In this document: positions 1 to 64,000 of the stretch, one piece after another | Layout: every line of letters starts with the position of its first letter | How positions within the stretch are numbered: position 1 is the first letter of the stretch | Source: Nitrospirota bacterium | Lineage (GTDB): Bacteria; Nitrospirota; Thermodesulfovibrionia; Thermodesulfovibrionales; UBA6898 | Length of the DNA stretch: 64,000 nucleotides | Reading direction: 5' to 3' | Assembly (NCBI GenBank): GCA_016214855.1 | Contig: JACRMT010000004.1 | Coordinates: 62,001-126,000, forward strand | Program-made: the position numbers and the translations under genes | Notes under the pieces: generated by a model | Told to the model about the DNA's origin: nothing | What the model saw: the letters and a program-made list of their open reading frames with translations, nothing else | Databases searched by the model: none

Positions 1-1
1 G

Positions 2-796
2 CATATTCTGCGAAGACACGGACTTTCTACGGTATGCGAAGATGCCCGCTGCCCCAATCGGGGTGAATGCTTTTCGAAGCCTACGGCTACCTTTCTTATC
101 CTCGGTTCTCACTGCACGCGCAACTGCGGATTCTGTGCTGTGACGTCTGGGACTCCTGTTGCTGTTAATGCTGATGAGCCTGATCAGGTGGCTGCGGCTG
201 CAGCAGAGCTTGGTCTCAACTATATTGTCATTACTTCTGTCACACGCGATGACCTGCCGGATGGAGGCGCAGGTCAGTTCGCGCAGACAATACACGCACT
301 GAGAAGACGCCTCCCTGAAGCACGGGTCGAAGTGCTTACCCCTGATCTCAACGGCGATCGCAATGCCCTTAAGGTCGTTCTTGATGCCCGGCCGGATGTG
401 TTCAATCATAATATGGAAACCGTACTGAGGCTCTATCCTGTTGTCCGTCATCAGGCGGATTACCAGCGATCACTTGCCGTGCTGAGGGCTGCAAAGGAAC
501 TGTTTCCGGCAATGGCTGTCAAATCAGGCTTTATGCTCGGACTCGGCGAAACCATGGATGAGGTTGTTCAACTGCTTGCTGATCTTCGCGACAGCAGGTG
601 TGATCTTCTTACCATCGGACAGTATCTCAGGCCCACCAAGAATAACCTTCCTGTGGTAAAATACATCCTGCCAAAGACCTTTGATGAGCTGAAAGACACT
701 GCTCTCCGTATGGGCTTCAGATATGTTGCTTCAGGTCCGCTGGTAAGAAGCTCTATGCATGCAGAAGAGATGTTTGACAGTCAACGAAATATATGA
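2..796 (+). CDS. lipA: Lipoyl synthase, 5'-truncated by the window edge
   Basis: Radical-SAM enzyme that inserts two sulfur atoms into protein-bound octanoyl groups to make lipoyl cofactor. The reading frame is open from base 2, well upstream of the first in-frame GTG at 140. It begins with the auxiliary-cluster motif CX4CX5C (codons at 35, 50, 68) followed by the radical-SAM CX3CX2C (codons at 113, 125, 134, read CTRNCGFC). These two cysteine sets together are diagnostic of LipA. The C-terminal half carries the conserved [10 protein letters not shown] and TIGQYLRPT stretches. About 25-30 N-terminal residues lie outside the window, judged from the usual length of about 290. The gene stops 16 bases before the start of hom. 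Confidence 0.96.
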
Positions 797-812
797 AGAG
801 GGTGCTAAGCAT

Positions 813-2111
813 ATGATCAACATTGGGATTATCGGTTTTGGAACGGTCGGCACAGGTACGGCAGGCATACTGCTGAAGAACAGGGATCTGCTGAAACAGC
901 GGACAGGTATTGATATCAACCTGCGCAAGATCGCTGACCTTGATATCAGGAGGGACCGTGGCATCAAGGTCCCGAAGGGCGTATTGACAACAAAAGCGGA
1001 TGAGCTTTTTAACGATCCGGACATACATATCATTGTTGAACTCATAGGCGGCACTACGATCGCGAAAGATATGATCCTCCGCGCCATCCGGGCAGGCAAA
1101 CATGTAGTGACCGCCAACAAAGCGCTTCTTGCGACCCATGGTATAGAGATATTCAAGGCTGCCGAAAAGGCCGGCGTCGAGGTAGGCTTCGAGGCTGCTG
1201 TTGCAGGTGGTATACCGATCATAAAGGTTCTGCGGGAAGGACTTGTTGCCAACAGGATAAGGGCCGTTTACGGTATCATCAACGGTACCACGAACTATAT
1301 TCTCTCCAAGATGTCGGCAGAGAAGGCGCAGTTCTCAGACGTATTGAAGGAGGCCCAGAGACTTGGGTACGCCGAGGCAGATCCGACCTATGATATCGAA
1401 GGTATCGATTCGGCCCACAAGCTCGCCATCCTCGCATCGATCTCCTTTGGGAGACAGTTTACTATCAGGGATGTGTACCGCGAGGGAATCTCCTGGATAT
1501 CACCTCTGGATATCGAGTTTGCGCGCGAGCTGGGCTGCAAGATCAAGCTGCTCGGCATTACGAAAGAGACGAATGGTCAGGTTGAACTGAGGGTGCATCC
1601 CACGATGGTGCCTGAAGATCTCCTTATTTCGAAGGTCGATGGGGTCTTCAATGCAGTGTATGTGGAGGGAGATGCTGTCGGCTCAACGCTCTATTATGGC
1701 CGCGGCGCCGGAGACCTTCCGACAGGCAGCGCGGTGGTGAGCGACATTGTAGACATTGCCCGTGATATTACGGCCAATTCGGTCGGCAGGCTACGCGCAT
1801 TCGCGAGCTCTGAAAAGCCGATGCCTCTGATGAAGATGGATGATGTGATGTCCATGTATTACTTCAGGTTCTTCGCGATCGACAAACCCGGCGTTCTCTC
1901 GAAGATATCCGGCATTCTCGGCAAGCATAACATCAGCATCGCCTCGGTCATCCAGAAGGACCGCATGGAAGGCAAGGCCGTGCCCCTGGTAGTGTTGACG
2001 CATATGGCAAAAGAGAAGGGCGTTGTCAGTGCCATGAAAGAGATCAATAAGCTGAAGATCGTGGCAGGCAGGACCGTCTTCATCCGCGTAGAGGGCAAGG
2101 GACACCATTAG
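813..2111 (+). CDS. hom: Homoserine dehydrogenase with ACT domain
   Basis: Reduces aspartate semialdehyde to homoserine, the branch point to threonine and methionine. The predicted 432-residue protein starts with a Rossmann NAD(P)-binding loop (GFGTVG). It then has the homoserine dehydrogenase catalytic domain, with EAAVAGGIPI and GIINGTTNYI blocks, and ends in an ACT domain of about 80 residues (FFAIDKPGVLSKISGILG). The ACT domain normally mediates threonine feedback inhibition. I chose ATG 813 over the in-frame ATG at 759 because the Rossmann strand starts there, a GAAGAGGGTG ribosome site precedes it, and the longer form would overlap lipA by 38 bases. Confidence 0.95.
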   Translation: MINIGIIGFGTVGTGTAGILLKNRDLLKQRTGIDINLRKIADLDIRRDRGIKVPKGVLTTKADELFNDPDIHIIVELIGGTTIAKDMILRAIRAGKHVVTANKALLATHGIEIFKAAEKAGVEVGFEAAVAGGIPIIKVLREGLVANRIRAVYGIINGTTNYILSKMSAEKAQFSDVLKEAQRLGYAEADPTYDIEGIDSAHKLAILASISFGRQFTIRDVYREGISWISPLDIEFARELGCKIKLLGITKETNGQVELRVHPTMVPEDLLISKVDGVFNAVYVEGDAVGSTLYYGRGAGDLPTGSAVVSDIVDIARDITANSVGRLRAFASSEKPMPLMKMDDVMSMYYFRFFAIDKPGVLSKISGILGKHNISIASVIQKDRMEGKAVPLVVLTHMAKEKGVVSAMKEINKLKIVAGRTVFIRVEGKGHH

Positions 2112-2127
2112 TCCGGCAGGCACGGTC

Positions 2128-2373
2128 TTGAATACGATCAAGCCGGATATAACGATCGATATAAGGGGTCTTACATGTCCCTACACCTTTGTTAAGGCAA
2201 AGCTTGCGATGGAGGCAATGGAGATGGGGCAGGTGCTTGAGATCCTGCTTGATCATGAAGAAGCGTGCGAAAGTATTCCGAAGGCTATGACTGAGCACGG
2301 TCATACTCTTCTCAGGACAGAAAAGGTCGGTGACAGGGACTGGACACTGCTCATACGAAAGGAAAGGGAATAA
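2128..2373 (+). CDS. TusA/SirA-family sulfur carrier
   Basis: An 81-residue protein of the TusA fold. These proteins carry persulfide sulfur on the cysteine of a CP motif near the N-terminus. The motif is present here as DIRGLTCPYTFVKAKLA, with Cys and Pro retained and the usual second proline replaced. The start is TTG at 2128, 16 bases after hom; no ATG fits the conserved N-terminal strand. The stop codon overlaps the ATG of the next gene (TAATG), implying translational coupling with the E1-like enzyme. Together with moeB and the JAMM protease it forms a sulfur-handling set. Whether it replaces a ThiS/MoaD-type carrier here is inference. Confidence 0.82.
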   Translation: MNTIKPDITIDIRGLTCPYTFVKAKLAMEAMEMGQVLEILLDHEEACESIPKAMTEHGHTLLRTEKVGDRDWTLLIRKERE

Positions 2374-3176
2374 TGGAATTTACAGAGGAGCAGCTGCAAC
2401 GTTACAGCAGGCATATCATTCTGCCTGAGGTCGGCGGACGCGGTCAGGCAAAGATCATCAACGCAAAGGTGGTTATTGTAGGCGCCGGCGGACTTGGGTG
2501 TCCTGTGGGGTACTATCTGACCGCAGCCGGTGTCGGCACCATAGGCCTTATTGACAATGACGTTGTTGAGATAAGCAATCTCCAGCGCCAGATCGCTCAC
2601 AGCGTGCATACCATCGGCATGCTCAAGGTCGAATCTGCGGAGAAGACATTCAAGGCGCTCAATCCGGATGTGAATATTGTTGCTCACAAGGTCCGCATAT
2701 CGAAGGACAATATCCTTGACCTTATTAAGGATTATGATATTGTGGTTGACGGCAGTGATAATTTCCCGACCCGCTATCTGGTCAACGACGCCTGTGTTAT
2801 GGCAAACAAACCTCTTGTCAGCGGAGCGATCCTTAAATTCGAAGGCCAGGTCACTACGATCATTCCGGGAGAAGGGCATTGTTATCGCTGCCTTTTCGAG
2901 GAGCCGCCTCCTGCGGGTCTGGTGCCGTCATGCCAGGAGGCTGGTGTATTGGGTGTGCTGACCGGCGTTGTGGGAAGTCTTCAGGCAACTGAGGTCCTGA
3001 AGCTGATCCTTGGCAAGGGCGATCCCCTCATGAACTCACTGCTTGTATATGACGCGCTGAAGACCACCTTCAGGAAGGTGAAAGTCCCGAAAAACCGGAA
3101 CTGCGCAATATGCGGGGAGCATCCGACCATAACCGAGCTGATCGATTATAACGAAGGCTATTGCTCTCTTCCGTAG
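2373..3176 (+). CDS. moeB: MoeB/ThiF-type E1-like adenylyltransferase
   Basis: Adenylates the C-terminal glycine of ubiquitin-like sulfur carriers (MoaD, ThiS, CysO types) so they can be thiocarboxylated. The 267-residue protein has the nucleotide-binding GAGGLG at 37-42 and the acidic loop LIDNDVVEISNLQRQ. Two zinc-binding CxxC pairs lie at 170/173 and 244/247, and the candidate catalytic cysteine is C187 in PSCQEAG. There is no C-terminal rhodanese domain. The next gene, a JAMM protease, lies 4 bases downstream. No gene for a ubiquitin-like carrier is visible nearby, so the substrate (MoaD, ThiS or a cysteine-biosynthetic carrier) cannot be assigned. Confidence 0.9.
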   Translation: MEFTEEQLQRYSRHIILPEVGGRGQAKIINAKVVIVGAGGLGCPVGYYLTAAGVGTIGLIDNDVVEISNLQRQIAHSVHTIGMLKVESAEKTFKALNPDVNIVAHKVRISKDNILDLIKDYDIVVDGSDNFPTRYLVNDACVMANKPLVSGAILKFEGQVTTIIPGEGHCYRCLFEEPPPAGLVPSCQEAGVLGVLTGVVGSLQATEVLKLILGKGDPLMNSLLVYDALKTTFRKVKVPKNRNCAICGEHPTITELIDYNEGYCSLP

Positions 3177-3180
3177 TTCC

Positions 3181-3588
3181 ATGATTGAACTTGTCATTTC
3201 CCGGGAATTAGCTGATCAGATGGTGATGCATTGCAAGTCATGTTATCCGAATGAGGCATGCGGTATTGTTGCAGGGACCGGGAACAGGGTGACAAAGGTC
3301 TATCCGATGCCCAATACAGAACCGTCTCCGGTCAGCTATTTAATGGACCCCGGGGAACAATTCGGGTTGATGAAGGAGTTGAGGCAGGAGGGACTGAGCA
3401 TGCTCGCCATCTTCCATTCCCATCCCCAGTCTCCGGCATATCCGTCGGCAAAAGATGTGAGTCTCGCGTTTTACGATGATGTTGTGTATGTGATCGTAGG
3501 CCTGACGGACCCGGAAGCTCCGGAAATCAGGGCATATACGATCGTGGATGGAGCGGTTGAATACTCACTTTTCGATATTGTCCGGTAG
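3181..3588 (+). CDS. JAMM/MPN+ (M67 family) metalloprotease
   Basis: A 135-residue stand-alone Mov34/MPN domain with a complete zinc signature: E25 in the NEACG segment, H79-S-H81-P and S89-x-x-D92. Bacterial members next to ThiF/MoeB genes remove cysteine or other amino acids from sulfur-carrier proteins (Mec+/CysO type) or trim carrier C-termini. The gene follows moeB after 4 bases and is clearly in its operon. A role in carrier-dependent cysteine or thiamine/molybdopterin sulfur chemistry is inference from family and context. Confidence 0.88.
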   Translation: MIELVISRELADQMVMHCKSCYPNEACGIVAGTGNRVTKVYPMPNTEPSPVSYLMDPGEQFGLMKELRQEGLSMLAIFHSHPQSPAYPSAKDVSLAFYDDVVYVIVGLTDPEAPEIRAYTIVDGAVEYSLFDIVR

Positions 3589-3619
3589 CTGCCTATGTTA
3601 TCTCTTTGGTCCGTTCATG

Positions 3620-3649
3620 TTGACCCTGCTAGAAGCCATTCATTAAACT
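3620..3649 (+). promoter_or_regulatory. Candidate sigma70 promoter of htpX
   Basis: TTGACC at 3620-3625 and TAAACT at 3644-3649 with an 18-base spacer, about 100 bases before the htpX start. The -10 box is a weak match. No other gene-like signal is seen between 3589 and 3746. Confidence 0.35.
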
Positions 3650-3746
3650 ATTATCAATGGCGGCAACGTGCATCGAGACCGCTGTTTCGATGAAGATGTT
3701 AAATTCGATGGATAAGAGTTTTCTTAAGTGAAGTAAGGAGGTAATT

Positions 3747-4589
3747 ATGAATATAATGAAAACCGTGATGCTCATGCTGCTTCTTACTATGCTCCTGGTT
3801 TTTGGCGGTGCAGCCGTCGGTGGACAGTCTGGTATGACCATTGCCCTTATGATGGCCGGCGTTATGAACTTTGTCTCTTATTTTTTCAGCGACAAGATCG
3901 TTCTGAAAATGTACCGCGCGAAGCAGGTTACGGAGTCTGAAGCCCCTGTTCTCTACCGTATCGTCAGGACCTTATCGCAGAAGGCAGGCATGCCCATGCC
4001 GAAGGTCTATATTATCCCGGACGATTCACCGAATGCCTTTGCAACCGGCAGGAACCCAAACCACGCAGCAGTGGCTGCAACAGAAGGGATCATGCGCATA
4101 CTGAGCGAAGAAGAGCTTGCAGGCGTTATGGCCCATGAACTTGCCCATGTGAAGCACCGTGATATCCTGATCGGGACCATTGCGGCGACCATGGCAGGTG
4201 CTATCAGTTATTTAGGCCATATGGCCATGTTCTTCGGCGGAAGGGGCGATGACGATGAGGGAGGAAGCCCTGTTGCCGGCATTTTGATGATGATCCTGGC
4301 CCCTATAGCTGCAATGCTGATCCAGATGGCCATATCCAGATCCCGGGAGTATGCTGCAGATGCTGGTGGAGCGCAGCTGCAGGGCAATCCGATGTCACTT
4401 GCCAATGCCCTCGGAAAACTCGATGCAGGCGCTCAGACAATACCTATGGATGCCACGCCCGCAACCTCCCACATGATGATCGTCAGCCCGCTCACCGGCG
4501 GCTCGTTCATGAAACTTTTCAGCACGCACCCGCCTGTTGAGGAGCGTATAGCACGTCTTCGGGCTATGAGGATAGGATCTGCTTATTAA
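3747..4589 (+). CDS. htpX: HtpX-like membrane zinc metalloprotease (M48)
   Basis: Membrane-bound quality-control protease with its active site on the cytoplasmic side. The 280-residue protein has two N-terminal membrane segments (about residues 5-25 and 30-47). The zinc site is HELAH at 130-134, and a third ligand is likely in the [11 protein letters not shown] segment. A further hydrophobic stretch precedes that segment ([17 protein letters not shown]). This order and length match the HtpX family. The start has a strong ribosome site (AAGGAGGTAATT). A perfect-stem terminator follows. Confidence 0.93.
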
Positions 4590-4603
4590 GTCATAACCAG
4601 AGG

Positions 4604-4654
4604 AAGTCCAATAAAAAACCCTGCGATACATCTGCAGGGTTTTTTATTGGACTT
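4604..4654. terminator. Perfect 21-bp-stem terminator, usable from either strand
   Basis: The arms at 4604-4624 and 4634-4654 are exact reverse complements around a 9-base loop. The GC-rich core is CCCTGC/GCAGGG and the flanking A6/T6 tracts give a U-run in either direction. It sits 14 bases after htpX and about 100 before purC. Confidence 0.85.
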
Positions 4655-4754
4655 GAGCTGACGGTGCATTGCCCGAAAAACATCAAAACAGGTGAAGCGA
4701 AAAAAAGTCCTGTTGAGGTAAAATAAGCATCCAAAAACTCTTGAGGAGAAAGCA

Positions 4755-5633
4755 ATGAATAATGTTCTGTTGAAGACCGAGATGCCTGATATCACATTTC
4801 TGAGGAAAGGAAAAGTAAGGGATATATACGAGGTGCAGGACTATCTCCTTCTGATCGCGACAGACAGGATATCAGCCTTTGACGTGGTTCTGCCAAACGG
4901 CATACCGGGCAAGGGCAGACTGCTGACCCAGATATCGTTATACTGGTTCGGCCAGATGCAGAATATCATCAAAAACCATATTGTTGCGACCAAGGTGAAG
5001 GATTACCCTTCGGTCTGTCATAAATATGCCGATCAGTTAGAAGGCAGAAGCATGCTGGTAAGAAAGGCAGCGCCCATGCCTGTGGAATGTATAGTGAGGG
5101 GATATCTCTCAGGTTCAGGCTGGAAGGAGTACAAAAAGAGCGGCACCGTCTGCTCCATGAAGCTGCCTGAGGGATTGGTTGAATCGTCAAAGCTTGCCGC
5201 CCCTATCTTCACCCCGAGCACAAAGGCTGAAGAGGGCCATGATATGAATATCTCTTTTGATGAGATGATCAGGATCGTGGGTAAGGATAGGGGAGAAAAG
5301 CTCAGGGATGTGAGCCTGAAGGTTTACACCAAGGCGCGCGATCTGGCAGAAAAGAAGGGGATTATCATTGCTGACACCAAGTTCGAATTCGGCATGTTCA
5401 ATGACGAACTGATCCTGATAGACGAGGTGCTTACGCCGGATTCTTCCCGCTTCTGGTCTGCAAAGAACTATCAGCCCGGCAAAGGGCAGGACAGCTACGA
5501 CAAGCAGATCATCAGGGATTATCTTCTGGGCCTTGACTGGGACCAGACCTATCCGGGGCCGGTGCTTCCTGACAATGTTGTTGATAAAGCCATCGCGCGC
5601 TATAAAGAGATCTACGAGATCATTACGGGTTAG
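4755..5633 (+). CDS. purC: SAICAR synthase (phosphoribosylaminoimidazole-succinocarboxamide synthase)
   Basis: Purine biosynthesis enzyme joining aspartate to CAIR with ATP. The 292-residue length fits the longer PurC/ADE1-type proteins. Conserved blocks visible are [10 protein letters not shown] near the N-terminus, [37 protein letters not shown] and the C-terminal [12 protein letters not shown]. The start is preceded by GAGGAGAAAGCA. The gene stands alone between two intergenic stretches, downstream of the 4604-4654 terminator, so it probably has its own promoter; a weak TAAAAT lies about 35 bases upstream. Confidence 0.95.
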
Positions 5634-5753
5634 AGTACGCGGTCCAAGCCTATGGATCTGGAGCAGGAGATTATCATGGTGATTCACATCCGCCACAGGA
5701 AAAATGTTTATGACGAACGAAATTAATATTGCCGGTTTTATAGGATCGCCGGT

Positions 5754-6725
5754 CTGTTAATAATTCGCTCTCTGAGGATCGATCCTCCGCTCTGTCTTGC
5801 GCCGATGGCAGGCCTTACCCACAGTGCCCTCCGCAGAATAATGACAGACTTTGGCGGGGTCGGTCTGTTGTCGACCGAAATGCTCTCGGCCAAAAGACTG
5901 CCGACCGAAAATCCCCGCATCTCTCCCTATCTGATCAGGTCTGAAAGGGAAAATCCTCTTTCGTACCAGCTCCTGACTGCCGATGCCAGGGAGATCAGCC
6001 GGGCCATAGATAAACTTCACACATGCAAGGCTGACGCTGTTGATCTGAATATGGGTTGTCCATCGACTGCGGTCGGCAAGTTCGGCGCAGGCGTCATGCT
6101 GATGGAACAGCCGGATGACGCTCGACGCATTACGGCCGAGGCAAGAAAGTGCACCTCCCTGCCGTTGAGTGCAAAGATCCGGCTCGGCAGCGACGCAGAC
6201 AGCCGGAAATTAAAGGCCTTCTGCTCCATGCTCGAAGGCGAGGGCATTGATATGCTTGTTGTGCATGCCCGGTTCAGGCATGAGCCCTTTGCAAGAAATC
6301 CGCGCTGGGAATATATAGCCGAAATAAAGGAATGCATTACTATACCGGTCATTGCCAATGGAGGGATCTTCTCGATAGAGGATGCGGAAAAATGTCTGAG
6401 AGTATCCAATGCAGATGGCCTGATGCTGGGACGGGGAGCGATCATAAAACCCTGGCTTTTTGCCGAAATTGCACGATGTGTATACGGTAAAGATCTCCCG
6501 GTCCCTGTTGTTTCGCTGCCGGATATGTACGCTGCCTTCATCGAGGCATTAACCGCAGATTACCGCCCTATGTATCGTCTCGGCAGGCTGAAGGCATTTA
6601 CCCACTACTTCGCCCGGAACTATAAATTCGGACACTCGTTGGCCTGCAAGGTCCAGACAAGCAGCAGTCTGGAGGAAGCAAAGGAAAGGGCCTGGACATT
6701 CTTTGAGACCACGAGTATTGAATGA
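5754..6725 (+). CDS. dus: tRNA-dihydrouridine synthase (DusB-like), non-ATG start
   Basis: Flavoenzyme that reduces uridines in tRNA D-loops. The TIM-barrel signature is clear: LAPMAGLTH for flavin binding, then LNMGCPS with the catalytic cysteine, and ANGGIFS plus LMLGRGA for phosphate binding. The first ATG (5805) falls inside the flavin motif. The frame is open back to 5727 and encodes the expected preceding strand LRIDPPLCLAPMAG. No ATG, GTG or TTG exists between the in-frame stop at 5724 and 5805. CTG 5754, with AGGA 8 bases upstream, is my best guess for the start; ATT 5763 is an alternative. Confidence 0.88.
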   Translation: MLIIRSLRIDPPLCLAPMAGLTHSALRRIMTDFGGVGLLSTEMLSAKRLPTENPRISPYLIRSERENPLSYQLLTADAREISRAIDKLHTCKADAVDLNMGCPSTAVGKFGAGVMLMEQPDDARRITAEARKCTSLPLSAKIRLGSDADSRKLKAFCSMLEGEGIDMLVVHARFRHEPFARNPRWEYIAEIKECITIPVIANGGIFSIEDAEKCLRVSNADGLMLGRGAIIKPWLFAEIARCVYGKDLPVPVVSLPDMYAAFIEALTADYRPMYRLGRLKAFTHYFARNYKFGHSLACKVQTSSSLEEAKERAWTFFETTSIE

Positions 6726-6865
6726 ACAATACGTCAAACAGATGGCGCCACGTTAAGCTTTTGACGCTGGCCGGTCATTGCCTATCAACTGCGGTACGCA
6801 GAAACATCCGGAGTAGGGCTCGGATTTGAGGAATAGGCCCTGCTGTAATGCTCGGAGGCATCTCA

Positions 6866-6893
6866 TTGACAGGCCTAAACAACGTGATAAGAT
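6866..6893 (+). promoter_or_regulatory. Sigma70 promoter of the DUF72-Ku-LigD operon
   Basis: A perfect -35 TTGACA at 6866-6871, a 16-base spacer and TAAGAT at 6888-6893. The predicted transcript start is near 6900, about 48 bases before the DUF72 ATG. The rest of the 6726-6947 gap holds no gene that I can support. Confidence 0.6.
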
Positions 6894-6947
6894 TAATAGC
6901 AAGGTTTGCATTAAGAGGCTGGGAATGTTTTGGGCAGAGGGCTGACA

Positions 6948-7670
6948 ATGAAGATCTATACAGGCACAAGCGGTTACGGATATAAGGAATGGAAAGGGCT
7001 TTTCTATCCGGCAAAGATCCCGCCCAAGGATATGCTCCACTTCTATGCAGAGCGCCTCAATGCAGTAGAGATCAATAACACCTTTTATCACATGCCGACA
7101 GCAGATGTCCTTGATTCCTGGGCAGAGCAGGTCCCTCCCCACTTTATCTTCGCGGTGAAGGCGCCGCAGGTCATAACCCATTTCAGGCGGCTGAGGCATG
7201 TGAGTGAAGAGGCCCGGTATCTCTTCGGGACCCTGCCTGTGCTGGGGAGCAAATTGGGGCCTGTCTTTTTCCAGTTCCCTGAGACGTTTCATGCAGACCG
7301 GCCTCTGCTCGAAGCCTTTATCGACCTGATACCGAACGATATATCCGCTGCCTTCGAGTTCAGGCATCCGTCATGGTTTGAGGATGAGATCCTGGATCTC
7401 CTGCGCGCTCGGGGCTGCTGTATCTGCACTGCGGACACTGATGAAAGTCCGGCAGACAAGATCATCTCCACTGCGTCGTGGGGATATCTGCGCCTGCGCC
7501 GCGCCGATTACACGGACGCGAACATGGCAGCCTGGCTCGGCAAGATAACTGCGCAGAACTGGAAGAAGGCCTTTGTCTTTTTCAAACACGAGGATGAGGC
7601 CAAGGGGCCGCATAGTGCGATGCACTTTCAGGAACTTGTTGCATCAGGAACGGGAGGCATCAAGGGATGA
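6948..7670 (+). CDS. DUF72 family protein
   Basis: A 240-residue member of the DUF72 TIM-barrel family, whose biochemical role is not firmly established. Typical blocks are the N-terminal YTGTSGYGYKEWKGLFYPAK, the segment NAVEINNTFYHMP, and PVFFQFPETF. ATG 6948 is preferred to an in-frame TTG at 6930 because the conserved strand begins there and an AGAGGG ribosome site precedes it. It is first in a unidirectional run with two ku genes and both ligD parts, separated from ku by 57 bases. That placement suggests co-expression with NHEJ, without showing a repair function. Confidence 0.88.
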   Translation: MKIYTGTSGYGYKEWKGLFYPAKIPPKDMLHFYAERLNAVEINNTFYHMPTADVLDSWAEQVPPHFIFAVKAPQVITHFRRLRHVSEEARYLFGTLPVLGSKLGPVFFQFPETFHADRPLLEAFIDLIPNDISAAFEFRHPSWFEDEILDLLRARGCCICTADTDESPADKIISTASWGYLRLRRADYTDANMAAWLGKITAQNWKKAFVFFKHEDEAKGPHSAMHFQELVASGTGGIKG

Positions 7671-7727
7671 ACTGCTCGCGGCGATGGCGATCAGAGAACA
7701 TTTCGGAGAGAGCCGCGGAGGATATTC

Positions 7728-8498
7728 ATGGCAAATAAAGCGATCTGGAAGGGCTCCATCAATTTCGGCGATATCAATCTGCCGATAAAGCTTCATACTG
7801 CGGTCAGGGAAGAACGCATCCAGTTTCACCTGCTGCATAAGCGTGATAAAGTGAAACTGCACCAGAAGATGATCTGTGCCTATGACAGGGAACCGGTGCC
7901 TGCCGCGGAACAGGTTAAGGGGTTTGAGGTGGAGGGCGGGAAATACATCATCGTTGATCAGGCCGACCTCGAACAGGCCGATCCAAAGAGCAGCCGCCTG
8001 GTGGAGGTCCATGATTTTGCAAAGACCGCTGAGATCGATCCCCTCTATTTTGAACACGTCTATTATCTCGAACCGGACGCAGGTGGCAAAGGGTACAGAG
8101 CCCTTGCCGAGGCCATGGAGAGGCTGGGCGTTTCAGGCATATGCACGTGGGTCATGAGGAAAAGGCCGTATCTGGGCGCCTTACAGTCGAGGGGGAATGT
8201 CCTGCGGCTGACGACCCTGAGATATGCAGATGAAGTCATTGCTGCAAGCTCCCTTGAACTGAAGGCGCTTTCCCTAACCGAAAAAGAACTGAAGATCGGC
8301 ATAGAGCTGATCAGTCAGCTGACCGTACCCTTTGAACCGCAGAAGTTCGTCAACGAACACCAGAAGAAATTACAGCTGCTGATCGACAAAAAAGTCCGCG
8401 GCGAGAAGATAACGATCCTGCGGCCGAGAAAACTGAAACCGACGTCTTCGGACAGACTGCTGCAGGCACTTGAGGCGAGCCTGAAGAAGGTGGCATGA
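7728..8498 (+). CDS. ku: Ku DNA end-binding protein, copy 1
   Basis: Bacterial Ku forms a ring around double-strand DNA ends and recruits LigD for non-homologous end joining. The 256-residue protein opens with AIWKGSINFGDINLPIKL and has the central YFEHVYYLEPDAGGKGYRAL segment and the LRLTTLRYADEV strand characteristic of the Ku core. It ends in a basic tail (PRKLKPTSSDRLL). The start has GCGGAGGATATTC. It is the first of two adjacent, clearly diverged Ku paralogues, with only one base between its stop and the next ATG. Confidence 0.95.
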   Translation: MANKAIWKGSINFGDINLPIKLHTAVREERIQFHLLHKRDKVKLHQKMICAYDREPVPAAEQVKGFEVEGGKYIIVDQADLEQADPKSSRLVEVHDFAKTAEIDPLYFEHVYYLEPDAGGKGYRALAEAMERLGVSGICTWVMRKRPYLGALQSRGNVLRLTTLRYADEVIAASSLELKALSLTEKELKIGIELISQLTVPFEPQKFVNEHQKKLQLLIDKKVRGEKITILRPRKLKPTSSDRLLQALEASLKKVA

Positions 8499-8499
8499 C

Positions 8500-9345
8500 A
8501 TGAAGAAGCCGGAAGTAAAACGGGTGCGGACGAAGTCGTCCCCTGTCCGCAGGACAGCGCTGGCCGGTCAGTCCATATGGAACGGGACGATCAGCTTCAG
8601 CCTTGTGGCGATCCCGGTGCATATGGTCAAGGCCGTTGACAGCGGCCTTGTCTCGTTCCGTATGCTCCACAAAAAGGATTTTTCCCCGCTGCAGAGACGG
8701 ATGTTCTGCCCAACAGAAGAAAAAATAGTCCCGCCGGATGAGATCGTCAGAGGCTATGAGACCGGACCCGACCGCTTTATCCTGATCACTGATGAGGAAT
8801 TGGCGTCGGTCTCGCCGGAACGGAGCAGCACCATCGAGATCAGCGAGTTCATTGACCTGCTGGAAGTGGACCCGATCTATTTCGGCCACCCGTATTATCT
8901 CGTGCCTGCGAAAGGCGGCGAAAAGGCGTACCAGCTCCTTGCCGAGGTGCTGCGCAGGACAGACAGGGCAGGGCTCGCAAAATTCGTGATGGGAGAGCGC
9001 GAGTACCTGGTTGCGATCTGCAGCGCAGGGGGAGTGCTCTCCCTGATCACGCTCCATTACAGCTCCGAGATATTGGCGGATGAAGCCACGTCCCCAAAAG
9101 CGGAAGCAGCCGGGTCTGCAGAAAAAGAGCATGCAGAAAAGACGATCAGAAAGATGCTGTCCGGCTTTGACCCTGAAAAATACGCTGACCGCCGCAGAAA
9201 GAAGATCATGGATATCATCAATATAAAGATGAAAAAAAGAGGCGTGGTTGAGGCCCCCCATGGTGAAGAGGATGTCGAAGAGGGGCCTGCTGATCTGGTC
9301 GCTGCGCTCAAGGAGAGCATGCGCAAGGTGAAGACCGCAAGGTGA
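8500..9345 (+). CDS. ku: Ku DNA end-binding protein, copy 2
   Basis: A second Ku of 281 residues. It has a basic N-terminal extension of about 20 residues before QSIWNGTISFSLVAIPVHM, then the Ku core with DPIYFGHPYYLVPAKGGEKAY. The C-terminal region contains an alanine/glutamate-rich insertion (about residues 190-210) and an acidic stretch near EEDVEEGPADL. It differs in many positions from copy 1, so recent duplication is unlikely. A homodimeric pair or a heterodimer with copy 1 are both possible. Its stop overlaps the GTG start of the LigD polymerase gene (GTGA). Confidence 0.94.
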   Translation: MKKPEVKRVRTKSSPVRRTALAGQSIWNGTISFSLVAIPVHMVKAVDSGLVSFRMLHKKDFSPLQRRMFCPTEEKIVPPDEIVRGYETGPDRFILITDEELASVSPERSSTIEISEFIDLLEVDPIYFGHPYYLVPAKGGEKAYQLLAEVLRRTDRAGLAKFVMGEREYLVAICSAGGVLSLITLHYSSEILADEATSPKAEAAGSAEKEHAEKTIRKMLSGFDPEKYADRRRKKIMDIINIKMKKRGVVEAPHGEEDVEEGPADLVAALKESMRKVKTAR

Positions 9346-10250
9346 GCAGAAAGGTGATCGGAACAGGGGGAAAAAGCCTCATCCTCACGAATCTCGAAAA
9401 AGATCTTTATCCCGTATATGGCTTCACCAAGGCGCAGATCATAGATTACTACCGGAGGATCGCACCATTCATTCTGCCGCATATGAAAGACCGCGCCCTG
9501 ACCCTGAAGAGATATCCCGAGGGGGTATATAAAAACTTTTTTTTCGAAAAACGTTGTCCTGCCCACCGGCCGGACTGGGTACAGACAGCCGAGGTCCAGA
9601 GGGATGACAGGGAGGAGGCGATGACGGTATGCCTGGTCAACGATCTGGAGACGCTCATCTGGTCGCAGAACCTGGCATCGCTTGAACTCCATCTGCCCCT
9701 GCATAGAGCAGGCTTTCCTGAGACACCCGATGCGATCGTCTTTGATCTGGACCCCGGGGACCCCGCAGATGTCATGGACTGTGCGCGGGTGGCGCTGATC
9801 ATCCGGGACCTGCTCTCTAATCTGGGGCTGGCAAGCTTCGTGAAGACCTCGGGCAGAAAGGGCCTCCATGTGTACGTCCCCCTGAACCGGAAAAAGGCGA
9901 CCTATGAAGACACCAGAACGTTTTCAAAGGCTGTTGCGCTGATACTGCAGACCAACTATCCTGACCTTGTGACCGCAAAGATGGCAAAGAATTTCCGGAA
10001 GGCAAAGGTCCTTATCAACTGGTCCCAAAACGACTCCTCAAAGACCATGATCGGTGTTTATTCCCTAAGGGCAGGCGAAAGGCCGCTTGTTTCACTTCCT
10101 CTTGCATGGTCTGAGCTTGAGGTTTCAGCCGCGATTGGCGATCCTGAAAGATTGAAATTTCTGCCTTCAGATGCCATAAACAGGACCGAAAAAGAGGGTG
10201 ACCTTTTTCAAGAGGTTCGTACGAAGAAACAGGTCATTCCTTATCTCTGA
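9342..10250 (+). CDS. ligD: LigD polymerase (AEP primase-like) as a separate gene
   Basis: A 302-residue archaeo-eukaryotic primase-type polymerase that fills gaps during NHEJ. The family start LTNLEKDLYPVYGFTKAQIIDYY is near the N-terminus. The catalytic aspartates are D135 and D137 in the FDLDPGDP motif, followed by FVKTSGRKGLHVYVPL. In most bacteria this domain is fused to the ligase; here it is a stand-alone gene that starts with GTG overlapping ku copy 2 and ends one base before the ligase gene. That order suggests a coupled four-gene NHEJ translation unit. Confidence 0.93.
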   Translation: MSRKVIGTGGKSLILTNLEKDLYPVYGFTKAQIIDYYRRIAPFILPHMKDRALTLKRYPEGVYKNFFFEKRCPAHRPDWVQTAEVQRDDREEAMTVCLVNDLETLIWSQNLASLELHLPLHRAGFPETPDAIVFDLDPGDPADVMDCARVALIIRDLLSNLGLASFVKTSGRKGLHVYVPLNRKKATYEDTRTFSKAVALILQTNYPDLVTAKMAKNFRKAKVLINWSQNDSSKTMIGVYSLRAGERPLVSLPLAWSELEVSAAIGDPERLKFLPSDAINRTEKEGDLFQEVRTKKQVIPYL

Positions 10251-10251
10251 C

Positions 10252-11847
10252 ATGGGACTGAAGGATTACAGATCAAAGCGGGATTTTAAAAAAACTCCTG
10301 AACCGGACACGGTGACCCATGCCCTTCCGGGCGATCTTATTTTTGTTGTGCATAAACATGCGGCCCGGGCCCTCCATTATGATCTCAGGCTTGAACTCGA
10401 TGGGGTACTAAAAAGCTGGGCCGTACCCAAGGGGCCTTCACTCGACTCATCCGTCAGACGGCTTGCGGTGATGGTTGAAGATCATCCGTTTGAGTACAAA
10501 GACTTCGAGGGCATTATACCGGTGGGCAATTATGGCGCTGGAAGCGTCATCATCTGGGATAGGGGTTTCTATCACCACCCCTCTGCAAAAGACCGGAAGG
10601 AGAGCAGCCGGCTTCTTCGGGACGGGTTAAGAAAAGGAGATTTGAAGTTTGTCCTGGAGGGCGAAAAGCTCCGTGGGGAATTCGCACTGGTAAAGACGCG
10701 GCAGGGTGAGAATTCCTGGCTGCTTTTGAAAAAGAAAGACCGTTTCGGGACCAACGAAGAGATCCTCAGAGAGGACCGCTCTGTGGTCTCTGGCAGGACC
10801 ATCAAGGAGATTGCCGTAGCCGCTCCGAAAAAGACTTCTGATGAACAGAGCTCACGGATCAGCCTTCGCGCGGCTATAGAAGGTGGTGAACTGAGAGATG
10901 CCCCGCTAAGGCCGATGCCTCATGCAGTGCAGCCAATGCTTGCGACTACTGCCAAAGAGCCCTTTGACCATCCTGACTGGATATTTGAGGTGAAGTGGGA
11001 CGGGTACCGGGCCATAGCAGAGATCAGAGACGGCGATGTTGCGCTTTATTCCCGCAACCTGATTTCGCTGGACCGGAAATTTGGTCTTATCGTCAAAGCG
11101 CTCCAGACCTTCCGGGATGATGCTGTCCTTGACGGCGAGATCGTTGTGGTGGATGATCAGGGCCGGCCCGATTTCGAGATGCTGCAGGGGTACAAGAAAG
11201 CAGGGCGCGGACATCTGATCTACTATGTCTTTGACCTCCTGCATTTCCATGGTCATGATCTCACAGCCCTTCCGCTGCTCAGCAGAAAGAAGATTCTGAA
11301 GCAGGTGCTGCCGATTGCCCCGGAACTGCGGTTCAGCGAGCATGTAACGAAGGAAGGCAGACTGTTTTTCAAGGCTGCGAAAGAGAAGGGACTCGAGGGC
11401 ATCATGGCGAAAGATGCCGCAAGCGTTTACCGGACCAACATGAGGAGCAGGCAATGGCTGAAGATCAAGACGCGGCTTACCCAAGAGGCGGTGATAGCCG
11501 GATTCACAAAGCCCGCAGGAAGTCGAAAATATTTTGGCTCCCTTGTCCTGGGCGTTTTCGAGGGGGATGAGTTGAATTACATCGGTCATTCCGGCGGCGG
11601 TTTCCCGATGAAGGTTTTAAAGAACATCAGCGAACAACTGGAGCCTCTGATCCAGACAGAATGCCCCTTTCGGGTCACTCCTGAGACGGTTGCGCCGGTC
11701 ATCTGGGTGAGACCGCAGCTGGTCTGCGAGGTTGCTTTCCAGGGCTGGACCGGTGAAGGACTTATGAGGCAGCCCACTTTTTTGCGGCTTCGGGGGGACA
11801 AAGTCGCTCACGACGTGGCGAAGGAAACAACTCAGCCCCATCCCTGA
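10252..11847 (+). CDS. ligD: LigD phosphoesterase-ATP-dependent DNA ligase
   Basis: A 531-residue two-domain protein. Residues 20-150 form the LigD 3'-phosphoesterase domain, with the signature HKHAARALHYDLR (metal ligands likely H36, H42, D44). From about residue 225 comes the ATP-dependent ligase, with the adenylation lysine K248 in EVKWDGYRA, then an OB-fold C-terminus (EVAFQGWTGEGLMRQPTFLRL). ATG 10252 is chosen over an in-frame GTG-like start at 10198 that would overlap the polymerase gene. Together with the previous gene it reconstitutes a full LigD in two polypeptides. Confidence 0.94.
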   Translation: MGLKDYRSKRDFKKTPEPDTVTHALPGDLIFVVHKHAARALHYDLRLELDGVLKSWAVPKGPSLDSSVRRLAVMVEDHPFEYKDFEGIIPVGNYGAGSVIIWDRGFYHHPSAKDRKESSRLLRDGLRKGDLKFVLEGEKLRGEFALVKTRQGENSWLLLKKKDRFGTNEEILREDRSVVSGRTIKEIAVAAPKKTSDEQSSRISLRAAIEGGELRDAPLRPMPHAVQPMLATTAKEPFDHPDWIFEVKWDGYRAIAEIRDGDVALYSRNLISLDRKFGLIVKALQTFRDDAVLDGEIVVVDDQGRPDFEMLQGYKKAGRGHLIYYVFDLLHFHGHDLTALPLLSRKKILKQVLPIAPELRFSEHVTKEGRLFFKAAKEKGLEGIMAKDAASVYRTNMRSRQWLKIKTRLTQEAVIAGFTKPAGSRKYFGSLVLGVFEGDELNYIGHSGGGFPMKVLKNISEQLEPLIQTECPFRVTPETVAPVIWVRPQLVCEVAFQGWTGEGLMRQPTFLRLRGDKVAHDVAKETTQPHP

Positions 11848-11931
11848 CACAGGGTCGTTGAGAGTAACCCCGGCAAAGGAGACTGGAGCATAACGATTAC
11901 GCAGGCCTTAGATGTAATCAGATATGCCTTC

Positions 11932-11959
11932 GAAAGACATGCAAAATAACATGTCTTTC
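11932..11959. terminator. Hairpin between convergent ligD and 11988-12428 gene
   Basis: A perfect 10-bp stem (GAAAGACATG and its complement) with an 8-base A-rich loop. It lies between the two convergent stop codons. There is no strong T-run, so it may be a weak bidirectional terminator. Confidence 0.5.
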
Positions 11960-11987
11960 CTATTTAAAATCAGTATGTTAATAACTA

Positions 11988-12428
11988 TTATTCAAAGTGT
12001 TTCATAATGTCTGATTTGTCGGTCTTCGTCAAATTGAACATAATGTTCTTGTCGAGCTTTGCCTTTACCGCAGCATCAAGATGATCAAGGATCTGGCTGT
12101 TGATCATCTTGCTTGCCGCAAGATACCACCTGGGCGATCCCTCTTTTTTGATGATCGCGTTTATGTCATTCGAAATAAGCTTTGCAGCCTTTTTTTCCAT
12201 TTCAAGTTCTATATTGTGGGGCTCTCCGTATCCCTTTGCCGCCCCGTTCTTCCCGCCTCCCATAGCGAAACGACCGGATGTATCACTCAGTTTGTCGCTC
12301 AACTTGCCATGGGCCTCGATCGAATCATAGCTTTCGATAAGCTGGATTTTGGGGCTTTCATGGTCCTGTTTGGTTACCTTGTACGCCTTGAAATGTCCCA
12401 GATCAACAGCGATGATGACTTTATTCAT
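11988..12428 (-). CDS. Host-attachment-protein-like small protein
   Basis: A 146-residue cytoplasmic protein resembling the family called host attachment proteins (PF10116, related to an eRF1-like fold). The support is the N-terminal IIAVDLGHFKAYKV strand, a central glycine-rich loop (GRFAMGGGKNGAAKG), a basic helix with KAAKLI, and the ending DKNIMFNLTKTDKSDIMKHF, which resembles the family's usual terminal motif. A strong AAAAAAGGAGGAACAATC ribosome site precedes ATG 12428. The name comes from plant-associated members; its role here is unknown. Confidence 0.6.
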   Translation of the reverse strand: MNKVIIAVDLGHFKAYKVTKQDHESPKIQLIESYDSIEAHGKLSDKLSDTSGRFAMGGGKNGAAKGYGEPHNIELEMEKKAAKLISNDINAIIKKEGSPRWYLAASKMINSQILDHLDAAVKAKLDKNIMFNLTKTDKSDIMKHFE

Positions 12429-12452
12429 GATTGTTCCTCCTTTTTTACTTAT

Positions 12453-12480
12453 AGTATAGCAGTATCCTGCAGAGACGCAA
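12453..12480 (-). promoter_or_regulatory. Sigma70 promoter for the 11988-12428 gene
   Basis: Read on the minus strand: TTGCGT, a 16-base spacer, TATACT. It is about 25 bases upstream of the start codon, just before the AAGGAGG ribosome site. Confidence 0.6.
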
Positions 12481-12562
12481 AGATGAAAATCAGATCGTCA
12501 AACTAAGTAGCAATGTCAGGCATACCTGCTGTCTTATTTTTTTAGCATGCAGAAACCTGTGC

Positions 12563-12568
12563 TATTAT
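12563..12568 (+). promoter_or_regulatory. Extended -10 box immediately before tadA
   Basis: TGC-TATTAT ends exactly 6 bases before the tadA ATG and there is no Shine-Dalgarno sequence. Transcription starting 6-8 bases past the box would begin at or next to the start codon, so the mRNA may be leaderless. Confidence 0.45.
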
Positions 12569-12574
12569 TACCCA

Positions 12575-13027
12575 ATGCAGAGTGATGATCTCACGTATAT
12601 GAGAATGGCCCTTGAAGAGGCGGTTCATGCATTTGATAAGGGAGAGGTGCCTGTCGGCGCGCTCGTCATACGCGGGGGGGAGATCATCGGCCGGGCGCAT
12701 AATCTGAGAGAAACGACCAGGGACCCTTCTGCGCATGCGGAGATCCTTGCTCTCCGTGCAGCAACCGGCGTATCAGACTCCTGGCGTCTTCTTAACGCTA
12801 CCCTGTACGTCACAAAAGAACCCTGCATCATGTGTTCGGGCGCGATCATTAATGCACGGATCTCCCGCCTTGTCTATGGCTGTAAAGACGGCAAAGCGGG
12901 CGGCGTGGACAGTGTATATCACCTTTTGACCGACGACCGGCTCAATCATCAGGTTGAGGTCGTTTCAGGAGTTCTCGAGACCGAATCCGCCGCATTGCTT
13001 CAGCGTTTTTTTAAAGACCGCAGGTAG
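12575..13027 (+). CDS. tadA: tRNA-specific adenosine deaminase
   Basis: Converts A34 to inosine in tRNA-Arg(ACG). The 150-residue length is normal. The cytidine-deaminase zinc motif is complete: HAE in [10 protein letters not shown] and PCIMCSGA with two zinc cysteines. The downstream [16 protein letters not shown] segment is typical of TadA rather than of guanine or cytosine deaminases. The ATG has no ribosome-binding site, but an extended -10 box ends 6 bases upstream. Confidence 0.95.
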
Positions 13028-13068
13028 TTTTCTTCGCTTCGCCTTCTCGTGATACAATAAGCACGACT

Positions 13069-14784
13069 ATGGAACAACCCGCCAAAAGCGAAATAGAGAT
13101 CATCTTTGACGCTGCCTCTGACGGCATGATAGCGGTGAAGAGTGACGGTCTGGTCACCCTGTTCAACAAGGCTGCCGAAAGGATAACCGGCCTCAGCGCA
13201 CAGGACATTATCGGCAGGCCGGCGGTCGATGTGATACCGAACACCCGCCTTCATATCGTGCTTGCCGAAGGCATGGCGGAGATCGGGCAGGAGCAGAACC
13301 TGGGCAATACGGTGATCATTACGAACAGAGTTCCGGTGCGCGATGCCGATGGCAGTGTGCGGGGAGCGGTCGCGGTCTTCCGCGATATTACCGAGATAAA
13401 GAAGCTTTCGACCACGATAAGCGATCTCTGGAATGTGCGGAGTCTGCTCGAGGCGGTTCTTGACTCGACATCAGATGCGATCTCCGTTGCTGACGGGAGC
13501 GGGAACAATATCATCGTTAATCCTGCATATACCCGTATAACCGGGCTTCCGCCTGAAGCGGTGATCGGCAAGCATGCGACCGTCGATATTGCCGAGGGTG
13601 AGAGCATGCATATGCAGGTGCTCAAGACCGGAAAGCCTGTGAAGAATGTTCATATGCGGGTCGGACCGGCAAAAAAAGAAGTCATCGTCAATGTCGCGCC
13701 GGTCTATATCGACGGGGAGATCCGGGGCAGTGTTGGCGTTATCCGGGATATTTCAGAGGTCATCGCCCTTACGGAAGAGCTTGCCCATGCAAAAAAACTG
13801 ATACGGCAGCTGAAGGCGCGGTACACCTGGGACGATATTATCGGTAAGAGCCCGGCCATTGAACTGGCAAAGGAACAGGCAAAAAGGGCGGCAGAGACTC
13901 CTGCTACCGTGCTTCTGCGGGGAGAGAGCGGCACAGGCAAGGAACTTTTCGCCCATGCGATCCATAATGCAAGCAGCAGAAGGAAAGGGCAGTTCGTCCG
14001 TATCAACTGCGCAGCCCTGTCTGAGAACCTTCTCGAAAGTGAGCTCTTCGGGTATGAAGAGGGCGCATTCACCGGCGCAATAAAGGGCGGGAAGCGGGGC
14101 CTGTTCGAAGAGGCGAGCAGAGGAACGATATTCCTCGATGAGATCGGCGAGATAAGTCTTGCGCTCCAGAAAAAGCTGCTCCGGGTTCTGCAGGAAAAAG
14201 AGGTGACAAGGGTCGGCAGTGCAGTTCCCCTGCCGATCGATCTTCGCGTCATTGCAGCAACAAATGCCAATCTTGAGCTGAACGTAAAAGATGGCAGCTT
14301 CCGGGAAGACCTCTATTATCGCCTGAACGTTCTTCCGATACAGATCCCCCCGCTCAGGGAAATTAAGGCAGATATCCCTGTGCTGGCAGAACATATTATA
14401 TTCAAGCTGAACCAGAGCTATGGAAGAGAAGTGCAGACGATCTCTGACGATGCGATGGAAGTCCTCCTGAGCTATAACTGGCCGGGAAACGTGCGGGAAC
14501 TCGAAAATGTGATCGGCAGGGCGATGATCAACATGAGACTGAACGAAAAGGTGATCGAGAGCGAACATCTTCCGCTGCTCGGCTGTGAGAAGATCAATCA
14601 GGCCTTCTTTACTGCGGAGCAGGGCAGTCTGAGGACCCTCGATCAGGCGGTCTCTGCAGCAGAAAGAACTGCCATCATACGGGCATTATCAGAGGCCGGG
14701 GGCAGCCGTCAGAAGGCTGCTGTACTGCTTGATACAGCCCTCAGAAATCTCTACTACAAAATAAAGAAGTACGGCCTCGGCTGA
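13069..14784 (+). CDS. PAS-PAS sigma54-dependent transcriptional activator
   Basis: A 571-residue enhancer-binding protein. Two PAS sensor domains (about 8-110 and 125-235) precede the AAA+ domain. Walker A is GESGTGKE (285-292), the sigma54-contact loop GAFTGA is at 332-337 and Walker B is [10 protein letters not shown] (352-361). A Fis-type helix-turn-helix occupies the last 45 residues. There is no receiver domain, so it senses a ligand or redox state directly. The only clear -24/-12 promoter I find is upstream of prpB, two genes downstream, making the propionate operon a plausible target. That link is inference; the domain order differs from classical PrpR. Confidence 0.93.
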
Positions 14785-14958
14785 CCGCTTCAGATACGGC
14801 TCTGAACTCTTGCCGGATCTTCTCCGTCGCTAATGTATTGCCACCCCCATTGCCGGATTTAAGATGCCCGGTTGATTCAGAAGATACACATTGACCTATC
14901 AGCCAAAAAGTGCTATTTGTAATTATAGGGAATCTTAAAGCTTAAGGATTGGGTGGTC

Positions 14959-17802
14959 ATGAAGCCTGTACCGGTCATAGCTGTCCTTGCGATCATTGCC
15001 GTATTAGCCCTGCCGGTATATATTGTGCTCGTTATTTCACCTGCGGTCACAGGCCTTATTGAGAAGAACGCCCAGGAGGAGGCACTCAGTGTTGCCTCTC
15101 ATCTTGCTTCCATGCTTCTCCGGGACAATGTTACGCCTGGCCGCGGTTTTTTCCCGGACGACTTCCCTGCCGAAGTGGAAAAGATACGAAAAGATTTCAA
15201 GATCATGAGGGTTAAGGTCTATTCAGCTGCCGGTGAGGTTATCTACGCCACAGACCCCGCGTACCTTGGCCGCATAAACAGCGAGGACTTCTTCAGAAAT
15301 ACGGTGGCCAGGGGAAAGGTCTATGTCAAAATAGCGAGACAGCAGGCGATCACGCTTGAAGGCGAGACATCCGGGATCGATGTGGCAGAGACCTACGTGC
15401 CGCTTATGAAAGCAGGTGTTTTCAGCGGGGCCTTTGAGATCTATTATGATGTTTCAGGCAGGATCAGCAATCTCAAAAGGGTCATGTCTCAGGCGTATGC
15501 AGTCCTCTTTGCGGTAGTGGCAGGACTCCTCGGGCTTATAGGGGCCGCACTGGGCAGTGCGGTAAGGAACCTGCGGGAACGGGATATGGCAAGGCGGGAG
15601 TGGGAGAATACCTTTAACGCAGTGACTGATCCTATCATGATACTCGATCCTCAGTTCCGCATGCGCAGGATAAACAGGGCGATGGGTGAATGGCTTGGCA
15701 TAGCGCCGGATAAGGCTGTCGGACTGACCTGTTACCGGCATGTCCACTGCACTGAAGAGCCGATCCCCGAATGTCCTCACAGTCAGCTGCTGAGGGATCA
15801 TAATGTCCATACAGAGGAGGTCTATGAGGCACGTACCGACACTCACCACGCGGTTACGGTATTTCCGATCTTCGGTGCGAAAGGCGAGCTGTCCGCATCG
15901 GTGCACTATGCAAAGGATATAACCCAGCGCAAAAAGGCAGAGAAGGAACTGCACGATGCCGAGGCCAAATACCGCATTGTAGCGGACAATGCCTATGCCT
16001 GGGAGTTCTGGATGGCTCCTGATGGCAGCTATATCTATACATCGCCGTCGTGCAGAAGGATAACCGGGTACCTGCCGGAAGAATTTGCTTCTGATCCGGC
16101 GCTGTTGCTGAACATCGTGCACCCTGAAGACCGGGAGCGTGTGGCAGAGCATCAGAGATTGGCCCAGAAGCAGGCGACTGCCGGCGAGATCCAGTTCCGC
16201 ATTGTCAGCCGTGACGGGGCTGTTCGCTGGATGTCCCACGTCTGCCAGCCGATATGCGATGAGCAGGGCAGGCACCTCGGTGTGCGCGGAAGCAATTACG
16301 ATATTTCGAAACGGAAAGAGGCAGAGGCCGCCCTGCGGGACCGCGAGAAACTGCTGAGGACGATTGTTGAGTCAGAACCCGAGTGTGTAAAGCTTCTGTC
16401 CCGCGACGGAGAGCTCATCATGATGAATCCGGCCGGACTTGCGATGCTGGACGCGGAATCCCTCGATGCGGTAAAAGGGCATAGTATAGCTGCGCTGGTC
16501 AATGCTGAGTTCCGTGAACCCTTCAGGCGGCTGACAGAGGAAGTATTCCAGGGACGAAGCGGAAAGCTGCAATTCATCGCGACCGGATTCAAGGGGCGGC
16601 AACTCTGGCTCGATACGCATGCAGTGCCGCTCCGCAACGAAGACGACGAGATCATCGCGCTTTTAGGCATAACGCGGGATATCACGGATCGAAAGCGGGA
16701 TGAGGAGTCACTTGAGCGGCAACTGAAGTTCATGACCGCACTGAGTGATATCGGGATGGCTATCAGCTCAAGTCTGGACATGAGGGGGACCCTCAACATT
16801 CTGCTTGACCGGCTGACCTCGCAATTAAGGGTCGATGCGGCGGATGTCATGCTGCTCGATCAGGACACGCTCTATCTCAGCTGTGCAGCAGCTCTTGGCT
16901 TCAAGACACCGGCCATCCGCAAGATAAGCCCCCGCTTAGGCATGGGGCATGCGGGTCGGGCTGCTATGGAGCGGCGGACGCTTATCATCACCGATCTCGG
17001 CGACACGCTCACGCATTCACTCAGGGATGAGGGGTTCAAATCTTATATTGGGGTTCCGCTGATATCTCAGGGCAAGATCAAAGGTGTCCTTGAGATATTC
17101 CAGAGGGAGCGTTTTGATCCGACGAATGAATGGCTGGGTTATCTGGAACTTATTTCAGCCCAGGCAGCGATAGCCATTGATAATGCTTCCATGTATGACA
17201 GTCTGCAGCGCTCGAACATGGAGCTTACCCTCTCGTATGACGCAACGCTGGAGGGATGGGGACGCACCCTTGAGTTCAGGGACGAAGATACCATGGGGCA
17301 TACTGCACGGGTAGCCGACATGACCGTGCGTTTTGCCCGGAAGATGGGTCTTGATGAGCGGGAGATCGTGCATGTAAGGCGGGGGGCGCTCCTCCACGAT
17401 ATCGGCAAGATAGGCATTTCCGATGCAATATTGCTCAAACCCGGCAGGCTGAGCGATGATGAACGGGTCATTATGCAGCGGCATCCTGATTATGCGTACC
17501 GCCTTCTGTCTCCGATCCCGTTTCTCCGACCTTCACTCGACATCCCTTACTGTCACCACGAAAAATGGGACGGTACAGGATACCCAAGGGGCCTAAAGGG
17601 CGTGCAGATCCCGCTTTCTGCCCGCATATTCTCGGTTGTGGACGTCTGGGACGCGCTTCTCTCGGCCCGCCCTTACCGCGAGGCCTGGTCCCTTTCGAGG
17701 GTGAGGGAATATATTCAGTTGAGGGCTGATACAGAGTTTGACCCTGCTGTGGTCGACTGTTTTCTGAAGATCCTCGATGAGGAAGAGTCTGGCGAAACTT
17801 AG
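14959..17802 (+). CDS. Membrane PAS/GAF sensor with HD-GYP c-di-GMP phosphodiesterase
   Basis: A 947-residue membrane protein. TM1 is at about 5-27, an extracytoplasmic sensor region of about 150 residues follows, and TM2 is near 180-200. Then come three PAS domains (about 215-330, 340-455, 465-580), a GAF domain (about 605-745) and a C-terminal HD-GYP domain. The catalytic motifs are intact: LLHDIGKIGISD and HHEKWDGTGYP, predicting c-di-GMP hydrolysis. ATG 14959 has AAGGA at a good distance; the in-frame GTG 14953 is too close to it. The gene lies between the sigma54 activator and the prp operon. Confidence 0.92.
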   Translation: MKPVPVIAVLAIIAVLALPVYIVLVISPAVTGLIEKNAQEEALSVASHLASMLLRDNVTPGRGFFPDDFPAEVEKIRKDFKIMRVKVYSAAGEVIYATDPAYLGRINSEDFFRNTVARGKVYVKIARQQAITLEGETSGIDVAETYVPLMKAGVFSGAFEIYYDVSGRISNLKRVMSQAYAVLFAVVAGLLGLIGAALGSAVRNLRERDMARREWENTFNAVTDPIMILDPQFRMRRINRAMGEWLGIAPDKAVGLTCYRHVHCTEEPIPECPHSQLLRDHNVHTEEVYEARTDTHHAVTVFPIFGAKGELSASVHYAKDITQRKKAEKELHDAEAKYRIVADNAYAWEFWMAPDGSYIYTSPSCRRITGYLPEEFASDPALLLNIVHPEDRERVAEHQRLAQKQATAGEIQFRIVSRDGAVRWMSHVCQPICDEQGRHLGVRGSNYDISKRKEAEAALRDREKLLRTIVESEPECVKLLSRDGELIMMNPAGLAMLDAESLDAVKGHSIAALVNAEFREPFRRLTEEVFQGRSGKLQFIATGFKGRQLWLDTHAVPLRNEDDEIIALLGITRDITDRKRDEESLERQLKFMTALSDIGMAISSSLDMRGTLNILLDRLTSQLRVDAADVMLLDQDTLYLSCAAALGFKTPAIRKISPRLGMGHAGRAAMERRTLIITDLGDTLTHSLRDEGFKSYIGVPLISQGKIKGVLEIFQRERFDPTNEWLGYLELISAQAAIAIDNASMYDSLQRSNMELTLSYDATLEGWGRTLEFRDEDTMGHTARVADMTVRFARKMGLDEREIVHVRRGALLHDIGKIGISDAILLKPGRLSDDERVIMQRHPDYAYRLLSPIPFLRPSLDIPYCHHEKWDGTGYPRGLKGVQIPLSARIFSVVDVWDALLSARPYREAWSLSRVREYIQLRADTEFDPAVVDCFLKILDEEESGET

Positions 17803-17825
17803 TTGTCGTGGCAATATGGCATGAT

Positions 17826-17870
17826 ATTGCATGCAATAAACTGCAATAAAGCAAAATATTGCAGTTTATT
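17826..17870. promoter_or_regulatory. Overlapping palindrome and inverted repeat upstream of prpB (candidate enhancer)
   Basis: ATTGCATGCAAT at 17826-17837 is a perfect palindrome. Overlapping it, AATAAACTGCAATA (17835-17848) is exactly repeated inverted at 17857-17870 after an 8-base spacer. The centre lies about 110-135 bases upstream of the -24/-12 promoter, the usual position for a sigma54 activator site. The AT-rich stem makes it a poor intrinsic terminator for the preceding gene, though that role is not excluded. Confidence 0.55.
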
Positions 17871-17962
17871 GATTTGGTGAATTCATTTGCCCTATTAATA
17901 AAATAAAATAATAACAGGCAGTTATTGTATTTTGCTGTATATCTTTCTTGAAATACATATTA

Positions 17963-17978
17963 TGGAATAAAGATTGCA
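17963..17978 (+). promoter_or_regulatory. Sigma54 (-24/-12) promoter of the prp operon
   Basis: TGGAATAAAGATTGCA matches the sigma54 consensus TGGCAC-N5-TTGCA with the mandatory 10-base interval between GG and GC. The predicted start is about 12 bases downstream, giving a leader of about 110 bases to the prpB ATG. Confidence 0.6.
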
Positions 17979-18097
17979 ATCATCATTGTGATACAGAATT
18001 GCATTGATGAACCAGGTTTTTTCTCATAGAATGGAATAACATTCCTCTTGTGCGATATTTTTGAGGAGTGATCACTATGTTTACGGAGGAATGTTCA

Positions 18098-18988
18098 ATG
18101 TCAAGACCGGCATCACAGGGCGCAAAGTTCAGGGCAGCGGTTGAAGAGGAGAGGCCGCTTCAGGTTGTCGGGGCGGTCAACGCCTATGCAGCCCGTCTGG
18201 CAGAGCGAACAGGATTTAAGGCTCTTTATCTGTCCGGCGGCGGTGTAGCTGCCAGTTCTCTTGGTGTCCCTGATCTCGGCATCAGTACCATGGATGATGT
18301 GCTTACCGACCTCCGCCGTATTACTGATATTTCTGATCTGCCGGTCCTTGTGGATATCGATACCGGATGGGGCGGTGCCTTCAATATCGGCCGAACAATC
18401 CGTTCCATGATCAAATGCGGAGCTGCTGCAGTTCACATCGAGGACCAGGTCCAGGCAAAACGCTGCGGACACCGGCCAGGCAAGGCGATTGTGAGCAGGG
18501 ACGAGATGGTGGATCGCATCAAGGCCGCGGTCGATGCGAAGACCGATCCTGATTTCGTGATCATGGCGAGGACTGACGCCCTTGCGGTCGAGGGTCTTCA
18601 GTCAGCGATAGACCGGGCCTGCGCATGTGTGGAAGCGGGAGCAGATATGATCTTTCCCGAGGCAATGACAGAACTCGCGATGTATAAGGAGTTCGTAAAG
18701 GCCGTGAAAGTTCCGGTCCTGGCGAATATCACCGAGTTCGGCTCCACCGGGCTCTACACGGTTGAGGAACTGCGTAAGGCTGATGTTTCCCTTGTGCTCT
18801 ATCCGCTTTCGGCTTTCAGGGCAATGAGCAGGGCAGCGCTTTCCGTGTACGATGCGATCCGCCGGGACGGAACACAGAAGAGCACATTACCGATCATGCA
18901 GACACGCGAAGAATTATATGATTATCTCGACTACCATTCGTTTGAGCAGAAGCTTGATAAAATATTTTCCCGGGAGGAGAAGCAATGA
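18098..18988 (+). CDS. prpB: 2-methylisocitrate lyase
   Basis: Last step of the methylcitrate cycle: splits 2-methylisocitrate into pyruvate and succinate. From ATG 18098 the protein has 296 residues, the usual PrpB length. The catalytic loop reads [13 protein letters not shown], the metal-binding region [11 protein letters not shown], and the substrate loop [21 protein letters not shown] lies 8 bases before this ATG; in-frame alternatives at 18068 (GTG) and 18077 (ATG) would add 10 or 7 residues. It leads an operon behind a sigma54-type promoter and overlaps prpC by ATGA. Confidence 0.95.
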
Positions 18989-20145
18989 GCGCAGCAGAGG
19001 CAGTAGAAACAGCAGCACCAAGGGCAAAGAAATCGGTCGCACTCTCTGGCGTATGCGCAGGTAATACTGCTGTCTGCACGGTCGGGCGTACCGGCAATGA
19101 CCTGCATTACCGCGGATACGATATCGTGGAACTGGCGATGCAGTCCACTTTTGAGGAGGTTGCTTATCTCCTTGTGCATGGGGAGCTGCCGACCGTATCG
19201 GAACTCAAGGACTATAAGAAGAAGATGAAGAGCCTGCGCGGACTGCCGGCAGAATTGAAGACTGTGCTGGAGCATATCCCTGCTGCGGCACATCCGATGG
19301 ATGTTCTCAGGACAGGCTGTTCGGTGATCGGTACAATCCTTCCTGAAAAGGAGGACCGTAATATGCAGGGGTCGCGCGACATTATCGACCGCCTGGTCGC
19401 ATCCTTTGGATCGATGCTCTTGTACTGGTGGCATTACAGCCAGAACGGCCGCAGGATCGATGTAGAGACGGACGATGACACGGTTGCAGGCCATTTTCTG
19501 CATCTGCTGCACGGCAGAAAGCCTTCACCGCTTCATGAAAAATCTCTTGACCAGTCGCTCATACTGTATGCCGAGCATGAATATACCGCCTCCACCTTTG
19601 CGGCGCGGGTCATCACCGGAACGCTTTCAGACGTGCACTCGGCCATTACCGGTGCGATCGGCGCGCTGCGCGGGCCGAAACACGGCGGTGCCAACGAGGT
19701 AGCCATCGAGATCCAGAGGCGTTACCGCACTCCTGAGGAGGCTGAGGCGGATATCCGGGCCCGCGTTGCGAACAAAGAGATCGTTATCGGTTTCGGCCAT
19801 CCTGTTTATACGGTGAGCGATCCGAGAAATCCGATCATCAAGGAGATCGCGCGCAAGCTCTGCAAAGACGGAGATAACATGAATCTTCACCAGGTGGCAG
19901 ACCGTATCGAGGCTGTCATGAAAAGGGAAAAGAACATGTTCCCGAACCTCGACTGGTATTCTGCGGTCTCCTATCATATGATGGGCGTGCCGATCCTGAT
20001 GTTCACGCCGATATTTGTCATATCCAGGACCACCGGATGGGGTGCTCATGTTATTGAACAGCGGCTGGACAACAAGATCATCCGGCCTTCCGCGAACTAT
20101 ATCGGAATGGAGGACCGGACGTACCTGCCGATAGAAAAAAGATAA
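18985..20145 (+). CDS. prpC: 2-methylcitrate synthase
   Basis: A citrate-synthase-family enzyme condensing propionyl-CoA with oxaloacetate. The 386-residue length fits methylcitrate synthases and is shorter than type I citrate synthase. Catalytic blocks are GPKHGGANE and [13 protein letters not shown] with active-site histidines, and the C-terminal [16 protein letters not shown]. Its start overlaps the prpB stop. Position between prpB and prpD favours methylcitrate over citrate synthesis, though such enzymes often accept acetyl-CoA too. Confidence 0.94.
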
Positions 20146-20167
20146 CAGTACCCGAGGCAACGGGTGG

Positions 20168-20186
20168 ACGCAGGGAGCTCCTGCGT
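20168..20186 (+). other. Small hairpin between prpC and prpD
   Basis: ACGCAGG and CCTGCGT pair around a 5-base loop in the 103-base gap between prpC and prpD. There is no T-run, so it looks like an mRNA-stability or processing element rather than a terminator. Confidence 0.4.
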
Positions 20187-20248
20187 TCACTGCGCCCCGC
20201 AGAGCACCGCTTTTCAGAATAAATTCAGTGAAAGATAAGAGGGACACT

Positions 20249-21700
20249 ATGAGCTCACCTATATCGAATATCCGTCCGGAACCGGACAAGGTCCTGGCCG
20301 ACATTGCTGATTACGTCTGCAGCTATGAAATTACGTCTGATGAGGCATTTGAGACAGCGCGGTACTGTCTCATCGATACGCTTGGCTGCGGTCTTGAGGC
20401 CTTGGGCTATCCTGCATGTACCAAGCTGCTCGGTCCTATCGTTCCGGGCACGATCGTGCCTGACGGGGCGCGGGTCCCGGGTACACAGTTCCAGCTTGAC
20501 CCTGTGCAGGCAGCATTTAATATCGGCGCCATGGTGCGCTGGCTCGACTTCAACGACACGTGGCTTGCTGCGGAATGGGGCCATCCTTCTGATAACCTCG
20601 GCGGCATACTTGCCGTTGCCGATCATCTTTCGCGCAAAGCGGTCAGTGCAGGGAAGAAGCCTCTGACCATGCGCGACGTGCTGACCGCAATGATCAAGGC
20701 CCATGAGATTCAGGGGGTGATCGCGCTTGAGAACGCCTTTAACCGCGTAGGTCTTGACCATGTGGTATTGGTGAAGGTCGCTTCTGCTGCTGTATGCGCA
20801 AGACTGATGGGCGGCAGCAGGGAAGAGATCATCAATGCAGTATCGCAGGCCTTTGTTGACGGCCAGTCCCTCAGGACGTACAGGCATGCGCCGAACACCG
20901 GCTCGCGCAAGTCCTGGGCCGCAGGCGATGCAACCAGCAGGGCTGTGCGTCTTGCCCTCTTTACGATGAAGGGCGAGATGGGCATCCCCGGTGTGCTTAC
21001 TGCCAGGGGCTGGGGTTTCTACGATGCGCTCTTCAGAGGCAATGAGTTCAAATTCCAGCGGCCGTACGGCTCGTATGTCATGGAGCAGATCCTCTTCAAG
21101 ATATCCTTCCCGGCAGAGTTCCATTCCCAGACCGCTGTGGAATGCGCCATGGCGCTCCATGCCAATTTGAAGGAGATCGGCCGGACCACAGACGATATAA
21201 AAAAGATATCGATCCGCACGCATGAGGCAGCCATACGCATCATCGACAAGAAGGGCCCTCTCAGCAACCCTGCTGACCGCGACCATTGCATACAGTACAT
21301 GGTGGCCGTGCCTTTGATCTTCGGACGACTTACTGCTGCGGACTATGAGGACAGCATTGCCGCAGATCCGAGAATTGATGCGCTGCGTGAGAAGATCACC
21401 TGCCTGGAGGATCCTCAGTTCACGAAGGACTATCATGACCCGGATAAGCGCTCGATCGCCAATGCCATCACCGTGGAAATGCATGATGGTACACAGCTGT
21501 CGGAGATCGTCATCGAATATCCGATCGGCCATTGCCGCCGCCGTAAAGAAGGCATGCCGGTACTTGTCGAGAAGTTCAGGACCAATCTCAACCGCCGTTT
21601 CCCGTCAAAACAGCAGAAGGCGATACTTGACGTCTCTCTTGATCAGTCAAGACTTGAAGGGATGCCGGTGAATGAATATGTTGATATGTTTGTGATATGA
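20249..21700 (+). CDS. prpD: 2-methylcitrate dehydratase (MmgE/PrpD family)
   Basis: Dehydrates 2-methylcitrate to 2-methylaconitate. From ATG 20249 the product is 483 residues, the same length as enterobacterial PrpD. Family blocks visible are [48 protein letters not shown] and [19 protein letters not shown] precedes this ATG; an in-frame GTG at 20228 would add seven residues. Because PrpD is present, the aconitase downstream probably does the rehydration step to 2-methylisocitrate. Confidence 0.95.
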
Positions 21701-21736
21701 GGATCTGCACAAGGTTTGCTGAAGCAGTGAAGCAGT

Positions 21737-24433
21737 ATGCATAACCTTTTCAATACGCTCAGGGAATTCGATCCCGGCATGGGCAGGACAGGGAAGATCT
21801 ATTCCCTTCCTGCTCTTGCAGAGGCAGGTCTCGATAACATCTCCCGCCTTCCGGTCTCGATCCGCATCCTTCTCGAATCTGTGCTCAGGAACTATGATGA
21901 AAAGAAGATAACTGAAGATCATGTGAAGCAGCTTGCCGGATGGAAGCCTGATGCAGGCCGCACGGAAGAGGTCCCTTTTGTTGCGGCGAGGATCATATTG
22001 CAGGACTTTACCGGCGTGCCCCTGCTCTGCGACATGGCTGCCATGCGCGGCGTGGCCCTGCGCGAGGGTAAGGACCCGGGCATTATCGAGCCTCTTGTGC
22101 AGGTCGATCTTGTGGTGGACCATTCTGTGCAGGTGGACCACTACGGCGAGACATCTGCTCTACGGAAGAACATGACGCTTGAGTTCGAACGCAACAAGGA
22201 GCGGTATCAGTTTCTGAAATGGGGCATGAATGCCTTTAAGACCTTCAAGGTGATCCCGCCCGGCATAGGTATTGTGCATCAGGTGAATCTCGAATATCTC
22301 GCGCGCGGCGTTCACCGGAAGGATGATCTGTATTACCCTGATACCCTTGTCGGCACAGACAGCCACACCACCATGATCAACAGCATCGGCGTGGTCGGCT
22401 GGGGAGTCGGCGGCATAGAGGCAGAGGCCGGCATGTTAGGCCAGCCGGTCTATTTCCTCACGCCGGATGTTGTCGGAGTCCGGCTCAGAGGAAGGCTGTG
22501 CGAAGGGGTGACTGCAACGGATCTCGCTCTGACCATAACAGAGATGCTCCGCAGGGAAAAGGTTGTCGGAAAGTTCGTCGAATTTTTCGGTGAGGGCGCT
22601 TCATCTCTTGCGCTCCCTGACCGTGCTACTGTTGCCAACATGGCTCCGGAATACGGCGCAACGATCGGCTTCTTCCCTGTGGATGAACAGACCATTGCTT
22701 TTTTCAGGTCGAGCGGACGCACTGACGAAGAAGTATCTGCATTCGAGGCATATTTCAGGGCGCAGGAAATGTTCGGGATGCCGAAGCCCGGAGCGATCGA
22801 TTATTCGAAGGTGATCGAGATCGATCTCTCTGGTGTCAGGCCGTCTGTAGCAGGACCGAGACGTCCGCAGGAGCGCATCGAACTTCCTGATCTCGGCAGC
22901 AGGTTTACTGAACTGTTCAGCAGGCCGGCAGAGGAGAGCGGTTTTGCCAAAAAAAGCGATGATCTGCCAAAACGCTTCAGGACAAAGGACCGCAAGGAGG
23001 TCGGTTCCGGTGATGTGATCATTGCTGCGATCACGTCCTGTACGAACACCTCTAATCCGGCGGTCCTGCTTGCCGCAGGCCTCCTTGCGAAAAAGGCTGT
23101 TGAGAAGGGTCTGACCATAAGGAAACATATCAAGACCTCTCTTGCGCCCGGATCGAGGGTTGTTGCCGATTATCTGAAGAGGGCCGGTCTCCTGTCCTAT
23201 CTTGAAACGCTGGGCTTTTCTGTTGCTGCATACGGCTGCACCACCTGTATCGGCAATGCAGGACCGCTGGATCAGGGGATAGAAGAGACCATTGTGAAGA
23301 ACGATCTTGTCTGTGCAGCGGTACTTTCCGGCAACCGGAATTTCGAGGCCCGCATTCATGCCAATCTGCGCGCCAATTTTCTGATGAGTCCGCCTCTTGT
23401 GGTGGCCTTTGCCCTTGCGGGTACGGTGATCAAAAATATGGAGAGAGATCCTCTCGGCATCGGGAGCGACGGCCTGCCTGTGTATCTGAAGGACGTATGG
23501 CCGGGCAATGAAGAAGTGGCTGCGGTGATGAAGTATGCCGGAGATCCGGAGGTCTTTCGACGCTTATACTCTGACGTTACAAAAGATCACGAACTATGGA
23601 ACAACGTAGCAGCTGTTTCTGAAGAGGTCTATAACTGGCCGTCCTCCACGTACATTGCGGAACCGCCTTTCTTTGACGACTTTGCCATGCAGCCCGGCGC
23701 TGTGACCGATATTAGGCATGCACGTGTGCTTGCCATCTTCGGGGATTCTGTCACGACCGACCATATCAGTCCTGCAGGTTCGATCAGGGCCGATTCCCCT
23801 GCAGGCAGGTATCTCATGGAGCAGGGTGTAGGGAAGGGCGACTTTCAGAGCTACGGCACCCGGCGGGGAAATCACCACGTGATGATACGCGGCGCCTTTG
23901 CAAACGTGCGCATAAGGAATCTTATGCTGTCGGCCGGGGAAGACGGGAGCCGTCCTGAGGGAGGATATACTCTGTTTCAGCCGTCCGGTGAAATGATGAG
24001 CATCTATGACGCTGCAATGAGTTATTCAGCGCAGGATATTCCGACGGTTGTCTTTGCCGGCGAGGAATATGGCACGGGTTCTTCAAGGGACTGGGCAGCC
24101 AAGGGCACGCAGCTTCTTGGCGTGAGGGCTGTTATTGCAAAGAGCTTCGAACGCATTCACCGCTCCAATCTTGTCGGCATGGGCGTGCTGCCGCTGCAGT
24201 TCAGGACTGAAGATTCTGTTTCCTCGCTCTCTCTCAGAGGAGACGAGCAGTTTGATATCACAGGACTGGATGACCTTCGTCCGCAGCAGGAGATTGGACT
24301 TACCATCAGGAGGGCGGATGGCTCAGTGCAGAACATTATGGTCTTATCCCGTATCGATACCCCCATAGAGGCTGATTACTTCAGGCATGGAGGCATTCTT
24401 CCCTATGTACTCAGGGAACTATTGGCAAAGTAA
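21737..24433 (+). CDS. acnA: Aconitase A-family hydratase
   Basis: An 898-residue [4Fe-4S] hydratase of the AcnA/IRP type. Cluster ligands are visible in [11 protein letters not shown] and [13 protein letters not shown]; the swivel-domain [15 protein letters not shown] with the substrate-binding serine is intact. The gene sits between prpD and prpE, 36 bases after prpD. It could hydrate 2-methylaconitate in the methylcitrate cycle, serve the TCA cycle, or both. AcnD-type activity would require a PrpF isomerase, and no prpF is present here. The start at 21737 has only a weak ribosome site. Confidence 0.92.
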
Positions 24434-24487
24434 GGTATTTGTCGTTATTATAAAGCTATAAGTAAAATATAAGACAGGAGGCTTACG

Positions 24488-26386
24488 ATGGGCAGGTACG
24501 AGGAGCTATTCAGAAAGAGCATTGAGGACCCCGAGGGTTTCTGGGGTGAGGCAGCAGAGGGGATCTCATGGTATAAAAAATGGGATAAGGTGCTGGACGA
24601 TTCGAACAAGCCGTTCTATCGCTGGTTTACCGGTGGGCAGATGAACACCTGCTACAACGCTGTTGATCGTCATGTTGAAGGCGGCCGCGCAGACCAGACG
24701 GCGATCATCTATGACAGTCCGGTAACTGGTGCAATACAGAAGTTCACGTATCGGGAACTTCTTGATCAGGTTTCACGGTTTGCCGGTGCTCTAAAAACTA
24801 TGGGAGTCACCAAGGGCGATACGGTCATTATCTATATGCCGATGATCCCGCAGGCAGCCATCGCAATGCTTGCCTGTGCGCGTCTGGGGGCTATTCATTC
24901 GGTGGTATTTGGAGGTTTTGCTCCTCACGAGCTTGCGATACGCATTGATGACGCAAAGCCCCGGGTCATCATCTCCGCATCCTGCGGCATAGAGGTAAAG
25001 AAGATCATCGAGTATAAATCGATGCTGAATAAGGCCATTGAACTGGCTGAATATAAGCCGGAAAAATGCGTGATCTTCCAACGTCCCCAGGTTACTGCCG
25101 AGCTTATCCCGGGGCGTGATTTTGACTGGGACGAGATAGCGGCAAAGGCAGAACCGGCGGACTGCGTGCCGGTCATGGCGACTGACCCGCTCTATATCCT
25201 CTATACCTCGGGAACCACCGGCAAGCCAAAAGGCATTGTGCGCGACAACGGCGGCCATGCCGTTGCTCTGCGGTGGAGCATGGAAAATATCTATGATACA
25301 AAACCGGGTGAGGTTTACTGGGCAGCCTCTGATGTGGGCTGGGTAGTCGGCCACTCTTATATCGTGTATGCCCCGCTCCTGGCTGGATGTACCACAATAC
25401 TTTATGAGGGAAAGCCGGTCGGTACCCCTGATCCGGGAGCATTCTGGCGCGTCATCTCGGAACACGGGGTGAAGACCCTTTTCACTGCGCCGACTGCATT
25501 CCGGGCGATAAAGAGGGACGATCCCCAGGGTGAATATCTGAAAAAATATGATCTGTCTAATTTTAAATATCTTTTCCTTGCCGGTGAGCGGCTCGATCCT
25601 GATACGTATCACTGGGCACACAACCTTCTTCACCGGCCAGTGGTTGACCACTGGTGGCAGACAGAGACTGGGTGGCCGATCACCGCTAACTGTATGGGTA
25701 TAGAACAATTTCCTCTTAAGCCCGGTTCGTCGACCAAGCCTGTTCCGGGATTCGATGTCCAGATACTCGACCCCAGCGGCAAGGTTCTCGGCCCGACCGA
25801 GGAGGGTCTTGTCGTCGTCAAACTGCCCCTGCCTCCGGGCACGCTGCCTACACTTTGGCAGGCTGATGAGAGATTCCTACAGTCATATACCAAGGTATAT
25901 CCCGGTTACTATTTCACGAGTGACGGCGGGTTCAGGGATGAGGACGGGTATGTCTTTATCATGGGCCGCGTTGATGATGTGATCAATGTAGCAGGCCATC
26001 GTCTTTCGACCGGTGAGATGGAAGAGATCATTTCCCAGCACCCGGATGTTGCAGAATGCGCAGTCTTTGGTGTTCATGATTCGCTGAAGGGGCAGGTCCC
26101 GTTCGGCCTTGTGGTCCTGAAATCCGGTGTCAAGACAGATGACAGCGTTATGAAAAAAGGACTCGTAGGCATGATACGCGAAAAGATTGGCCCCATTGCC
26201 TGCTTTAACGAAGCTGCAGTGGTCGGAAGGCTGCCGAAGACCCGGTCGGGAAAAATTTTAAGAGGCACGATGAGAAAAATAGCAGATGGTGAGCCGTATT
26301 CAATGCCATCGACCATCGAGGACCCTGCAGTTCTTGGTGAAATAGAGGAAACGCTCAGAAAAGCGGGGTATGCAAACAAGAAATAA
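24488..26386 (+). CDS. prpE: Propionyl-CoA synthetase (acyl-CoA ligase)
   Basis: AMP-forming ligase that activates propionate with ATP and CoA. The 632 residues match PrpE length. It carries the P-loop YTSGTTGKPKGIVRDNGGH, the PrpE-like continuation distinguishing it from acetyl-CoA synthetase, plus WWQTETGW, the hinge YFTSDGGFRDEDGYVFIMGR and the catalytic lysine in KTRSGKILRG. That lysine is the acetylation-controlled residue in the family. A clear AGGAGGCTTACG ribosome site precedes the ATG. It closes the prp operon. Confidence 0.94.
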   Translation: MGRYEELFRKSIEDPEGFWGEAAEGISWYKKWDKVLDDSNKPFYRWFTGGQMNTCYNAVDRHVEGGRADQTAIIYDSPVTGAIQKFTYRELLDQVSRFAGALKTMGVTKGDTVIIYMPMIPQAAIAMLACARLGAIHSVVFGGFAPHELAIRIDDAKPRVIISASCGIEVKKIIEYKSMLNKAIELAEYKPEKCVIFQRPQVTAELIPGRDFDWDEIAAKAEPADCVPVMATDPLYILYTSGTTGKPKGIVRDNGGHAVALRWSMENIYDTKPGEVYWAASDVGWVVGHSYIVYAPLLAGCTTILYEGKPVGTPDPGAFWRVISEHGVKTLFTAPTAFRAIKRDDPQGEYLKKYDLSNFKYLFLAGERLDPDTYHWAHNLLHRPVVDHWWQTETGWPITANCMGIEQFPLKPGSSTKPVPGFDVQILDPSGKVLGPTEEGLVVVKLPLPPGTLPTLWQADERFLQSYTKVYPGYYFTSDGGFRDEDGYVFIMGRVDDVINVAGHRLSTGEMEEIISQHPDVAECAVFGVHDSLKGQVPFGLVVLKSGVKTDDSVMKKGLVGMIREKIGPIACFNEAAVVGRLPKTRSGKILRGTMRKIADGEPYSMPSTIEDPAVLGEIEETLRKAGYANKK

Positions 26387-26418
26387 GATGGTTGTAAGTA
26401 TGAAGACATTTGCTTATT

Positions 26419-26512
26419 AAATCCCTCCTATCCTCTCCCCATCCGGGGACAAGCCTTTGCCAAAGGGAGGTATCATACCCCTCTTTGGCAAAGAGGGGTG
26501 AGGGGAGATTTT
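26419..26512. repeat. Dispersed double-hairpin palindromic repeat, copy A
   Basis: Bounded by AAATCCC at one end and GGGAGATTT at the other, it contains two hairpins: CCTTTGCCAAAGG and CCCCTCTTTGGCAAAGAGGGG. It is the inverse-orientation relative of copies at 35288 and 35707, with about 20 extra bases near 26436-26455. It fills most of the gap between prpE and the convergent methyltransferase gene and may also act as a terminator. Confidence 0.85.
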
Positions 26513-26573
26513 TGAAGTGTCGGTTTACCTATGAACTTAGTAGCAAGAGGGATAAAAACAACCTTAATGTTAT

Positions 26574-27839
26574 CTATCTTTTGTGAAAAAGAACAATGCG
26601 GTTGGTATTGGTGCCGTCGGTATTATTGCTGACACCCCAGATATTTGAGGTCTTGGTAAATTCCTGCATATTGATAACGATCCCTTCGCAGGAGAAGCCT
26701 GCATCGATGCCGAGGGGCACCACATATTCATCGAGTCTGATGGTGCCCTTTCTTACCTCACCCACTTCAAAGGCTACCCATCCGTCCTGCCTGGTGATGC
26801 GATACAGTTCATGAAAGACCCTGCCCATGATTATTGACCACTCTGTTATTGATTTCGGCGTGGAGATCCCGTCTGCGATCCTTTCAGCATCCATGCCATT
26901 AAACCAGCACCTGAGCCAGTTGTCCTTTGAATAGGTGACGATGTCCAGAAAGGGCGGCGACGTCACGGTCAACTGAACGGTTTTTGATCCTATCTCAGGT
27001 GTTGCGGCGGCATCTTTCGTCAAAAATAACGCAGTGTTCCCTGCCTTGTTCAGGGAGTTCTTCTGTTCTTCCGTTACATTTTTGAGCAGGGTTCTCGTTT
27101 TTTTCAGGATTATCGCTTTTACATCTCTGTATTCCGGCGTCTGTTGTCGTTGTTTATTGATCCTGACCTGTTCATGCCGTGTGATTGCCTGATTGGGCGG
27201 AAACGTGTACACAGAGAAAAAGCCTGAGGAGTGGCCGGTCAAGCGGTTCGTGGCAACCATGCGGATCCATCTGTCTGTCATGTCTTCAGATCCGTCTTCT
27301 TTTCTTTTGAGCAGATACTGCTTGAGAGACAGGATCTCTGTCAGCGTATCAGGATGATAGAACATCGATAGATTTAGGTCAGACTTGATCCGCTTCCTGA
27401 ATTTGATCTGATTCAGGCGTTCCGCGATATCCTCAATACGGGGAACAAAGAAACGTGGCATTGCCAGTATCTGATTAAGCGGATTTATATCATTCGAGAT
27501 GATTCTGCGCGAAAGAATTCCTGCCTCGATGACGGTCGTGCCTCTCCCGCTGAAAGGATCGTAAACAAAATCGTTCTTGTTCGTCAGAAGGTCGATGAAA
27601 AAGGCAGGCAACTGCGGCTTGAAGCATGCCCTGTACGATATCTCGTGAATTGAAGATGCCTGCCGCTGTTTTGCAGTCCAGAATTCGTTGATATACTGCG
27701 GTATCTGATGCCCATGAAGACAAACTGTCCGTATATGCGGTCTCGCTGAATTCTGTTGGAGTGGAGCAGAACCTGACCTATTGGTGAACTGACTCAAAAA
27801 TGCTGAAACAGTCTTTGTATTGGCTTTTGTGCTGCTCAT
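26574..27839 (-). CDS. Site-specific DNA methyltransferase, orphan
   Basis: A 421-residue amino-methyltransferase. The AdoMet motif I (VYDPFSGRGTTVIEA) is at about residues 92-106, followed by NDINPLNQIL. The catalytic motif IV is TSPPF, at about residue 290. Motif I before motif IV with a TSPPF rather than DPPY core suggests an N4-cytosine or beta-class N6-adenine enzyme. No restriction endonuclease or specificity gene is adjacent, so it may be a solitary regulator methylase or a phage-derived gene. The recognition site cannot be told from sequence. Confidence 0.85.
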   Translation of the reverse strand: MSSTKANTKTVSAFLSQFTNRSGSAPLQQNSARPHIRTVCLHGHQIPQYINEFWTAKQRQASSIHEISYRACFKPQLPAFFIDLLTNKNDFVYDPFSGRGTTVIEAGILSRRIISNDINPLNQILAMPRFFVPRIEDIAERLNQIKFRKRIKSDLNLSMFYHPDTLTEILSLKQYLLKRKEDGSEDMTDRWIRMVATNRLTGHSSGFFSVYTFPPNQAITRHEQVRINKQRQQTPEYRDVKAIILKKTRTLLKNVTEEQKNSLNKAGNTALFLTKDAAATPEIGSKTVQLTVTSPPFLDIVTYSKDNWLRCWFNGMDAERIADGISTPKSITEWSIIMGRVFHELYRITRQDGWVAFEVGEVRKGTIRLDEYVVPLGIDAGFSCEGIVINMQEFTKTSNIWGVSNNTDGTNTNRIVLFHKR

Positions 27840-27867
27840 GCGGTCAGTCCTATCATAAAGAGATAAC

Positions 27868-27957
27868 TGGCGGAGAGGGGGGGATTCGAACCCCCGATGG
27901 AGTTGCCCCCATAACGATTTTCGAGACCGCCGCCTTCAACCGCTCAGCCACCTCTCC
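27868..27957 (-). tRNA. tRNA-Ser (anticodon CGA)
   Basis: The minus strand folds as a class II tRNA of 90 bases. The acceptor stem is GGAGAGG/CCTCTCC, with discriminator G and an encoded CCA. The D-arm is GGCTGAGCGGTTGAAGGC, the anticodon loop is CTCGAAA giving CGA, a long variable arm follows, and the T-arm GGGGGTTCGAATCCCCC is intact. It decodes UCG. Confidence 0.96.
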
Positions 27958-28088
27958 GAAGGGACTATTTTACCGTAAACGTATTTGCAATTGAAACCGG
28001 GCAGAGAAATAAGCTGCGGTCCGCAATCTTTTCCGGCCTTAACGTCTTAATACTGTAATGCGAAAGGCAGAAACTCCGTATTGTCCTG

Positions 28089-28496
28089 TCAGTGGAAAGC
28101 CTGTTCTTTTACCTGGATCACGGTCAAGGGCATTGAGCTTACAAGCTCCCTGTCGAGATAGTGTTCTATCCAGTAGGTGCCTGGCGCTGAAAATTCAATA
28201 TTCAGATGCAGGGAGATATCGCGGTGTTTGTGATGGGCATCGCTCATCGTAATGCGGGAGACGGTTTCCCTGAGCGTGGTCTTCCTGTCAGGGGACAGGA
28301 GTCTTGTCATTACTTCGAATTCCCCTCTGCCGTCAGTCCATTCTGACATCAGGGCAAGTCTGGGGTGCAGGACCGGAAAACTGATTGCATAGATGTTTTC
28401 AAAAAGTCCCATCAGGCTGATCTTGCCCCCCTGTTCCTGCCTGACATCGTCGCAGACGATTGTGTAGCTGAGCGATGGTTTCATGCTATCTGTCAT
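28089..28496 (-). CDS. Conserved hypothetical protein (DUF6941-like)
   Basis: A 135-residue soluble protein starting MKPSLSYTIVCDDVRQE after the first four residues. The segment ISLMGLFENIYAISFPVLHPRLAL and the beta-rich remainder (FEVMTRLLSPD, FSAPGTYWIEHYLDREL) resemble the family now called DUF6941, a predicted beta-sandwich of unknown role. ATG 28496 has AAAGGGG at good spacing; the longer upstream open frame has no coding character. It is transcribed away from the TusA-like gene at 28665. Confidence 0.7.
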   Translation of the reverse strand: MTDSMKPSLSYTIVCDDVRQEQGGKISLMGLFENIYAISFPVLHPRLALMSEWTDGRGEFEVMTRLLSPDRKTTLRETVSRITMSDAHHKHRDISLHLNIEFSAPGTYWIEHYLDRELVSSMPLTVIQVKEQAFH

Positions 28497-28658
28497 TAGT
28501 GACCCCTTTGCGATAGAGATAATGCTGATTTCATATTCTACCGTGAGCCTGAAAGAAACAACAAGAAGCTGCGCACGGCATGGCCCATGAACTGATGAGT
28601 CAGGATGGCGGCGCTGAACATGCAGGAGGATTTCTGGTATTACGTTCCGGACAAACGG

Positions 28659-28664
28659 TAAAAT
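28659..28664 (+). promoter_or_regulatory. -10 box abutting the TusA-like gene
   Basis: TAAAAT at 28659-28664 touches ATG 28665 and lies 6 bases before ATG 28671. There is no ribosome-binding site for either, suggesting a leaderless transcript starting at 28671. Confidence 0.4.
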
Positions 28665-28904
28665 ATGATTATGATCATCGATGCAAGAGCAAAAGACTTG
28701 GCTGACGCCCTGAAGCAGCTGAAAGAGCTTTTTTCTTCTCATGATAATGAGACAGACCCTCTTGAGATTCTGGTCCGTGACAAGAAGGATGCCGGCGAGA
28801 TAAGGGCCTTTGCTTCCATGACCGGCTTCAAGACAGCACTCTATCATGAGGACGGCTATTACAGGATTACTGTTATCGGCGCGTCATGCGGGTGCCACGG
28901 GTAG
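28665..28904 (+). CDS. TusA-like small protein lacking the CP cysteine
   Basis: A 79-residue protein with the TusA/YedF outline: IIDARAKDLADALKQLKEL at the start, LEILVRDKKDAGEIRAFASMTGF in the middle and YYRITVIG at the end. The usual GLxCPxP segment is replaced by AKDLADAL, so the normal persulfide cysteine is absent. The only cysteines are in the C-terminal CGCHG tail. It could therefore be a regulatory or metal-binding variant. ATG 28671 is an alternative start and fits the -10 box better. It ends 4 bases before the FAD oxidoreductase gene. Confidence 0.6.
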   Translation: MIMIIDARAKDLADALKQLKELFSSHDNETDPLEILVRDKKDAGEIRAFASMTGFKTALYHEDGYYRITVIGASCGCHG

Positions 28905-28908
28905 ATCA

Positions 28909-30336
28909 ATGAGCGCTCCGCTGCAGAAGAATGAGTGTGTTGTGGTCCTGGGCGCAGGCCTTACGGGTCTGTCGGCCGGCTCTGTTCTTGCCCGTGCCGG
29001 GTACGGCGTTAAGGTGGTCGAGGCCGATGCTGCTGTAGGCGGCCTTTCAAGGACCATACAGCACAACGGGTACAGGTTTGACCTTGGGGGGCACCGGTTC
29101 TTTACGACCGATGAAGGGTTGAATCGTTTTGTCCGTGACCTTATGCAGGACGAACTGATCACGGTCTCGCGTTCGAGCAAGATCTTCATGCGGGACAAGT
29201 TTCTTGACTATCCCCTCAGACCCGCAAACGCTTTTTTCGGTCTCGGCATATTGACCAGTCTCAGGATCCTCGCTGATTTCGGTCTTGAAAAATGCAGGGG
29301 ACTGATCAGTCAGAATAAATGCGTTTCCCTTGAGGATTGGGTGATAAGAAACTTCGGCCGCACCATGTTCGATATTTATTTTAAGGTGTACAGCGAAAAG
29401 GTCTGGGGTATCGATTGCAGCAGGATCAGCGCTGAATGGGTTGACCGCCGGATAAACGGTCTTTCTCTTGCGAAGGCCCTGAAAAATGCCTTCTTCAGGG
29501 TCAGCGGAAAGAAGATCCCGACCCTTGTTGATGAGTTCTTCTATCCGAAGCTCGGTATCGGCAGGATATCTGAAAGACTTAAAGATGAGATCGAAGTCGT
29601 CAATAGCGTTCTTCTTGATACCAGGGTCGAGGCTATCCACCACGACCAAAACGAGATCAGCGGCATTGTTGTGAGGCATCAGGAGCATACTGATGTCATA
29701 ACCGGCAGGCAGTTCATATCGAGTCTGCCCCTGACACAGGTCATCAATATGCTCTGCCCCGCGCCGCCGCAGCATATCCTTGACGCCGCAGCCAGGCTCA
29801 GGTTTCGGGATCTTGTTGTTGTTGCGCTTATGGTGGACAAGAAACGGGTTACGGATCAGACGTGGATCTATATACCGGAAGAGAAGATCCCCTTTGGCAG
29901 AATTCACGAGCCGACGAACTGGTCTGATATGATGGCGCCTGAGGGAAAGACCCTGCTGGTGATCGAATATTTCAGTTTTAAAGGCGACAGGATATGGAGT
30001 GATACGGATGAGCACCTTGTGGAGGTGACGCTCGATCATCTTGAAACGCTCGGTTTCCTGAAAAGCAGTGATGTCTGTGACAGCGTGGTCGTTCGCGTTC
30101 CAAAGGCATATCCGCTTTTTGAAGTGGGGTACCGAGAGCTCTGCGAAGAGCTGTATGCATATCTCGGACAGTTCAAAAATCTTCATATTGCAGGGAGGTC
30201 AGGCATGTTCCGCTATTACAACATGGACCATGCCATTGAGTCAGGTATCAGAGCTGCAGAGACGCTTATCAACAGGGGAATGGCTTCAGGAGTGGCCGCA
30301 GAAGATGATGTTCTGTTGGCGGGCTGCGAAGGATGA
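28909..30336 (+). CDS. FAD-dependent NAD(P)-binding oxidoreductase (UDP-galactopyranose mutase/amine-oxidase fold)
   Basis: A 475-residue flavoprotein. The dinucleotide motif GAGLTGLSAGSVLARAG is at about residues 14-30, followed by GGLSRTIQHNGYRFDLGGHRFF, which is typical of protoporphyrinogen-oxidase or UDP-galactopyranose-mutase-like enzymes. The C-terminal FAD motif is AGRSGMFRYYNMDHAIESG. Substrate is unknown; relatives often sit in polysaccharide or lipid gene sets. ATG 28909 follows the TusA-like stop by 4 bases. Its stop overlaps the next gene (ATGA), so it is co-translated with the radical-SAM enzyme. Confidence 0.85.
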   Translation: MSAPLQKNECVVVLGAGLTGLSAGSVLARAGYGVKVVEADAAVGGLSRTIQHNGYRFDLGGHRFFTTDEGLNRFVRDLMQDELITVSRSSKIFMRDKFLDYPLRPANAFFGLGILTSLRILADFGLEKCRGLISQNKCVSLEDWVIRNFGRTMFDIYFKVYSEKVWGIDCSRISAEWVDRRINGLSLAKALKNAFFRVSGKKIPTLVDEFFYPKLGIGRISERLKDEIEVVNSVLLDTRVEAIHHDQNEISGIVVRHQEHTDVITGRQFISSLPLTQVINMLCPAPPQHILDAAARLRFRDLVVVALMVDKKRVTDQTWIYIPEEKIPFGRIHEPTNWSDMMAPEGKTLLVIEYFSFKGDRIWSDTDEHLVEVTLDHLETLGFLKSSDVCDSVVVRVPKAYPLFEVGYRELCEELYAYLGQFKNLHIAGRSGMFRYYNMDHAIESGIRAAETLINRGMASGVAAEDDVLLAGCEG

Positions 30337-31883
30337 GATGCGCTCTGGTCATCCCGTCCTGGATTCCGGAAGAGATCTTTTCCTCAAAGACTGCGGCATC
30401 CCAGATCAACTACTGGCAGCCTCTCGGAACTCTTTATGTTGCCGCTGTGCTGAGAGAAGCAGGCCATGAGGTTATCTTTGTTAACGGTGCATTTACGAAG
30501 CATGAGCAGCTTCTGGCCGAGATCAGCTCTTTCAATCCCGCATTTGTAGGCATCTATTCCACTACCTTTGGCTGGAATAAGGCAAAGAGGACAGCGGAAG
30601 ATATACGGCGAATTCTGGAACTTTCAAATAGACAAGTAAACTCAAATGGCAAGAATAATCCCCCCTCGCCCCCCTTTAGTAAAGGGGGGAAGGGGGGATT
30701 TGGTGATGTCTTTATCTGCGCCGGCGGGCCTTACCCGATAGCACTGCAGGAGAAGTGCCTTGACGATGCGGGCGATCTCTTTGACGCTATCGTTACTGGC
30801 GAGGGAGAGCTGACCTGTCTTGAGATAATGCAGCGGCTTGAATCTGGCATGGGACTTCAAGGTGTTGCCGGCGTCGTATATCGTGAAAAAGGAGTGATCG
30901 TTAAGAATCCTCCCCGGCCGCTTATGGAGGATCTTGATGGGCTGCCGTTCCCGGCGCGTGATCTCCTCGGTGATTCAATGCTCTACATCCCTCCGCCGGC
31001 CACGTATAAGAGAAAGCCGGTAGCAGTGCTTATGACCTCGCGCGGCTGCAACCGGAAATGCATCTACTGCTTTCAGATAGACCGCCATCGGGAGCACGGC
31101 ATCCGCTTTCGCAGTGTTGACAATGTGCTGAAAGAGATCGAGCATTGCCTTGCCATGGGATATAGAGAGATCAAGTTTATTGATGACACGCTTGCTGCTG
31201 ACTATGACAGGGCCATGCAGATCGCGCGTGAGATAAAAAGACGAGGGCTTGATTTTACCTGGTTCGCCTCTGCCTGCGTGAACCAGGTGGATAAGCCGCT
31301 GCTTCAGGCATTCAGGGATGCAGGCTGCTGGGCCATTCTTTTTGGCGCAGAGAGCGGGGTCCAGAAGAACCTGAATACCATCAGGAAGGGCACGACCCTT
31401 GATCAGATACGCAAGGCAGTGAAGGCGGCACAGGAAGTTGGCATCAGGGTGAGCACGCCTTTCATGTTCGGCATTCCGGGAGAAACCTTTGAAGAGGGTC
31501 TTCAGACCATTGAATTTGCTCTTGATCTGAATCCTGACATTGCAAACTTTCATGCTATAACACCTTTTCCCGGCACAGAGCTCTATGACAATCTCGAACA
31601 ATACGGTGCTATGTCAGACGAACTTTCCGACTTTACCTATCAGGGGGCTGCATTCATCCCTTTCACCATGTCCCGGGAAGAGATCCTGAAGCTCCGCCAG
31701 CTTGCATTCAAGCGATTTTATTCCCGCCCCTCATTTCTATTTAAGAGACTGCTTGAATTGAGAAATCCTCATGAGCTCATGATCGCTCTCAAGAGCCTCA
31801 GAAGCCTCTTCCACCTCTGGACAAAGGACGATCTCTTCAGCCGTAAGAAGCAGGGTTCTGCAGGGCAGGCTGCTCAGGAGTGA
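30333..31883 (+). CDS. B12-binding radical-SAM enzyme with an in-frame repeat insertion
   Basis: A 516-residue protein of the cobalamin-binding/radical-SAM (BchE/HpnJ-like) group. An N-terminal B12-binding domain (about 1-180) precedes the radical-SAM domain, with CX3CX2C as CNRKCIYC near residue 240, then FIDDTLAADY and FGAESGVQKNL. Inside the B12 domain a 45-base dispersed repeat (30657-30701) adds a proline/glycine/lysine-rich peptide of about 15 residues without breaking the frame. It may sit in a surface loop. The reaction is unknown. The start overlaps the FAD gene and the stop overlaps the DUF2238 gene. Confidence 0.85.
   Translation: MRCALVIPSWIPEEIFSSKTAASQINYWQPLGTLYVAAVLREAGHEVIFVNGAFTKHEQLLAEISSFNPAFVGIYSTTFGWNKAKRTAEDIRRILELSNRQVNSNGKNNPPSPPFSKGGKGGFGDVFICAGGPYPIALQEKCLDDAGDLFDAIVTGEGELTCLEIMQRLESGMGLQGVAGVVYREKGVIVKNPPRPLMEDLDGLPFPARDLLGDSMLYIPPPATYKRKPVAVLMTSRGCNRKCIYCFQIDRHREHGIRFRSVDNVLKEIEHCLAMGYREIKFIDDTLAADYDRAMQIAREIKRRGLDFTWFASACVNQVDKPLLQAFRDAGCWAILFGAESGVQKNLNTIRKGTTLDQIRKAVKAAQEVGIRVSTPFMFGIPGETFEEGLQTIEFALDLNPDIANFHAITPFPGTELYDNLEQYGAMSDELSDFTYQGAAFIPFTMSREEILKLRQLAFKRFYSRPSFLFKRLLELRNPHELMIALKSLRSLFHLWTKDDLFSRKKQGSAGQAAQE
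30657..30701. repeat. Dispersed palindromic repeat, copy B, inside a coding sequence
   Basis: A 45-base copy with a CCCCCCTTTAGTAAAGGGGGG core and AATCCCC/GGGGATTT ends. Length 45 is a multiple of three and it is read in frame within the radical-SAM gene, giving PPSPPFSKGGKGGFG. Confidence 0.85.
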
Positions 31884-32500
31884 AGCAGACAGACAGCAGA
31901 GAACCTCTCGTGCTCCTTGCCATTGCAGTTGGCGGGCTTTTCATCACCGGCCTGAATCCTGCGGACAGAATGACATGGGTTCTCGAAGTTGCCCCTGTCC
32001 TGATCGGTATCCCGCTCGCGGTCAGGACATTCGGGCAGTTTCCGCTGACGCCGCTGCTCTACCGGCTCATTTTTCTCCATAGTCTGGTCCTTATGCTCGG
32101 CGGCCATTATACCTATGCAAACGTTCCTCTGGGGTTCTGGATGCAGGATCTCTTTCATTTCAGCAGGAATCACTACGACAGAATAGGACACTTTATGCAG
32201 GGCTTTGTGCCGGCGATCCTGGCCCGTGAGGTCCTGATCAGAAGATCGCCGCTCAGGCCGGGGAAGTGGCTCTTTTTTCTTGTTGTATGCATCTGTCTTT
32301 CTTTCAGCGCTCTTTATGAGCTGATCGAATGGTGGTCGGCCTTGATACTGGGGCAGGGGGCTGACGCCTTTCTCGGCACGCAGGGAGATGCCTGGGACAC
32401 GCAGTGGGATATGTTTCTTGCATTGATAGGGGCCATAACTGCACAAGTAGTCCTCAGCAGGCTCCACGACAGGGAGCTTGGCAGATCTATACAGGCATAA
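31880..32500 (+). CDS. DUF2238 (YjdF-like) integral membrane protein
   Basis: A 206-residue protein with about six membrane segments. The family signature region GGHYTYANVPLGFW, the following HFSRNHYDRIGHFMQGFVPA and the ALYELIEWW segment identify DUF2238. Function is not established. The GTG start overlaps the radical-SAM stop (GTGA), giving an operon of TusA-like, FAD oxidoreductase, radical-SAM and DUF2238 genes. That set might modify or move a lipid-soluble product, which is inference only. Confidence 0.82.
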   Translation: MKQTDSREPLVLLAIAVGGLFITGLNPADRMTWVLEVAPVLIGIPLAVRTFGQFPLTPLLYRLIFLHSLVLMLGGHYTYANVPLGFWMQDLFHFSRNHYDRIGHFMQGFVPAILAREVLIRRSPLRPGKWLFFLVVCICLSFSALYELIEWWSALILGQGADAFLGTQGDAWDTQWDMFLALIGAITAQVVLSRLHDRELGRSIQA

Positions 32501-32648
32501 CGCATTGATCAGAACTGCGATGTAAGAGAACTGCAATAACTCATACAGGACTAATGCTCACAAATGCAGAACATAATTATTGACACGACTTGTCATCTAA
32601 ATTAAGATGAGGCAATCAGATCTCATATGGGCGGAATTGGAGGGGAAA

Positions 32649-34040
32649 ATGCGAATCTGGAAACCTATTAAGCTGCTGTCGATTATAGCGCTATTCATTT
32701 CTTTATTTCTTTTCACCGGCTGCGGCGGAGGATCCGATACACCTGAACAATCGCCGGTTTCTGAACAGCCTCCTATTTCTGAGCAACCTCCAGTTTCCCG
32801 TACTGATGCACTCGATACCTGGCACTGGAGAAACCCTTTGCCTCAAGGTAATCCGCTCTCGGGATTGGCCTATGGCAACGGCATATTCGTCGCCGTTGGT
32901 GGTAGTGGGACGATTGTGACATCTGCTGACGGGAAAACCTGGAGTTCAAGGACTTCAGGAACTACTGATTATCTCAGAGGAGTGACCTATGGCAATGGCA
33001 TATTCGTAGCCGTTGGCGCTAATGGGACGATCCTGACATCAGCTGACGGAATAACCTGGAATTCAGGAACTTCAGGCACTGATAATTGGCTCTATGGAGT
33101 GACCTATGGCAATGGCATATTCGTAGCCGTTGGTGATTATGGGTGGATCCTGACATCAGCTGACGGGAAAACCTGGAGTTCAAGGACTTCAGGAACTACT
33201 GATTATCTCAGAGGAGTGACCTATGGCAATGGCATATTCGTAGCCGTTGGTTCTAATGGGACGATCCTGACATCTGTTGATGGTATAGTCTGGACTTCAA
33301 AGCCTTCTGTAACTGCCGCCACTACTATCTCTGTCCCTGACGCGCTCTATGGAGTGACCTATGGCAATGGCATATTTGTAGCCGTTGGTGTTACTGATAT
33401 GGTTGGCAGGATTCTGACATCTGCTGACGGTATAACCTGGACTTTAAGGACTTCAGGCACTTCTACGTATCTCTATGGAGTGACCTATGGCAATGGCATA
33501 TTCGTGGCCGTTGGTTCTAATGGGACGATTCTGACATCTGCTGACGGTATCGCCGGCGCTGATAATTATCTCCATGGAGTGATCTATGGCAATGGCATAT
33601 TCGTAGCCGTTGGTGATTATGGGTGGATCCTGACATCTGCTGATGGAATAACCTGGGCTTTAGGAACTTCAGTCACTACTAACACTCTCCTTGACGTGAC
33701 CTATGGCAATGGCATATTCGTGGCCGTTGGTTCTAATGGGACGATTCTGACATCTGCTGACGGTATCGCCTGGACTTTAAGGACTTCAGGCACTTCTACG
33801 CAGCTCTATGGAGTGACCTATGGCAACGGCATATTCGTAGCCGTTGGTAGATCTTTTGATGGACTAAACTCGACATTCGTATCCGAAATCCTGACATCTG
33901 CTGACGGTATAACCTGGACTTTAAGGACTTCAGGCACTTCTACGTATCTCTATGGAGTGACCTATGGCAATGGCATATTCGTGGCCGTTGGTTCTAATGG
34001 GACGATTCTGACATCTGCTGACGGTATCGCCCAGGGATAA
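32649..34040 (+). CDS. Tandem-repeat lipoprotein (beta-propeller-like), ends early by frameshift
   Basis: Starts at ATG 32649 behind a perfect GGAGGGGAAA site. The lipoprotein signal ends in LFTGC, so the mature N-terminus is Cys with a glycine-rich and proline/glutamate-rich linker. Ten repeats of about 39 residues follow, with core YGNGIFVAVG then TILTSADGITW. This pattern resembles BNR/Kelch-like propeller blades. The frame closes at a TAA in the middle of repeat 10, while the missing half and three further repeats continue in another frame to 34363. It was probably one gene of about 570 codons. Surface adhesion or ligand binding is a guess. Confidence 0.8.
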   Translation: MRIWKPIKLLSIIALFISLFLFTGCGGGSDTPEQSPVSEQPPISEQPPVSRTDALDTWHWRNPLPQGNPLSGLAYGNGIFVAVGGSGTIVTSADGKTWSSRTSGTTDYLRGVTYGNGIFVAVGANGTILTSADGITWNSGTSGTDNWLYGVTYGNGIFVAVGDYGWILTSADGKTWSSRTSGTTDYLRGVTYGNGIFVAVGSNGTILTSVDGIVWTSKPSVTAATTISVPDALYGVTYGNGIFVAVGVTDMVGRILTSADGITWTLRTSGTSTYLYGVTYGNGIFVAVGSNGTILTSADGIAGADNYLHGVIYGNGIFVAVGDYGWILTSADGITWALGTSVTTNTLLDVTYGNGIFVAVGSNGTILTSADGIAWTLRTSGTSTQLYGVTYGNGIFVAVGRSFDGLNSTFVSEILTSADGITWTLRTSGTSTYLYGVTYGNGIFVAVGSNGTILTSADGIAQG

Positions 34041-34351
34041 ATGCTGATCCCCTTGGAGTGACCTATGGCAATGGTATATTCGTAGCCGTTGGTGAGTTTG
34101 GGACGATCCTGACATCTGCTGACGGTATAGCCTGGACTTTAAGGACTTCAGGTAATTATAATTATCTCTATGGAGTGACCTATTGCAATGGTATATTCGT
34201 AGCCGTTGGCGGTGGGACGATCCTGACATCTGCTGACGGTATAACCTGGACTTCAAGAACTTCAGGAACTATTTATTCTCTCTCCGGCGTGACCTATGGC
34301 AACGGTACATTCGTAGCCGTTGGTAGTTACGGGGCGATCCTCCAGTCGGAT
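32868..34351 (+). repeat. 13-unit tandem repeat, about 117 bases per unit
   Basis: The unit core TATGGCAATGGCATATTCGT recurs 13 times with near-identical DNA. Spacer length varies between units: unit 6 lacks about six residues, while units 4, 5 and 9 have insertions. High DNA identity implies recent duplication or gene conversion. Confidence 0.92.
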
Positions 34352-34363
34352 CCAGTTTATTAA
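34041..34363 (+). pseudogene. Out-of-frame 3' remainder of the tandem-repeat lipoprotein
   Basis: Repeats 11-13 and the natural C-terminus (ending AILQSDPVY) are intact in the frame one base off from the upstream part. Restoring one C to the CCC run at 34030-34032 joins the two parts without any stop codon. A single-base deletion, phase-variable slippage at a short C run, or an assembly error could explain it. The 34364-34419 gap that follows is too short to hold another gene. Confidence 0.75.
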
Positions 34364-34419
34364 TTCCCACATTCAGAGGCGCTGTATAAGGAGAGGGATA
34401 TTGTACCTGAAACTGTCTG

Positions 34420-34761
34420 TCAAATTTCAGCCTCTCTTATTACAAACAACGGCTCCTGTATCTTCTCTCCGTGACAGATGGGGCATCTGCCCGGTTTCTT
34501 GAGCCGCTCCCGTTTGATAAAAACAAAGCCGCACTTGCTGCATTCAGCCGGTATGACTGTAAGGTGATGGCCGGTTTTATGTGTTGAACGCCCGATATGT
34601 TCAAGGTGTTCGTACACGTCCTTCTCTGAGATATGAACCTCTGCCGATATCTCCTTTGCCGAGAGTGTGCGCTCCAGCAGCAGAGACAAAATATCCTTTC
34701 TGATCGTCTCGTGCCGTTCAGCAGGGACAAAGGGTTCCTTAGGTTTCTGCTTTTTTACCAC
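34420..34761 (-). CDS. HTH regulator with C-terminal zinc ribbon
   Basis: A 113-residue protein. Residues 15-60 look like a winged helix (ILSLLLERTLSAKEISAEVHISEKDVYEHL), followed by a rubredoxin-like ribbon with CSKCGFVF and CPICHG. This ArsR-like fold plus zinc-ribbon arrangement occurs in small predicted transcription regulators. Its start overlaps the end of the nitroreductase gene by 7 bases, so the two are co-transcribed and it may regulate or sense nitroreductase-related redox stress (inference). Confidence 0.75.
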   Translation of the reverse strand: MVKKQKPKEPFVPAERHETIRKDILSLLLERTLSAKEISAEVHISEKDVYEHLEHIGRSTHKTGHHLTVIPAECSKCGFVFIKRERLKKPGRCPICHGEKIQEPLFVIREAEI

Positions 34762-35270
34762 GTATTTCTATGTATTCTCGTCTCATTGTACCGGTCGGGC
34801 CGGGCTGGTTTCTGTTCTGCAGGATGACCGAAGGGTATCAAGGCAAAGGGTATTACGTGCTCAGGGACAGCAAAAAGTTTGCGGACCCCTATGACACGCT
34901 CACTTCGCGGGTAAATACCGAGCCATACGCCTCCGAGTCCAAGCGCATGGACTGACAGAAGAAGGTTCTCCGTAGCGGCAGCGCAGTCCTGCACCCAGTA
35001 CCCTACATGCTTTTCAAGGGAAGGATCTCCGCATACCAGGATCGCAGTTTGGGCCTCTCTGCACATGAGTGCGTGGGGATGAAGATCAGGCACGCGGTCA
35101 AGCAGTTTCCTGTCATCAATAACCACAAAATGCCAGGGCTGTTGGTTGCCTGCAGAAGGTGCGCTCATGGCAGCCTCAAGAATCTCCTGAATGGTCTGTT
35201 CAGAGACCTGATCTGTTGTATATTTACGTATGCTTCTGCGTGAAAATAAGGCCTGCATAGCGTCCATCAT
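34755..35270 (-). CDS. Nitroreductase-family FMN protein
   Basis: A 171-residue NAD(P)H:FMN oxidoreductase of the nitroreductase superfamily. The N-terminal SRRSIRKYTTDQV and AMSAPSAGNQQPWHFVVI segments bind FMN; GVWLGIYPRSERV and IPFALIPFGHPAE complete the fold. A compact protein without extra domains, preceded by AGGAGGCTT. Substrate unknown. Confidence 0.9.
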   Translation of the reverse strand: MMDAMQALFSRRSIRKYTTDQVSEQTIQEILEAAMSAPSAGNQQPWHFVVIDDRKLLDRVPDLHPHALMCREAQTAILVCGDPSLEKHVGYWVQDCAAATENLLLSVHALGLGGVWLGIYPRSERVIGVRKLFAVPEHVIPFALIPFGHPAEQKPARPDRYNETRIHRNTW

Positions 35271-35287
35271 AAGCCTCCTGATGCGTG

Positions 35288-35361
35288 AAAATCTCCCCTC
35301 GCCCCTCTTTGTCAGAAAGGGGATATTCCTCCCTTTGGCAAAGGGAGGTTAGGAGGGATTT
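35288..35361. repeat. Dispersed double-hairpin palindromic repeat, copy C
   Basis: AAATCTCCCC at one end and GGAGGGATTT at the other, with two inner hairpins (one imperfect, GCCCCTCTTTGTCAGAAAGG; one perfect, CCTCCCTTTGGCAAAGGGAGG). It has the same orientation as copy D, about 345 bases away, with the ubiA-like remnant between them. Confidence 0.85.
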
Positions 35362-35399
35362 CACAAAATATAGTCTCCTTCAGTATAGCAAAGGATTAC

Positions 35400-35662
35400 C
35401 CTCTTTATCTTATTATGAAACCTATAAACGCCTGGCCGATCTTCGGAACTTATCGGAGGAAGCGCGTAAAGTAGCAGGCTCTGCGGCGCCGCTTGGCTCC
35501 TGGATAGCTGTTACAGGGACCTTTGATCCTGCGGTCATTCCTCTTGCCGCTGCAGTGATATTCTGGCTTGCGGGGTTTGATGTACTCTATGCGCTTCAGG
35601 ACATTGAATTTGACAGACATGCCATGGGCATTGACCACAATATTTATAAACGCTGGAGTTAG
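35400..35662 (+). pseudogene. Fragment of a UbiA-type prenyltransferase
   Basis: The frame encodes APLGSWIAVTGTFDPA and then WLAGFDVLYALQDIEFDR, which is the middle of 4-hydroxybenzoate polyprenyltransferases, including one acidic Mg-binding segment. The N-terminal substrate-binding part and the last membrane helices are missing; only about 85 codons remain. The open frame upstream is derived from repeat copy C. A remnant flanked by two direct copies of the repeat suggests deletion or rearrangement at the repeats. Confidence 0.7.
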
Positions 35663-35706
35663 GCGGCTTATAATACTAAGCGTATTGGTTATATATCATT
35701 CGCAAC

Positions 35707-35782
35707 AAATCTCCCCACACCCCTCTTTGGCAAAGAGGGGCATGATACCTCCCTTTGGCAAAGGGAGGATAGGGGGGATTTT
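35707..35782. repeat. Dispersed double-hairpin palindromic repeat, copy D
   Basis: The cleanest copy: AAATCTCCCC end, hairpin CCCCTCTTTGGCAAAGAGGGG, linker CATGATA, hairpin CCTCCCTTTGGCAAAGGGAGG and GGGGGGATTTT end. The rest of the 35663-35870 gap shows no gene. Confidence 0.88.
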
Positions 35783-35870
35783 ATAATTGAATACCTCGTC
35801 CTTCTTAAGTGCTTTTCTTACGGCATATTATTGTCTTTATGATTTATCTCATAGTCTTTTTTCTCCGGTC

Positions 35871-35879
35871 TGGTAAAAT
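35871..35879 (+). promoter_or_regulatory. Extended -10 box before the 35886 gene
   Basis: TGGTAAAAT ends 6 bases before ATG 35886 and no ribosome site is present, consistent with a leaderless transcript. Confidence 0.45.
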
Positions 35880-35885
35880 AGAAAC

Positions 35886-36128
35886 ATGTTCAAGGAAGGA
35901 TGCCCAGGAAGCGCAGAGATACGGAGCCCCTCTCCTGAAGAGATCATCTGTTTCTGGTGTGATGCCAGGAATGAGATCTGGAGCGACGAGTCCGAGATGC
36001 ACTGCAAGAATTGCGGCAAGCAGATAGCCCGCGATATGAAGCCCTCCTGCATTGCCTGGTGTCCGGCGGCAAAGGAATGCGTTGGGGCGGAGAAATACGA
36101 GAGGCTGATGAAGGCAATGATCAAGTAA
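35886..36128 (+). CDS. Small cysteine-rich metal-binding protein
   Basis: An 80-residue protein with eight cysteines: C6, C22xxC25, C40xxC43, C55, C59 and C65. The two CxxC pairs look like a zinc ribbon; the later SCIAWCPAAKECVG segment is conserved in short proteins sometimes labelled phosphohydrolase without evidence. I do not assign a function. It has an extended -10 box 6 bases upstream and is followed by a strong terminator. Confidence 0.72.
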   Translation: MFKEGCPGSAEIRSPSPEEIICFWCDARNEIWSDESEMHCKNCGKQIARDMKPSCIAWCPAAKECVGAEKYERLMKAMIK

Positions 36129-36152
36129 TAACTGCGTACGCTGTATGGATAA

Positions 36153-36193
36153 AAAACGAAAGCCCCTTCAGGTAATGAAGGGGCTTTCGTTTT
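36153..36193. terminator. Bidirectional terminator between the small Cys-rich gene and the cold-shock gene
   Basis: A perfect 18-bp stem (arms 36153-36170 and 36176-36193, core GAAAGCCCCTTCA) with a GGTAA loop and A/T tracts on both sides. It lies between two convergent genes. Confidence 0.9.
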
Positions 36194-36211
36194 CGTTTAT
36201 AGAGACGAACG

Positions 36212-36412
36212 TTAGGCTGCTGTCACATTGACTGCTTTGGGGCCCTTCGGACCGTCAGCCACCTCAAAATTTACTTCCTGTCCCTCTGCAAGGGTTTTAA
36301 AGCCGTTGGACTGGATCTCCGAAAAATGCACAAAAACATCCACGCCATTCTCGCCTGTGATGAACCCGAAACCCTTGGACTCGTTGAACCACTTAACTTT
36401 TCCTTTCTGCAT
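36212..36412 (-). CDS. cspA: Cold-shock protein
   Basis: A 66-residue single cold-shock domain RNA/DNA chaperone. The RNP1 motif KGFGFI and RNP2 motif VFVHF are intact, with the N-terminal [15 protein letters not shown] typical of CspA. A GGAGGAAA site precedes it. The 5' leader is around 100 bases and T/A-rich, as often seen in csp genes, but I cannot define its structure. Confidence 0.95.
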
Positions 36413-36515
36413 GCTGCTCTTTCCTCCTGAAATAATTTTTGGGCCCCGAAAAAAAATCCGAAACCTGTTATAAAGTATTGCACAGAAAAATTAGAGAAAT
36501 CAAGCGCAATTTACC

Positions 36516-38417
36516 CTAATAGTGATCTGCTCCGTCAACCATGAGACGGGAGATATTCTTTGCGAAAAGAGCAGGGTCCTTTGGTTTCTGCCCGGAAAGC
36601 AGAAGTGCCTGGTCAAGGAGAAGCGCAGTATACTGTGCAAGGACCGGTGCGCTGCTGTCCTTTTCGAATATGCGGTTCATGGCGGCAAAGATCGGATGAG
36701 CGGGATTGATCTCGAGAACCTGCTTGTGTTCAGGAACCTCCTGCCCCATGGCCTTCAGCATTTTTTCCATGCGCGGATCAAGGTCGCCTTCGTCACCGAC
36801 GAGACAGCAGGGAGAGTCCTTGAGGCGGCCGGAGAGGCGCACATCTTTCACGTCATCCTTTATTTGTGACTTGATATAATCCATGAGCTTGCCCAACTGT
36901 TTCTTTTCCTCTTCATGGTCGGCTGTCCTGTCAAGGCTTATGTCGCCCTTAAGTACGGATTTGAACTTCTTGCCCTTGTATTCGAAGCCGCTGAAGATGA
37001 AGTCATCGATGTCATCTGCCATGAAGAGCACCTCATAACCCTTTTCCGCAAAGACCTCGAGGTACGGAGATGCCTTCATCTCCTGCAGGGAAGGGCTGGT
37101 TATGAAGTAGATCTCGTTCTGTCCGTCCTGCATGCCGGATACATAGTCATCAAGCGTCCTGAGCTTGTCTCCTTCGGCCTTCGTAGAACTGAACAGGAGA
37201 AGGTCGGCGATAGTCTCTTTCCTTGCAAAATCGAGGTGCAGGCCTTCCTTGAGGATCCTGCCGAACTCGCGGTAGAACTGAAGGAAGGTGTCATAGTGTT
37301 CCTGCTTCATTTCAGCAAGGGTATCCAATACTTTTTTCGTGATATTGTTCTTTATTACCGTGATCTGCCGGTTGTTCTGGAGTATCTCGCGCGACACGTT
37401 AAGCGGCAGGTCTGAGGAATCAACTACGCCTTTTACGAACCTGAGATAGGCCGGAATAAGCTCCTCGCAATGGTCCATGATCTGCACCTTCCTGACATAA
37501 AGGGCAGGGCCCATCTTAAACTCCTTGTAAAAGATGTCGAGCGGGGCATGGGACGGCAGATAGAGAAGGCAGGTGAACTCTGACGTGCCTTCGGCCTTGT
37601 AGTGGATGACCTTGAGAGGATCGGAGAAGTCGTGGGACAGGTGTTTGTAGAATTCACTGTGTTCGCTGTCAGTGATCTCTGCTTTATCCCTGAGCCAGAT
37701 GGCCTTCCCGGTATTGATCTGCTCATCTTTCTTTATTTTAACCTTTAAGGTCTTGTCGAGCGCTGACTCTTCTTCCCGTTCGATCTCAAGCATGATCGGG
37801 TATTCGATGTAATCAGAGTACTTCCGCACAACATCCCTGATCTGCCATTCGTCCAGATATGCTCTTTCCTCCTGTTTGATATGCAGGATGACATCTGTGC
37901 CCGGTGTCTCTTTTGTATAATCCTCGATGGTGAACGTGCCGTCAGCTGTTGATTCCCACCTGATCCCGGTCTTGTCCTTTGATCCTGCCCTGCGTGAAAG
38001 CAGCGTGACCCGGTCGCTTATCATGTACGAGGAGTAGAAGCCGACGCCGAACTGTCCGATAAGGTCAGGACTGTCCTTTACCGCCTTTTCTTTCAGTGTC
38101 GTAAGGAATTCCCTGGTACCTGAGTGGGCTATGGTCCCCAGTGCCCTGATCGCCTCGTCTCTGGTCATTCCTATGCCGTTGTCGCTGATCGTTAATGTTG
38201 CGGCATCCTTGTCAGCAGATATCCTGATCTTCCACTCGCCTTTCTGTTCGAGGATATCAGGATCGGTAAGGGACTCGTATCGCGCCTTGTCAATGGCATC
38301 TGAAGCATTTGAGAGGAGTTCCCTGATGCTTATTTCCTTATGGGAGTACAACGAGTGGATCATAAGATCGAGGAGCTGGTTGACCTCGGTCTTGAATTCG
38401 AATTTTTCGGCTGTCAT
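36516..38417 (-). CDS. htpG: Hsp90-family chaperone HtpG
   Basis: A 633-residue ATP-dependent chaperone. The N-terminal GHKL ATPase has ELLSNASDAIDKARY, DNGIGMTRDEA and GQFGVGFYSSYMISD; the middle domain includes the catalytic-loop arginine in LPLNVSREILQNN; the C-terminal dimerisation domain is present. Length is normal. A perfect CIRCE element lies just upstream, so heat induction via the HrcA repressor is expected. Confidence 0.97.
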   Translation of the reverse strand: MTAEKFEFKTEVNQLLDLMIHSLYSHKEISIRELLSNASDAIDKARYESLTDPDILEQKGEWKIRISADKDAATLTISDNGIGMTRDEAIRALGTIAHSGTREFLTTLKEKAVKDSPDLIGQFGVGFYSSYMISDRVTLLSRRAGSKDKTGIRWESTADGTFTIEDYTKETPGTDVILHIKQEERAYLDEWQIRDVVRKYSDYIEYPIMLEIEREEESALDKTLKVKIKKDEQINTGKAIWLRDKAEITDSEHSEFYKHLSHDFSDPLKVIHYKAEGTSEFTCLLYLPSHAPLDIFYKEFKMGPALYVRKVQIMDHCEELIPAYLRFVKGVVDSSDLPLNVSREILQNNRQITVIKNNITKKVLDTLAEMKQEHYDTFLQFYREFGRILKEGLHLDFARKETIADLLLFSSTKAEGDKLRTLDDYVSGMQDGQNEIYFITSPSLQEMKASPYLEVFAEKGYEVLFMADDIDDFIFSGFEYKGKKFKSVLKGDISLDRTADHEEEKKQLGKLMDYIKSQIKDDVKDVRLSGRLKDSPCCLVGDEGDLDPRMEKMLKAMGQEVPEHKQVLEINPAHPIFAAMNRIFEKDSSAPVLAQYTALLLDQALLLSGQKPKDPALFAKNISRLMVDGADHY

Positions 38418-38445
38418 CTTTTCTAACCTCTTTCTGTGATATTTA

Positions 38446-38472
38446 TTAGCACTCGCCGGTGACGAGTGCTAA
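38446..38472 (-). promoter_or_regulatory. CIRCE operator (HrcA binding site) of htpG
   Basis: TTAGCACTC, nine bases, GAGTGCTAA: an exact match to the CIRCE consensus. It lies between the promoter and the htpG start, where HrcA would block transcription. Confidence 0.95.
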
Positions 38473-38476
38473 CTTA

Positions 38477-38506
38477 TTTATATTACAAAGTAATTTATCA
38501 TGTCAA
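38477..38506 (-). promoter_or_regulatory. Sigma70 promoter of htpG
   Basis: On the minus strand TTGACA (38501-38506), an 18-base spacer and TATAAA (38477-38482), ending 4 bases before the CIRCE element. Confidence 0.75.
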
Positions 38507-38559
38507 GGATAAAGACGATCGGAAAGGTGAAAAAAGTCCTGTTTACTGCGGGTGAAAGA

Positions 38560-38581
38560 GGAGGGGCCTTCCGGCCCCTCC
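38560..38581 (-). terminator. GC-rich terminator after the porin gene
   Basis: GGAGGGGCC and GGCCCCTCC form a 9-bp stem with a four-base loop, 7 bases after the porin stop codon. The following T-tract is short. Confidence 0.7.
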
Positions 38582-38588
38582 CCATATT

Positions 38589-40217
38589 TTAGAATTCTAC
38601 GTCAAAGGTAAGATAGATATTATTCGCTTTTCTGAGAGGCGGATACATTTGAGCATCCATCGGATTAAAGGTATTCAGGTCGCTGATCTTTTTCGGTTCT
38701 CCAAGCCATCCGTTGCTGCCGGTATAGTTGAAGTTATAGTGCTGAAATCCCAGTCTCACAAAGGCCTTGCCCAGTTTTGAGATCGGCTTGCTCCTGATCT
38801 CCTGGATCAGGTAGGCCTCATACACATCGCCCCTTGTGCCGAGTTTGCTTGCCCACATATCATCTGCTGCCGGGGCAAAGGCTATCCAGTATTTGGAGCC
38901 GTGGTTGTATTCCAGCCCGATCTTCGTGCCGGTGGCCTTGACATCGTACCGAGCGCCGAGATAGACCGCTGAACCGGTATGGTTTTCTCTCGACGTTCCA
39001 TCGTTAAGAAGGCCATAGTCGCCGGTAAACTGCATATCGCCGGTATCGAAGCTGCCGTTGCCGTTCATATCCATAAAGCCGAAAGGAAGAGAATACGTCC
39101 TGCCGCTCGGATGGGACCTGCTCATGGCTGCCGATGCGAAAAGGTTCAGGTCGCCGGGTCCGACATTGTTGATCTTGCCCATCACGAGACTGCCCAGCTG
39201 ATCGATATCTCCGACGTTTGCCTGCACATCTCCCCAGGCTGGTATCGGCGGGTTGCTCATCATGTTAAAGGCTCTGTTCCACTGCAGCTCAACGCGGAGA
39301 TTTTCCGTGTCGTATGGAACAATGTTCAGGCCGATCAGGTCCGTATCCTTCAGTCCGTTGTTCAATGGTCTCATGCCGCTGTCAAAGCCCCTGCCGTAGC
39401 AGAGCTTGGCATAGGCGCCAGGAAGGATATCAATGTCCGGAGCAACGCCGAGGGTCATACCGTCAAAGGCATAGTCGACAAGGAGAGCCGGAACTCCGGA
39501 GTTTCCGCTATATTCCCTGTTCTGGCGCAGATTGGAAGGGACGCCGCCGGTGGAAGGTCTTCTGCCTACAGAGAACCAGACCGGCTGGTTGGCGATGTTG
39601 CTCCAGGTAGCAAAGGCCTGGTCAACCCGCAGCACGCTGTCCTGAGGGATGTGACTTACGTTGCCGTCAAATACACCCGACTTCTCGGGGGAGAAGAACT
39701 GGTCAGATACAGCGCTTGAGTCACTTCCGCCAAATGTCTTGTACATAAGCAGTCTGGCCTTGACCGTAATATCCTCGGTTGCCCGTGCCCTGAGATTCAG
39801 CCCGAGACGGTTTGTCATAAGAGTGTCGTTCTTCGGATCGTAGCTGCTGGTCGGCCTTGTATAGGTGTACATGTTGACACCTGGGATGGGAGAGGGCAGG
39901 GGTCCATACTGGGTCGTCGGATCATACTGCATATAATCGTGCACGTCGCCCCTCAATGAATCGAGCCTGAAGCGGTAATCGCCGCCGATCTCAAGCCAGG
40001 AAGGTTTCTTTGCATCGTCTGCCTTCTTCTCGACTTTCGTGATCCTCTGTTCTTTTACTTCGTCCTTTTTCTGGATCTCCTGCATCTGCTGCTTCACCTT
40101 GTCCAGTTCCCTGGTCAGATCCTCGATCTTCTTGACGAGATCTGCCTGGTCAACGGCAAGAGCAGGAAGAGGAAATATGATAGACAGAGCTATCATTGCT
40201 GCCAAAAATAACCGCAT
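38589..40217 (-). CDS. Outer-membrane beta-barrel (porin-like, DUF3373-type)
   Basis: A 542-residue exported protein. A signal peptide (about 1-21, ending PALA) precedes a coiled coil (about 25-70, heptads with repeated KK and QQMQEIQKK). After the linker PSWLEIGGDYRFRLDSLRGD comes a long barrel of alternating aromatic and polar strands ending in the C-terminal phenylalanine motif (IYLTFDVEF), which the BAM machinery recognises. It is the last gene of a minus-strand set with an octahaem cytochrome and a small periplasmic protein. It may let substrate or electrons cross the outer membrane; that role is inference. Confidence 0.8.
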   Translation of the reverse strand: MRLFLAAMIALSIIFPLPALAVDQADLVKKIEDLTRELDKVKQQMQEIQKKDEVKEQRITKVEKKADDAKKPSWLEIGGDYRFRLDSLRGDVHDYMQYDPTTQYGPLPSPIPGVNMYTYTRPTSSYDPKNDTLMTNRLGLNLRARATEDITVKARLLMYKTFGGSDSSAVSDQFFSPEKSGVFDGNVSHIPQDSVLRVDQAFATWSNIANQPVWFSVGRRPSTGGVPSNLRQNREYSGNSGVPALLVDYAFDGMTLGVAPDIDILPGAYAKLCYGRGFDSGMRPLNNGLKDTDLIGLNIVPYDTENLRVELQWNRAFNMMSNPPIPAWGDVQANVGDIDQLGSLVMGKINNVGPGDLNLFASAAMSRSHPSGRTYSLPFGFMDMNGNGSFDTGDMQFTGDYGLLNDGTSRENHTGSAVYLGARYDVKATGTKIGLEYNHGSKYWIAFAPAADDMWASKLGTRGDVYEAYLIQEIRSKPISKLGKAFVRLGFQHYNFNYTGSNGWLGEPKKISDLNTFNPMDAQMYPPLRKANNIYLTFDVEF

Positions 40218-40279
40218 ACTACACCTCCATATGGGATATTGCCCGATCCCGCCATGCGGGACGGTGCCCGGTCTGTTGC

Positions 40280-40597
40280 CTAACAGCCGGGCTTTGTGCC
40301 TTTCAAGTCGTTCGCTCCGTCAATGACGTTCTTGCCGTCCCTGACAGAGTATCTGATCTTAACCTCGTCGTCCTTGAAGAGCCGGTCGTCCAGCTTTATC
40401 AGCGCCTTCTCATTCTTAATGACAAAGGTCATCTCCTTGCCGTCATCAGTCCTGATGACGAGCGTTTTGGCCTCAAGGTCATAGTCTTTGATCTTGCCCT
40501 TAATACTCAATTTTTCCTCTGCAAGAGAAAACCCTGCGAGCAGAGCAATGCAGAATGCTGCCATTACCGCCACCATGATCATCCTTTTCGCTTTCAT
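40280..40597 (-). CDS. Small exported protein, probable beta-barrel/OB-like fold
   Basis: A 105-residue protein with a clear signal peptide (about 1-26, ending GFSLA). The mature part is short beta strands rich in charged residues (KLSIKGKIKDYDLEAKTLVI, KEMTFVIKN, DDEVKIRYSVRDGKN) with a single cysteine at the very C-terminus. Similar small periplasmic proteins accompany multihaem cytochromes; I assign no function. AAAAGGAGAACAG precedes the ATG. Confidence 0.7.
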   Translation of the reverse strand: MKAKRMIMVAVMAAFCIALLAGFSLAEEKLSIKGKIKDYDLEAKTLVIRTDDGKEMTFVIKNEKALIKLDDRLFKDDEVKIRYSVRDGKNVIDGANDLKGTKPGC

Positions 40598-40655
40598 CTG
40601 TTCTCCTTTTCCCTGACGGGAGAGGGTGTCAACAGGGCACCCCCCTGAATTATCG

Positions 40656-42113
40656 TTATTTTTTTGCTGCTGTCCTTTTCTCGGACCTGCCAGGCTGTTC
40701 GCTCAGTGTTCTTGTGCCGACTCTCATGGGATCGCCTGCATAGCCAAGGGCTTTCCAATCGAGTCGTTTGCCTTCCATGTGACAGTCCTTGCATTTTAGC
40801 GACTGATCCTTTGGAGCAACCTCATGGTTAATGCTGCCATAGAAGGCTGTTTCGACGAATTGATGTCTGCCACTATAGGGAAGTCCAGAGCCTTTGGCCC
40901 CGTCAATGAGCCCTTTTTCCCAGTCAAAATGCTCCCAGACGCCTTTATAGGTCTGAGGAATGAGAAGGTATTGGAATGCGCTGTCCATGGGCTGTCTGCC
41001 GGTATGCACCTTAAAGGGATAGATCTTTGCGCCGCGGTCCTTTATGCTTCCTGTCGGCTTTGAGATATAGACGGTCTTTGAGGGGTCCTTAATCTTGTCG
41101 CCCTTCATGTACCGCTCGATCTTTCCGTCATACCAGGCATAGGTCGGGATAACGTTCATTTCCCATACAAAGTTACCTTTGTGTTTTGCATAGGTTTCCT
41201 TGCCGAACTGCTCCTCGGGCTCAATATCTTTGCCGAGCGTGGACCAGTCCCATCGCATCTTTGTGGCCTGACCCCTGGCGAACGCCGGTACATGACAGGT
41301 CTGGCATGCAACCGACTGCATATGCTGTCCGAGAACTTTCCTGGATGCCGAGTCCTTATGCGGGTCCCTATGGCAGTCCTCGCAGCTCACTCTGCCGTCA
41401 TTAGTCGCAAGGAAGGTTGATGCGCCTGCGATCCTGTGGTCCTTGACCGTGTGACAGCCCTGGCAGGACATGTCAGTAACGCCTCCCATATGAACGTCAT
41501 GGTCGCGCGTCGGTTTTGCCATGGTCGAATCAAGGTCGCCGTGCTTGACCGCATCGCCCCCTCCGCCATAGAAGTGGCAGACGCCGCAGTTATCGCGATT
41601 GGGTGATGCGACGCTCTGGGCAGCCTTTGTGAGATTCATCTTGCCCTGTTCCATGAGCTTGCGGTCCGGCTCTCCGGCAAGACCCTTACGGTAATTCCCT
41701 TCCTTTGCGTGGCATATCAGGCAATCTATCTTGGTCTTGTCCGTGAAGGTGAAGGTATTGTCCACCCAGCCATAGCTTGGGTGACACTTGGCACAGAACT
41801 CCTCGTTTGCGCACTTCTCACCTCCCTGGATCGAGATGCAGAAGTTGTTGATCATGTTCAGCTTGCCGTATTCTTCCTTGCTGTTCTCCATGCCCTTGAT
41901 CGTCCTGGGCAGCCCTTTCCATTTCCAGTGAGGTGTCTTCATGAAATCCTCTGCCTGCTTGTCATGACACTGGAGGCAGGTCTTTGTAACATCTTCGCCT
42001 GATTTGAAGGGACCTTTCAGATACTGCGCGTGGTCCGCAGCATGCGAGATGCCGATAACCATGCATAACGACGTGACAGCTGCAGACGCGATTCTGAGAA
42101 CAGTGACATTCAT
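40656..42113 (-). CDS. Octahaem tetrathionate-reductase-family cytochrome c
   Basis: A 485-residue periplasmic protein with a signal peptide (about 1-26) and exactly eight CXXCH haem sites: CLQCH, CAKCH, CLICH, CGVCH, CQGCH, CEDCH, CQTCH and CKDCH. Spacing, length and the long haem-free stretch before the last site resemble the octahaem tetrathionate reductase (OTR) group, whose members reduce tetrathionate and in vitro also nitrite or hydroxylamine. ATG 42113 has GGAGG six bases upstream; the longer frame from 42137 lacks one. It is first in a minus-strand set with the small exported protein and the porin-like barrel. Confidence 0.88.
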   Translation of the reverse strand: MNVTVLRIASAAVTSLCMVIGISHAADHAQYLKGPFKSGEDVTKTCLQCHDKQAEDFMKTPHWKWKGLPRTIKGMENSKEEYGKLNMINNFCISIQGGEKCANEEFCAKCHPSYGWVDNTFTFTDKTKIDCLICHAKEGNYRKGLAGEPDRKLMEQGKMNLTKAAQSVASPNRDNCGVCHFYGGGGDAVKHGDLDSTMAKPTRDHDVHMGGVTDMSCQGCHTVKDHRIAGASTFLATNDGRVSCEDCHRDPHKDSASRKVLGQHMQSVACQTCHVPAFARGQATKMRWDWSTLGKDIEPEEQFGKETYAKHKGNFVWEMNVIPTYAWYDGKIERYMKGDKIKDPSKTVYISKPTGSIKDRGAKIYPFKVHTGRQPMDSAFQYLLIPQTYKGVWEHFDWEKGLIDGAKGSGLPYSGRHQFVETAFYGSINHEVAPKDQSLKCKDCHMEGKRLDWKALGYAGDPMRVGTRTLSEQPGRSEKRTAAKK

Positions 42114-42290
42114 GCAGACCTCCTGCCCGACGGGCATTCTACAAGCGATTTGTTAATAAGAAATGAATGGTTGTCTGTTCTGCAGCGCTCTGGGAAAGGG
42201 AAGTGATGGAATGAAGAAACAATAACCGGAATATGATCATCTGCTGCAACAGATACGCATTCTCCTTGTGAATCCGCTTTCATCAAGAGT

Positions 42291-42316
42291 ACTTTGCCAT
42301 AGCATAGGTGCAAAGT
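42291..42316. promoter_or_regulatory. Inverted repeat, candidate operator of the OTR operon
   Basis: ACTTTGC and GCAAAGT are exact inverted copies separated by 12 bases, about 180 bases upstream of the OTR start and overlapping the only TTGACT-like -35 on that strand. The binding protein is unknown. Confidence 0.35.
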
Positions 42317-42441
42317 CAATAAGATTCTTAACTAAATACATAAGAACATATGATTATTCTAATTTGATGATAGGCTGTCCGCCTCTGCTCACCGAAAACC
42401 GGCTGGTCTTCTATCTGATGTGAGTCCTGCGGGGAGGTGTA

Positions 42442-42450
42442 TGGTAAAAT
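42442..42450 (+). promoter_or_regulatory. Extended -10 box of the amidohydrolase gene
   Basis: TGGTAAAAT ends 8 bases before ATG 42459, with no good -35. It supports 42459 rather than upstream in-frame starts at 42420 or 42441. Confidence 0.45.
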
Positions 42451-42458
42451 GTTGCGCA

Positions 42459-43517
42459 ATGCATAATGAAAAAAAGAAAATGACGTATCGGGCACAGATC
42501 ATAGGAAGTGCTGAAAATGATCTTGTGCTGCCGCAGTTCCTTGGCATTGAACATGGCATAATCCGGTCCCTTTCCAGCCAGAGCCCGAACGATCCGGAGC
42601 AGGAGATCGTTGATCTCGGGCAGCTCGTAATAGCACCGCTTTTTTGCGATCATCACCTTCATTTTCCCGGAAATTCCGCGTTAAAGGCCGATGACGCAGG
42701 ACGCCGGATTCTCTGCCATGGCATAGGGAGAGTATTTGAAGGAGGTGATAAGGCCGGCCGAGGGCTGACGGTCAGAGATGCACTGAAGGGCAGACTGCAG
42801 ATAAGGGCAGCCGGCTATGCGCTATTCAGGAAGGGAGGGTACGGCACTGCCATCGGGCAGGGTGTTGAAGATGCGGAGGACGCTTTAAGAAGGATCGACG
42901 AGCTTCAGTCCCTGTCAGTTGATTATATAAAGATCATTCATTCCGGTATTTACGAGCCTGAGTCAGACCTGATCACGGCTGGCGGCTTTGGTACGGCAGA
43001 GCTGGGGCGCATTGTGGACCATGCAAGGAAGAGAGGCCTTGATGTCTATTGTCATGTGAATGGTGACAAGGAGGTTAAGGAGGCGGTTGACGCAGGCGTA
43101 ACCGCTGTTATCCATGGCCTGCGCGTAAGCGATGCAACGCTGTCAGCCATGGCTGCCAACAACGTAGCATTCATACCTACCGTGCATGCATTTCATGGCC
43201 TGCATGCCATTGCCAGGTCCGATACCGCAAGGCAGAACATAGAGAGGTCGGTCAACGGGCATCTGTCTGCAGTCAGCAAGGCCTATGAACTTGGCGTGAG
43301 GATCCTGCCGGGAAGCGATGCCGGCCCCAGTTTTTTACCCTACGGCAGTTCGTATCTGGCGGAGCTTGGCCTCCTTGAGAAGGCTGGCATCCCGTATCCA
43401 AATCTCATTCGGGCTGCTTCCATGACTGCTCTGCAGGTGAATGCCTCAGCGGATTTTCTGGTCCTTGATGGTCTGTCGGTAACCCGGGTCGTGATGGCCG
43501 GGCAGGTGGTATACTGA
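42459..43517 (+). CDS. Amidohydrolase-superfamily metal-dependent hydrolase
   Basis: About 352 residues. The metal-binding HxH is in CDHHLHFPG; later ligands are likely H in YCHVNGDKEV, H in AVIHGLRV and D in LPGSDAGPSF. The C-terminal strand (ADFLVLDGLSVTRVVMAGQVVY) is the beta-sandwich end typical of imidazolonepropionase/prolidase-like amidohydrolases. Substrate is unknown. The start is uncertain between 42459 and 42480. Confidence 0.82.
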   Translation: MHNEKKKMTYRAQIIGSAENDLVLPQFLGIEHGIIRSLSSQSPNDPEQEIVDLGQLVIAPLFCDHHLHFPGNSALKADDAGRRILCHGIGRVFEGGDKAGRGLTVRDALKGRLQIRAAGYALFRKGGYGTAIGQGVEDAEDALRRIDELQSLSVDYIKIIHSGIYEPESDLITAGGFGTAELGRIVDHARKRGLDVYCHVNGDKEVKEAVDAGVTAVIHGLRVSDATLSAMAANNVAFIPTVHAFHGLHAIARSDTARQNIERSVNGHLSAVSKAYELGVRILPGSDAGPSFLPYGSSYLAELGLLEKAGIPYPNLIRAASMTALQVNASADFLVLDGLSVTRVVMAGQVVY

Positions 43518-43556
43518 TCCGTATTTCTGACGCAAAATAGTATATGTATTTGCTAC

Positions 43557-43562
43557 TATAAT
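43557..43562 (+). promoter_or_regulatory. -10 box of the selenoprotein cassette
   Basis: A consensus TATAAT about 40 bases before the ATG at 43602, in the 84-base gap after the amidohydrolase gene. No good -35 is visible. A GGGAGG ribosome site follows at 43587-43592. Confidence 0.45.
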
Positions 43563-43601
43563 AATTACGTTAGAGTGAAACGATAAGGGAGGATAACGGA
43601 C

Positions 43602-43997
43602 ATGAGGACCATATCACTATTTTTGTTGGGACTGCTGATGCTTGTCTCTTCGGCTGCAGCTGCCGAGACCTTCAAAACAGTAACAGCGGACGAGCTGAAA
43701 AAGATGATCGACAGCGGAAAACAGATCACTGTTGTGGACACCCGCACAGAGGAAGAATTCAGGCAGGGTCACCTGCCAAAGGCAGTGAATATCCCGCCTG
43801 AAAAGGTGAATAACATCGGAGATCTTCTCCCGAAGGCCAAGAACAGGCCTGTTGTTTTCTATTGCAGGGGCGTTGGCTGAGGTCTTTCAAAGCAGGCTGC
43901 GGTCGCAGCCGAAAAGGCGGGATACACAGACATACAGATCTTTCAGGCCGGTTATCCCGAGTGGACTGCAAAAGGGTATAAGACTGTAACTAAATAA
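43602..43997 (+). CDS. Periplasmic rhodanese-like selenoprotein (in-frame UGA as Sec93)
   Basis: Reading the TGA at 43878-43880 as selenocysteine gives a 131-residue single-domain rhodanese. It has a signal peptide (about 1-21, ending AAAA), the conserved VVDTRTEEEFRQGHLPKAVNIP segment, and the active loop C88-R-G-V-G-U93. After UGA the frame continues GLSKQAAVAAEKAGY and ends in FQAGYPEWTAKGY, the normal rhodanese C-terminus, to TAA at 43995. Ordinary homologues have cysteine at position 93 (CX4C). A hairpin with a GGUC loop lies 14 bases after UGA. Standard calling would truncate the gene at 92 residues. GGGAGG precedes the ATG. Confidence 0.85.
43895..43910 (+). promoter_or_regulatory. Candidate bacterial SECIS hairpin 1
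   Basis: GGCTGC and GCAGCC form a 6-bp GC stem closing a GGTC loop, starting 14 bases after the UGA. A guanine at the loop start and this distance fit bacterial SECIS elements; the E. coli fdhF loop also contains GGUC. Confidence 0.65.
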
Positions 43998-44016
43998 GAA
44001 GAAAAGGGAGACGACC

Positions 44017-44382
44017 ATGCGGCGTATTGTTATCCTGTTCTCAGTATTACTTCTGTTCTGCGCGTCTGCTTATGCAGGGGAGAGAAGCGCGTCCGGGTCT
44101 GTTGTCCTTGCCGAACGGCAGGCAGCGGATGTCCGGGTCGTCATGTACATGACAAGCTGGTGACCCTACTGCAGAAAGGCCCGTGAGGACCTTAAGAGAC
44201 TTGGTGTACAGCTGGTTGAATACGATATTGAAAAAGATGAAACAAAGAAAAAGGAAATGAAGAAGCTGACCGGCGGCTCGACCATGGTTCCGGTCATCGA
44301 TATAGAGGGGATCGTCATCAGGGGCTATGAGCCTGACGAGATCAGGCATGCTGTCGAGAAGACGAGGAAAGGCCCGAGATAA
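44017..44382 (+). CDS. Periplasmic glutaredoxin-like selenoprotein (UPYC, Sec49)
   Basis: With TGA at 44161-44163 read as selenocysteine, ATG 44017 to TAA 44380 encodes 121 residues. A signal peptide (about 1-20, ending AYA) is followed by a thioredoxin fold: VRVVMYMTSW then U49-P-Y-C52, the glutaredoxin CPYC site with Sec in place of the first cysteine. Later come VEYDIEKDE, the cis-proline region STMVPVIDIEG and IRGYEPDEIRHAV, all normal glutaredoxin features. GGGAG lies 6 bases before the ATG. The gene starts 19 bases after the rhodanese and ends 2 bases before the TlpA-like gene. Standard calling misses it entirely. Confidence 0.87.
44176..44193 (+). promoter_or_regulatory. Candidate bacterial SECIS hairpin 2
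   Basis: AAGG/CCTT and CC/GG pair with one C-A mismatch, closing a GTGA loop, starting 12 bases after the UGA. Weaker than hairpin 1 but correctly placed, with a leading loop G. Confidence 0.45.
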
Positions 44383-44384
44383 CA

Positions 44385-44900
44385 ATGCCGAGGTTCTGCT
44401 CTGTCCTCCTTCTTCTCATCTGCCCGGTTTTGTGTTTCCCTGTCAGGGCCTTTTCCGTCACCCGGGGAGAAGCAGCTCCTGCATTTGCGCTTTCCGATCT
44501 TCAGGGCATGAAGCACACACTTTCCGATTATACCGGCAAGGTTGTCTTGATCAACTTCTGGGCAAGCTGGTGCGGAGAATGCATTACCGAGATGCCGTCG
44601 CTGAACACGGTACATACGCAGTTCAGCGACAGGGGGCTTGCGGTGCTCGGCGTGACCGTTGACAGAATCACTGAAGATGCGCGCGCTGCGGCAAAGAAAG
44701 CCCGTATTGCCTTTCCGATACTCGTTGATGCGAGGGGCGAGGTCTTTATCAGAAAATATGCGGTGATCGGTCTTCCGACAACGATCGTTCTGGACAGAAA
44801 GGGCGTTATACGGGAGATCCTCGTCGGTTCTCAGGATTTTCAGGAAAAAAAGATCAGGGACATGCTAGTTTCCTTACTGAATGAAAGAACTGCCCCTTAA
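44385..44900 (+). CDS. TlpA-like exported thioredoxin
   Basis: A 171-residue thioredoxin-fold protein with an N-terminal signal or anchor (about 1-24). The redox site is WASWCGECI (CxxC) after VVLINFW, and the cis-proline is in IGLPTTIVLD, typical of TlpA/ResA proteins. It starts 2 bases after the selenoglutaredoxin gene, so the three proteins are made together and exported. A role as electron donor or partner to the two upstream proteins is inference. Confidence 0.92.
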   Translation: MPRFCSVLLLLICPVLCFPVRAFSVTRGEAAPAFALSDLQGMKHTLSDYTGKVVLINFWASWCGECITEMPSLNTVHTQFSDRGLAVLGVTVDRITEDARAAAKKARIAFPILVDARGEVFIRKYAVIGLPTTIVLDRKGVIREILVGSQDFQEKKIRDMLVSLLNERTAP

Positions 44901-44950
44901 CTGTTTTGCCCGGCCGCGTTCAGTTCAGGGAGCCATGGCCCTTTTCCGTT

Positions 44951-45409
44951 TCAGAGCGCAGTTTCTCTCTTTTCTTTTCCACAGACCGATAGATACAGAT
45001 CATGAAATATGCTGTTGTCTTCAATTTGCTTCCAGTCTGCGTTTGACCGGTGACGTGAAGCGATGATATTGCTGTCGTCTCTGAAATAGATCGTTGTTGT
45101 GTTCCTGTAATGGGTTTTCCTGCAGTCTATCTCGGAGAGGTAACCGATATATTCGAGATCGCTGCTGTTTTTCTTCATAGCCTTCAACTGCTGCCCCGCT
45201 GCAAGAAAAACGTCGGAACCTTTTTGCGGAAACAGATAGATCCAGGCGCTGACCGCACTGTTGTCGAGGCGGGTGAGGGTCTTTTCATTGATATGCAGAT
45301 CGTCCCTAAGCGCTTTCCATCCTTCGGGTACGGCTGAAAAGGCCGGAATAACCGATAGTGACGCCAGCAGCATCAGCCAGAGGAGGATCATTGCAGGTTT
45401 TTGTTTCAT
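44951..45409 (-). CDS. Exported surface-adhesin-E-like protein
   Basis: A 152-residue protein with a signal peptide (about 1-25, ending AFSA). Mature features are W and Y positions, DC followed by a YRNTTTIYF strand, a W-x-x-I near the end and a closing LYLSVCGKE cysteine. The two cysteines probably form a disulfide, as in the small beta-rich Adhesin_E-like family. It lies 18 bases after the octahaem cytochrome gene on the same strand. It converges with the TlpA-like gene. Confidence 0.6.
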   Translation of the reverse strand: MKQKPAMILLWLMLLASLSVIPAFSAVPEGWKALRDDLHINEKTLTRLDNSAVSAWIYLFPQKGSDVFLAAGQQLKAMKKNSSDLEYIGYLSEIDCRKTHYRNTTTIYFRDDSNIIASRHRSNADWKQIEDNSIFHDLYLSVCGKEKRETAL

Positions 45410-45427
45410 GCTCTTCTCCCTGTATCG

Positions 45428-46288
45428 TTATTTGTTTTGATGGCAGCCTGTGCAGATACGCCCTTTGGTGAGCCGCAGTTTCTTGTATGAGTCAGCACCT
45501 ACAGCCGCTGCGCTTTTCACGATGATGCCTGCCTGATGGGGATTATGACAGGTTGAGCAGGTGATCCTGCCCCTGTTCAGAAGCGGCAGCAGCACGCCCT
45601 GTTCTTTGGCATGCTGCTTCATGAATGCCAGTGTCTGACGGCGTGGCTTTATCTGAAAATGTGCATTAAAGAAGCTGGCAGGCATTGGAGGGTGACACCT
45701 CCAGCAGATGAATGCTACATCAGCCCTGAATATGACCTGTATACGGGTGGCCCGCTGGTCAGGAACGGCAGCGTGACAGACGAGGCAGATCGGTCCGTTG
45801 TTTACCACCCGAATGGTCCCGTCAGGTTCTGTCATGACATGAGGATTAAAGCTCAGGTCCAGATCTAAGGTATGGCATCGCGAACATATCTCCCTTCGGT
45901 CTGCATAAGGTGCGCCGCGGAGCAGCCCGGGATTGGAGAGCCTGTTCGTCCCGTGCGCCTCATGACAGGTAAGGCATTGCATCTCGCCGTCCAATAGGGG
46001 AAATCTGCTGTCTATGTCCCTGTCAGGAGTAAAGTTTACCGGGTGATGGGTTTCGCTATAGTGGTGGCAATCCATGCAGACGGAGGACATGTCCAGATCC
46101 GGCGCAACTGCGGATGCCTCGTCATAGGCAGGCGTCGATGTCCGGTGGCACATGACGCAATCCGTATGATACTGGTCAATGGCCTGTTGAGCTGCTTCAC
46201 TGTAAACGACAACAGACAAAAGAAGGAGCGTCAGAAAGATCAGACAAAAAACAATGTGCCGTGTCCATCCATCAGCTGCTGCTCTCAT
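45428..46288 (-). CDS. Membrane-anchored octahaem cytochrome c
   Basis: A 286-residue protein with an N-terminal membrane anchor (about 10-30) and eight CXXCH motifs: CVMCH, CMDCH, CLTCH, CSRCH, CLVCH, CWRCH, CSTCH and CTGCH. HH and CHEAHG/CHNPHQ neighbours resemble the doubled-CXXCH type of electron-transfer cytochromes. ATG 46288 follows GTGGAGGCAGCG; a longer frame from 46321 lacks a site. It probably passes electrons between the inner membrane and periplasmic partners. The exact partner, possibly the octahaem reductase 3 kb away, is inference. Confidence 0.88.
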   Translation of the reverse strand: MRAAADGWTRHIVFCLIFLTLLLLSVVVYSEAAQQAIDQYHTDCVMCHRTSTPAYDEASAVAPDLDMSSVCMDCHHYSETHHPVNFTPDRDIDSRFPLLDGEMQCLTCHEAHGTNRLSNPGLLRGAPYADRREICSRCHTLDLDLSFNPHVMTEPDGTIRVVNNGPICLVCHAAVPDQRATRIQVIFRADVAFICWRCHPPMPASFFNAHFQIKPRRQTLAFMKQHAKEQGVLLPLLNRGRITCSTCHNPHQAGIIVKSAAAVGADSYKKLRLTKGRICTGCHQNK

Positions 46289-46376
46289 TCGCTGCCTCCA
46301 CGGGTAAGGATTTAGTTCCATGGTGTGATGCGGTCGTATTCTTGCCGTTGAAAATGAAATTGAGATGAACTCCTTA

Positions 46377-46392
46377 TGAGAACTAGTTCACA
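46377..46392. promoter_or_regulatory. Palindrome between the octahaem and DUF4337 genes
   Basis: TGAGAACTAGTTCACA has a perfect GAACTAGTTC core and one mismatch in the outer pairs. It lies just upstream of the 46399 promoter and about 90 bases from the cytochrome start, so it could be an operator for either gene. Confidence 0.35.
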
Positions 46393-46398
46393 ATACAA

Positions 46399-46428
46399 TT
46401 GCCTTAACCAAAATGACCGCTATATAAT
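46399..46428 (+). promoter_or_regulatory. Sigma70 promoter of the DUF4337 gene
   Basis: TTGCCT at 46399-46404, an 18-base spacer and TATAAT at 46423-46428, about 37 bases before the ATG. Confidence 0.55.
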
Positions 46429-46465
46429 TGAAGGCCTTGGCACATGAACACGCTTGGGGGTATCC

Positions 46466-47005
46466 ATGACAGAAGAAAAGAAAGAACGCTGGCTTAATTA
46501 TCTTGCGCTCACTACCGTGATATTTGCGGTCTGCGCCACGCTCTCGACATTCAAGGGAGGCGGCCATTCCACAAAGGCTGTGCTAAGCCAGACCATGGCG
46601 TCGGACCAGTGGGCCTATTACCAGTCAAAGAGCATTAAAGGCTATCTGTATGAGCTCCAGAAGGAGGAACTGGATCTGGAGCTGAAGTCTCAGGGTTCAA
46701 GAGTGTCCCGGCTGATGAAGGATGAGTTTGCGAAAAAGATCGCTGCATACGAAGAGAAGATAAAAAAATATGAAGGAGAGAAGGAGAAGATACAGGCTGA
46801 CGCCAAGTCCTATGAGCAGAAGAGGGACAGGGCACAGAAGCACCAGCAGGCATTTGGCGTTGCAGTCATCTTTCTTCAGATAGCGATCCTGCTGTCTTCT
46901 GTTTCGGCGCTGCTGAAGAAGAAACCTCTCTGGCTGGTGAGTCTCGGCGCCGGTGTTGTGGGACTGTTCTATTTTGCCAACGGTTTCCTCCTCTTCATAA
47001 AATAA
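46466..47005 (+). CDS. DUF4337 membrane protein
   Basis: A 179-residue protein with one N-terminal membrane segment (about 9-27), a long coiled coil rich in K/E (about 70-125, with KKIAAYEEKIKKYEGEKEKI) and two C-terminal membrane segments. The FKGGGHSTKAVLSQTMASDQWAYYQSKSIKGYLYEL stretch is typical of DUF4337. Function unknown. ATG 46466 chosen over the in-frame TTG 46454. Confidence 0.8.
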   Translation: MTEEKKERWLNYLALTTVIFAVCATLSTFKGGGHSTKAVLSQTMASDQWAYYQSKSIKGYLYELQKEELDLELKSQGSRVSRLMKDEFAKKIAAYEEKIKKYEGEKEKIQADAKSYEQKRDRAQKHQQAFGVAVIFLQIAILLSSVSALLKKKPLWLVSLGAGVVGLFYFANGFLLFIK

Positions 47006-47010
47006 ACTGC

Positions 47011-48177
47011 ATGCAGAAGGTCCATCTTAAAAGAACGAAACGGTTGCATGGCGGACATCTTTGGGTATTTTCCAACGAACTGCATGAGGGTCTGAAAAAC
47101 TATGAACCGGGTTCCCTTGTCGAAGTCTATGACATGCACGATGAGTTCATCGGTATCGGGTATATTAATCCTAACAGCCTCATAGCGGTTCGGCTTCTTA
47201 CCCGTGAACGGCACAGCATTGACCGTGAATTTATAGCTCAGCGGATCAATGCTGCGATCACCCTGAGAAAAAGACTTATCGGCGACAGGGAGGCTTTCAG
47301 GGTCATATACAGCGAAGGGGATTACCTTCCGGGTCTCATTGCAGACACGTACGGCGCATGTGTTGTCCTTCAGTTCCTTACTTTTGGTATGGACGCCATG
47401 AAGGATATGGTGATCGAACTGTTCGACGAGATCCTCAGGCCGGAGATCATTGTCCTGAGGAACGAGAGCAGGGTGAGAACCCTTGAGGGATTGCCGCAGT
47501 ACAAAGAGATCGTGAAAGGCAGCCTTGAGAGTCTGCCGATGATCAGGGAAGACGGACTTTTTTTCGAGATCGATCCCTATGAGGGCCAGAAGACCGGGTT
47601 TTTCCTTGACCAGAGAGAGAACAGGGTCTCTCTTAAGCGATACATACAGCACGGAAAGGGATTGGACCTCTTCTCCTATATCGGCGCGTGGTCAATGCAC
47701 CTTGCATCGGCCGGAGCAGAGATCACCTGCGTGGATTCGTCCGACAGGGCTATTGCTCAGGCCAGACGAAACGCTGACCTGAATGACCTGGGCAGCAGGA
47801 TCGATTATGCGGTTGAGGATGTCTTTGCCTTTCTTGATAAGGAGCTCCGAAACGGGGAGGGAAGATACGATTTTATCGTCCTTGATCCCCCTGCCTTTGT
47901 AAAGAGTGCAGGCAAGCTGAAGGAAGCAGCAAAGGCCTATCGTGAGATCAATGAGCTATGCATGAGGCTCCTTAAGCGCGGCGGGATACTCGCCTCATCC
48001 TCCTGCTCCTATCATATGAGCAGAGAGCTCTTCGTTGATACGCTGAATGCTGCGGCAAAAAATGCCCGCCGCAGCCTGCGGCTGATCGAGTTCCGTTCTC
48101 AGGCCCCTGATCATCCCGTGCTGCTTTCCATGCCCGAGACCGAATATCTCAAATGCGCCTTTCTTGTCGTTGATTGA
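47011..48177 (+). CDS. rlmI: Class I rRNA (cytosine-C5) methyltransferase, RlmI-like
   Basis: A 388-residue protein with an N-terminal PUA domain (about 1-75, with KRTKRLHGGHLWVFSNEL) and a C-terminal AdoMet-dependent methyltransferase. Motifs include GLDLFSYIGAWSMHLASAGAEITCVDSS (motif I), FIVLDPPAF (motif IV) and the catalytic cysteine in SSCSYHM. It probably methylates a cytosine of 23S rRNA as RlmI does at C1962. Five bases separate it from the DUF4337 gene. Confidence 0.9.
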   Translation: MQKVHLKRTKRLHGGHLWVFSNELHEGLKNYEPGSLVEVYDMHDEFIGIGYINPNSLIAVRLLTRERHSIDREFIAQRINAAITLRKRLIGDREAFRVIYSEGDYLPGLIADTYGACVVLQFLTFGMDAMKDMVIELFDEILRPEIIVLRNESRVRTLEGLPQYKEIVKGSLESLPMIREDGLFFEIDPYEGQKTGFFLDQRENRVSLKRYIQHGKGLDLFSYIGAWSMHLASAGAEITCVDSSDRAIAQARRNADLNDLGSRIDYAVEDVFAFLDKELRNGEGRYDFIVLDPPAFVKSAGKLKEAAKAYREINELCMRLLKRGGILASSSCSYHMSRELFVDTLNAAAKNARRSLRLIEFRSQAPDHPVLLSMPETEYLKCAFLVVD

Positions 48178-48231
48178 TCGCCGGTCTCGGCAGCCCCCCC
48201 CGGCAGATCGTTTTTTGAAAAGGGGAATGCG

Positions 48232-48260
48232 TTCATGGGCGTATTGGCGTATGGTATAAT
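48232..48260 (+). promoter_or_regulatory. Sigma70 promoter of vorB
   Basis: TTCATG, a 17-base spacer and TGG-TATAAT (consensus extended -10) ending 28 bases before the vorB ATG. Confidence 0.6.
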
Positions 48261-48288
48261 CCAGGATATTTGGCAATAATAAGGGTGG

Positions 48289-49359
48289 ATGATGAAGAAA
48301 AGTATGCTCCTGATGAAAGGGAATGAGGCGTTGGCCGAGGCTGCGCTGAGGGCGGGTTGCAGGTTCTATGCCGGCTATCCTATAACGCCCCAGAACGAGA
48401 TCCCTGAATACCTGTCCAGGAGAATGCCGGAGGTCGGCGGAACCTTTATCCAGGCCGAGTCGGAGATCGCTGCCGTTAACATGGTATACGGCGCTTCAGC
48501 GGCCGGGGCACGGGCCATGACCTCGTCGAGCAGCCCGGGTATGAGTCTTAAGCAGGAGGCGATCTCGTTCCTTGCAGGCGCTGAGCTTCCGGCTGTTATC
48601 GTCAACATCCAGAGGGGCGGGCCGGGCCTCGGCAATATTGCTGCGAGCCAGGCTGACTATTTTCAGGCGGTGAAGGGCGGCGGTCATGGCGACTACCGGT
48701 GTCTGGTCTATTCGCCGTTCAGCCTGCAGGAGATGTGGGACCTCACCCTGCGTGCTTTTGATAAGGCTGATGAGTATCGTACCCCTGTTATAATCCTCGG
48801 CGACGGCGTTGTCGGCCAGATGATGGAGCCGTTTCGTCCGACTGCCTATAAGAATCCGAAACTGCCGAAAAAGAACTGGGTGCTTGACGGCGCAAAGGGA
48901 AGGAAGCCCCGCGTTATCCGTACGCTCTACATGGGACAGGGAGAGCTTGAGCAGAGGAACATCAGCCTCCAGAAAAAGTACGACCGTATGAAGCGGAAAG
49001 AGGTCATGTTCGATGCGTATGATACAAAGGACGCCAGGCTCGTTGTCGTTGCCTTTGGCATTGCTGCACGAATAGCGCTTTCCGCTGTCAAGGAGCTTCG
49101 GCGTGAAGGAAAGAAGATCGGCCTGTTTAGACCAATAACCCTGTTTCCGTTCCCTGAAGAACAGCTTGCAGCGCTTTCCGAAAAGGGAAGGCGTTTTATC
49201 GTTACCGAGATGAATGCAGGCCAGATGGTTGATGATGTGAGGCTTGCGGTGAACGGAAGATCAGAAGTGCTTTTCTACGGCCGGCCCGGCGGCGCGGTCT
49301 TTAATCCAGAGGAGCTGTATCAGAAGATAAAGGCAGCATACGGAAAGCCGAAACGATAA
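48289..49359 (+). CDS. vorB: 2-oxoacid:ferredoxin oxidoreductase alpha subunit (VorB-like), orphan
   Basis: A 356-residue pyrimidine-binding-domain subunit of branched-chain 2-oxoacid ferredoxin oxidoreductases. Typical blocks are CRFYAGYPITPQNEIPEYL, FIQAESEIAAVNMVYGASAAGAR, SSPGMSLKQEAISFL and NIQRGGPGLG; the C-terminal domain has PITLFPFPEEQL and MNAGQMVDDVRLAVNG. The thiamine-pyrophosphate beta subunit, the gamma subunit and the ferredoxin subunit that normally sit beside it are absent on both sides in this window. It may pair with subunits encoded elsewhere. Confidence 0.87.
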   Translation: MMKKSMLLMKGNEALAEAALRAGCRFYAGYPITPQNEIPEYLSRRMPEVGGTFIQAESEIAAVNMVYGASAAGARAMTSSSSPGMSLKQEAISFLAGAELPAVIVNIQRGGPGLGNIAASQADYFQAVKGGGHGDYRCLVYSPFSLQEMWDLTLRAFDKADEYRTPVIILGDGVVGQMMEPFRPTAYKNPKLPKKNWVLDGAKGRKPRVIRTLYMGQGELEQRNISLQKKYDRMKRKEVMFDAYDTKDARLVVVAFGIAARIALSAVKELRREGKKIGLFRPITLFPFPEEQLAALSEKGRRFIVTEMNAGQMVDDVRLAVNGRSEVLFYGRPGGAVFNPEELYQKIKAAYGKPKR

Positions 49360-49456
49360 CGTTCTCTGCAGTAATTCGGTTCAACCTCCTGTCACCTGAG
49401 TGGTTTGCCCGCTGTTTTATCGATATACGCCTTATTTTCGCAGGGTATTGCAACGC

Positions 49457-49485
49457 TTGCATGACAGGCAGACGGCGGGTAAGAT
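49457..49485 (+). promoter_or_regulatory. Promoter of the phoB-phoR operon
   Basis: TTGCAT, 17-base spacer and TAAGAT whose last base is 6 bases before the phoB ATG. There is no ribosome-binding site, suggesting a leaderless message. A single CTGTCAC half-site lies near 49390, but no paired Pho box was found. Confidence 0.45.
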
Positions 49486-49491
49486 AGAGCT

Positions 49492-50190
49492 ATGGGAGCG
49501 AAGAAGATCCTTATTGTAGATGACGAACCCGACATTGTTGAGCTGCTCTCCTATAACCTGAAGAAAGAAGGGTTTGAGGTCGCCTCTGCTTTGGACGGCA
49601 ATGAAGCCGTTGGCCTGATCAAAAAAGCTGATTTCGATTTTCTGATCCTTGACCTGATGCTGCCGGGTGTCCAGGGCATGGAGCTCTGCCGTGTTCTGAG
49701 AAATAATCCTGCTTCCCGGCATATCCCGGTGATCATGCTCACGGCAAAAGGAGATGAGATCGACCGGATCGTCGGCCTCGAAACTGGCGCTGACGACTAC
49801 ATGACCAAGCCGTTCAGTCCAAGGGAGCTCGTAGCCCGCGTCAGGGCTGTTTTGCGCAGGGCAGGCGAAAGGGCTGCTGAAGACAGAACGATCCGCGCAG
49901 GTGAACTGGTGATCAACAGGGAGACCTATTCGGTCACAAAAAAGGATCTGCCGATCGCACTCAGCTCTACAGAATTCAGGCTCCTGCTCTACCTTGCGGA
50001 AAGAAAAGGCAGGATCTTCAGCAGGGACCAGCTTCTTGATGCAGCATGGAAGGACGAGGCGTTCGTGGAACCCCGGACCGTGGATGTGCATATCAGGCGT
50101 CTTCGCACGCAGATTGAGGATGATCCTTCTGATCCCCGCTATATAAAGACGAGAAGGGGAATAGGATACTACATGGACGCTGACCTGTGA
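49492..50190 (+). CDS. phoB: PhoB-like response regulator
   Basis: A 232-residue OmpR/PhoB-type regulator. The receiver domain (about 5-118) has the acidic pair in IVDDEPD, the phosphoacceptor aspartate in FLILDLMLPG and the switch lysine in DDYMTKPFSPREL. The C-terminal winged helix has STEFRLLLYLAERKGR and VDVHIRRLRTQIEDDP. The stop overlaps the GTG of the sensor kinase. Genes downstream handle phosphate, which supports the PhoB assignment. Confidence 0.92.
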   Translation: MGAKKILIVDDEPDIVELLSYNLKKEGFEVASALDGNEAVGLIKKADFDFLILDLMLPGVQGMELCRVLRNNPASRHIPVIMLTAKGDEIDRIVGLETGADDYMTKPFSPRELVARVRAVLRRAGERAAEDRTIRAGELVINRETYSVTKKDLPIALSSTEFRLLLYLAERKGRIFSRDQLLDAAWKDEAFVEPRTVDVHIRRLRTQIEDDPSDPRYIKTRRGIGYYMDADL

Positions 50191-51920
50191 ACAGAGGTCT
50201 CTTCAGACGCATCTTTATCCTCTATGCCGTGGTGATCGTTCTGGCTGTTGCCTTTGTCGAGATCTTCATAACCTCGGCGGTCAGGGACAATTACCGGGAG
50301 ATCCTCAGAACCAATCTCGCCTCCCAGATAAATCTTATTGCCAGGAGTGTCTCATTCAGCCAGACCAATCTCGACAGTCTTTGCAAAGGGCTGAAGAAGG
50401 ATATCAATGCGAGGGTCACGATCATCAATCTGGACGGCCGTGTCGCAGGAGATTCGGATACGGACTCATCTCTCATGGACAATCACCTTCACCGAACAGA
50501 GATCGAGCAGGCGCTTTTATTCGGGACCGGCATGGCTATCAGGCACAGTGACACCATTAACTACGACTTTCTGTATCTCGCCAGAAAGGTTTCGCAGGGA
50601 CAGGGGGAAGGTTTCATACGGCTGGCAGTGCCGCTCAGGGATGTGGACAAGGCGGTGAACCTTCTCAGGATGAAGATCATCCTTACGGTCGTGGCTGTCC
50701 TGCTGGCAACCTGGATCTTCTCGATCTGGCAGACTGACCACTTGCGCCGGATGCTCACGCAGATCACGGATTTTTCGAAGTCGCTCTCGAGGGGTGAAAT
50801 CGACAAGCGGCTTTTCCTGAAGAACGCCGGTGAGTTCAATGAGATCGCAGACAATCTTACGTCCATGTCGATCAGGCTGCAGGGGACAATAGCAGAGAGC
50901 GAAGAGGAGAAGAACCGTCTTAAGGTTATTTTCAGGAGTGTGCCCGATGCCCTTCTGATCATCGATGCCAAAGGGATCATAACGCTTTCGAGCGCTTCTG
51001 CGCGTGAATTCTTCGGCGATATGCCGATGAGAGGGCTGTTGTTCGCGGAGGTTGTGAGAAACCATGAATTTGCGGACATCATGGATGAAGTGCGCAGGAG
51101 TCTTTCGCCCGGCATGACCGCGTTCAGGATAGACCATCCTGCTGAAAAGTATCTGAGCGTCCGGGTGTCGCCGCTTTTCTATCATGAACATGAACTTTCC
51201 GGTTTTGTTGCGATCTTTCACGATATAACGCAGATGGAGAAGCTCGAACAGGTAAGGAAGGACTTTGTGGCCAATGTATCCCATGAACTGAAGACGCCGA
51301 TCACGGCGATCAAAGGATTTTCCGACACGCTCCTTGATGGAGCAATGGATGATCGGGAGAATGCCCTGAGGTTTATTCAGACCATCAGGTCAAACAGCGA
51401 ACGCATCAACAGTCTTGTTGACGATCTCATGACGATTTCCAGGATCGAACTGGGTGTGATCAGCGTTGAGAAGTCCCTGATCGATATCGGAGATGTATTC
51501 GAGAGCGTGGCGGAGATATTCAGGGACAGGGCCTTGGCAAAGGGGCTCTTCCTTGAGGTTGTCGGGAGCCCTGAACTGCTTCAGGTCTCAGCCGACAGGG
51601 ACCGCCTGATCCAGATCCTGACCAACCTGGTCGACAATGCAATAAAGTTCACGGAAAAAGGCGGTATCACTCTTGGCGCTGACAGGGAAGATGGCCGGCT
51701 GTATCTCTTTGTTGAGGACACGGGCATAGGAGTTCCTGCGAAATTCGTATCGAGGCTGGGCGAACGTTTTTTCAGGGTTGATCCCGGCCGCTCGCGTACC
51801 ATGGGCGGCACCGGTCTCGGCCTTGCTATTGTCAAGCACCTGGTAAAGGCCCATGGCTGGTCCATGCGGGTTGAGAGTGTCCAGGGAAAGGGGACCAAAG
51901 TGATCATTTTTGTGTCATGA
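50187..51920 (+). CDS. phoR: PhoR-like sensor histidine kinase
   Basis: A 577-residue membrane kinase. TM1 is at about 7-29, an extracytoplasmic domain of about 120 residues follows, and TM2 is at about 158-178. Then come HAMP, a PAS domain (about 250-350), HisKA with the phospho-accepting H in VANVSHELKTPITAIKGF, and HATPase_c with NLVDNAIKF and GGTGLGLAIVKHLV. It starts with GTG overlapping phoB and is the cognate kinase. Confidence 0.92.
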   Translation: MNRGLFRRIFILYAVVIVLAVAFVEIFITSAVRDNYREILRTNLASQINLIARSVSFSQTNLDSLCKGLKKDINARVTIINLDGRVAGDSDTDSSLMDNHLHRTEIEQALLFGTGMAIRHSDTINYDFLYLARKVSQGQGEGFIRLAVPLRDVDKAVNLLRMKIILTVVAVLLATWIFSIWQTDHLRRMLTQITDFSKSLSRGEIDKRLFLKNAGEFNEIADNLTSMSIRLQGTIAESEEEKNRLKVIFRSVPDALLIIDAKGIITLSSASAREFFGDMPMRGLLFAEVVRNHEFADIMDEVRRSLSPGMTAFRIDHPAEKYLSVRVSPLFYHEHELSGFVAIFHDITQMEKLEQVRKDFVANVSHELKTPITAIKGFSDTLLDGAMDDRENALRFIQTIRSNSERINSLVDDLMTISRIELGVISVEKSLIDIGDVFESVAEIFRDRALAKGLFLEVVGSPELLQVSADRDRLIQILTNLVDNAIKFTEKGGITLGADREDGRLYLFVEDTGIGVPAKFVSRLGERFFRVDPGRSRTMGGTGLGLAIVKHLVKAHGWSMRVESVQGKGTKVIIFVS

Positions 51921-52004
51921 TACCTGCCGAAGACCCGTTTCATTCCATTGACAGCCCGGTGCTCTTTCTATATTATTAATCACTACCCGGAGGTACAAAA
52001 TTGT

Positions 52005-52622
52005 ATGGGACTTTTTCCTAAAGAAACAGATTTTTTCGAGATCCTTGACAGGGACGCCCTCAATATTACGAAGGCCAGTGTCATGCTTGTTGCACTTATG
52101 GAAAACTTTGAGCGGCTTGAAGAGCGGGCCAAGGAGATCTATGAGGTGGAGCAGGAAGGCGATGTGCTTACTCACGAAATCATGAAGAAGCTCAATACAA
52201 CGTTCATTACACCGATCGACCGGGAAGACCTCCATGAACTTGCCGCAAGTCTTGATGACATTCTCGACCTGATTTGGGGTGCTGTCGACAGGATGGTCGT
52301 TTTCAAGATCACCGAGGCCACGTACGAAGCAATAGACATGTCAAAGGAACTCCAGACAACAACCGAAGTTATCCATAAGGCGATACACAAGCTCAAAGAA
52401 AAGCAGTACGGCCATGTCCAGGACTACTGTATCGAGATCAACCGGCTCGAGAATAAGATCGACCGCATGTTCCGCGATGCGCTCGGCAGGCTCTTCGAAG
52501 AAGTAAAAGACCCGATTCTCATTATCAAGTGGAAAGAGATCTATGAGCATCTTGAAGATGCATCGGATAAGTGCGAGGACGTGGCGAATGTCCTTGAAGC
52601 TATTGTTCTGAAGTATGCATGA
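52005..52622 (+). CDS. PhoU-like DUF47 protein
   Basis: A 205-residue all-helical protein of the DUF47/PhoU-related family, usually encoded just before PiT transporters and thought to regulate them. It opens GLFPKETDFFEILDRDA and contains the acidic helices with EVEQEGDVLTHEIMKKLNTTFITPIDREDLHEL, a probable metal site. ATG 52005 is 11 bases after GGAGG; the longer frame from 51948 overlaps the kinase terminus region and lacks conserved sequence. Confidence 0.9.
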   Translation: MGLFPKETDFFEILDRDALNITKASVMLVALMENFERLEERAKEIYEVEQEGDVLTHEIMKKLNTTFITPIDREDLHELAASLDDILDLIWGAVDRMVVFKITEATYEAIDMSKELQTTTEVIHKAIHKLKEKQYGHVQDYCIEINRLENKIDRMFRDALGRLFEEVKDPILIIKWKEIYEHLEDASDKCEDVANVLEAIVLKYA

Positions 52623-52695
52623 TGCGCTTCATTCATTGATTTCTGCTTATTGGCCGCCACTGCTGCATCTTCTTTGCAGTCTGCAGGATTGAGGC

Positions 52696-53688
52696 ATGGA
52701 ATTAACCGTAATCCTGCTTATTCTGCTCGCCCTTGCATTCGACTTTCTGAACGGGTTTCACGATTCTGCCAATTCCATTGCAACCGTGGTTTCGACCCGC
52801 GTTCTTTCGCCAAGGGCAGCTGTGCTCTGGGCGGCCTTCTTCAATTTCATAGCATTCCTCTTTTTCGGGCTGCATGTTGCCAATACGATCGGCAAAGGCA
52901 TCATCGACATCGCGATTGTGGACAAAACAGTCATATTCGGGGCTCTGATGGGAGCCTGCAGCTGGAACCTTATCACCTGGTATTTCGGTCTTCCGACCAG
53001 CTCATCTCACGCATTGATCGGCGGTATGATCGGCGCTGCACTGGTGAAGGCAGGCACGTCAGCTCTTGTCTGGAAGGGTATTATCAAAACCGTCGTCTTC
53101 ATTGTTATATCGCCGACTGTCGGGCTTTTGCTGGGCCTCGGCTTCGGCCTCCTTATTTACCGAATTTTCAGAAGCAGCCCCAGAACGCTGGTTGACGGTT
53201 TCTTCAGGAAGGGCCAACTGGTCTCGGCTGCAATGTATAGTCTTGGCCACGGCGGCAATGATGCGCAGAAGACTATGGGTATTATTGCAAGCCTGCTTTT
53301 CAGCGCCGGTCTTCTTGGGGAGAAGTTTTATGTTCCATTCTGGGTTGTGATCACCTGTCATAGCGCTATTGCGCTTGGTACGATGATGGGCGGCTGGCGT
53401 ATCGTCAAGACCATGGGTCAGAAAGTGGCAAAATTGACGCCTGTTGACGGGTTCTGTGCGGAAACAGGGGCTGCAACTGTACTCTTCGTCTCTTCTGCTT
53501 TGGGTGTCCCGATAAGCACCACGCATACCATCACCGGATCAATTATGGGGGTAGGTTCAATTAAGAGGCTCAGTGCGGTTCGCTGGGGTGTGGCAGGAAC
53601 CATTGTCTGGGCATGGATAATAACGATCCCCTGTTCGGCAGCGGTTGCCGCTGTCTCCTGCCTGGCTGTCAATCTCTTTTCCCGATAA
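52696..53688 (+). CDS. pit: PiT-family inorganic phosphate transporter
   Basis: A 330-residue membrane symporter with about ten membrane segments. The two inverted family signatures are present: FLNGFHDSANSIATVVSTRVL near residue 18 and GHGGNDAQKTMGII near residue 185, plus GLPTSSSHALIGG and GVPISTTHTITGSI. It follows the DUF47 gene and ends the phosphate operon. Confidence 0.94.
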   Translation: MELTVILLILLALAFDFLNGFHDSANSIATVVSTRVLSPRAAVLWAAFFNFIAFLFFGLHVANTIGKGIIDIAIVDKTVIFGALMGACSWNLITWYFGLPTSSSHALIGGMIGAALVKAGTSALVWKGIIKTVVFIVISPTVGLLLGLGFGLLIYRIFRSSPRTLVDGFFRKGQLVSAAMYSLGHGGNDAQKTMGIIASLLFSAGLLGEKFYVPFWVVITCHSAIALGTMMGGWRIVKTMGQKVAKLTPVDGFCAETGAATVLFVSSALGVPISTTHTITGSIMGVGSIKRLSAVRWGVAGTIVWAWIITIPCSAAVAAVSCLAVNLFSR

Positions 53689-53750
53689 CTGCAGGCCGTA
53701 AGGAATTACCGGCCCTGTTTCTGATCTTCAGAAAAGCCGGTATCTGCAGG

Positions 53751-54239
53751 TCACTTCAAATGTCTGAGAACTGCCTTGAGTATGTCGGCCCTTGAAATGA
53801 TCCCTACCAGCATATTCTGCTCATCCACCACCAGGAGCCTGCGAATCTTCTTCTCGTCCATGATTTGTACGATTTCCGCGATATTCGTATCGGGTGTTGT
53901 GGTCAGCGCAGGGGATGTCATAACATCTCCCACAATATCTCCCATCTTCCGCTCCGGAAGAGGCTCGCCCAGCATATGTTTCAGAAGGTCCTTGAATGTC
54001 CGGTCTTTTCGGATTCCTACCACAGACAGAATATCAGCCTGCGTTATAATGCCGACCACCTTTCCCTGTTTGTCCACAACCGGGATCCCGCTGATATTGC
54101 GTGAGGCGAGGATGTCGGCTACGGCAAGGACACTCTCGAACTTCTGCACGGTAATGACGTTGGTGGTCATCACATCCTTTACCAGCATATCTAATCCTAC
54201 GGTTGACCGTAAATGGCTTTTGCTCTGTGGGCTCATCAT
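53751..54239 (-). CDS. Tandem CBS-domain protein
   Basis: A 162-residue protein made of two CBS domains (about 18-80 and 100-160), each with the usual pattern VMTTNVITVQKFESVLAVADILASRNISGIPVVD and VMTSPALTTTPDTNIAEIVQIMDEKKIRRLLVVD. Such proteins bind adenine nucleotides and modulate partner enzymes or transporters. No partner domain is fused. GAAGGAGAA precedes ATG 54239. Confidence 0.88.
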   Translation of the reverse strand: MMSPQSKSHLRSTVGLDMLVKDVMTTNVITVQKFESVLAVADILASRNISGIPVVDKQGKVVGIITQADILSVVGIRKDRTFKDLLKHMLGEPLPERKMGDIVGDVMTSPALTTTPDTNIAEIVQIMDEKKIRRLLVVDEQNMLVGIISRADILKAVLRHLK

Positions 54240-54458
54240 TTCTCCTTCGTTAATTATAAGTTTCGATACTTATTATAAATGACCGGTTCAAAAAAGGAAG
54301 CAAAAAAATCGTATTATTATTTCAACAGGTACAGCGACGAAGGCGCGAAGGTCAGAGCCTGTTACGAGGCACAGTATCAGAGAGAAGAATGCTATAATTG
54401 ACTCTCGGGAGTGCTATCATAACCACGGCAGATACCTATCAATAAAGTGAGGTCCATA

Positions 54459-55364
54459 ATGGCGGAAAACCGAATAGAAATAGACAGCGATCTTTGCACC
54501 GGCTGCGGTTTATGCATCAGCGTATGCCCCACAGGCACCCTCTCGCTCGTGGACGGAAAGGCTGCTGTCACGGAAGGGGATTCGATCTCCTGCGGCCATT
54601 GCGAGGCAGTCTGTCCGCAGGCTGCAATCCGTGTCCCTGCTATCGATGAAGCGATGTCGGACTATACAACCTTTAATGCAAAGAAAGACTGGCTTCCTCC
54701 CGGAACATACAGCACGTCCGGCCTGGTGCAGCTTATGGCCTCCCGGAGGTCCTGCCGAAGCTTTAATGACAAGTCCGTAGACCGGGACATTCTTGAAGAC
54801 CTCGTAAAGATCGGCATCACTGCACCGTCCGGAACCAACAGTCAGGCCTGGACCTTTACCATTCTGCCGACAAGGAGAGCGGTGATTTCCCTTGCAGGTC
54901 ATGTCGCATCCTACTTCGGGAAATTGAACAGTACTGCAGAAAAGACCCTGCTTCGTCTCTTCCTGAAGCTGATAGGCAAAGGAGAGCTTGACGCCTATTT
55001 CCATGGCTATTATCAGAAGGTGAAGAGGGCGCTTGAACAATGGCATGATGCCGGCAGGGAACATCTCTTTCACGGAAGCACAGCGGCTATAGTTATCGGC
55101 TCCAGACCCGGGGCAAGCTGTCCTGCTGAGGACGCCCTGCTCGCTGCGCAAAATATCCTGCTTGCTGCACACAGCATGGGCCTCAGTTCCTGTCTTATCG
55201 GATTTGCCGTAGCAGCAATGAGGAAAGATCCCTCGATCCAGCAGTCCCTCAATATGCCGGCTGAAGAAGCGATCCATGCAGTTATCGCCCTCGGATACTC
55301 CGACGAAGTGTATCAGCGCACAACTGGCCGCAAGAAGCCCATTCAACGCTATTTCGAAGGCTGA
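54459..55364 (+). CDS. Ferredoxin-nitroreductase fusion protein
   Basis: A 301-residue protein with an N-terminal 2x[4Fe-4S] ferredoxin (CTGCGLCISVCP and CGHCEAVCP, about residues 8-55) joined to an FMN nitroreductase domain (about 85-300, with SRRSCRSFNDKSVD, GITAPSGTNSQAWTF and AALLAAQNILLAAHSMGLSSCLIG-type C-terminal region). The fusion suggests reduction by a low-potential donor rather than NAD(P)H. ATG 54459 has GAGG; GTG 54447 is an alternative. Confidence 0.88.
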   Translation: MAENRIEIDSDLCTGCGLCISVCPTGTLSLVDGKAAVTEGDSISCGHCEAVCPQAAIRVPAIDEAMSDYTTFNAKKDWLPPGTYSTSGLVQLMASRRSCRSFNDKSVDRDILEDLVKIGITAPSGTNSQAWTFTILPTRRAVISLAGHVASYFGKLNSTAEKTLLRLFLKLIGKGELDAYFHGYYQKVKRALEQWHDAGREHLFHGSTAAIVIGSRPGASCPAEDALLAAQNILLAAHSMGLSSCLIGFAVAAMRKDPSIQQSLNMPAEEAIHAVIALGYSDEVYQRTTGRKKPIQRYFEG

Positions 55365-55437
55365 CAGGCCCCTTTTTGTAATTCCGCATGGAGATTTCCA
55401 CCTGAACAGTTAGGTTATAATAACCATAGTTTTTATC

Positions 55438-56085
55438 ATGCACTACACTCTTTTTCTTATATCAGCGTTCTTTCTGGGATGCCTGGCAGCAGTGCCTGCC
55501 GGACCTGTCCAGATCGAGGTCTTGCGGCGGTCGATAAACGGCAACCTGAAGGCCTCTTTTATGGTTGTGCTCGGGGCTTTTCTTGTTGATCTGGTCTACG
55601 GTTTTATCGCTTTTTTCGGGATCGCGCCTTTTCTGAAGAATGAGAAGGTCATGGCGTTATTCTGGCTGATCGGCGGACTGATCCTGGGACTGCTCGGCAT
55701 ACTCAGTCTGCTGCATGGAACAAGGGAGCAGGAGAACGTCCCGCATCCTGCACATCTGAAGAGAAAGCGGTGGGCACTTCTGTCAGGGTTGACGCTTTCG
55801 GCCACAAACCCGGTGATGGCGCTTTGGTGGCTTTCTGGTGCACGTGTTTTTCAGGATATCGGCCTGATCAGGGAGCTCAATACCGTGATCGCGCTGTCAT
55901 TCCTTGCAGTAGGCAGCCTTGGCCTTGCTGCGTATCTGATCGGACTCTCCCTGTTCATCTACTGGGCCAAGAAGTTCATCTCAGGCAGGACACTCAGGAG
56001 GATCAATATCTTCTTCGGCCTTCTGCTTATCCTTACCGCGTTCTATTTCCTCTATACCTCTCTCCATTCACTGCTGCATATCTAG
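55438..56085 (+). CDS. LysE/RhtB-family amino-acid exporter
   Basis: A 215-residue membrane protein with six predicted segments. The family start FFLGCLAAVPAGPVQIEVLRRSI and the signature GLTLSATNPVMALWW are present. It exports amino acids or similar solutes. TATAAT lies at 55416-55421 within a GGTTATAATAACC palindrome, 16 bases before the ATG. Its stop codon directly abuts the truncated kinase sequence that follows. Confidence 0.86.
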   Translation: MHYTLFLISAFFLGCLAAVPAGPVQIEVLRRSINGNLKASFMVVLGAFLVDLVYGFIAFFGIAPFLKNEKVMALFWLIGGLILGLLGILSLLHGTREQENVPHPAHLKRKRWALLSGLTLSATNPVMALWWLSGARVFQDIGLIRELNTVIALSFLAVGSLGLAAYLIGLSLFIYWAKKFISGRTLRRINIFFGLLLILTAFYFLYTSLHSLLHI

Positions 56086-56865
56086 GTCCTTGTGAACCTG
56101 GCGACGAACGCCCGGGATGCCATGCCAAAAGGCGGCACCTTCACGATCAGCACTGAAGTGGTTGCCCTGGATGAAGAGTTTACCTCCAGCCGGGGGCTCA
56201 GTATGCCGGGCATGTATGCCCTGATCAACATTTCAGATACAGGCCTTGGTATGGACAGGGAAACCCGGCAGAAGATCTTCGAGCCCTTCTTTACGACAAA
56301 AGAGGTTGGCAAAGGCACAGGGCTCGGTCTTGCCGTTGTGTACGGCATCATCAAGCAGCATGACGGATATATCAATGTGTACAGTGAAAAGGGGACGGGT
56401 ACAACATTCCGGATATATCTTCCGCTCATGGCCTCTGAACAGACAGAAGACAGAGCAGCTATAGCGCAGGAGCTGCCTGTTGCAGGAGGCACGGAAACGA
56501 TTCTGATGGCCGAGGACGAGGAAGCGCTGCGGAAGCTTAACCACAGCGTACTTGAGCAATATGGGTACACGGTCATCGATGCTTTTGACGGCGTGGATGC
56601 TGTTAACAAGTTCAGGGCGAATAAAGACAGGATCAGTCTCCTCCTGCTTGACATCATCATGCCCAGGATGAACGGCAGCGAAGCCTATGATGAGATACGG
56701 AAGATAAATCCTGATATAAAGGTCATCTTTGCCAGCGGGTACTCGCCTGAAATTGTCCGGCAGAAGGTGCTGCTTGATGATGAGGCCCCGTTGATCTTCA
56801 AACCGATCTCTCCCTTTGACCTTTTGAGAAAGGTAAGGGCAACGCTGGATTACGCCGGAGCATAG
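56086..56865 (+). pseudogene. N-terminally truncated hybrid histidine kinase/response regulator
   Basis: Kinase homology begins abruptly at 56086, the base after the LysE stop: VLVNLATNARDAMPKGG, the start of the HATPase_c domain (N box). It continues through DTGLGMD and GTGLGLAVVYGIIKQHDG, then a receiver domain with LLLLDIIMPRMNG and FKPISPFDLL, ending normally. All sensor and HisKA sequence is missing. A GTG at 56092 could initiate a 257-residue HATPase-receiver protein, but without the phospho-accepting histidine it is unlikely to act as a kinase. A deletion joining it to lysE is the likely origin. Confidence 0.75.
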
Positions 56866-56981
56866 CCGCGCGGCTTCTCCATTTGCTTGACCGAAGATAA
56901 TTATCTGATAGACTAAGGTATGCAGGTAACCTTTACTGCACGGTAAGCAACAGATCCATTCCCGAATATGGAGGCATAATT

Positions 56982-57455
56982 ATGACAAAGGCAAGACCGG
57001 AAGGGTATCAGAGCGTTACACCGATGCTTGTGTTGAAGGATGTACGTAAGGCGATTGAGTTCTACAAAAAGGCGTTTGGAGCTGTGGAACGGTATGTTAT
57101 GCCCGGGCCGGACAACAAGGGAGTGATGCATGCCGAGATCCTGATCGGCGATTCGATCCTCATGATGGGAGAAGAAAGTCCGAACGAGCCTTGCAAGAGT
57201 GCGGAAACCGCGGGCGGCTCACCGGTCAGTTTCTACATCTACCTTGAAGACGTGGATAAGGCCTTTCAGGTCGCACTGGATGCCGGCTGCGTAATGCGGA
57301 TGCCTGTGCAGGAGATGTTCTGGGGGGACCGCTTCGGCTCACTGAATGACCCCTTCGGGTACAATTGGAGCCTTGCCACGCATACCAGGGACCTGACAGA
57401 TCAGGAAATCCAGGAAGGCGCCAAAGCCATGTTCGCGGCAATGGAGAAGAAGTAG
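56982..57455 (+). CDS. VOC-family (PhnB/glyoxalase-like) protein
   Basis: A 157-residue protein with paired beta-alpha-beta modules: VTPMLVLKDVRKAIEFYKKAFGA, HAEILIGDSILMMGEE and a second half with FYIYLEDVDKAFQVALDAG, ending WGDRFGSLNDPFGYNWSLATH. H and E positions could bind metal. Relatives include antibiotic-resistance and YdeI/PhnB-like proteins; substrate unknown. TGGAGGCATAATT precedes ATG. Confidence 0.88.
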   Translation: MTKARPEGYQSVTPMLVLKDVRKAIEFYKKAFGAVERYVMPGPDNKGVMHAEILIGDSILMMGEESPNEPCKSAETAGGSPVSFYIYLEDVDKAFQVALDAGCVMRMPVQEMFWGDRFGSLNDPFGYNWSLATHTRDLTDQEIQEGAKAMFAAMEKK

Positions 57456-57503
57456 AAACTCGGAAGACCGATCAATATTACGGTCGTCATTGACCGCTTT
57501 TCA

Positions 57504-57725
57504 TCAGTTATCCAGGTGACCTGAGTGAAGTATATCCTCAACCATCCTATCAGGGGTATATTGTCCGCTGTACAGAGCAGTCAGGGCGCCGGTCATAAAG
57601 GCTATCTGCCGGTCAACAGAACCGGTATTCCCCACCCAATCTTCAACTATTTCCCGGGTTATATCCTTGTTGGCTGTCTGGACCTTTCTGGTAAGAGTAT
57701 TATATAAGCTGTCTAATATGGGCAT
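57504..57725 (-). CDS. Small hypothetical protein
   Basis: A 73-residue soluble protein with helical character (DSLYNTLTRKVQTANKDITREIVEDWVG, IAFMTGALTALYSG) and no cysteine or membrane segment. I do not recognise it. It is probably real because AAAGGAGG lies 8 bases before ATG 57725 and a TGG-TATAAT -10 box (57754-57762 on the minus strand) lies upstream. Confidence 0.6.
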   Translation of the reverse strand: MPILDSLYNTLTRKVQTANKDITREIVEDWVGNTGSVDRQIAFMTGALTALYSGQYTPDRMVEDILHSGHLDN

Positions 57726-57797
57726 TTGTTATGCCTCCTTTATCTACACCTTTATTATACCATGCAGAGGCAATGGGGCTTCTGATAAAGGTTTCCG

Positions 57798-57825
57798 TTG
57801 ATTATGCCGGGGGATGCTGTAGAAT
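57798..57825 (+). promoter_or_regulatory. Promoter of the small basic gene
   Basis: TTGATT, 16-base spacer, TAGAAT, ending 28 bases before ATG 57854. Confidence 0.5.
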
Positions 57826-57853
57826 GAAACTAAGACTTATCAAGGAGGATACC

Positions 57854-57979
57854 ATGAGCAAGGAAAAGAACAAACAGAAACCGAATGCAAAGAAAAAAGC
57901 GCAGCACAGCCTGAAAGAAAAAAGACTGGCAAAAAAAGAGAAGACTGACGGCAAGCCCGCCCAACTGATGTCCAGGTGA
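57854..57979 (+). CDS. Very small basic protein
   Basis: A 41-residue protein, almost half lysine/arginine (MSKEKNKQKPNAKKKAQHS at the start, KEKRLAKKEK in the middle). AAGGAGGATACC gives a strong ribosome site and a promoter lies upstream, so it is probably expressed. Nucleic-acid binding is likely from charge alone. No family recognised. Confidence 0.6.
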   Translation: MSKEKNKQKPNAKKKAQHSLKEKRLAKKEKTDGKPAQLMSR

Positions 57980-58031
57980 AGATGCAATGGGCAGGGCTGT
58001 CCTGATGTCATGACCAGAACTGACCCGAATA

Positions 58032-59531
58032 ATGCAGAATAACGATACGCGATCCGGCAGCGAACTTCACCACGAGATCTTCGGTTCGATCCTTGACCGG
58101 ACCGAGATGACGCCCTTTCTCCTGCTCCCGGCAACAGGTTATGCGTCAGCACTCACGCAGGCTGCCAGGATCATGGCCAACCGCGGCTTCGACATCATCA
58201 ACAACACCGAACTTCAGGAGAGTGAGAAGGAACGGGCAGACGGGTACATCGAACGTGTGTACCGGTATTTCCTCTACTGGCTCTTCCCCTTTGTGAGAAG
58301 TCAGATGGAAGGACTCGCTCGACTGCAGTCCCCTAACGCCGCTCTCTACAGTCAATGCCAGAATGCCCTGGCAGAGATCGAGGCGGTCCTGTTGGACACG
58401 GAATTCAGGCGGATCGTGGGCCAGGACCCGCGGCATCTTTTCCTCCTCGCCTCGTCGCGCAGATATCCGCATGTTTTTTACGGTCATGCGAACAGGGACC
58501 GCGACGTTCCAGAGGCATGGCAGCAAATGGCCTGTTCAATGCTCAAGATGGCACATCTTATCAAGTCAGTGGAAGAAGACAGCCAGGATATCAATGACTA
58601 TGCCCGGCTCGGCTTCTTTCTGGAGGCCCAGGGCCAGAGCCTTGACGACCTGTACCACTATGACTGGGACAATCCGAAGCATATCCCTGACAATGAGCCT
58701 GCGCAGAGGGCATTTGTGAAGGTCTCGACCTTCTTCCACAAATTGAAGGAATCGCTTGCGTTCGATGCGAACGAGGGCTGTCTTGTCTTTAACAGCGGAG
58801 ATGGTGTATCCGTCCCTATCGTTGAGATCAAGGCAAGGCTCAAGAGCCCTGAGAGCATGTTCACCAAGCTTGGCAAGGACCTGGAGGCTGAGGCGTATGA
58901 TATCCTGGACATCCTGGCAATAACCTTTATCCTCAGGAGCATGGACGACACGTTAAAGCTCTTCCATTCCCTGCAGAAGAGGGGAGTCATCCTGCAGGAA
59001 AATACGGTCTCTCAGTCGATCACCCAGACCCTTTTTGATAGTCCTGAGAGCATGCGGGAAGCGGTGAGGCGGCTGATGGTCAGTCTTGCGCAGAGCGGCG
59101 GGAGCTATGAACTGCCGTCCGAGGGCGATCTGCTTGCCAATGCCAGGACGTTCTACGAGGCCTTGAGCGTGAACGCTGCAAAGAACCTGCACTCATCGGT
59201 CGGGCATAGGAAGTTCCAGTGTAAGCTCGCATTCTCCGTGCCGATCCACCATACTGCCGAAACGAACGAGATCATGATACCCGGCACTCCTGCCTATGCC
59301 TTTCGCGGCCAGGTCAGCAAGAAGACCCAGCAGCATACGCTGGGGGTGGAGCTGCGCATATCAGACGAACAGAGCTGGCGCGCTTCCGAGCTGAAGGGAG
59401 ACTCTCATCATGATGCGTATAAGTTCCGGCAGCTTGTTGCAGTGATGAACAAGATCTTTCATGGCAGGTTCCCGATAGTGAAAGAAAGCCTTGCGCAGCT
59501 CAGAAGAGACCAAAGAGCTCTTTTCCCATGA
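58032..59531 (+). CDS. Unknown 499-residue protein with RelA/SpoT-like motifs
   Basis: A soluble protein with a helical N-terminal half (about 1-240). The C-terminal half has the order of motifs seen in RelA/SpoT nucleotidyltransferases: ARLKSPESMFTKL at 268-280 (compare R-x-K-S-x-x-S-I-x-x-K), DILDILAITFIL at 290-301 (compare D-I-x-G-x-R), then GVELRISDEQSW at 438-449 and HHDAYK at 459-464 (compare EIQIRT...WAE...H...YK). The usual Arg of the second motif is replaced. Whether it makes a nucleotide alarmone or another product is unknown. It stands in tandem with the basic 41-residue gene. Confidence 0.7.
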   Translation: MQNNDTRSGSELHHEIFGSILDRTEMTPFLLLPATGYASALTQAARIMANRGFDIINNTELQESEKERADGYIERVYRYFLYWLFPFVRSQMEGLARLQSPNAALYSQCQNALAEIEAVLLDTEFRRIVGQDPRHLFLLASSRRYPHVFYGHANRDRDVPEAWQQMACSMLKMAHLIKSVEEDSQDINDYARLGFFLEAQGQSLDDLYHYDWDNPKHIPDNEPAQRAFVKVSTFFHKLKESLAFDANEGCLVFNSGDGVSVPIVEIKARLKSPESMFTKLGKDLEAEAYDILDILAITFILRSMDDTLKLFHSLQKRGVILQENTVSQSITQTLFDSPESMREAVRRLMVSLAQSGGSYELPSEGDLLANARTFYEALSVNAAKNLHSSVGHRKFQCKLAFSVPIHHTAETNEIMIPGTPAYAFRGQVSKKTQQHTLGVELRISDEQSWRASELKGDSHHDAYKFRQLVAVMNKIFHGRFPIVKESLAQLRRDQRALFP

Positions 59532-59643
59532 ACGAGAGCCAAAACTCTGCAAGTGGTATTACTGATTGGCAGGTTGCGTATTGACATCACAAGAGAACAG
59601 GGCAAGGAGACCATATGGGAGGGAGGGGTATTGATAATATTAT

Positions 59644-59680
59644 TAAAACCTCCCCATACCCCTCCTTGGTAAGGAGGGGA
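59644..59680. repeat. Dispersed palindromic repeat, partial copy E
   Basis: AAAACCTCCCC end, then one hairpin CCCCTCCTTGGTAAGGAGGGG and GATTATT; the second hairpin seen in other copies is missing. The rest of the 59532-59753 gap shows no gene. Confidence 0.7.
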
Positions 59681-59753
59681 TTATTATCCAACAAGCCTGT
59701 AACTGAAGGGCTACTCTCATTAGCAAGGAATCTATTGGCAGGCCAGCAGGAAT

Positions 59754-59759
59754 GATAAT
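59754..59759 (+). promoter_or_regulatory. -10 box 6 bases before the radical-SAM gene
   Basis: GATAAT preceded by T; its last base is 6 bases before ATG 59766. Only a weak AGGA lies upstream. Consistent with a leaderless message. Confidence 0.35.
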
Positions 59760-59765
59760 ACAATT

Positions 59766-60695
59766 ATGAATAAAGCGTTAACAGATCACCTGTCCCATTG
59801 TAAATGTTGCCCGCGCAGATGCGGGGTGGACCGGCTTAACGGGAAGACCGGTTTTTGCGGGGTGAGTTCAGACATTTTAATTTCCCATGCAGGTCTGCAT
59901 TTTGGGGAAGAACCGCCCATCTCCGGAACAGGAGGTTCAGGCACCATTTTTTTCAGCGGCTGCAATCTTCGCTGCGTGTTCTGCCAGAATTTTCAGATAA
60001 GCCAGGAATTTAAGAAGGGATATACCCGGATTCTCTCAGAAGATGATCTGGTATCTGAAATGCTGCGGCTTCAGGATGCCGGTGCACATAATATCAACTT
60101 TGTCTCGCCGTCTCATATGATCTTTCAGATGGCTGATGCGATCAGGAGTGCCAGGCAAAAGGGACTGGTTATTCCTGTTGTGTACAATTCGAACGGTTAT
60201 GATTCCGTGGAAGCACTCCGGCAGATTCGGGGTCTTGTTGATATTTATCTTCCGGATATCAAATATCTGGACAACAGGCCCGGAAAAAAGTTTTCTTTGG
60301 TAGACGACTATGCAGATATTGTTCCCGATGCTCTCAGGGAAATGCTGGATCAGACAGGCAGCCTGAAAATGGATAACGCAGGCATAGCCATGCGCGGGTT
60401 GCAGGTCCGGCATCTGGTATTGCCCGGGCAATTGGACAACAGCCGGAACTGCCTCCGTTTCCTGGCAGACTTGTCGCCGGATATTCATGTCAGCATCATG
60501 TCGCAGTATTCTCCACAATATAAGGCAGGCGCTTATCCCCGGATCAACCGGTCACTGACAGAAGATGAATATGACGAGATTACGGACTATGCACTTGGGC
60601 TGGGCCTTAGGAATGCCTTTGTACAGGAACTCAATAGCCGTGACCATTATCTGCCTGATTTTGATCAGGAAAGTCCTTTCAACCCGAACAGCTAA
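59766..60695 (+). CDS. Radical-SAM protein, pyruvate-formate-lyase-activase-like
   Basis: A 309-residue radical-SAM enzyme. The N-terminal CKCCPRRCGVDRLNGKTGFCGV cysteines precede the SAM motif CNLRCVFC (CX3CX2C), followed by INFVSPSH and VYNSNGYDSVEALR and DIYLPDIKYLDN. This pattern matches the PflA-related group of uncharacterised activating enzymes with an extra N-terminal cysteine cluster. Target glycyl-radical or other protein is not evident in the neighbourhood. Confidence 0.85.
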   Translation: MNKALTDHLSHCKCCPRRCGVDRLNGKTGFCGVSSDILISHAGLHFGEEPPISGTGGSGTIFFSGCNLRCVFCQNFQISQEFKKGYTRILSEDDLVSEMLRLQDAGAHNINFVSPSHMIFQMADAIRSARQKGLVIPVVYNSNGYDSVEALRQIRGLVDIYLPDIKYLDNRPGKKFSLVDDYADIVPDALREMLDQTGSLKMDNAGIAMRGLQVRHLVLPGQLDNSRNCLRFLADLSPDIHVSIMSQYSPQYKAGAYPRINRSLTEDEYDEITDYALGLGLRNAFVQELNSRDHYLPDFDQESPFNPNS

Positions 60696-60717
60696 AGAAC
60701 TTTACAAGAGAGCAGTG

Positions 60718-61470
60718 CTACTTTGCAGGCTTGCCAAGGAGCAGGCCGATGTATTTATTGATCGGATTACTCCTCTTCAGAAATGGTACAGGCGGTTTTT
60801 TTCGTGAGCCGAGCTTTCTCATCTCCCACTGAATGTCGCTGTTTTCAGGGTCGTTCTTCAGACCCTGCTGCAGTGTCTTGATCGCTTCAGCCTTGCGGCC
60901 TGCCTTCAGATACGCCCTTCCGAGGTTCAGATAAAAAACAGGATAAAAGAATTCACTGCCAAAGGGCATAGAGATATCCAGTGCTTTAATGGCGTTTTCG
61001 CAGATGGCAATGCCATCCTTGGTGTTATTCTCGACGAGGGCGATGAGACAGCCGTAGTATGAGAGAAGAAAGGCATCTGTGGGATAGTTCTCAAGTCCCT
61101 CCCGAAGCGTATCGAGGGCCTGCCTGCCCTTGCCACGTCTTAACAGCTGCTGCACTTCCGAGAAGTATTCCGCCTTGAGTTTCTGTTTCTTTGATTGATC
61201 CGCGATAAAACTGGCGATAACGTTCTTGTGATGCTTCTCCATAAGGTCAGCTATCCGCGCATCAAGATCTTTTATTTTGAGCAGATGGGCATAATCAGAT
61301 TTCTTTGAGGCAATAATCTCCCCCTTCAGAAAGACATTCGTAATAATCTTGCAGGATTTTCTGCCCATGTCCTCGGTCTGGACATGATAGGTCACATTGT
61401 CCACTGATATGTTGCTGCTGAACTCGTGAGAGGTCTTTGAGGTGATTTTGATTTTCGTCTTGTCTGTCAT
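60718..61470 (-). CDS. TPR-repeat cytoplasmic protein
   Basis: A 250-residue protein. The N-terminal 100 residues (HEFSSNISVDNVTYHVQTEDMG, with KGEIIASKKSDYAHLL) are typical of a small group of TPR proteins handling type IV pili or gliding in some bacteria, but I do not rely on this. From about 105 to 220 come three to four TPRs, clearest in PVFYLNLGRAYLKAGRKAEAIKTLQQGLKNDPEN. No signal peptide. A TGA-TACAAT box ends 6 bases before ATG. Confidence 0.75.
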   Translation of the reverse strand: MTDKTKIKITSKTSHEFSSNISVDNVTYHVQTEDMGRKSCKIITNVFLKGEIIASKKSDYAHLLKIKDLDARIADLMEKHHKNVIASFIADQSKKQKLKAEYFSEVQQLLRRGKGRQALDTLREGLENYPTDAFLLSYYGCLIALVENNTKDGIAICENAIKALDISMPFGSEFFYPVFYLNLGRAYLKAGRKAEAIKTLQQGLKNDPENSDIQWEMRKLGSRKKPPVPFLKRSNPINKYIGLLLGKPAK

Positions 61471-61476
61471 GTCTTC

Positions 61477-61485
61477 ATTGTATCA
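61477..61485 (-). promoter_or_regulatory. Extended -10 box of the TPR gene
   Basis: On the minus strand TGATACAAT is followed by GAAGAC and the ATG at 61470, a 6-base interval with no clear ribosome site. Confidence 0.45.
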
Positions 61486-61515
61486 AAAAATTAGAATAAG
61501 ATAGCCATATGGTTA

Positions 61516-62601
61516 TCATTGCTTATGAACGTAACCTTCGATAACAATATCATCTCCGAGGCGACGGACTGATGTTCTTGTCAGCACATGAGCGTCCTGA
61601 AGGCGTCTGAAGGCCTTTCCCCCGACTGCCGGAAATGATCTTTCTCCCCCGATGATCTTCGGCGCAATATAGAAAATGACCTTATCAACGATCCCTGCCT
61701 CAAGACAGGAGGATGCGAGGGATGAGCCCCCTTCGACGAGCACTGAAACGATCCCCTCAGTTCCAAGCTGTTTCATGAGCCATTGCAGGTCAACTCTGCT
61801 GCCAACATGTTCCATAATCGAAATGCCTCTTGTCTGCAGCATCTTCAGCTTTTTCTTTGATGATCCATCACTCGCAACGATGATTGTCCCGGGCGGACAG
61901 TTCAGCACGTTTGCATCGGATTTGATCTCCAGATGCGGGTCAAGGATAATCCGTATCGGGCTCTTCATCCTGCCGGTTCTGCAGGTGAGCAGGGGGTCAT
62001 CAGCCTTTATGGTGCCAATGGCTGTCAGAAGAGCATCGACCTTTCCCCTCAGCATGTGTACTTCTTTTCGGGCTTTATCGCCGGTGATCCATTTTGATTC
62101 TCCCTCCGGGGTCGCGATCTTCCCGTCAAGGGTCATGGCGACCTTGAGGATTACGAAAGGGCGATGCGTCGTAATATGGCTGATATAGAATTCATTAAGT
62201 TGTCGGGCCTTTTCTTCGAGAATGCCTGAAATGACCTCGATACCGGCTCTTCTGAGTTCATCGATACCCTTGCCCGCCACCTTGGGATTTGGATCTTTCA
62301 TTGCCACAACGACTTTTTTTATGCCTGCTGTCCTGATCTTCTCGGTGCAGGGAGGTGTTCGCTTGTCCTTATGGCAGCACGGTTCAAGGCTGACATAGAG
62401 CGTTGAATCCGATGCATCCAGACCGGCCTTTTCGATCGCAATCACCTCGGCATGCGCTGTGCCTGCCTTTTTGTGATAGCCCTCGGCGATGATCCTGCCG
62501 CGCCTGACCAGCAGCGCGCCGACCATCGGATTAGGGCTTGTCATGCCTTCTGCTCGTCGGGCAAGCACGAGTGTCCGCCTGATATACGCTTCATCTGTCA
62601 T
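61516..62601 (-). CDS. ribD: Bifunctional riboflavin biosynthesis deaminase/reductase
   Basis: A 361-residue fusion. The N-terminal deaminase (about 1-145) has the zinc motif HAEVIAIEKAG and EPCCHKDKRTPPC; the C-terminal reductase (about 145-361) has PFVILKVAMTLDGKIATPEGESKWITG and VLVEGGSSLASSCL. It performs two early steps of riboflavin synthesis. Other rib genes and an FMN riboswitch are not visible. Upstream TGC-TAAGCT lies 7 bases from the ATG and there is no ribosome site. Confidence 0.95.
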   Translation of the reverse strand: MTDEAYIRRTLVLARRAEGMTSPNPMVGALLVRRGRIIAEGYHKKAGTAHAEVIAIEKAGLDASDSTLYVSLEPCCHKDKRTPPCTEKIRTAGIKKVVVAMKDPNPKVAGKGIDELRRAGIEVISGILEEKARQLNEFYISHITTHRPFVILKVAMTLDGKIATPEGESKWITGDKARKEVHMLRGKVDALLTAIGTIKADDPLLTCRTGRMKSPIRIILDPHLEIKSDANVLNCPPGTIIVASDGSSKKKLKMLQTRGISIMEHVGSRVDLQWLMKQLGTEGIVSVLVEGGSSLASSCLEAGIVDKVIFYIAPKIIGGERSFPAVGGKAFRRLQDAHVLTRTSVRRLGDDIVIEGYVHKQ

Positions 62602-62695
62602 ATTTTTTAGCTTAGCATAAATTTCTTTTTAGATAACAGGTTGGGACGGATTGAGGGGCGCAGAAAAGAACTGAAGAAATGTCCCGTAATTATGA

Positions 62696-62701
62696 TATAA
62701 T
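62696..62701 (+). promoter_or_regulatory. Extended -10 box before the DUF948 gene
   Basis: TGA-TATAAT ends 15 bases before the ATG; a CCGGAGGACC ribosome site lies between, so the leader would be short but with a normal ribosome site. Confidence 0.5.
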
Positions 62702-62716
62702 TTTACCGGAGGACCA

Positions 62717-63100
62717 ATGAATACGATTATTTTAACTGTCTTAACCGGTGTTGTGACCATTCTCGCTGCGGTAATGATCCCTCTGCTCCTTGAAATCAGA
62801 CGCACCGTAGCTGCGTTGCGCCAGACAACCGAGCAGAACCTGAACCCTGCGCTTCAGGAACTCCAGGAGACGCTGAAGAGCGTGCGGCAGATAACGGATA
62901 ATGTGAATGTTATAACCTATGACGTTAAGCAGTTCTCCGGCGCCATCCAGCAGATCGGCAGCAAGATCAACGCGGCAAATGCAATCGTGGACAGCATCAC
63001 CTCATCAATGACCATACGGACTCTAAGCCTGAACGCAGGCGTCAGGGCAGCTGTATCATTTTTTATTGCCAATTTACGCAGAAAAGGAGAGAGATCATGA
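62717..63100 (+). CDS. DUF948-like membrane-anchored protein
   Basis: A 127-residue protein with one N-terminal membrane segment (about 3-25), followed by helical sequence with evenly spaced hydrophobics (LQETLKSVRQITDNVNVITYDVKQFSGAI). This fits DUF948, commonly paired with YtxH proteins in envelope-stress sets. Its stop overlaps the next gene by ATGA. Confidence 0.78.
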   Translation: MNTIILTVLTGVVTILAAVMIPLLLEIRRTVAALRQTTEQNLNPALQELQETLKSVRQITDNVNVITYDVKQFSGAIQQIGSKINAANAIVDSITSSMTIRTLSLNAGVRAAVSFFIANLRRKGERS

Positions 63101-63405
63101 AAGACGAAGGTTTTGGATCAGGATCACTATTATTATCATTTCTTCTGGGAGGCGTTGTAGGTGCCGGCCTGGCATTGCTCGTTGCACCCCAGTCCGGAGA
63201 AGCGACCCGCAGGAAGATAAAGGAACTGGCCGATGATATCAAGGACAGGACGAATGACTATATCAATGAGGCCAGGGAAAAAGTCGGTTCTGTCACTGAT
63301 GAAGGCAAAGGATTCTATGACGAGAAGAAGTCCCTGATCAAGGCTGCCATCGATGCAGGCAAAGAGGCTTACGAAAAGGAAAAAGAGAAGTTCGCAAAGG
63401 GTTAA
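63097..63405 (+). CDS. YtxH-domain protein
   Basis: A 102-residue protein with a glycine-rich membrane-associated start (LLLSFLLGGVVGAGLALLVAPQSGEATRRKIKEL), the YtxH signature, then an amphipathic K/E/D-rich helix. General-stress related in other bacteria; exact role unknown. Coupled to the DUF948 gene; hypA starts one base after its stop. Confidence 0.86.
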   Translation: MKDEGFGSGSLLLSFLLGGVVGAGLALLVAPQSGEATRRKIKELADDIKDRTNDYINEAREKVGSVTDEGKGFYDEKKSLIKAAIDAGKEAYEKEKEKFAKG

Positions 63406-63406
63406 G

Positions 63407-63751
63407 ATGCATGAGCTTTCGATCGCTCAGAACGTGCTCGAGATCGTTTCTGAACAATGCACCAGGAGCGGGCACACAAAAATAGATTCGGTTAATCTCC
63501 GGATAGGCAGGGCGTCAGGGATCATGCCTGACGCCCTCATTTTTGCTTTTGACGCGATCAAGTCAGACTCGATCGCCCGGGATGCTGTGCTGAATATTGA
63601 AGAAATCCCGGTGACAGGCCTTTGCAATGATTGCTCTCACAGCTTTATCGTTCAGGAGGAATACATTTTGAACTGCCCGGCCTGCAAAGGCAGCTCCTTT
63701 CAGATCAGATCAGGCAGGGAGCTGGATATTATAGATATGGAGGTCTCGTAA
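63407..63751 (+). CDS. hypA: Hydrogenase nickel-insertion protein HypA
   Basis: A 114-residue protein delivering nickel to NiFe hydrogenase with HypB. It starts MHELSIAQNVLEIV, with the nickel-ligand His2, and has the zinc site CNDC near residue 74 and CPAC near 93. ATG 63407 is used; longer in-frame starts inside the YtxH gene lack the conserved N-terminus. Hydrogenase structural genes are expected outside the right edge. Confidence 0.95.
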   Translation: MHELSIAQNVLEIVSEQCTRSGHTKIDSVNLRIGRASGIMPDALIFAFDAIKSDSIARDAVLNIEEIPVTGLCNDCSHSFIVQEEYILNCPACKGSSFQIRSGRELDIIDMEVS

Positions 63752-63753
63752 AC

Positions 63754-64000
63754 GTGAAGGTCAAGGTCGTAACCAAAATACTTGAAGCAAATGAACGTAT
63801 AGCACGCGAAAACCGCAGGCTTTTTGATAATGCCGCCCTGTTTGTGATCAACCTCATGAGTGGCCCGGGGGCAGGCAAGACTTCCATCCTTGAAAAGACC
63901 CTGACCCTAAAGACCGGACTGAGGATCGGCGTTATTGAGGGCGACATTGCAGGCAGCGACGATGCAGAGCGCATTGAAAAGCACGGGGCTCCGGTTGTCC
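63754..64000 (+). CDS. hypB: Hydrogenase maturation GTPase HypB, 3'-truncated by the window edge
   Basis: Starts with GTG 63754, two bases after hypA, and stays open to the end of the window (82 codons). The N-terminal MKVKVVTKILEANERIA and Walker A GPGAGKTSILEKTL, followed by IGVIEGDIAGSDDAERI, identify the HypB GTPase that supplies nickel. No histidine-rich nickel-storage N-terminus is present. Confidence 0.93.
   Translation, partial: MKVKVVTKILEANERIARENRRLFDNAALFVINLMSGPGAGKTSILEKTLTLKTGLRIGVIEGDIAGSDDAERIEKHGAPVV

Follow-up and report, generated by a model that had tools for sequence, protein, structure and literature searches.

A predicted exported selenocysteine-containing rhodanese in a Nitrospirota gene cluster with a second predicted selenoprotein

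Genes and features of the locus

The window, i.e. the whole 64,000-nucleotide stretch of Nitrospirota DNA that was analysed, contains a short gene that starts with ATG, ends with TAA and carries exactly one internal TGA (Table 1). We translated it with this TGA read as selenocysteine (Sec, U). The read-through protein matched the Pfam profile PF00581 with 76.8 bits over profile positions 1–102 of 102, that is, over the full rhodanese domain. An AlphaFold2 model, for which 14 relatives served as input, reached a mean pLDDT of 88.9, and Foldseek searches with this model returned solved rhodanese domains. The active-site loop reads C88-R-G-V-G-U93 and is placed by the model between strand 84–87 and helix 91–105. 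Counting the catalytic-position Cys88 as loop position 1, four residues lie between it and the TGA-encoded residue (CX4U). The full domain, together with a catalytic-position Cys in a strand-helix loop, assigns the protein to the PF00581 fold. Solved structures with a CX4C loop exist (BH2092, 3nhv/3o3w). At the N-terminus we found a signal-like segment, MRTISLFLLGLLMLVSSAAAAE. Judged from its sequence, the product is a single-domain rhodanese that is predicted to be exported and to be either periplasmic or membrane-anchored. The first-pass annotation had described a rhodanese with an in-frame TGA at 43878, after which the frame resumes as conserved rhodanese sequence through to the C-terminus. 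The complete domain with its one TGA at residue 93 bears out both statements.

Nineteen bases 3' of the rhodanese gene begins a gene for a glutaredoxin-like (Grx-like) protein that has an in-frame TGA of its own. The initial claim that a TGA falls on the redox residue in two neighbouring genes thus held. The TGA of the Grx-like gene is retained in relatives, while L063 has TGC (Cys) instead; the hairpin of this gene is weak by folding energy, with a positive z. In another relative (L027:1960-2322) the Grx-like neighbour has U-T-Y-C in place of U-P-Y-C. Only two nucleotides past the Grx-like gene starts a third gene, encoding a TlpA/ResA-like protein (ResA-like match of 105.6 bits, under the cut-off), which is probably a redox partner.

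The cluster recurs in close relatives: the pair of Sec-rhodanese and Grx-like genes is syntenic in L027, L028, L029 and L059–L064, and the TlpA-like gene also belongs to the cluster in L027, L059 and L063. The gene upstream of the rhodanese gene is, by sequence type, presumably amidohydrolase-like. Multihaem c-type cytochrome-like proteins are encoded on either side of the cluster on the minus strand (40656–42137 and 45428–46321). When the window was scanned by eye for further in-frame TGAs in redox-like contexts, none was convincing beyond those of the two genes.

Table 1. Features of the rhodanese gene cluster (positions refer to the window).
Feature	Position	Strand	Description
Gene upstream of the rhodanese gene	42420–43517	+	ORF; same neighbour in L027, L029, L059, L060, L063 and L064
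Rhodanese-like protein, predicted to contain Sec	43602–43997	+	131 aa, translated with TGA=U; Sec is residue 93
In-frame UGA (U93), active-site loop position 6	43878–43880	+	TGA in orthologues, Cys (TGT) in others
Bacterial SECIS apical hairpin	43895–43910	+	Stem GGCUGC/GCAGCC, loop GGUC; 14 nt past the UGA
Second predicted selenoprotein gene, glutaredoxin-like, exported (predicted)	44017–44382	+	121 aa, UPYC; PF00462, 60.7 bits
In-frame UGA of the Grx-like gene (Sec49, U-x-x-C)	44161–44163	+	Context MYMTSW-U-PYC
TlpA/ResA-like thiol-disulfide oxidoreductase, exported (predicted)	44385–44900	+	WCGEC; PF00578, 100.8 bits

Conservation of the UGA, its hairpin and the Sec machinery

A single draft genome might carry an error, and the TGA could then be a sequencing mistake or a nonsense mutation in a pseudogene. 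To this the homologues speak directly. We searched 295 genomes from the phylum for the protein, allowing read-through of stop codons. The matches listed comprised about 66 with exactly one internal TGA and one with two, while no TAA or TAG was found inside the gene in any of them. In the loci inspected residue by residue (about 26), the TGA occupied the same loop site; these loci included single-domain orthologues as well as members of a second family, whose proteins are about 460 aa long and contain several rhodanese domains. Orthologues with TGA at position 93 shared 36–72% identity. Stops scattered elsewhere in the gene were not seen in the loci inspected in this way. The recurrence of the same TGA in independent species and families, internal stops that are TGA only among the matches listed, and a protein that is conserved past the TGA up to its C-terminus all contradict a pseudogene or error, as do the hairpin covariation and the full Sec machinery described below. 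We regard this explanation as extremely improbable.

Homologues also carry Cys at this site. Three orthologues (L035, L036 and L039) have TGT; since they are nested within the Sec clade, we read them as Sec-to-Cys replacement through a single base. A paralogue in the same genome (L005) has a CX4C loop (YCNGVKC). Thus, the TGA stands where homologues have the second Cys of CX4C, as the first-pass annotation had proposed. In the aligned family this position holds Sec or Cys only. One orthologue (L034:1492-1890) has a loop that is longer by two residues (YCHGGTSGU, Cys-x6-Sec) and retains both the TGA and a matching SECIS stem.

A GC hairpin with a GGUC loop, 14 bases past the UGA and resembling a bacterial SECIS, had been pointed out beforehand and lies exactly at that position. 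The folding energy of the single sequence was only mildly unusual (z about -1.3). Since single-sequence folding is unconvincing alone, we relied on covariation and on synonymous-codon controls. Among 17 gapless orthologues, pairing at the six stem pairs was seen in 97 of 102 cells. Double-sided changes in the stem numbered 18, and the covariation score was 0.411, versus 0.094 in shuffles. The stem falls within conserved Ala codons; we therefore randomised codons synonymously according to the codon usage of the window itself, which gave an expectation of 76.1 paired cells (sd 2.8, maximum 85 in 2,000 trials) versus the 97 observed. The wobble pair (columns 21–30) occurred as U-A, G-C, A-U, C-G and G-U among the orthologues. 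Pairing beyond the synonymous expectation, together with covariation at wobble sites, identifies the hairpin as a SECIS element. By these comparative measures the RNA structure itself is under selection and the hairpin is no by-product of the protein sequence.

The genome (3.3 Mb, estimated to be 100% complete), whose closest named relatives are metagenome-assembled genomes (MAGs) of Nitrospirota, was examined for the Sec machinery. On contig C20, selB (375 bits) adjoins selA (616 bits). A tRNA-Sec (selC) scored 70.9 bits versus a gathering score of 47, and selD (343 bits) has its own in-frame TGA in a GCAGU motif. All four exceeded their curated cut-offs, and the gene content indicates that the organism has the capacity to insert selenocysteine. 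The selD gene (L056, minus strand of contig C2) encodes a selenoprotein itself (GCAGUAAK), and a NifS-like cysteine desulfurase gene is located nearby. In other tested genomes with a single-domain TGA gene, selB was present except in the MAGs G215 and G041. Neither selA nor selB was found in these two assemblies, and tRNA-Sec was found in both, which fits the loss of an adjacent selA-selB pair from the assembly. G215, which belongs to the same genus as the source genome, retains the TGA although selA and selB were not found in its assembly.

Since several genes carry an in-frame TGA, one might also suppose that TGA encodes another amino acid, for example Trp, throughout the genome. However, TGA ends more of the long frames in the window than any other stop codon (51 of 99, counted mechanically with spurious ORFs included), the in-frame TGAs were found at Cys sites of redox motifs, where they swap with TGT or TGC, and selA, selB and tRNA-Sec are present. 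Such a reassignment appears to us hardly credible. We rejected both the pseudogene and the reassignment.

What is looked for in a bacterial selenoprotein, namely a conserved redox-site UGA with Sec or Cys homologues, a SECIS hairpin just 3' of the UGA, and selA, selB, selC and selD in the genome, was found here. The probable selenoprotein of the first-pass annotation is thus supported by the machinery, the conserved TGA and the covarying SECIS. The gene very probably encodes a genuine selenoprotein, with UGA-93 being decoded as Sec by SelB and tRNA-Sec at the downstream SECIS.

Further Sec rhodaneses were observed. On contig C23 (L004:364-1716), a protein of about 450 aa with multiple rhodanese domains also has the CX4U loop (FYCGGVTURLS), and proteins resembling it, with one TGA each, occur in dozens of Nitrospirota genomes. 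A rhodanese-rubrerythrin-type fusion on contig C18 (L003:1459-2271) has its TGA at the catalytic Cys (IAYUGSGVRSR) and fits the UxxG form, while a small lipoprotein-like rhodanese on contig C8 (L006, about 1342–1809 of the reverse complement) is of the CxU form (YCAUKNQETS). Taken together with the rhodanese of the window, the latter two indicate that in one genome Sec occupies position 1, 3 or 6 of the loop, depending on the rhodanese.

Possible chemistry of the Cys-Sec loop

Cys88 would accept the sulfur, as the corresponding Cys usually does in rhodaneses, and its redox partner may be Sec93 at loop position 6. The Sec93 selenolate could attack a persulfide or mixed disulfide on Cys88; sulfide or thiol would depart, and a Cys-Sec selenenylsulfide would remain. 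This bond would then be reduced by the co-encoded Sec-glutaredoxin-like protein and the TlpA-like thioredoxin, and the protein, with its rhodanese fold, might serve to reduce persulfides or disulfides or to relay sulfur. A Cys88-Sec93 redox pair is supported most strongly by the restriction of position 93 to Sec or Cys in the aligned family. Classical rhodaneses use loop position 6 for substrate selectivity, with residues of the Arg/Thr/Ser type; a redox role at this position is therefore something we infer. The resolving-Sec mechanism as specified seems to us possible, at best evenly balanced.

Alternatively, the protein may be an ordinary sulfurtransferase with a real Sec, in which Sec93 serves only to tune Cys88 or to bind substrate, without forming a bond to the Cys. 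For classical rhodanese catalysis the first Cys suffices, and loop position 6 is known to tune substrate preference. However, a restriction to Sec or Cys is expected of a redox pair, the neighbouring genes encode thiol oxidoreductases, and the NCBIfam family TsoB fuses a related domain to a DsbD-like part. We consider an ordinary sulfurtransferase conceivable but rather unlikely. The most far-reaching version of the redox proposal is likewise tentative and somewhat doubtful: a periplasmic selenium-dependent persulfide/disulfide reductase, with a rhodanese fold, a catalytic Cys and a resolving Sec at loop position 6, that would be served by a dedicated Grx-like/TlpA-like operon in Nitrospirota with three Sec loop positions.

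Comparison with known selenoproteins and families

Standard annotation would end the rhodanese protein at residue 92, and an NCBIfam scan of the protein yielded no model above its cut-off. Given this truncation and the missing model, the Nitrospirota family is probably mis-annotated. The thiosulfate sulfurtransferase models of GlpE and PspE scored far below their thresholds (23.9 versus 102 and 22.1 versus 102 bits, respectively). The best NCBIfam match was TsoB (NF045694), with 71.5 bits over TsoB 34–155 versus a cut-off of 805. TsoB shares the Sec at loop position 6, but it is a rhodanese/DsbD fusion-like protein, about 572 aa long, in which both positions are Sec, whereas the window protein is single-domain and has Cys first and one Sec. 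NF041203 (LYCAU) likewise describes a small Sec rhodanese, of which type L006 is a relative in the same genome; its Sec is at loop position 3, in contrast to the CX4U of the window protein, which reached 53.9 bits versus a cut-off of 115. The Grx-like protein resembles the Sec glutaredoxin/Uxx-star glutaredoxin-like families NF041212 and TIGR02196 in its Grx fold and U-x-x-C motif; its NCBIfam matches were of the YruB type and the Uxx-star glutaredoxin-like type. Unlike these families it is predicted to be exported, and it remained under both cut-offs (61.5 versus 66 and 69 versus 88.55).

A 2026 review (PMC13188914) lists five forms of rhodanese selenoproteins, among them CxU as form 3 (LYCAU) and UxxxxU as form 5 (TsoB). 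Form 1 is UxxS (WP_010941598.1, Zhang & Gladyshev 2005, as tabulated in that review). By motif alone, the window protein matches form 1, with a single Sec followed by x-x-S (U93-G-L-S96) in a PF00581 domain, but its preceding CX4U motif is absent from the description in the review. As far as reviews on the catalogued Sec-rhodanese forms go, the contribution of selenium to rhodanese chemistry has not been determined, and the conserved Sec-rhodanese/Sec-Grx/TlpA cluster offers a compact, testable system for it. Sec rhodaneses are thus already catalogued (PMC13188914), and the protein encoded at 43602–43997 is a further member.

Follow-up and report, generated by a model that had tools for sequence, protein, structure and literature searches.

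The genes at the locus

The window analyzed here, a stretch of 64,000 nucleotides from a Nitrospirota genome (3.3 Mb, 23 contigs, rated 100% complete), contains three adjacent genes that encode a rhodanese (Rhd), a glutaredoxin (Grx) and a thiol-disulfide oxidoreductase resembling TlpA and ResA (Table 1). The Rhd and Grx genes are separated by 19 bases, and Grx and the TlpA-like gene by 2 bases; the coordinates, these gaps and the in-frame TGA codons of the three-gene cassette are all as originally predicted. Inspection by eye showed signal-like N-termini in the three products, as well as in the Rhd and Grx orthologues that were printed. The active loop of Rhd, Cys88-x4-Sec93, lies in the motif FYCRGVGUGLS, and Grx carries the motif WUPYC. 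The Pfam matches of the three proteins all exceed the gathering scores, which in the case of Grx (PF00462) is 22.9 bits. The TlpA-like protein also matches the NCBIfam profile of ResA, a cytochrome-maturation reductase, with 105.6 bits, which is below the cut-off of 170.

Table 1. Features of the Rhd-Grx locus and its surroundings (positions are those of the window)
Feature	Position	Strand	Description and basis
Rhd, exported single-domain rhodanese selenoprotein	43602..43997	+	131 aa; Sec93 = TGA 43878-43880; Pfam Rhodanese 76.8 bits
Rhd SECIS-like apical hairpin	43895..43910	+	GGCUGC-GGUC-GCAGCC, starts 14 nt past the TGA; fold, alignment, pair counts
Grx, exported glutaredoxin selenoprotein	44017..44382	+	121 aa; U49-P-Y-C52, TGA 44161-44163; Pfam Glutaredoxin 60.7 bits
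Grx SECIS-like hairpin	44176..44193	+	AAGG-C-CC-GUGA-GG-A-CCUU; folds, alignment, pair counts; weaker support
TlpA/ResA-like exported thiol-disulfide oxidoreductase, facultative third gene	44385..44900	+	motif WCGEC, no TGA; Pfam AhpC-TSA 100.8 bits
Amidohydrolase-family gene	42420..43517	+	84 bases upstream of Rhd; Pfam Amidohydro_1 35.9 bits
Octahaem cytochrome, tetrathionate reductase (OTR) family	40656..42137	-	NCBIfam TIGR04315 558.6 bits, cut-off 375
Eight-CxxCH cytochrome	45428..46321	-	Pfam Paired_CXXCH_1 62.0 bits

The original prediction placed the cassette between two octahaem cytochrome genes. Both genes exist, and eight CxxCH motifs were counted by eye in each of them, but each lies one gene away and on the opposite strand, the amidohydrolase gene intervening on one side and an Adhesin_E gene on the other. 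A scan for sigma-70 promoters returned three promoter-like sites in total against 3.1 expected by chance, none of them upstream of Rhd, and neither such a promoter nor a terminator was supported as a marker of the Rhd-Grx unit. A motif scan of the window, judged by eye, yielded no further convincing selenocysteine (Sec) gene. Elsewhere in the window (18068-26386) there is a run of genes resembling a methylcitrate pathway, with members of the PEP mutase/ICL family, citrate synthase, MmgE/PrpD, aconitase and acyl-CoA synthetase.

Selenocysteine coding of Rhd and Grx

Several lines of evidence show that the neighboring Rhd and Grx genes do encode Sec proteins, as had been predicted. Firstly, the genome encodes SelB (375 bits) and tRNA-Sec (70.9 bits), both above the respective cut-offs. 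Secondly, cysteine takes the place of Sec in relatives. Searching 395 genomes of the phylum gave 35 Rhd matches (E<=1e-20) in 30 genomes, of which 24 contain one in-frame TGA; of the 11 others, nine were inspected and all nine have Cys at the Sec site. In the case of Grx, six of the seven orthologues that are paired with Rhd contain the TGA, and the seventh (in genome G018) has WCPYC, whereas the other paired orthologues carry WUPYC or WUTYC at the corresponding locus. Cys was likewise present in all 13 non-TGA Grx loci printed by a script that was limited to W-C/U-x-Y/F/W-C motifs.

Furthermore, the regions following the TGA codons were analyzed for SECIS-like structures and for selection. 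The helix of the Rhd hairpin is 94.2% paired over 23 sequences and has 23 double-change cells, and its covariation is 0.379 compared with 0.106 after shuffling; neither the pairing nor the covariation value was attained in any of 500 shuffles. Double changes occur in just two of the six pairs, a number reached by 375 of the 500 shuffles. This alignment was made without L055, which has the same 48 bases as L054, without L060, whose longer C-x6-U loop was missed by the motif search, and without L089, a chance match to the pattern. The Grx hairpin is the weaker of the two: its helix is 87.0% paired, a value equalled or exceeded in 55 of 500 shuffles, three of its pairs are invariant, and most measures are not significant in an alignment of ten rows, nine of them distinct (L057 was added by hand and duplicates the L054 row). 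Folding of single sequences was unremarkable for both regions (z = -1.33 for Rhd and +0.97 for Grx). Past the TGA, pN/pS is low in both genes (0.04-0.27 in seven comparisons for Rhd and 0.18-0.27 in six comparisons for Grx), and both downstream parts are therefore under purifying selection.

Conversely, if the TGA codons were real stops, the downstream parts would be separate or dead, and an ORF search with the standard code does terminate Rhd at 43880. However, the presence of SelB and tRNA-Sec, the conservation of the TGA together with the Cys counterparts in relatives, the covarying Rhd hairpin and the purifying selection past the TGA all speak against plain stops, and we have rejected this explanation as extremely improbable.

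Conservation of the pair and its neighborhood

The nearest Rhd orthologues were sought in 61 genomes, namely its own and 60 relatives, and the closest ones were found in ten other genomes (G001-G007, G016, G018 and G030). A Grx gene adjoins Rhd in seven of these ten (G001-G005, G007 and G018), and in six of the seven both proteins are selenoproteins. Identity of Grx at the paired loci is 53-75%, and the gap between the two genes is 8-78 bases at the six loci measured, including the window. Retention of the pair in seven of ten genomes at this level of Grx identity supports the view that the two proteins form a unit. On the other hand, no adjacent Grx is present at the Rhd gene of G006, G016 or G030, nor at a second Rhd copy in G004, and Grx is therefore not an obligatory partner.

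On the scale of the phylum, each gene occurs in 30 of the 395 genomes (E<=1e-12 in the case of Grx) and both occur together in 15. The two genes are neighbors in five of these 15, all belonging to genus g1, and are located on separate contigs in the other ten. Thus, in all ten sampled two-gene genomes outside genus g1 and G018, Rhd and Grx are on different contigs, and no Grx was found in the flanks of their Rhd loci (about 1.5 kb, or less where a contig ends). A wider search of genomic contigs with a Grx profile found 98 loci, 80 of which were kept; Rhd lies beside Grx in six of them, all in genomes already known to have the pair, so that this search added none. The records with paired loci are Nitrospirota MAGs, for example MnB_6, SZUA-452, UBA6898 and UBA6905. 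The adjacency expected from the original prediction is thus conserved among close orthologues but does not extend beyond one genus and a single further genome of that family (G018). Our literature search found no earlier report of this Rhd-Grx arrangement.

The proposal of a three-gene relay as a constant unit did not hold. The TlpA-like gene is the third gene in just three of the seven paired loci (G002, G003 and G018). In the other four (L053, L054, L055 and L057) the gene after Grx instead specifies a product of about 60 aa with a SEC-C zinc motif (CWCGSGKKYKKCH), an assignment based on Pfam runs on two of the four loci. The unit is therefore a genus-level pair of selenoprotein genes with a facultative third gene.

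Other genes persist near the pair as well. A tblastn match to the amidohydrolase is located upstream of Rhd in all seven paired loci, although it is a fragment only in L054, and RlmI-like genes likewise remain nearby; ordinary synteny may consequently explain part of the Rhd-Grx adjacency. The amidohydrolase gene is a neighbor conserved in the genus that gives no sign of a function shared with the pair. In some loci it looks broken, being a fragment in L054 and split over two pieces in L055.

The cytochrome genes are not constant neighbors. The octahaem cytochrome is linked to the pair in L051 and L052 only, and the second cytochrome is found near the locus in L052, L053 (partial) and L057, with no match in L051, L054, L055 and L056. 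We have therefore dismissed the cytochromes, located one gene away on the opposite strand, as partners of the pair. Similarly, dsrA was found in 24 of 29 genomes with Rhd and in 19 of 20 without it and hence is not a correlate of Rhd; it does not discriminate within family f25 either, where 11 of 14 genomes have dsrA and 12 of 14 have Rhd. The original prediction had suggested polysulfide as a substrate; nothing in the data points to it, and the distribution of dsrA lends it no support. In family f25, the Rhd orthologues (L211, L213-L216, L218 and L222) lie beside genes that, named by eye, encode an IclR-type regulator, a LarE-like protein and, mostly, a PurD-like protein. No redox genes were recognized by eye near Rhd in 16 regions outside the genus, and these contexts do not support a function for Rhd.

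Genes for Sec-containing glutaredoxins are also present at other Nitrospirota loci (L134, L141 and L143). The frame that immediately precedes the Sec-Grx gene in L141 and L143 has an end resembling that of a methylenetetrahydrofolate reductase, and L134 looks similar.

The Cys-x4-Sec loop and the possible role of the pair

According to the available text of a review of human rhodaneses, the catalytic loop of these enzymes follows the motif Cx4R/T or Cx5R (PMC10135228). Rhd has a rhodanese fold and a catalytic loop that begins with Cys, as in active rhodaneses (based on PF00581, the structural model and Foldseek, whose best match to the model was human TSTD1, 6bev), but it departs from this rule in that the sixth loop residue is Sec or Cys. 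In the AlphaFold2 model (pLDDT 74.8, seven sequences), Cys88 ends the strand formed by residues 84-88 and Sec93 immediately precedes the helix formed by residues 94-105, which places Sec93 as the sixth residue of the loop. Neither Cys88 nor Sec/Cys93 varies across an alignment of 25 homologues, hand-picked from those seen. Such an invariant couple is as expected for a redox pair rather than for a substrate-binding Arg, and the occurrence of Sec or Cys in place of Arg or Thr, and of nothing else among the inspected loci, points to chemistry carried out by residue 93. The Rhd homologue in G030 (L060), which also contains a TGA, has a longer loop (YCHGGTSGU, C-x6-U).

The Cys-x4-Sec loop is the distinctive part of the system and is worth following. 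The available part of a 2026 review describes five forms of rhodanese selenoproteins, with the motifs UxxS, UxxG, CxU, UxxG and UxxxxU (PMC13188914); CxxxxU is not among these five, and Rhd scores below every NCBIfam cut-off tested, so that a stand-alone CxxxxU rhodanese appears uncatalogued in these sources. The nearest curated profile is TsoB (NF045694), a rhodanese/DsbD fusion selenoprotein of the Tso operon, which matches Rhd residues 15-127 with 71.5 bits against a cut-off of 805 and over profile positions 34-155 only. Rhd shares with TsoB the loop spacing, which is that of the UxxxxU motif of the review, and the location in a cluster of several selenoprotein genes. Unlike TsoB, Rhd lacks a DsbD part, is 131 aa long compared with 572 profile positions, and has Cys at the first position of the motif. 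The LYCAU rhodanese (NF041203), corresponding to form 3 (CxU) of the review, is also a small Sec rhodanese, but Rhd reaches only 53.9 bits with this profile (cut-off 115) and has CxxxxU instead of CxU. The fold is also shared with the single-domain sulfurtransferases E. coli PspE and human TSTD1, the former of which is likewise periplasmic (PMC10215317), but Rhd differs from both by having Sec as the sixth loop residue. Grx shares the UPYC motif and the fold of the Sec glutaredoxin described in the review (UxxC, PF00462; PMC13188914), its model showing a glutaredoxin fold with a pLDDT of mostly 88-96 over the domain; unlike that protein as there described, it is exported, lies beside a Sec rhodanese and belongs to a genome without a gshB match. 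As for the TlpA-like protein, it matches PF00578 and the ResA profile like the ResA/TlpA oxidoreductases, and differs from them in scoring below the NCBIfam cut-offs and in being a variable partner of the pair. The view that two Sec proteins in one cassette are unusual is fair, but there is precedent in the Tso and SAO systems, which the review presents as multi-selenoprotein operons (PMC13188914).

Outside the inner membrane, sulfur-bonded thiols are the probable targets of Rhd and Grx. We tentatively favor the idea, though it falls somewhat short of being probable, that they constitute a genus-level periplasmic thiol module of two selenoproteins in which Rhd would reduce persulfides rather than act as a plain sulfur carrier. 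Every step beyond an encoded and conserved Sec is one that we infer, as follows. Cys88 of Rhd would take up a sulfane sulfur, the donor being thiosulfate, polysulfide or a persulfide; attack of Sec93 on the inner sulfur would then release sulfide and leave a Cys88-Sec93 selenylsulfide. This selenylsulfide could be reduced by the UPYC motif of the adjacent Sec-Grx, or by other exported thioredoxin-fold proteins, and Grx might in turn be re-reduced by the TlpA-like or another exported thioredoxin-fold protein, which would draw cytoplasmic electrons via CcdA-type membrane proteins. A 2011 study by Kim et al., cited in PMC9312934, reportedly describes, to judge by its title, a Sec glutaredoxin that reduces another selenoprotein. 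Thioredoxin and glutaredoxin systems catalyze depersulfidation, according to the available text of PMC11763069. The genome has no gshB match despite being rated 100% complete, which makes glutathione less likely as the reductant of Grx.

In favor of such a module are the adjacency in seven of ten genomes with short gaps, the two DsbD_TM proteins of CcdA size encoded by the genome, the lack of a gshB match, and TsoB, in which, as far as its description goes, a related loop is coupled to a DsbD-like part serving as membrane electron conduit. Against it are the restriction of the adjacency to one genus and one further genome of the family, the separation of the genes in 10 of 15 two-gene genomes, the Rhd genes elsewhere without Grx, the non-redox context in family f25, the missing TlpA-like gene in four of seven paired loci, the C-x6-U loop of G030, and the failure of dsrA to discriminate. 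A stronger version, in which the pair would be a dedicated, glutathione-independent periplasmic Sec-to-Sec relay, with Rhd reducing persulfide (or thiosulfate or polysulfide) via an internal selenylsulfide, a private Sec-Grx and a replaceable downstream donor, is decidedly doubtful.

Other explanations start from the same observations. The best score of the TlpA-like protein being that for ResA, and CcdA-type proteins and nearby multihaem cytochromes being present, the locus might serve periplasmic thiol maintenance: apocytochromes and disulfides or oxidized (sulfenylated, selenenylated) proteins would be reduced by Grx and TlpA, and Rhd, with its invariant Cys/Sec pair, would use the rhodanese fold as a two-thiol redox protein without transferring sulfur. 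We consider this somewhat unlikely, in view of the fold, catalytic-type Cys and loop length of Rhd, which match those of active single-domain rhodaneses, and of the inconstancy of TlpA and the cytochromes as neighbors. Alternatively, Rhd may be an ordinary periplasmic sulfurtransferase like PspE of E. coli, which takes sulfur from thiosulfate according to the available text of PMC10215317, with Sec only tuning the loop and the proximity of Grx being inherited synteny without a shared pathway. The genomes in which Grx is not adjacent, the different gene contexts of Rhd (f25) and the equally persistent RlmI-like and amidohydrolase neighbors would fit this explanation. However, the strict requirement for Sec or Cys at residue 93 argues for chemistry by that residue, and the short gaps and the retention of the pair at 53-75% Grx identity argue against mere synteny, which makes an ordinary sulfurtransferase unlikely.

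The Cys/Sec pairs could also bind or reduce arsenic, mercury, selenite or similar compounds in the periplasm. The review (PMC13188914) considers metal or metalloid binding possible for many predicted selenoproteins and names UXX-star proteins in this context; Grx matches the Uxx_star profile (NF041212) with 61.5 bits, narrowly below the cut-off of 66. But no metal-resistance gene was found among the 27 proteins scanned, which cover part of the window, and Grx retains the second Cys of the redox motif UxxC, so that metal, metalloid or selenium handling seems improbable.

If the module that we favor exists, it would unite in two genes a Sec glutaredoxin and a second selenoprotein that may be its substrate, and Rhd could link the use of selenium to sulfane-sulfur chemistry in the periplasm of Nitrospirota that bear dsrA. 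The functions of most predicted selenoproteins, such as the Sec rhodaneses, are not clear according to the available part of a review (PMC9312934). Families of Sec rhodaneses have been catalogued from sequence, and a second loop residue that is Sec or Cys without exception suggests a selenylsulfide and a release of sulfide, both of which can be tested.

Two further Sec rhodanese genes are located outside the window in the same genome. One of them (L064:364-1716, on contig C23) encodes a protein of 451 aa whose N-terminal part bears a CKQCH motif. Of its three rhodanese-like stretches, the first contains YCGGVTURLS; CxxxxU rhodanese domains are therefore not unique to the window locus. Similar matches, in frames of about 447-474 aa with one TGA, are found in many genomes of the order. 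The other (L066:4912-5295, on contig C8) encodes a Sec rhodanese of the LYCAU family, scoring 132.1 bits and thus above the cut-off of 115, which brings the number of Sec rhodanese genes in this genome to at least three.

Follow-up and report, generated by a model that had tools for sequence, protein, structure and literature searches.

Several bacterial proteins are known in which selenocysteine (Sec) takes the place of an active-site cysteine in a glutaredoxin or rhodanese domain. The native selenoprotein glutaredoxin cGrx1 of Clostridium oremlandii (PDB 7c10 and 7c12), for which glutathione is the described reductant, is the proposed reductant of selenoprotein MsrA (PMC7642778), and bacterial Sec glutaredoxins with a PF00462 domain and a UxxC motif are listed for Geobacter, Alkaliphilus and Moorella (PMC1794560, PMC13188914). 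A 2026 review includes the UxxC Sec glutaredoxin together with rhodanese-like forms 1–5 and TsoB, which carries a UxxxxU motif, and it lists the rhodanese selenoproteins as predicted only (PMC13188914). Sec glutaredoxins and Sec rhodaneses are each already known, and the glutaredoxin-like (Grx-like) protein described here falls under the UxxC Sec glutaredoxin. What looks new is its pairing with a rhodanese: in a partial coverage of the literature, no account of an exported operon with both came to light, nor anything specific on periplasmic rhodanese selenoproteins, and this novelty is provisional. Ordinary reading of open reading frames cuts such genes at the TGA, so that both proteins can easily be overlooked or shortened.

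The locus was found in the window, a 64,000-nucleotide stretch of contig C4 in a 3.3 Mb draft Nitrospirota genome of 23 contigs that is rated 100% complete. Judged from its sequence, the gene at 44017..44382 (+) almost certainly encodes a selenoprotein with a UPYC site, in which the UGA at codon 49 (44161..44163, +) is recoded as Sec. The gene begins with an ATG at 44017, preceded by AAAAGGGAGACGACCATG, a good ribosome site with a Shine-Dalgarno-like GGGAG just 5' of the ATG, and ends with a TAA at 44380–44382, only 2 bases before the ATG of the next gene at 44385; the TGA at codon 49 is the sole interruption of the frame. An earlier note on this DNA had described this start and this spacing correctly. 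It had also stated that no conventional frame covers the gene, which holds for the sense strand, where no open reading frame spans 44017–44382, but not for the antisense strand, where a 112-residue frame beginning with TTG (44047–44385, −) overlaps the same stretch.

When TGA is translated as U, the product is the complete protein of glutaredoxin fold that the note had anticipated. It has 121 residues and matches PF00462 with 60.7 bits if C is written for U (cut-off 22.9), and the alignment to the same domain runs across the stop with 51.8 bits and an E value of 3e-13. UPYC occupies residues 49–52, placing the C/UxxC where helix 1 begins (residues 50–61 of the structure model); the model has a pLDDT of 90–98 over the domain (block means), and its best fold matches in the PDB are glutaredoxins. 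The N-terminus (44017..44076, +) reads as signal-peptide-like, MRRIVILFSVLLLFCASAYA followed by GE, with a low-confidence helix at residues 3–21 in the model, and the protein is probably exported. The shape of the frame was also considered as evidence for a selenoprotein and discarded. Frames of similar dimensions with just one TGA inside number nine in the window, so that shape proves nothing and the evidence beyond chance is homology: among these nine, a Pfam domain runs across the TGA only in the Grx-like frame, and no domain crosses it in the other eight.

Of the described proteins, cGrx1 is the best PDB sequence match of the Grx-like protein (E 9.5e-8) and also one of its top fold matches, and the two have in common the glutaredoxin fold, the U(C)PxC site and Sec as the attacking residue. 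What separates the Grx-like protein from cGrx1 is its signal-peptide-like N-terminus and its rhodanese neighbour, and whereas cGrx1 is described with glutathione as its reductant, a search for glutathione synthetase (PF02955) gave no match in the source genome, complete as it is rated. The listed bacterial Sec glutaredoxins share its domain and the position of its Sec, but its operon partner sets it apart from them, as its predicted export may do. In the UXX-star family (NF041212), too, the fold is glutaredoxin-like and Sec occupies the N-terminal position of the active site; the Grx-like protein differs in retaining the second Cys, and it scores below the cut-off of that model (61.5 versus 66). 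Its best NCBIfam match, the YruB-type glutaredoxin model TIGR02196, is likewise below cut-off (69.0 versus 88.55). Since no glutathione synthetase was found and the YruB match falls short, a glutathione-dependent role is doubtful and the name 'glutaredoxin' may be a misnomer. The earlier note had spoken of an exported glutaredoxin selenoprotein; the selenoprotein, the glutaredoxin fold and the signal-peptide-like N-terminus all stand, and it is the glutathione-dependent role that is in doubt.

Directly upstream, and absent from the earlier note, is a second selenoprotein gene (43602..43997, +), which encodes a single-domain rhodanese (PF00581, 76.8 bits) with the loop YCRGVGUGLS. Its frame is crossed by one TGA only, at codon 93 (43878..43880, +), and the signal peptide that its N-terminus appears to bear suggests that this protein, too, is probably exported. 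The TGA is conserved in relatives from several families, while others, including L071, L072 and L075, have Cys codons at the position. Because the rhodanese gene is also crossed by a TGA with the same contrast between Sec and Cys, the Grx-like gene is one half of a pair. The rhodanese keeps Cys88 and has Sec93 at the second position. Its UxxS pattern fits the motif listed for rhodanese form 1 (PMC13188914), and its C/UxxxxU spacing matches the UxxxxU of TsoB. In contrast to TsoB, however, only the second position is Sec, Cys88 being kept, and the protein is a single domain without the DsbD part; its best NCBIfam match is the TsoB rhodanese/DsbD fusion model NF045694, at 71.5 against a cut-off of 805.

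The gene that follows the pair (44385..44900, +) encodes a TlpA/ResA-like thiol-disulfide oxidoreductase with the motif WASWCGEC (PF00578, 100.8 bits; below cut-off for the ResA model), and upstream of the pair lies an amidohydrolase-like gene (42420..43517, +; PF01979, 35.9 bits), which relatives also keep there. In five of the six sampled genomes of the genus (G000, G388, G215, G276 and G280) the Sec-containing rhodanese and Grx-like genes lie side by side, and the TlpA-like gene comes after the pair in three of the sampled genus genomes, occupying the same place in G388 and G215. We infer that the rhodanese, Grx-like and TlpA/ResA-like genes are co-transcribed and likely form an operon; a promoter and terminator scan gave no convincing operon boundary.

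The two selenoproteins may work together. They need not be partners, however, as the genes lie apart in the loci examined from other families, where adjacency was looked for and not found, and in G346 the rhodanese gene occurs alone, with no Grx-like gene. Both observations are consistent with a different explanation, in which the shared operon reflects general thiol repair in the envelope and the Grx-like protein reduces other exported disulfides or persulfides with no special link to the rhodanese; Cys-form relatives of the Grx-like protein are also widespread, as such an explanation would have it. It accounts less well for adjacency in five of six genomes whose Grx-like proteins are 57–75% identical, or for Sec being kept in both genes in every one of the five paired genomes, and we regard general thiol repair as a serious possibility that falls somewhat short of an even chance.

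If the two proteins are partners, the most likely mechanism can be outlined. Cys88 of the rhodanese would take sulfane sulfur or an oxidised substrate, and Sec93 would resolve the Cys88 adduct as a Cys-Sec bond. The selenol of the Grx-like protein could then open the Cys88-Sec93 bond of the rhodanese and afterwards close its own bond with Cys52. The TlpA-like protein would re-reduce the Grx-like protein and would itself be fed by a CcdA/DsbD-type membrane carrier. The source genome has two DsbD/CcdA-type genes and, as noted, the search there for a glutathione synthetase domain gave no match, so a membrane carrier and TlpA-like chain is favoured over glutathione. The motifs and the operon suggest this electron path, which we consider quite possible, if not yet probable. 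More tentative still is the proposal that the Sec rhodanese (Cys88/Sec93) and the Sec Grx-like reductase, both using Sec, make up a dedicated exported selenium relay in the cell envelope that is free of glutathione. Should the pair function in this way, it would provide a second match of a Sec reductase with a Sec enzyme after cGrx1/MsrA, this time outside the cytoplasm, and it would offer a concrete route to test the function of a rhodanese selenoprotein.

The assignment of Sec to codon 49 draws on comparison with relatives. The aligned codon is TGA in 9 Nitrospirota genomes and Cys (TGC or TGT) in the other 24 aligned relatives, so that Sec and Cys are the only residues there in all 33 and no non-redox residue occurs, in agreement with the earlier note's reading of U as a replacement of the first active cysteine. 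W48, C/U49, C52, P92 and G103 are invariant in the 33-sequence alignment; Pro92, for which cis geometry is predicted, is the normal cis-proline that the note had recognised. Homology to the relatives continues past the TGA at 57–75% identity. Between the source genome and two congeners, dN after the TGA is ~0.10–0.11 and dS ~1.0 (dN/dS ~0.1), and the downstream part is therefore under strong constraint; in the same comparison dN is higher before the TGA, at 0.26–0.27. In a tree built without column 49 the Grx-like protein lies within an all-Sec clade of its own genus, and a minimum of three changes between the Sec and Cys forms is needed. Its closest named relative is from a Nitrospirae groundwater MAG, and a search of genomes gave its nearest matches within the same genus.

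The Sec machinery that the earlier note's reading depends on is all present in the source genome: SelB (375 bits), SelA adjoining selB, SelD, and a tRNA-Sec with anticodon TCA. SelD is itself a Sec form (GCAGU; L089, contig C2) and adjoins a NifS-like cysteine desulfurase frame. Because SelB was found in 37 of the 41 relatives searched, its presence does not discriminate between Sec and Cys forms; searches for SelB in the draft genome G215 and for tRNA-Sec in G276 gave nothing over the cut-off. Near-cognate suppression or a reassigned code, instead of Sec insertion, is a highly improbable explanation for reading through the UGA. TGA is the commonest stop among the long frames (34 of 66) and ends the upstream amidohydrolase-like gene, showing that the code is not reassigned, and against either possibility stand the full Sec machinery and the alternation of relatives with Cys, not with Trp or Arg. 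A true stop in a decayed Cys gene, or a sequencing error, might be suspected from a TGA one base from TGC or TGT in a draft of 23 contigs, but this is already contradicted by the same TGA in nine genomes and has virtually no chance of being correct given the second TGA in the neighbouring rhodanese gene, the strong purifying selection downstream and a frame with no other break.

Hairpins resembling SECIS elements follow the TGA in both genes, and recoding of the UGA at 44161 would be directed by SelB together with such an element. That of the Grx-like gene, AAGG-C-CC-GUGA-GG-A-CCUU (44176..44193, +), begins 12 bases after the TGA, with its loop starting 19 bases after; it has the SECIS arrangement of a hairpin just after the TGA with a G in the loop, though as a plain fold it has little stability (z +1.3 over the 55 bases from the TGA). 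Sec relatives keep on average 5.38 of the 6 pairs, against 3.89 expected under synonymous recoding of the same peptide, and Cys relatives keep 3.42 against 3.36, figures to be read as a contrast and not as a probability because the sequences are related. In L046, base substitutions (CC/GG to GC/GC) leave the pairing intact around a GGUC loop, and L032 and L033, of the same genus, are exceptions with only 4 of 6 pairs. The rhodanese hairpin, GGCUGC-GGUC-GCAGCC (43895..43910, +), which follows the TGA at 43878, gives a similar contrast, with 5.71 of 6 pairs in Sec relatives (4.57 expected under synonymous recoding) and 3.00 in Cys relatives (2.87 expected); the excess per sequence is modest, with p ~0.15 each. 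An Rfam search at gathering thresholds did not find SECIS in the window. One Cys form of the Grx-like gene, L043 (G053), keeps all 6 of the SECIS-like pairs and is possibly a recent change from Sec to Cys.

Elsewhere in the source genome there are further candidates, bringing the rhodanese selenoprotein candidates to at least four, of three types. The frame at 364–1719 of L093 (contig C23) encodes 451 residues, includes three rhodanese-like stretches and is crossed in frame by one TGA, and its loop, YCGGVTURLS, has the same CxxxxU pattern as the rhodanese of the window. Two other rhodanese genes with an in-frame TGA occur at L115 (contig C18) and L118 (contig C8); in one, Sec replaces the catalytic Cys (AYUGSGVRS), and the other is of the LYCAU type (LYCAUKNQ). 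A small glutaredoxin-like selenoprotein candidate with a UHDC motif and without a signal peptide is encoded at 1489–1743 of L003 (contig C6).
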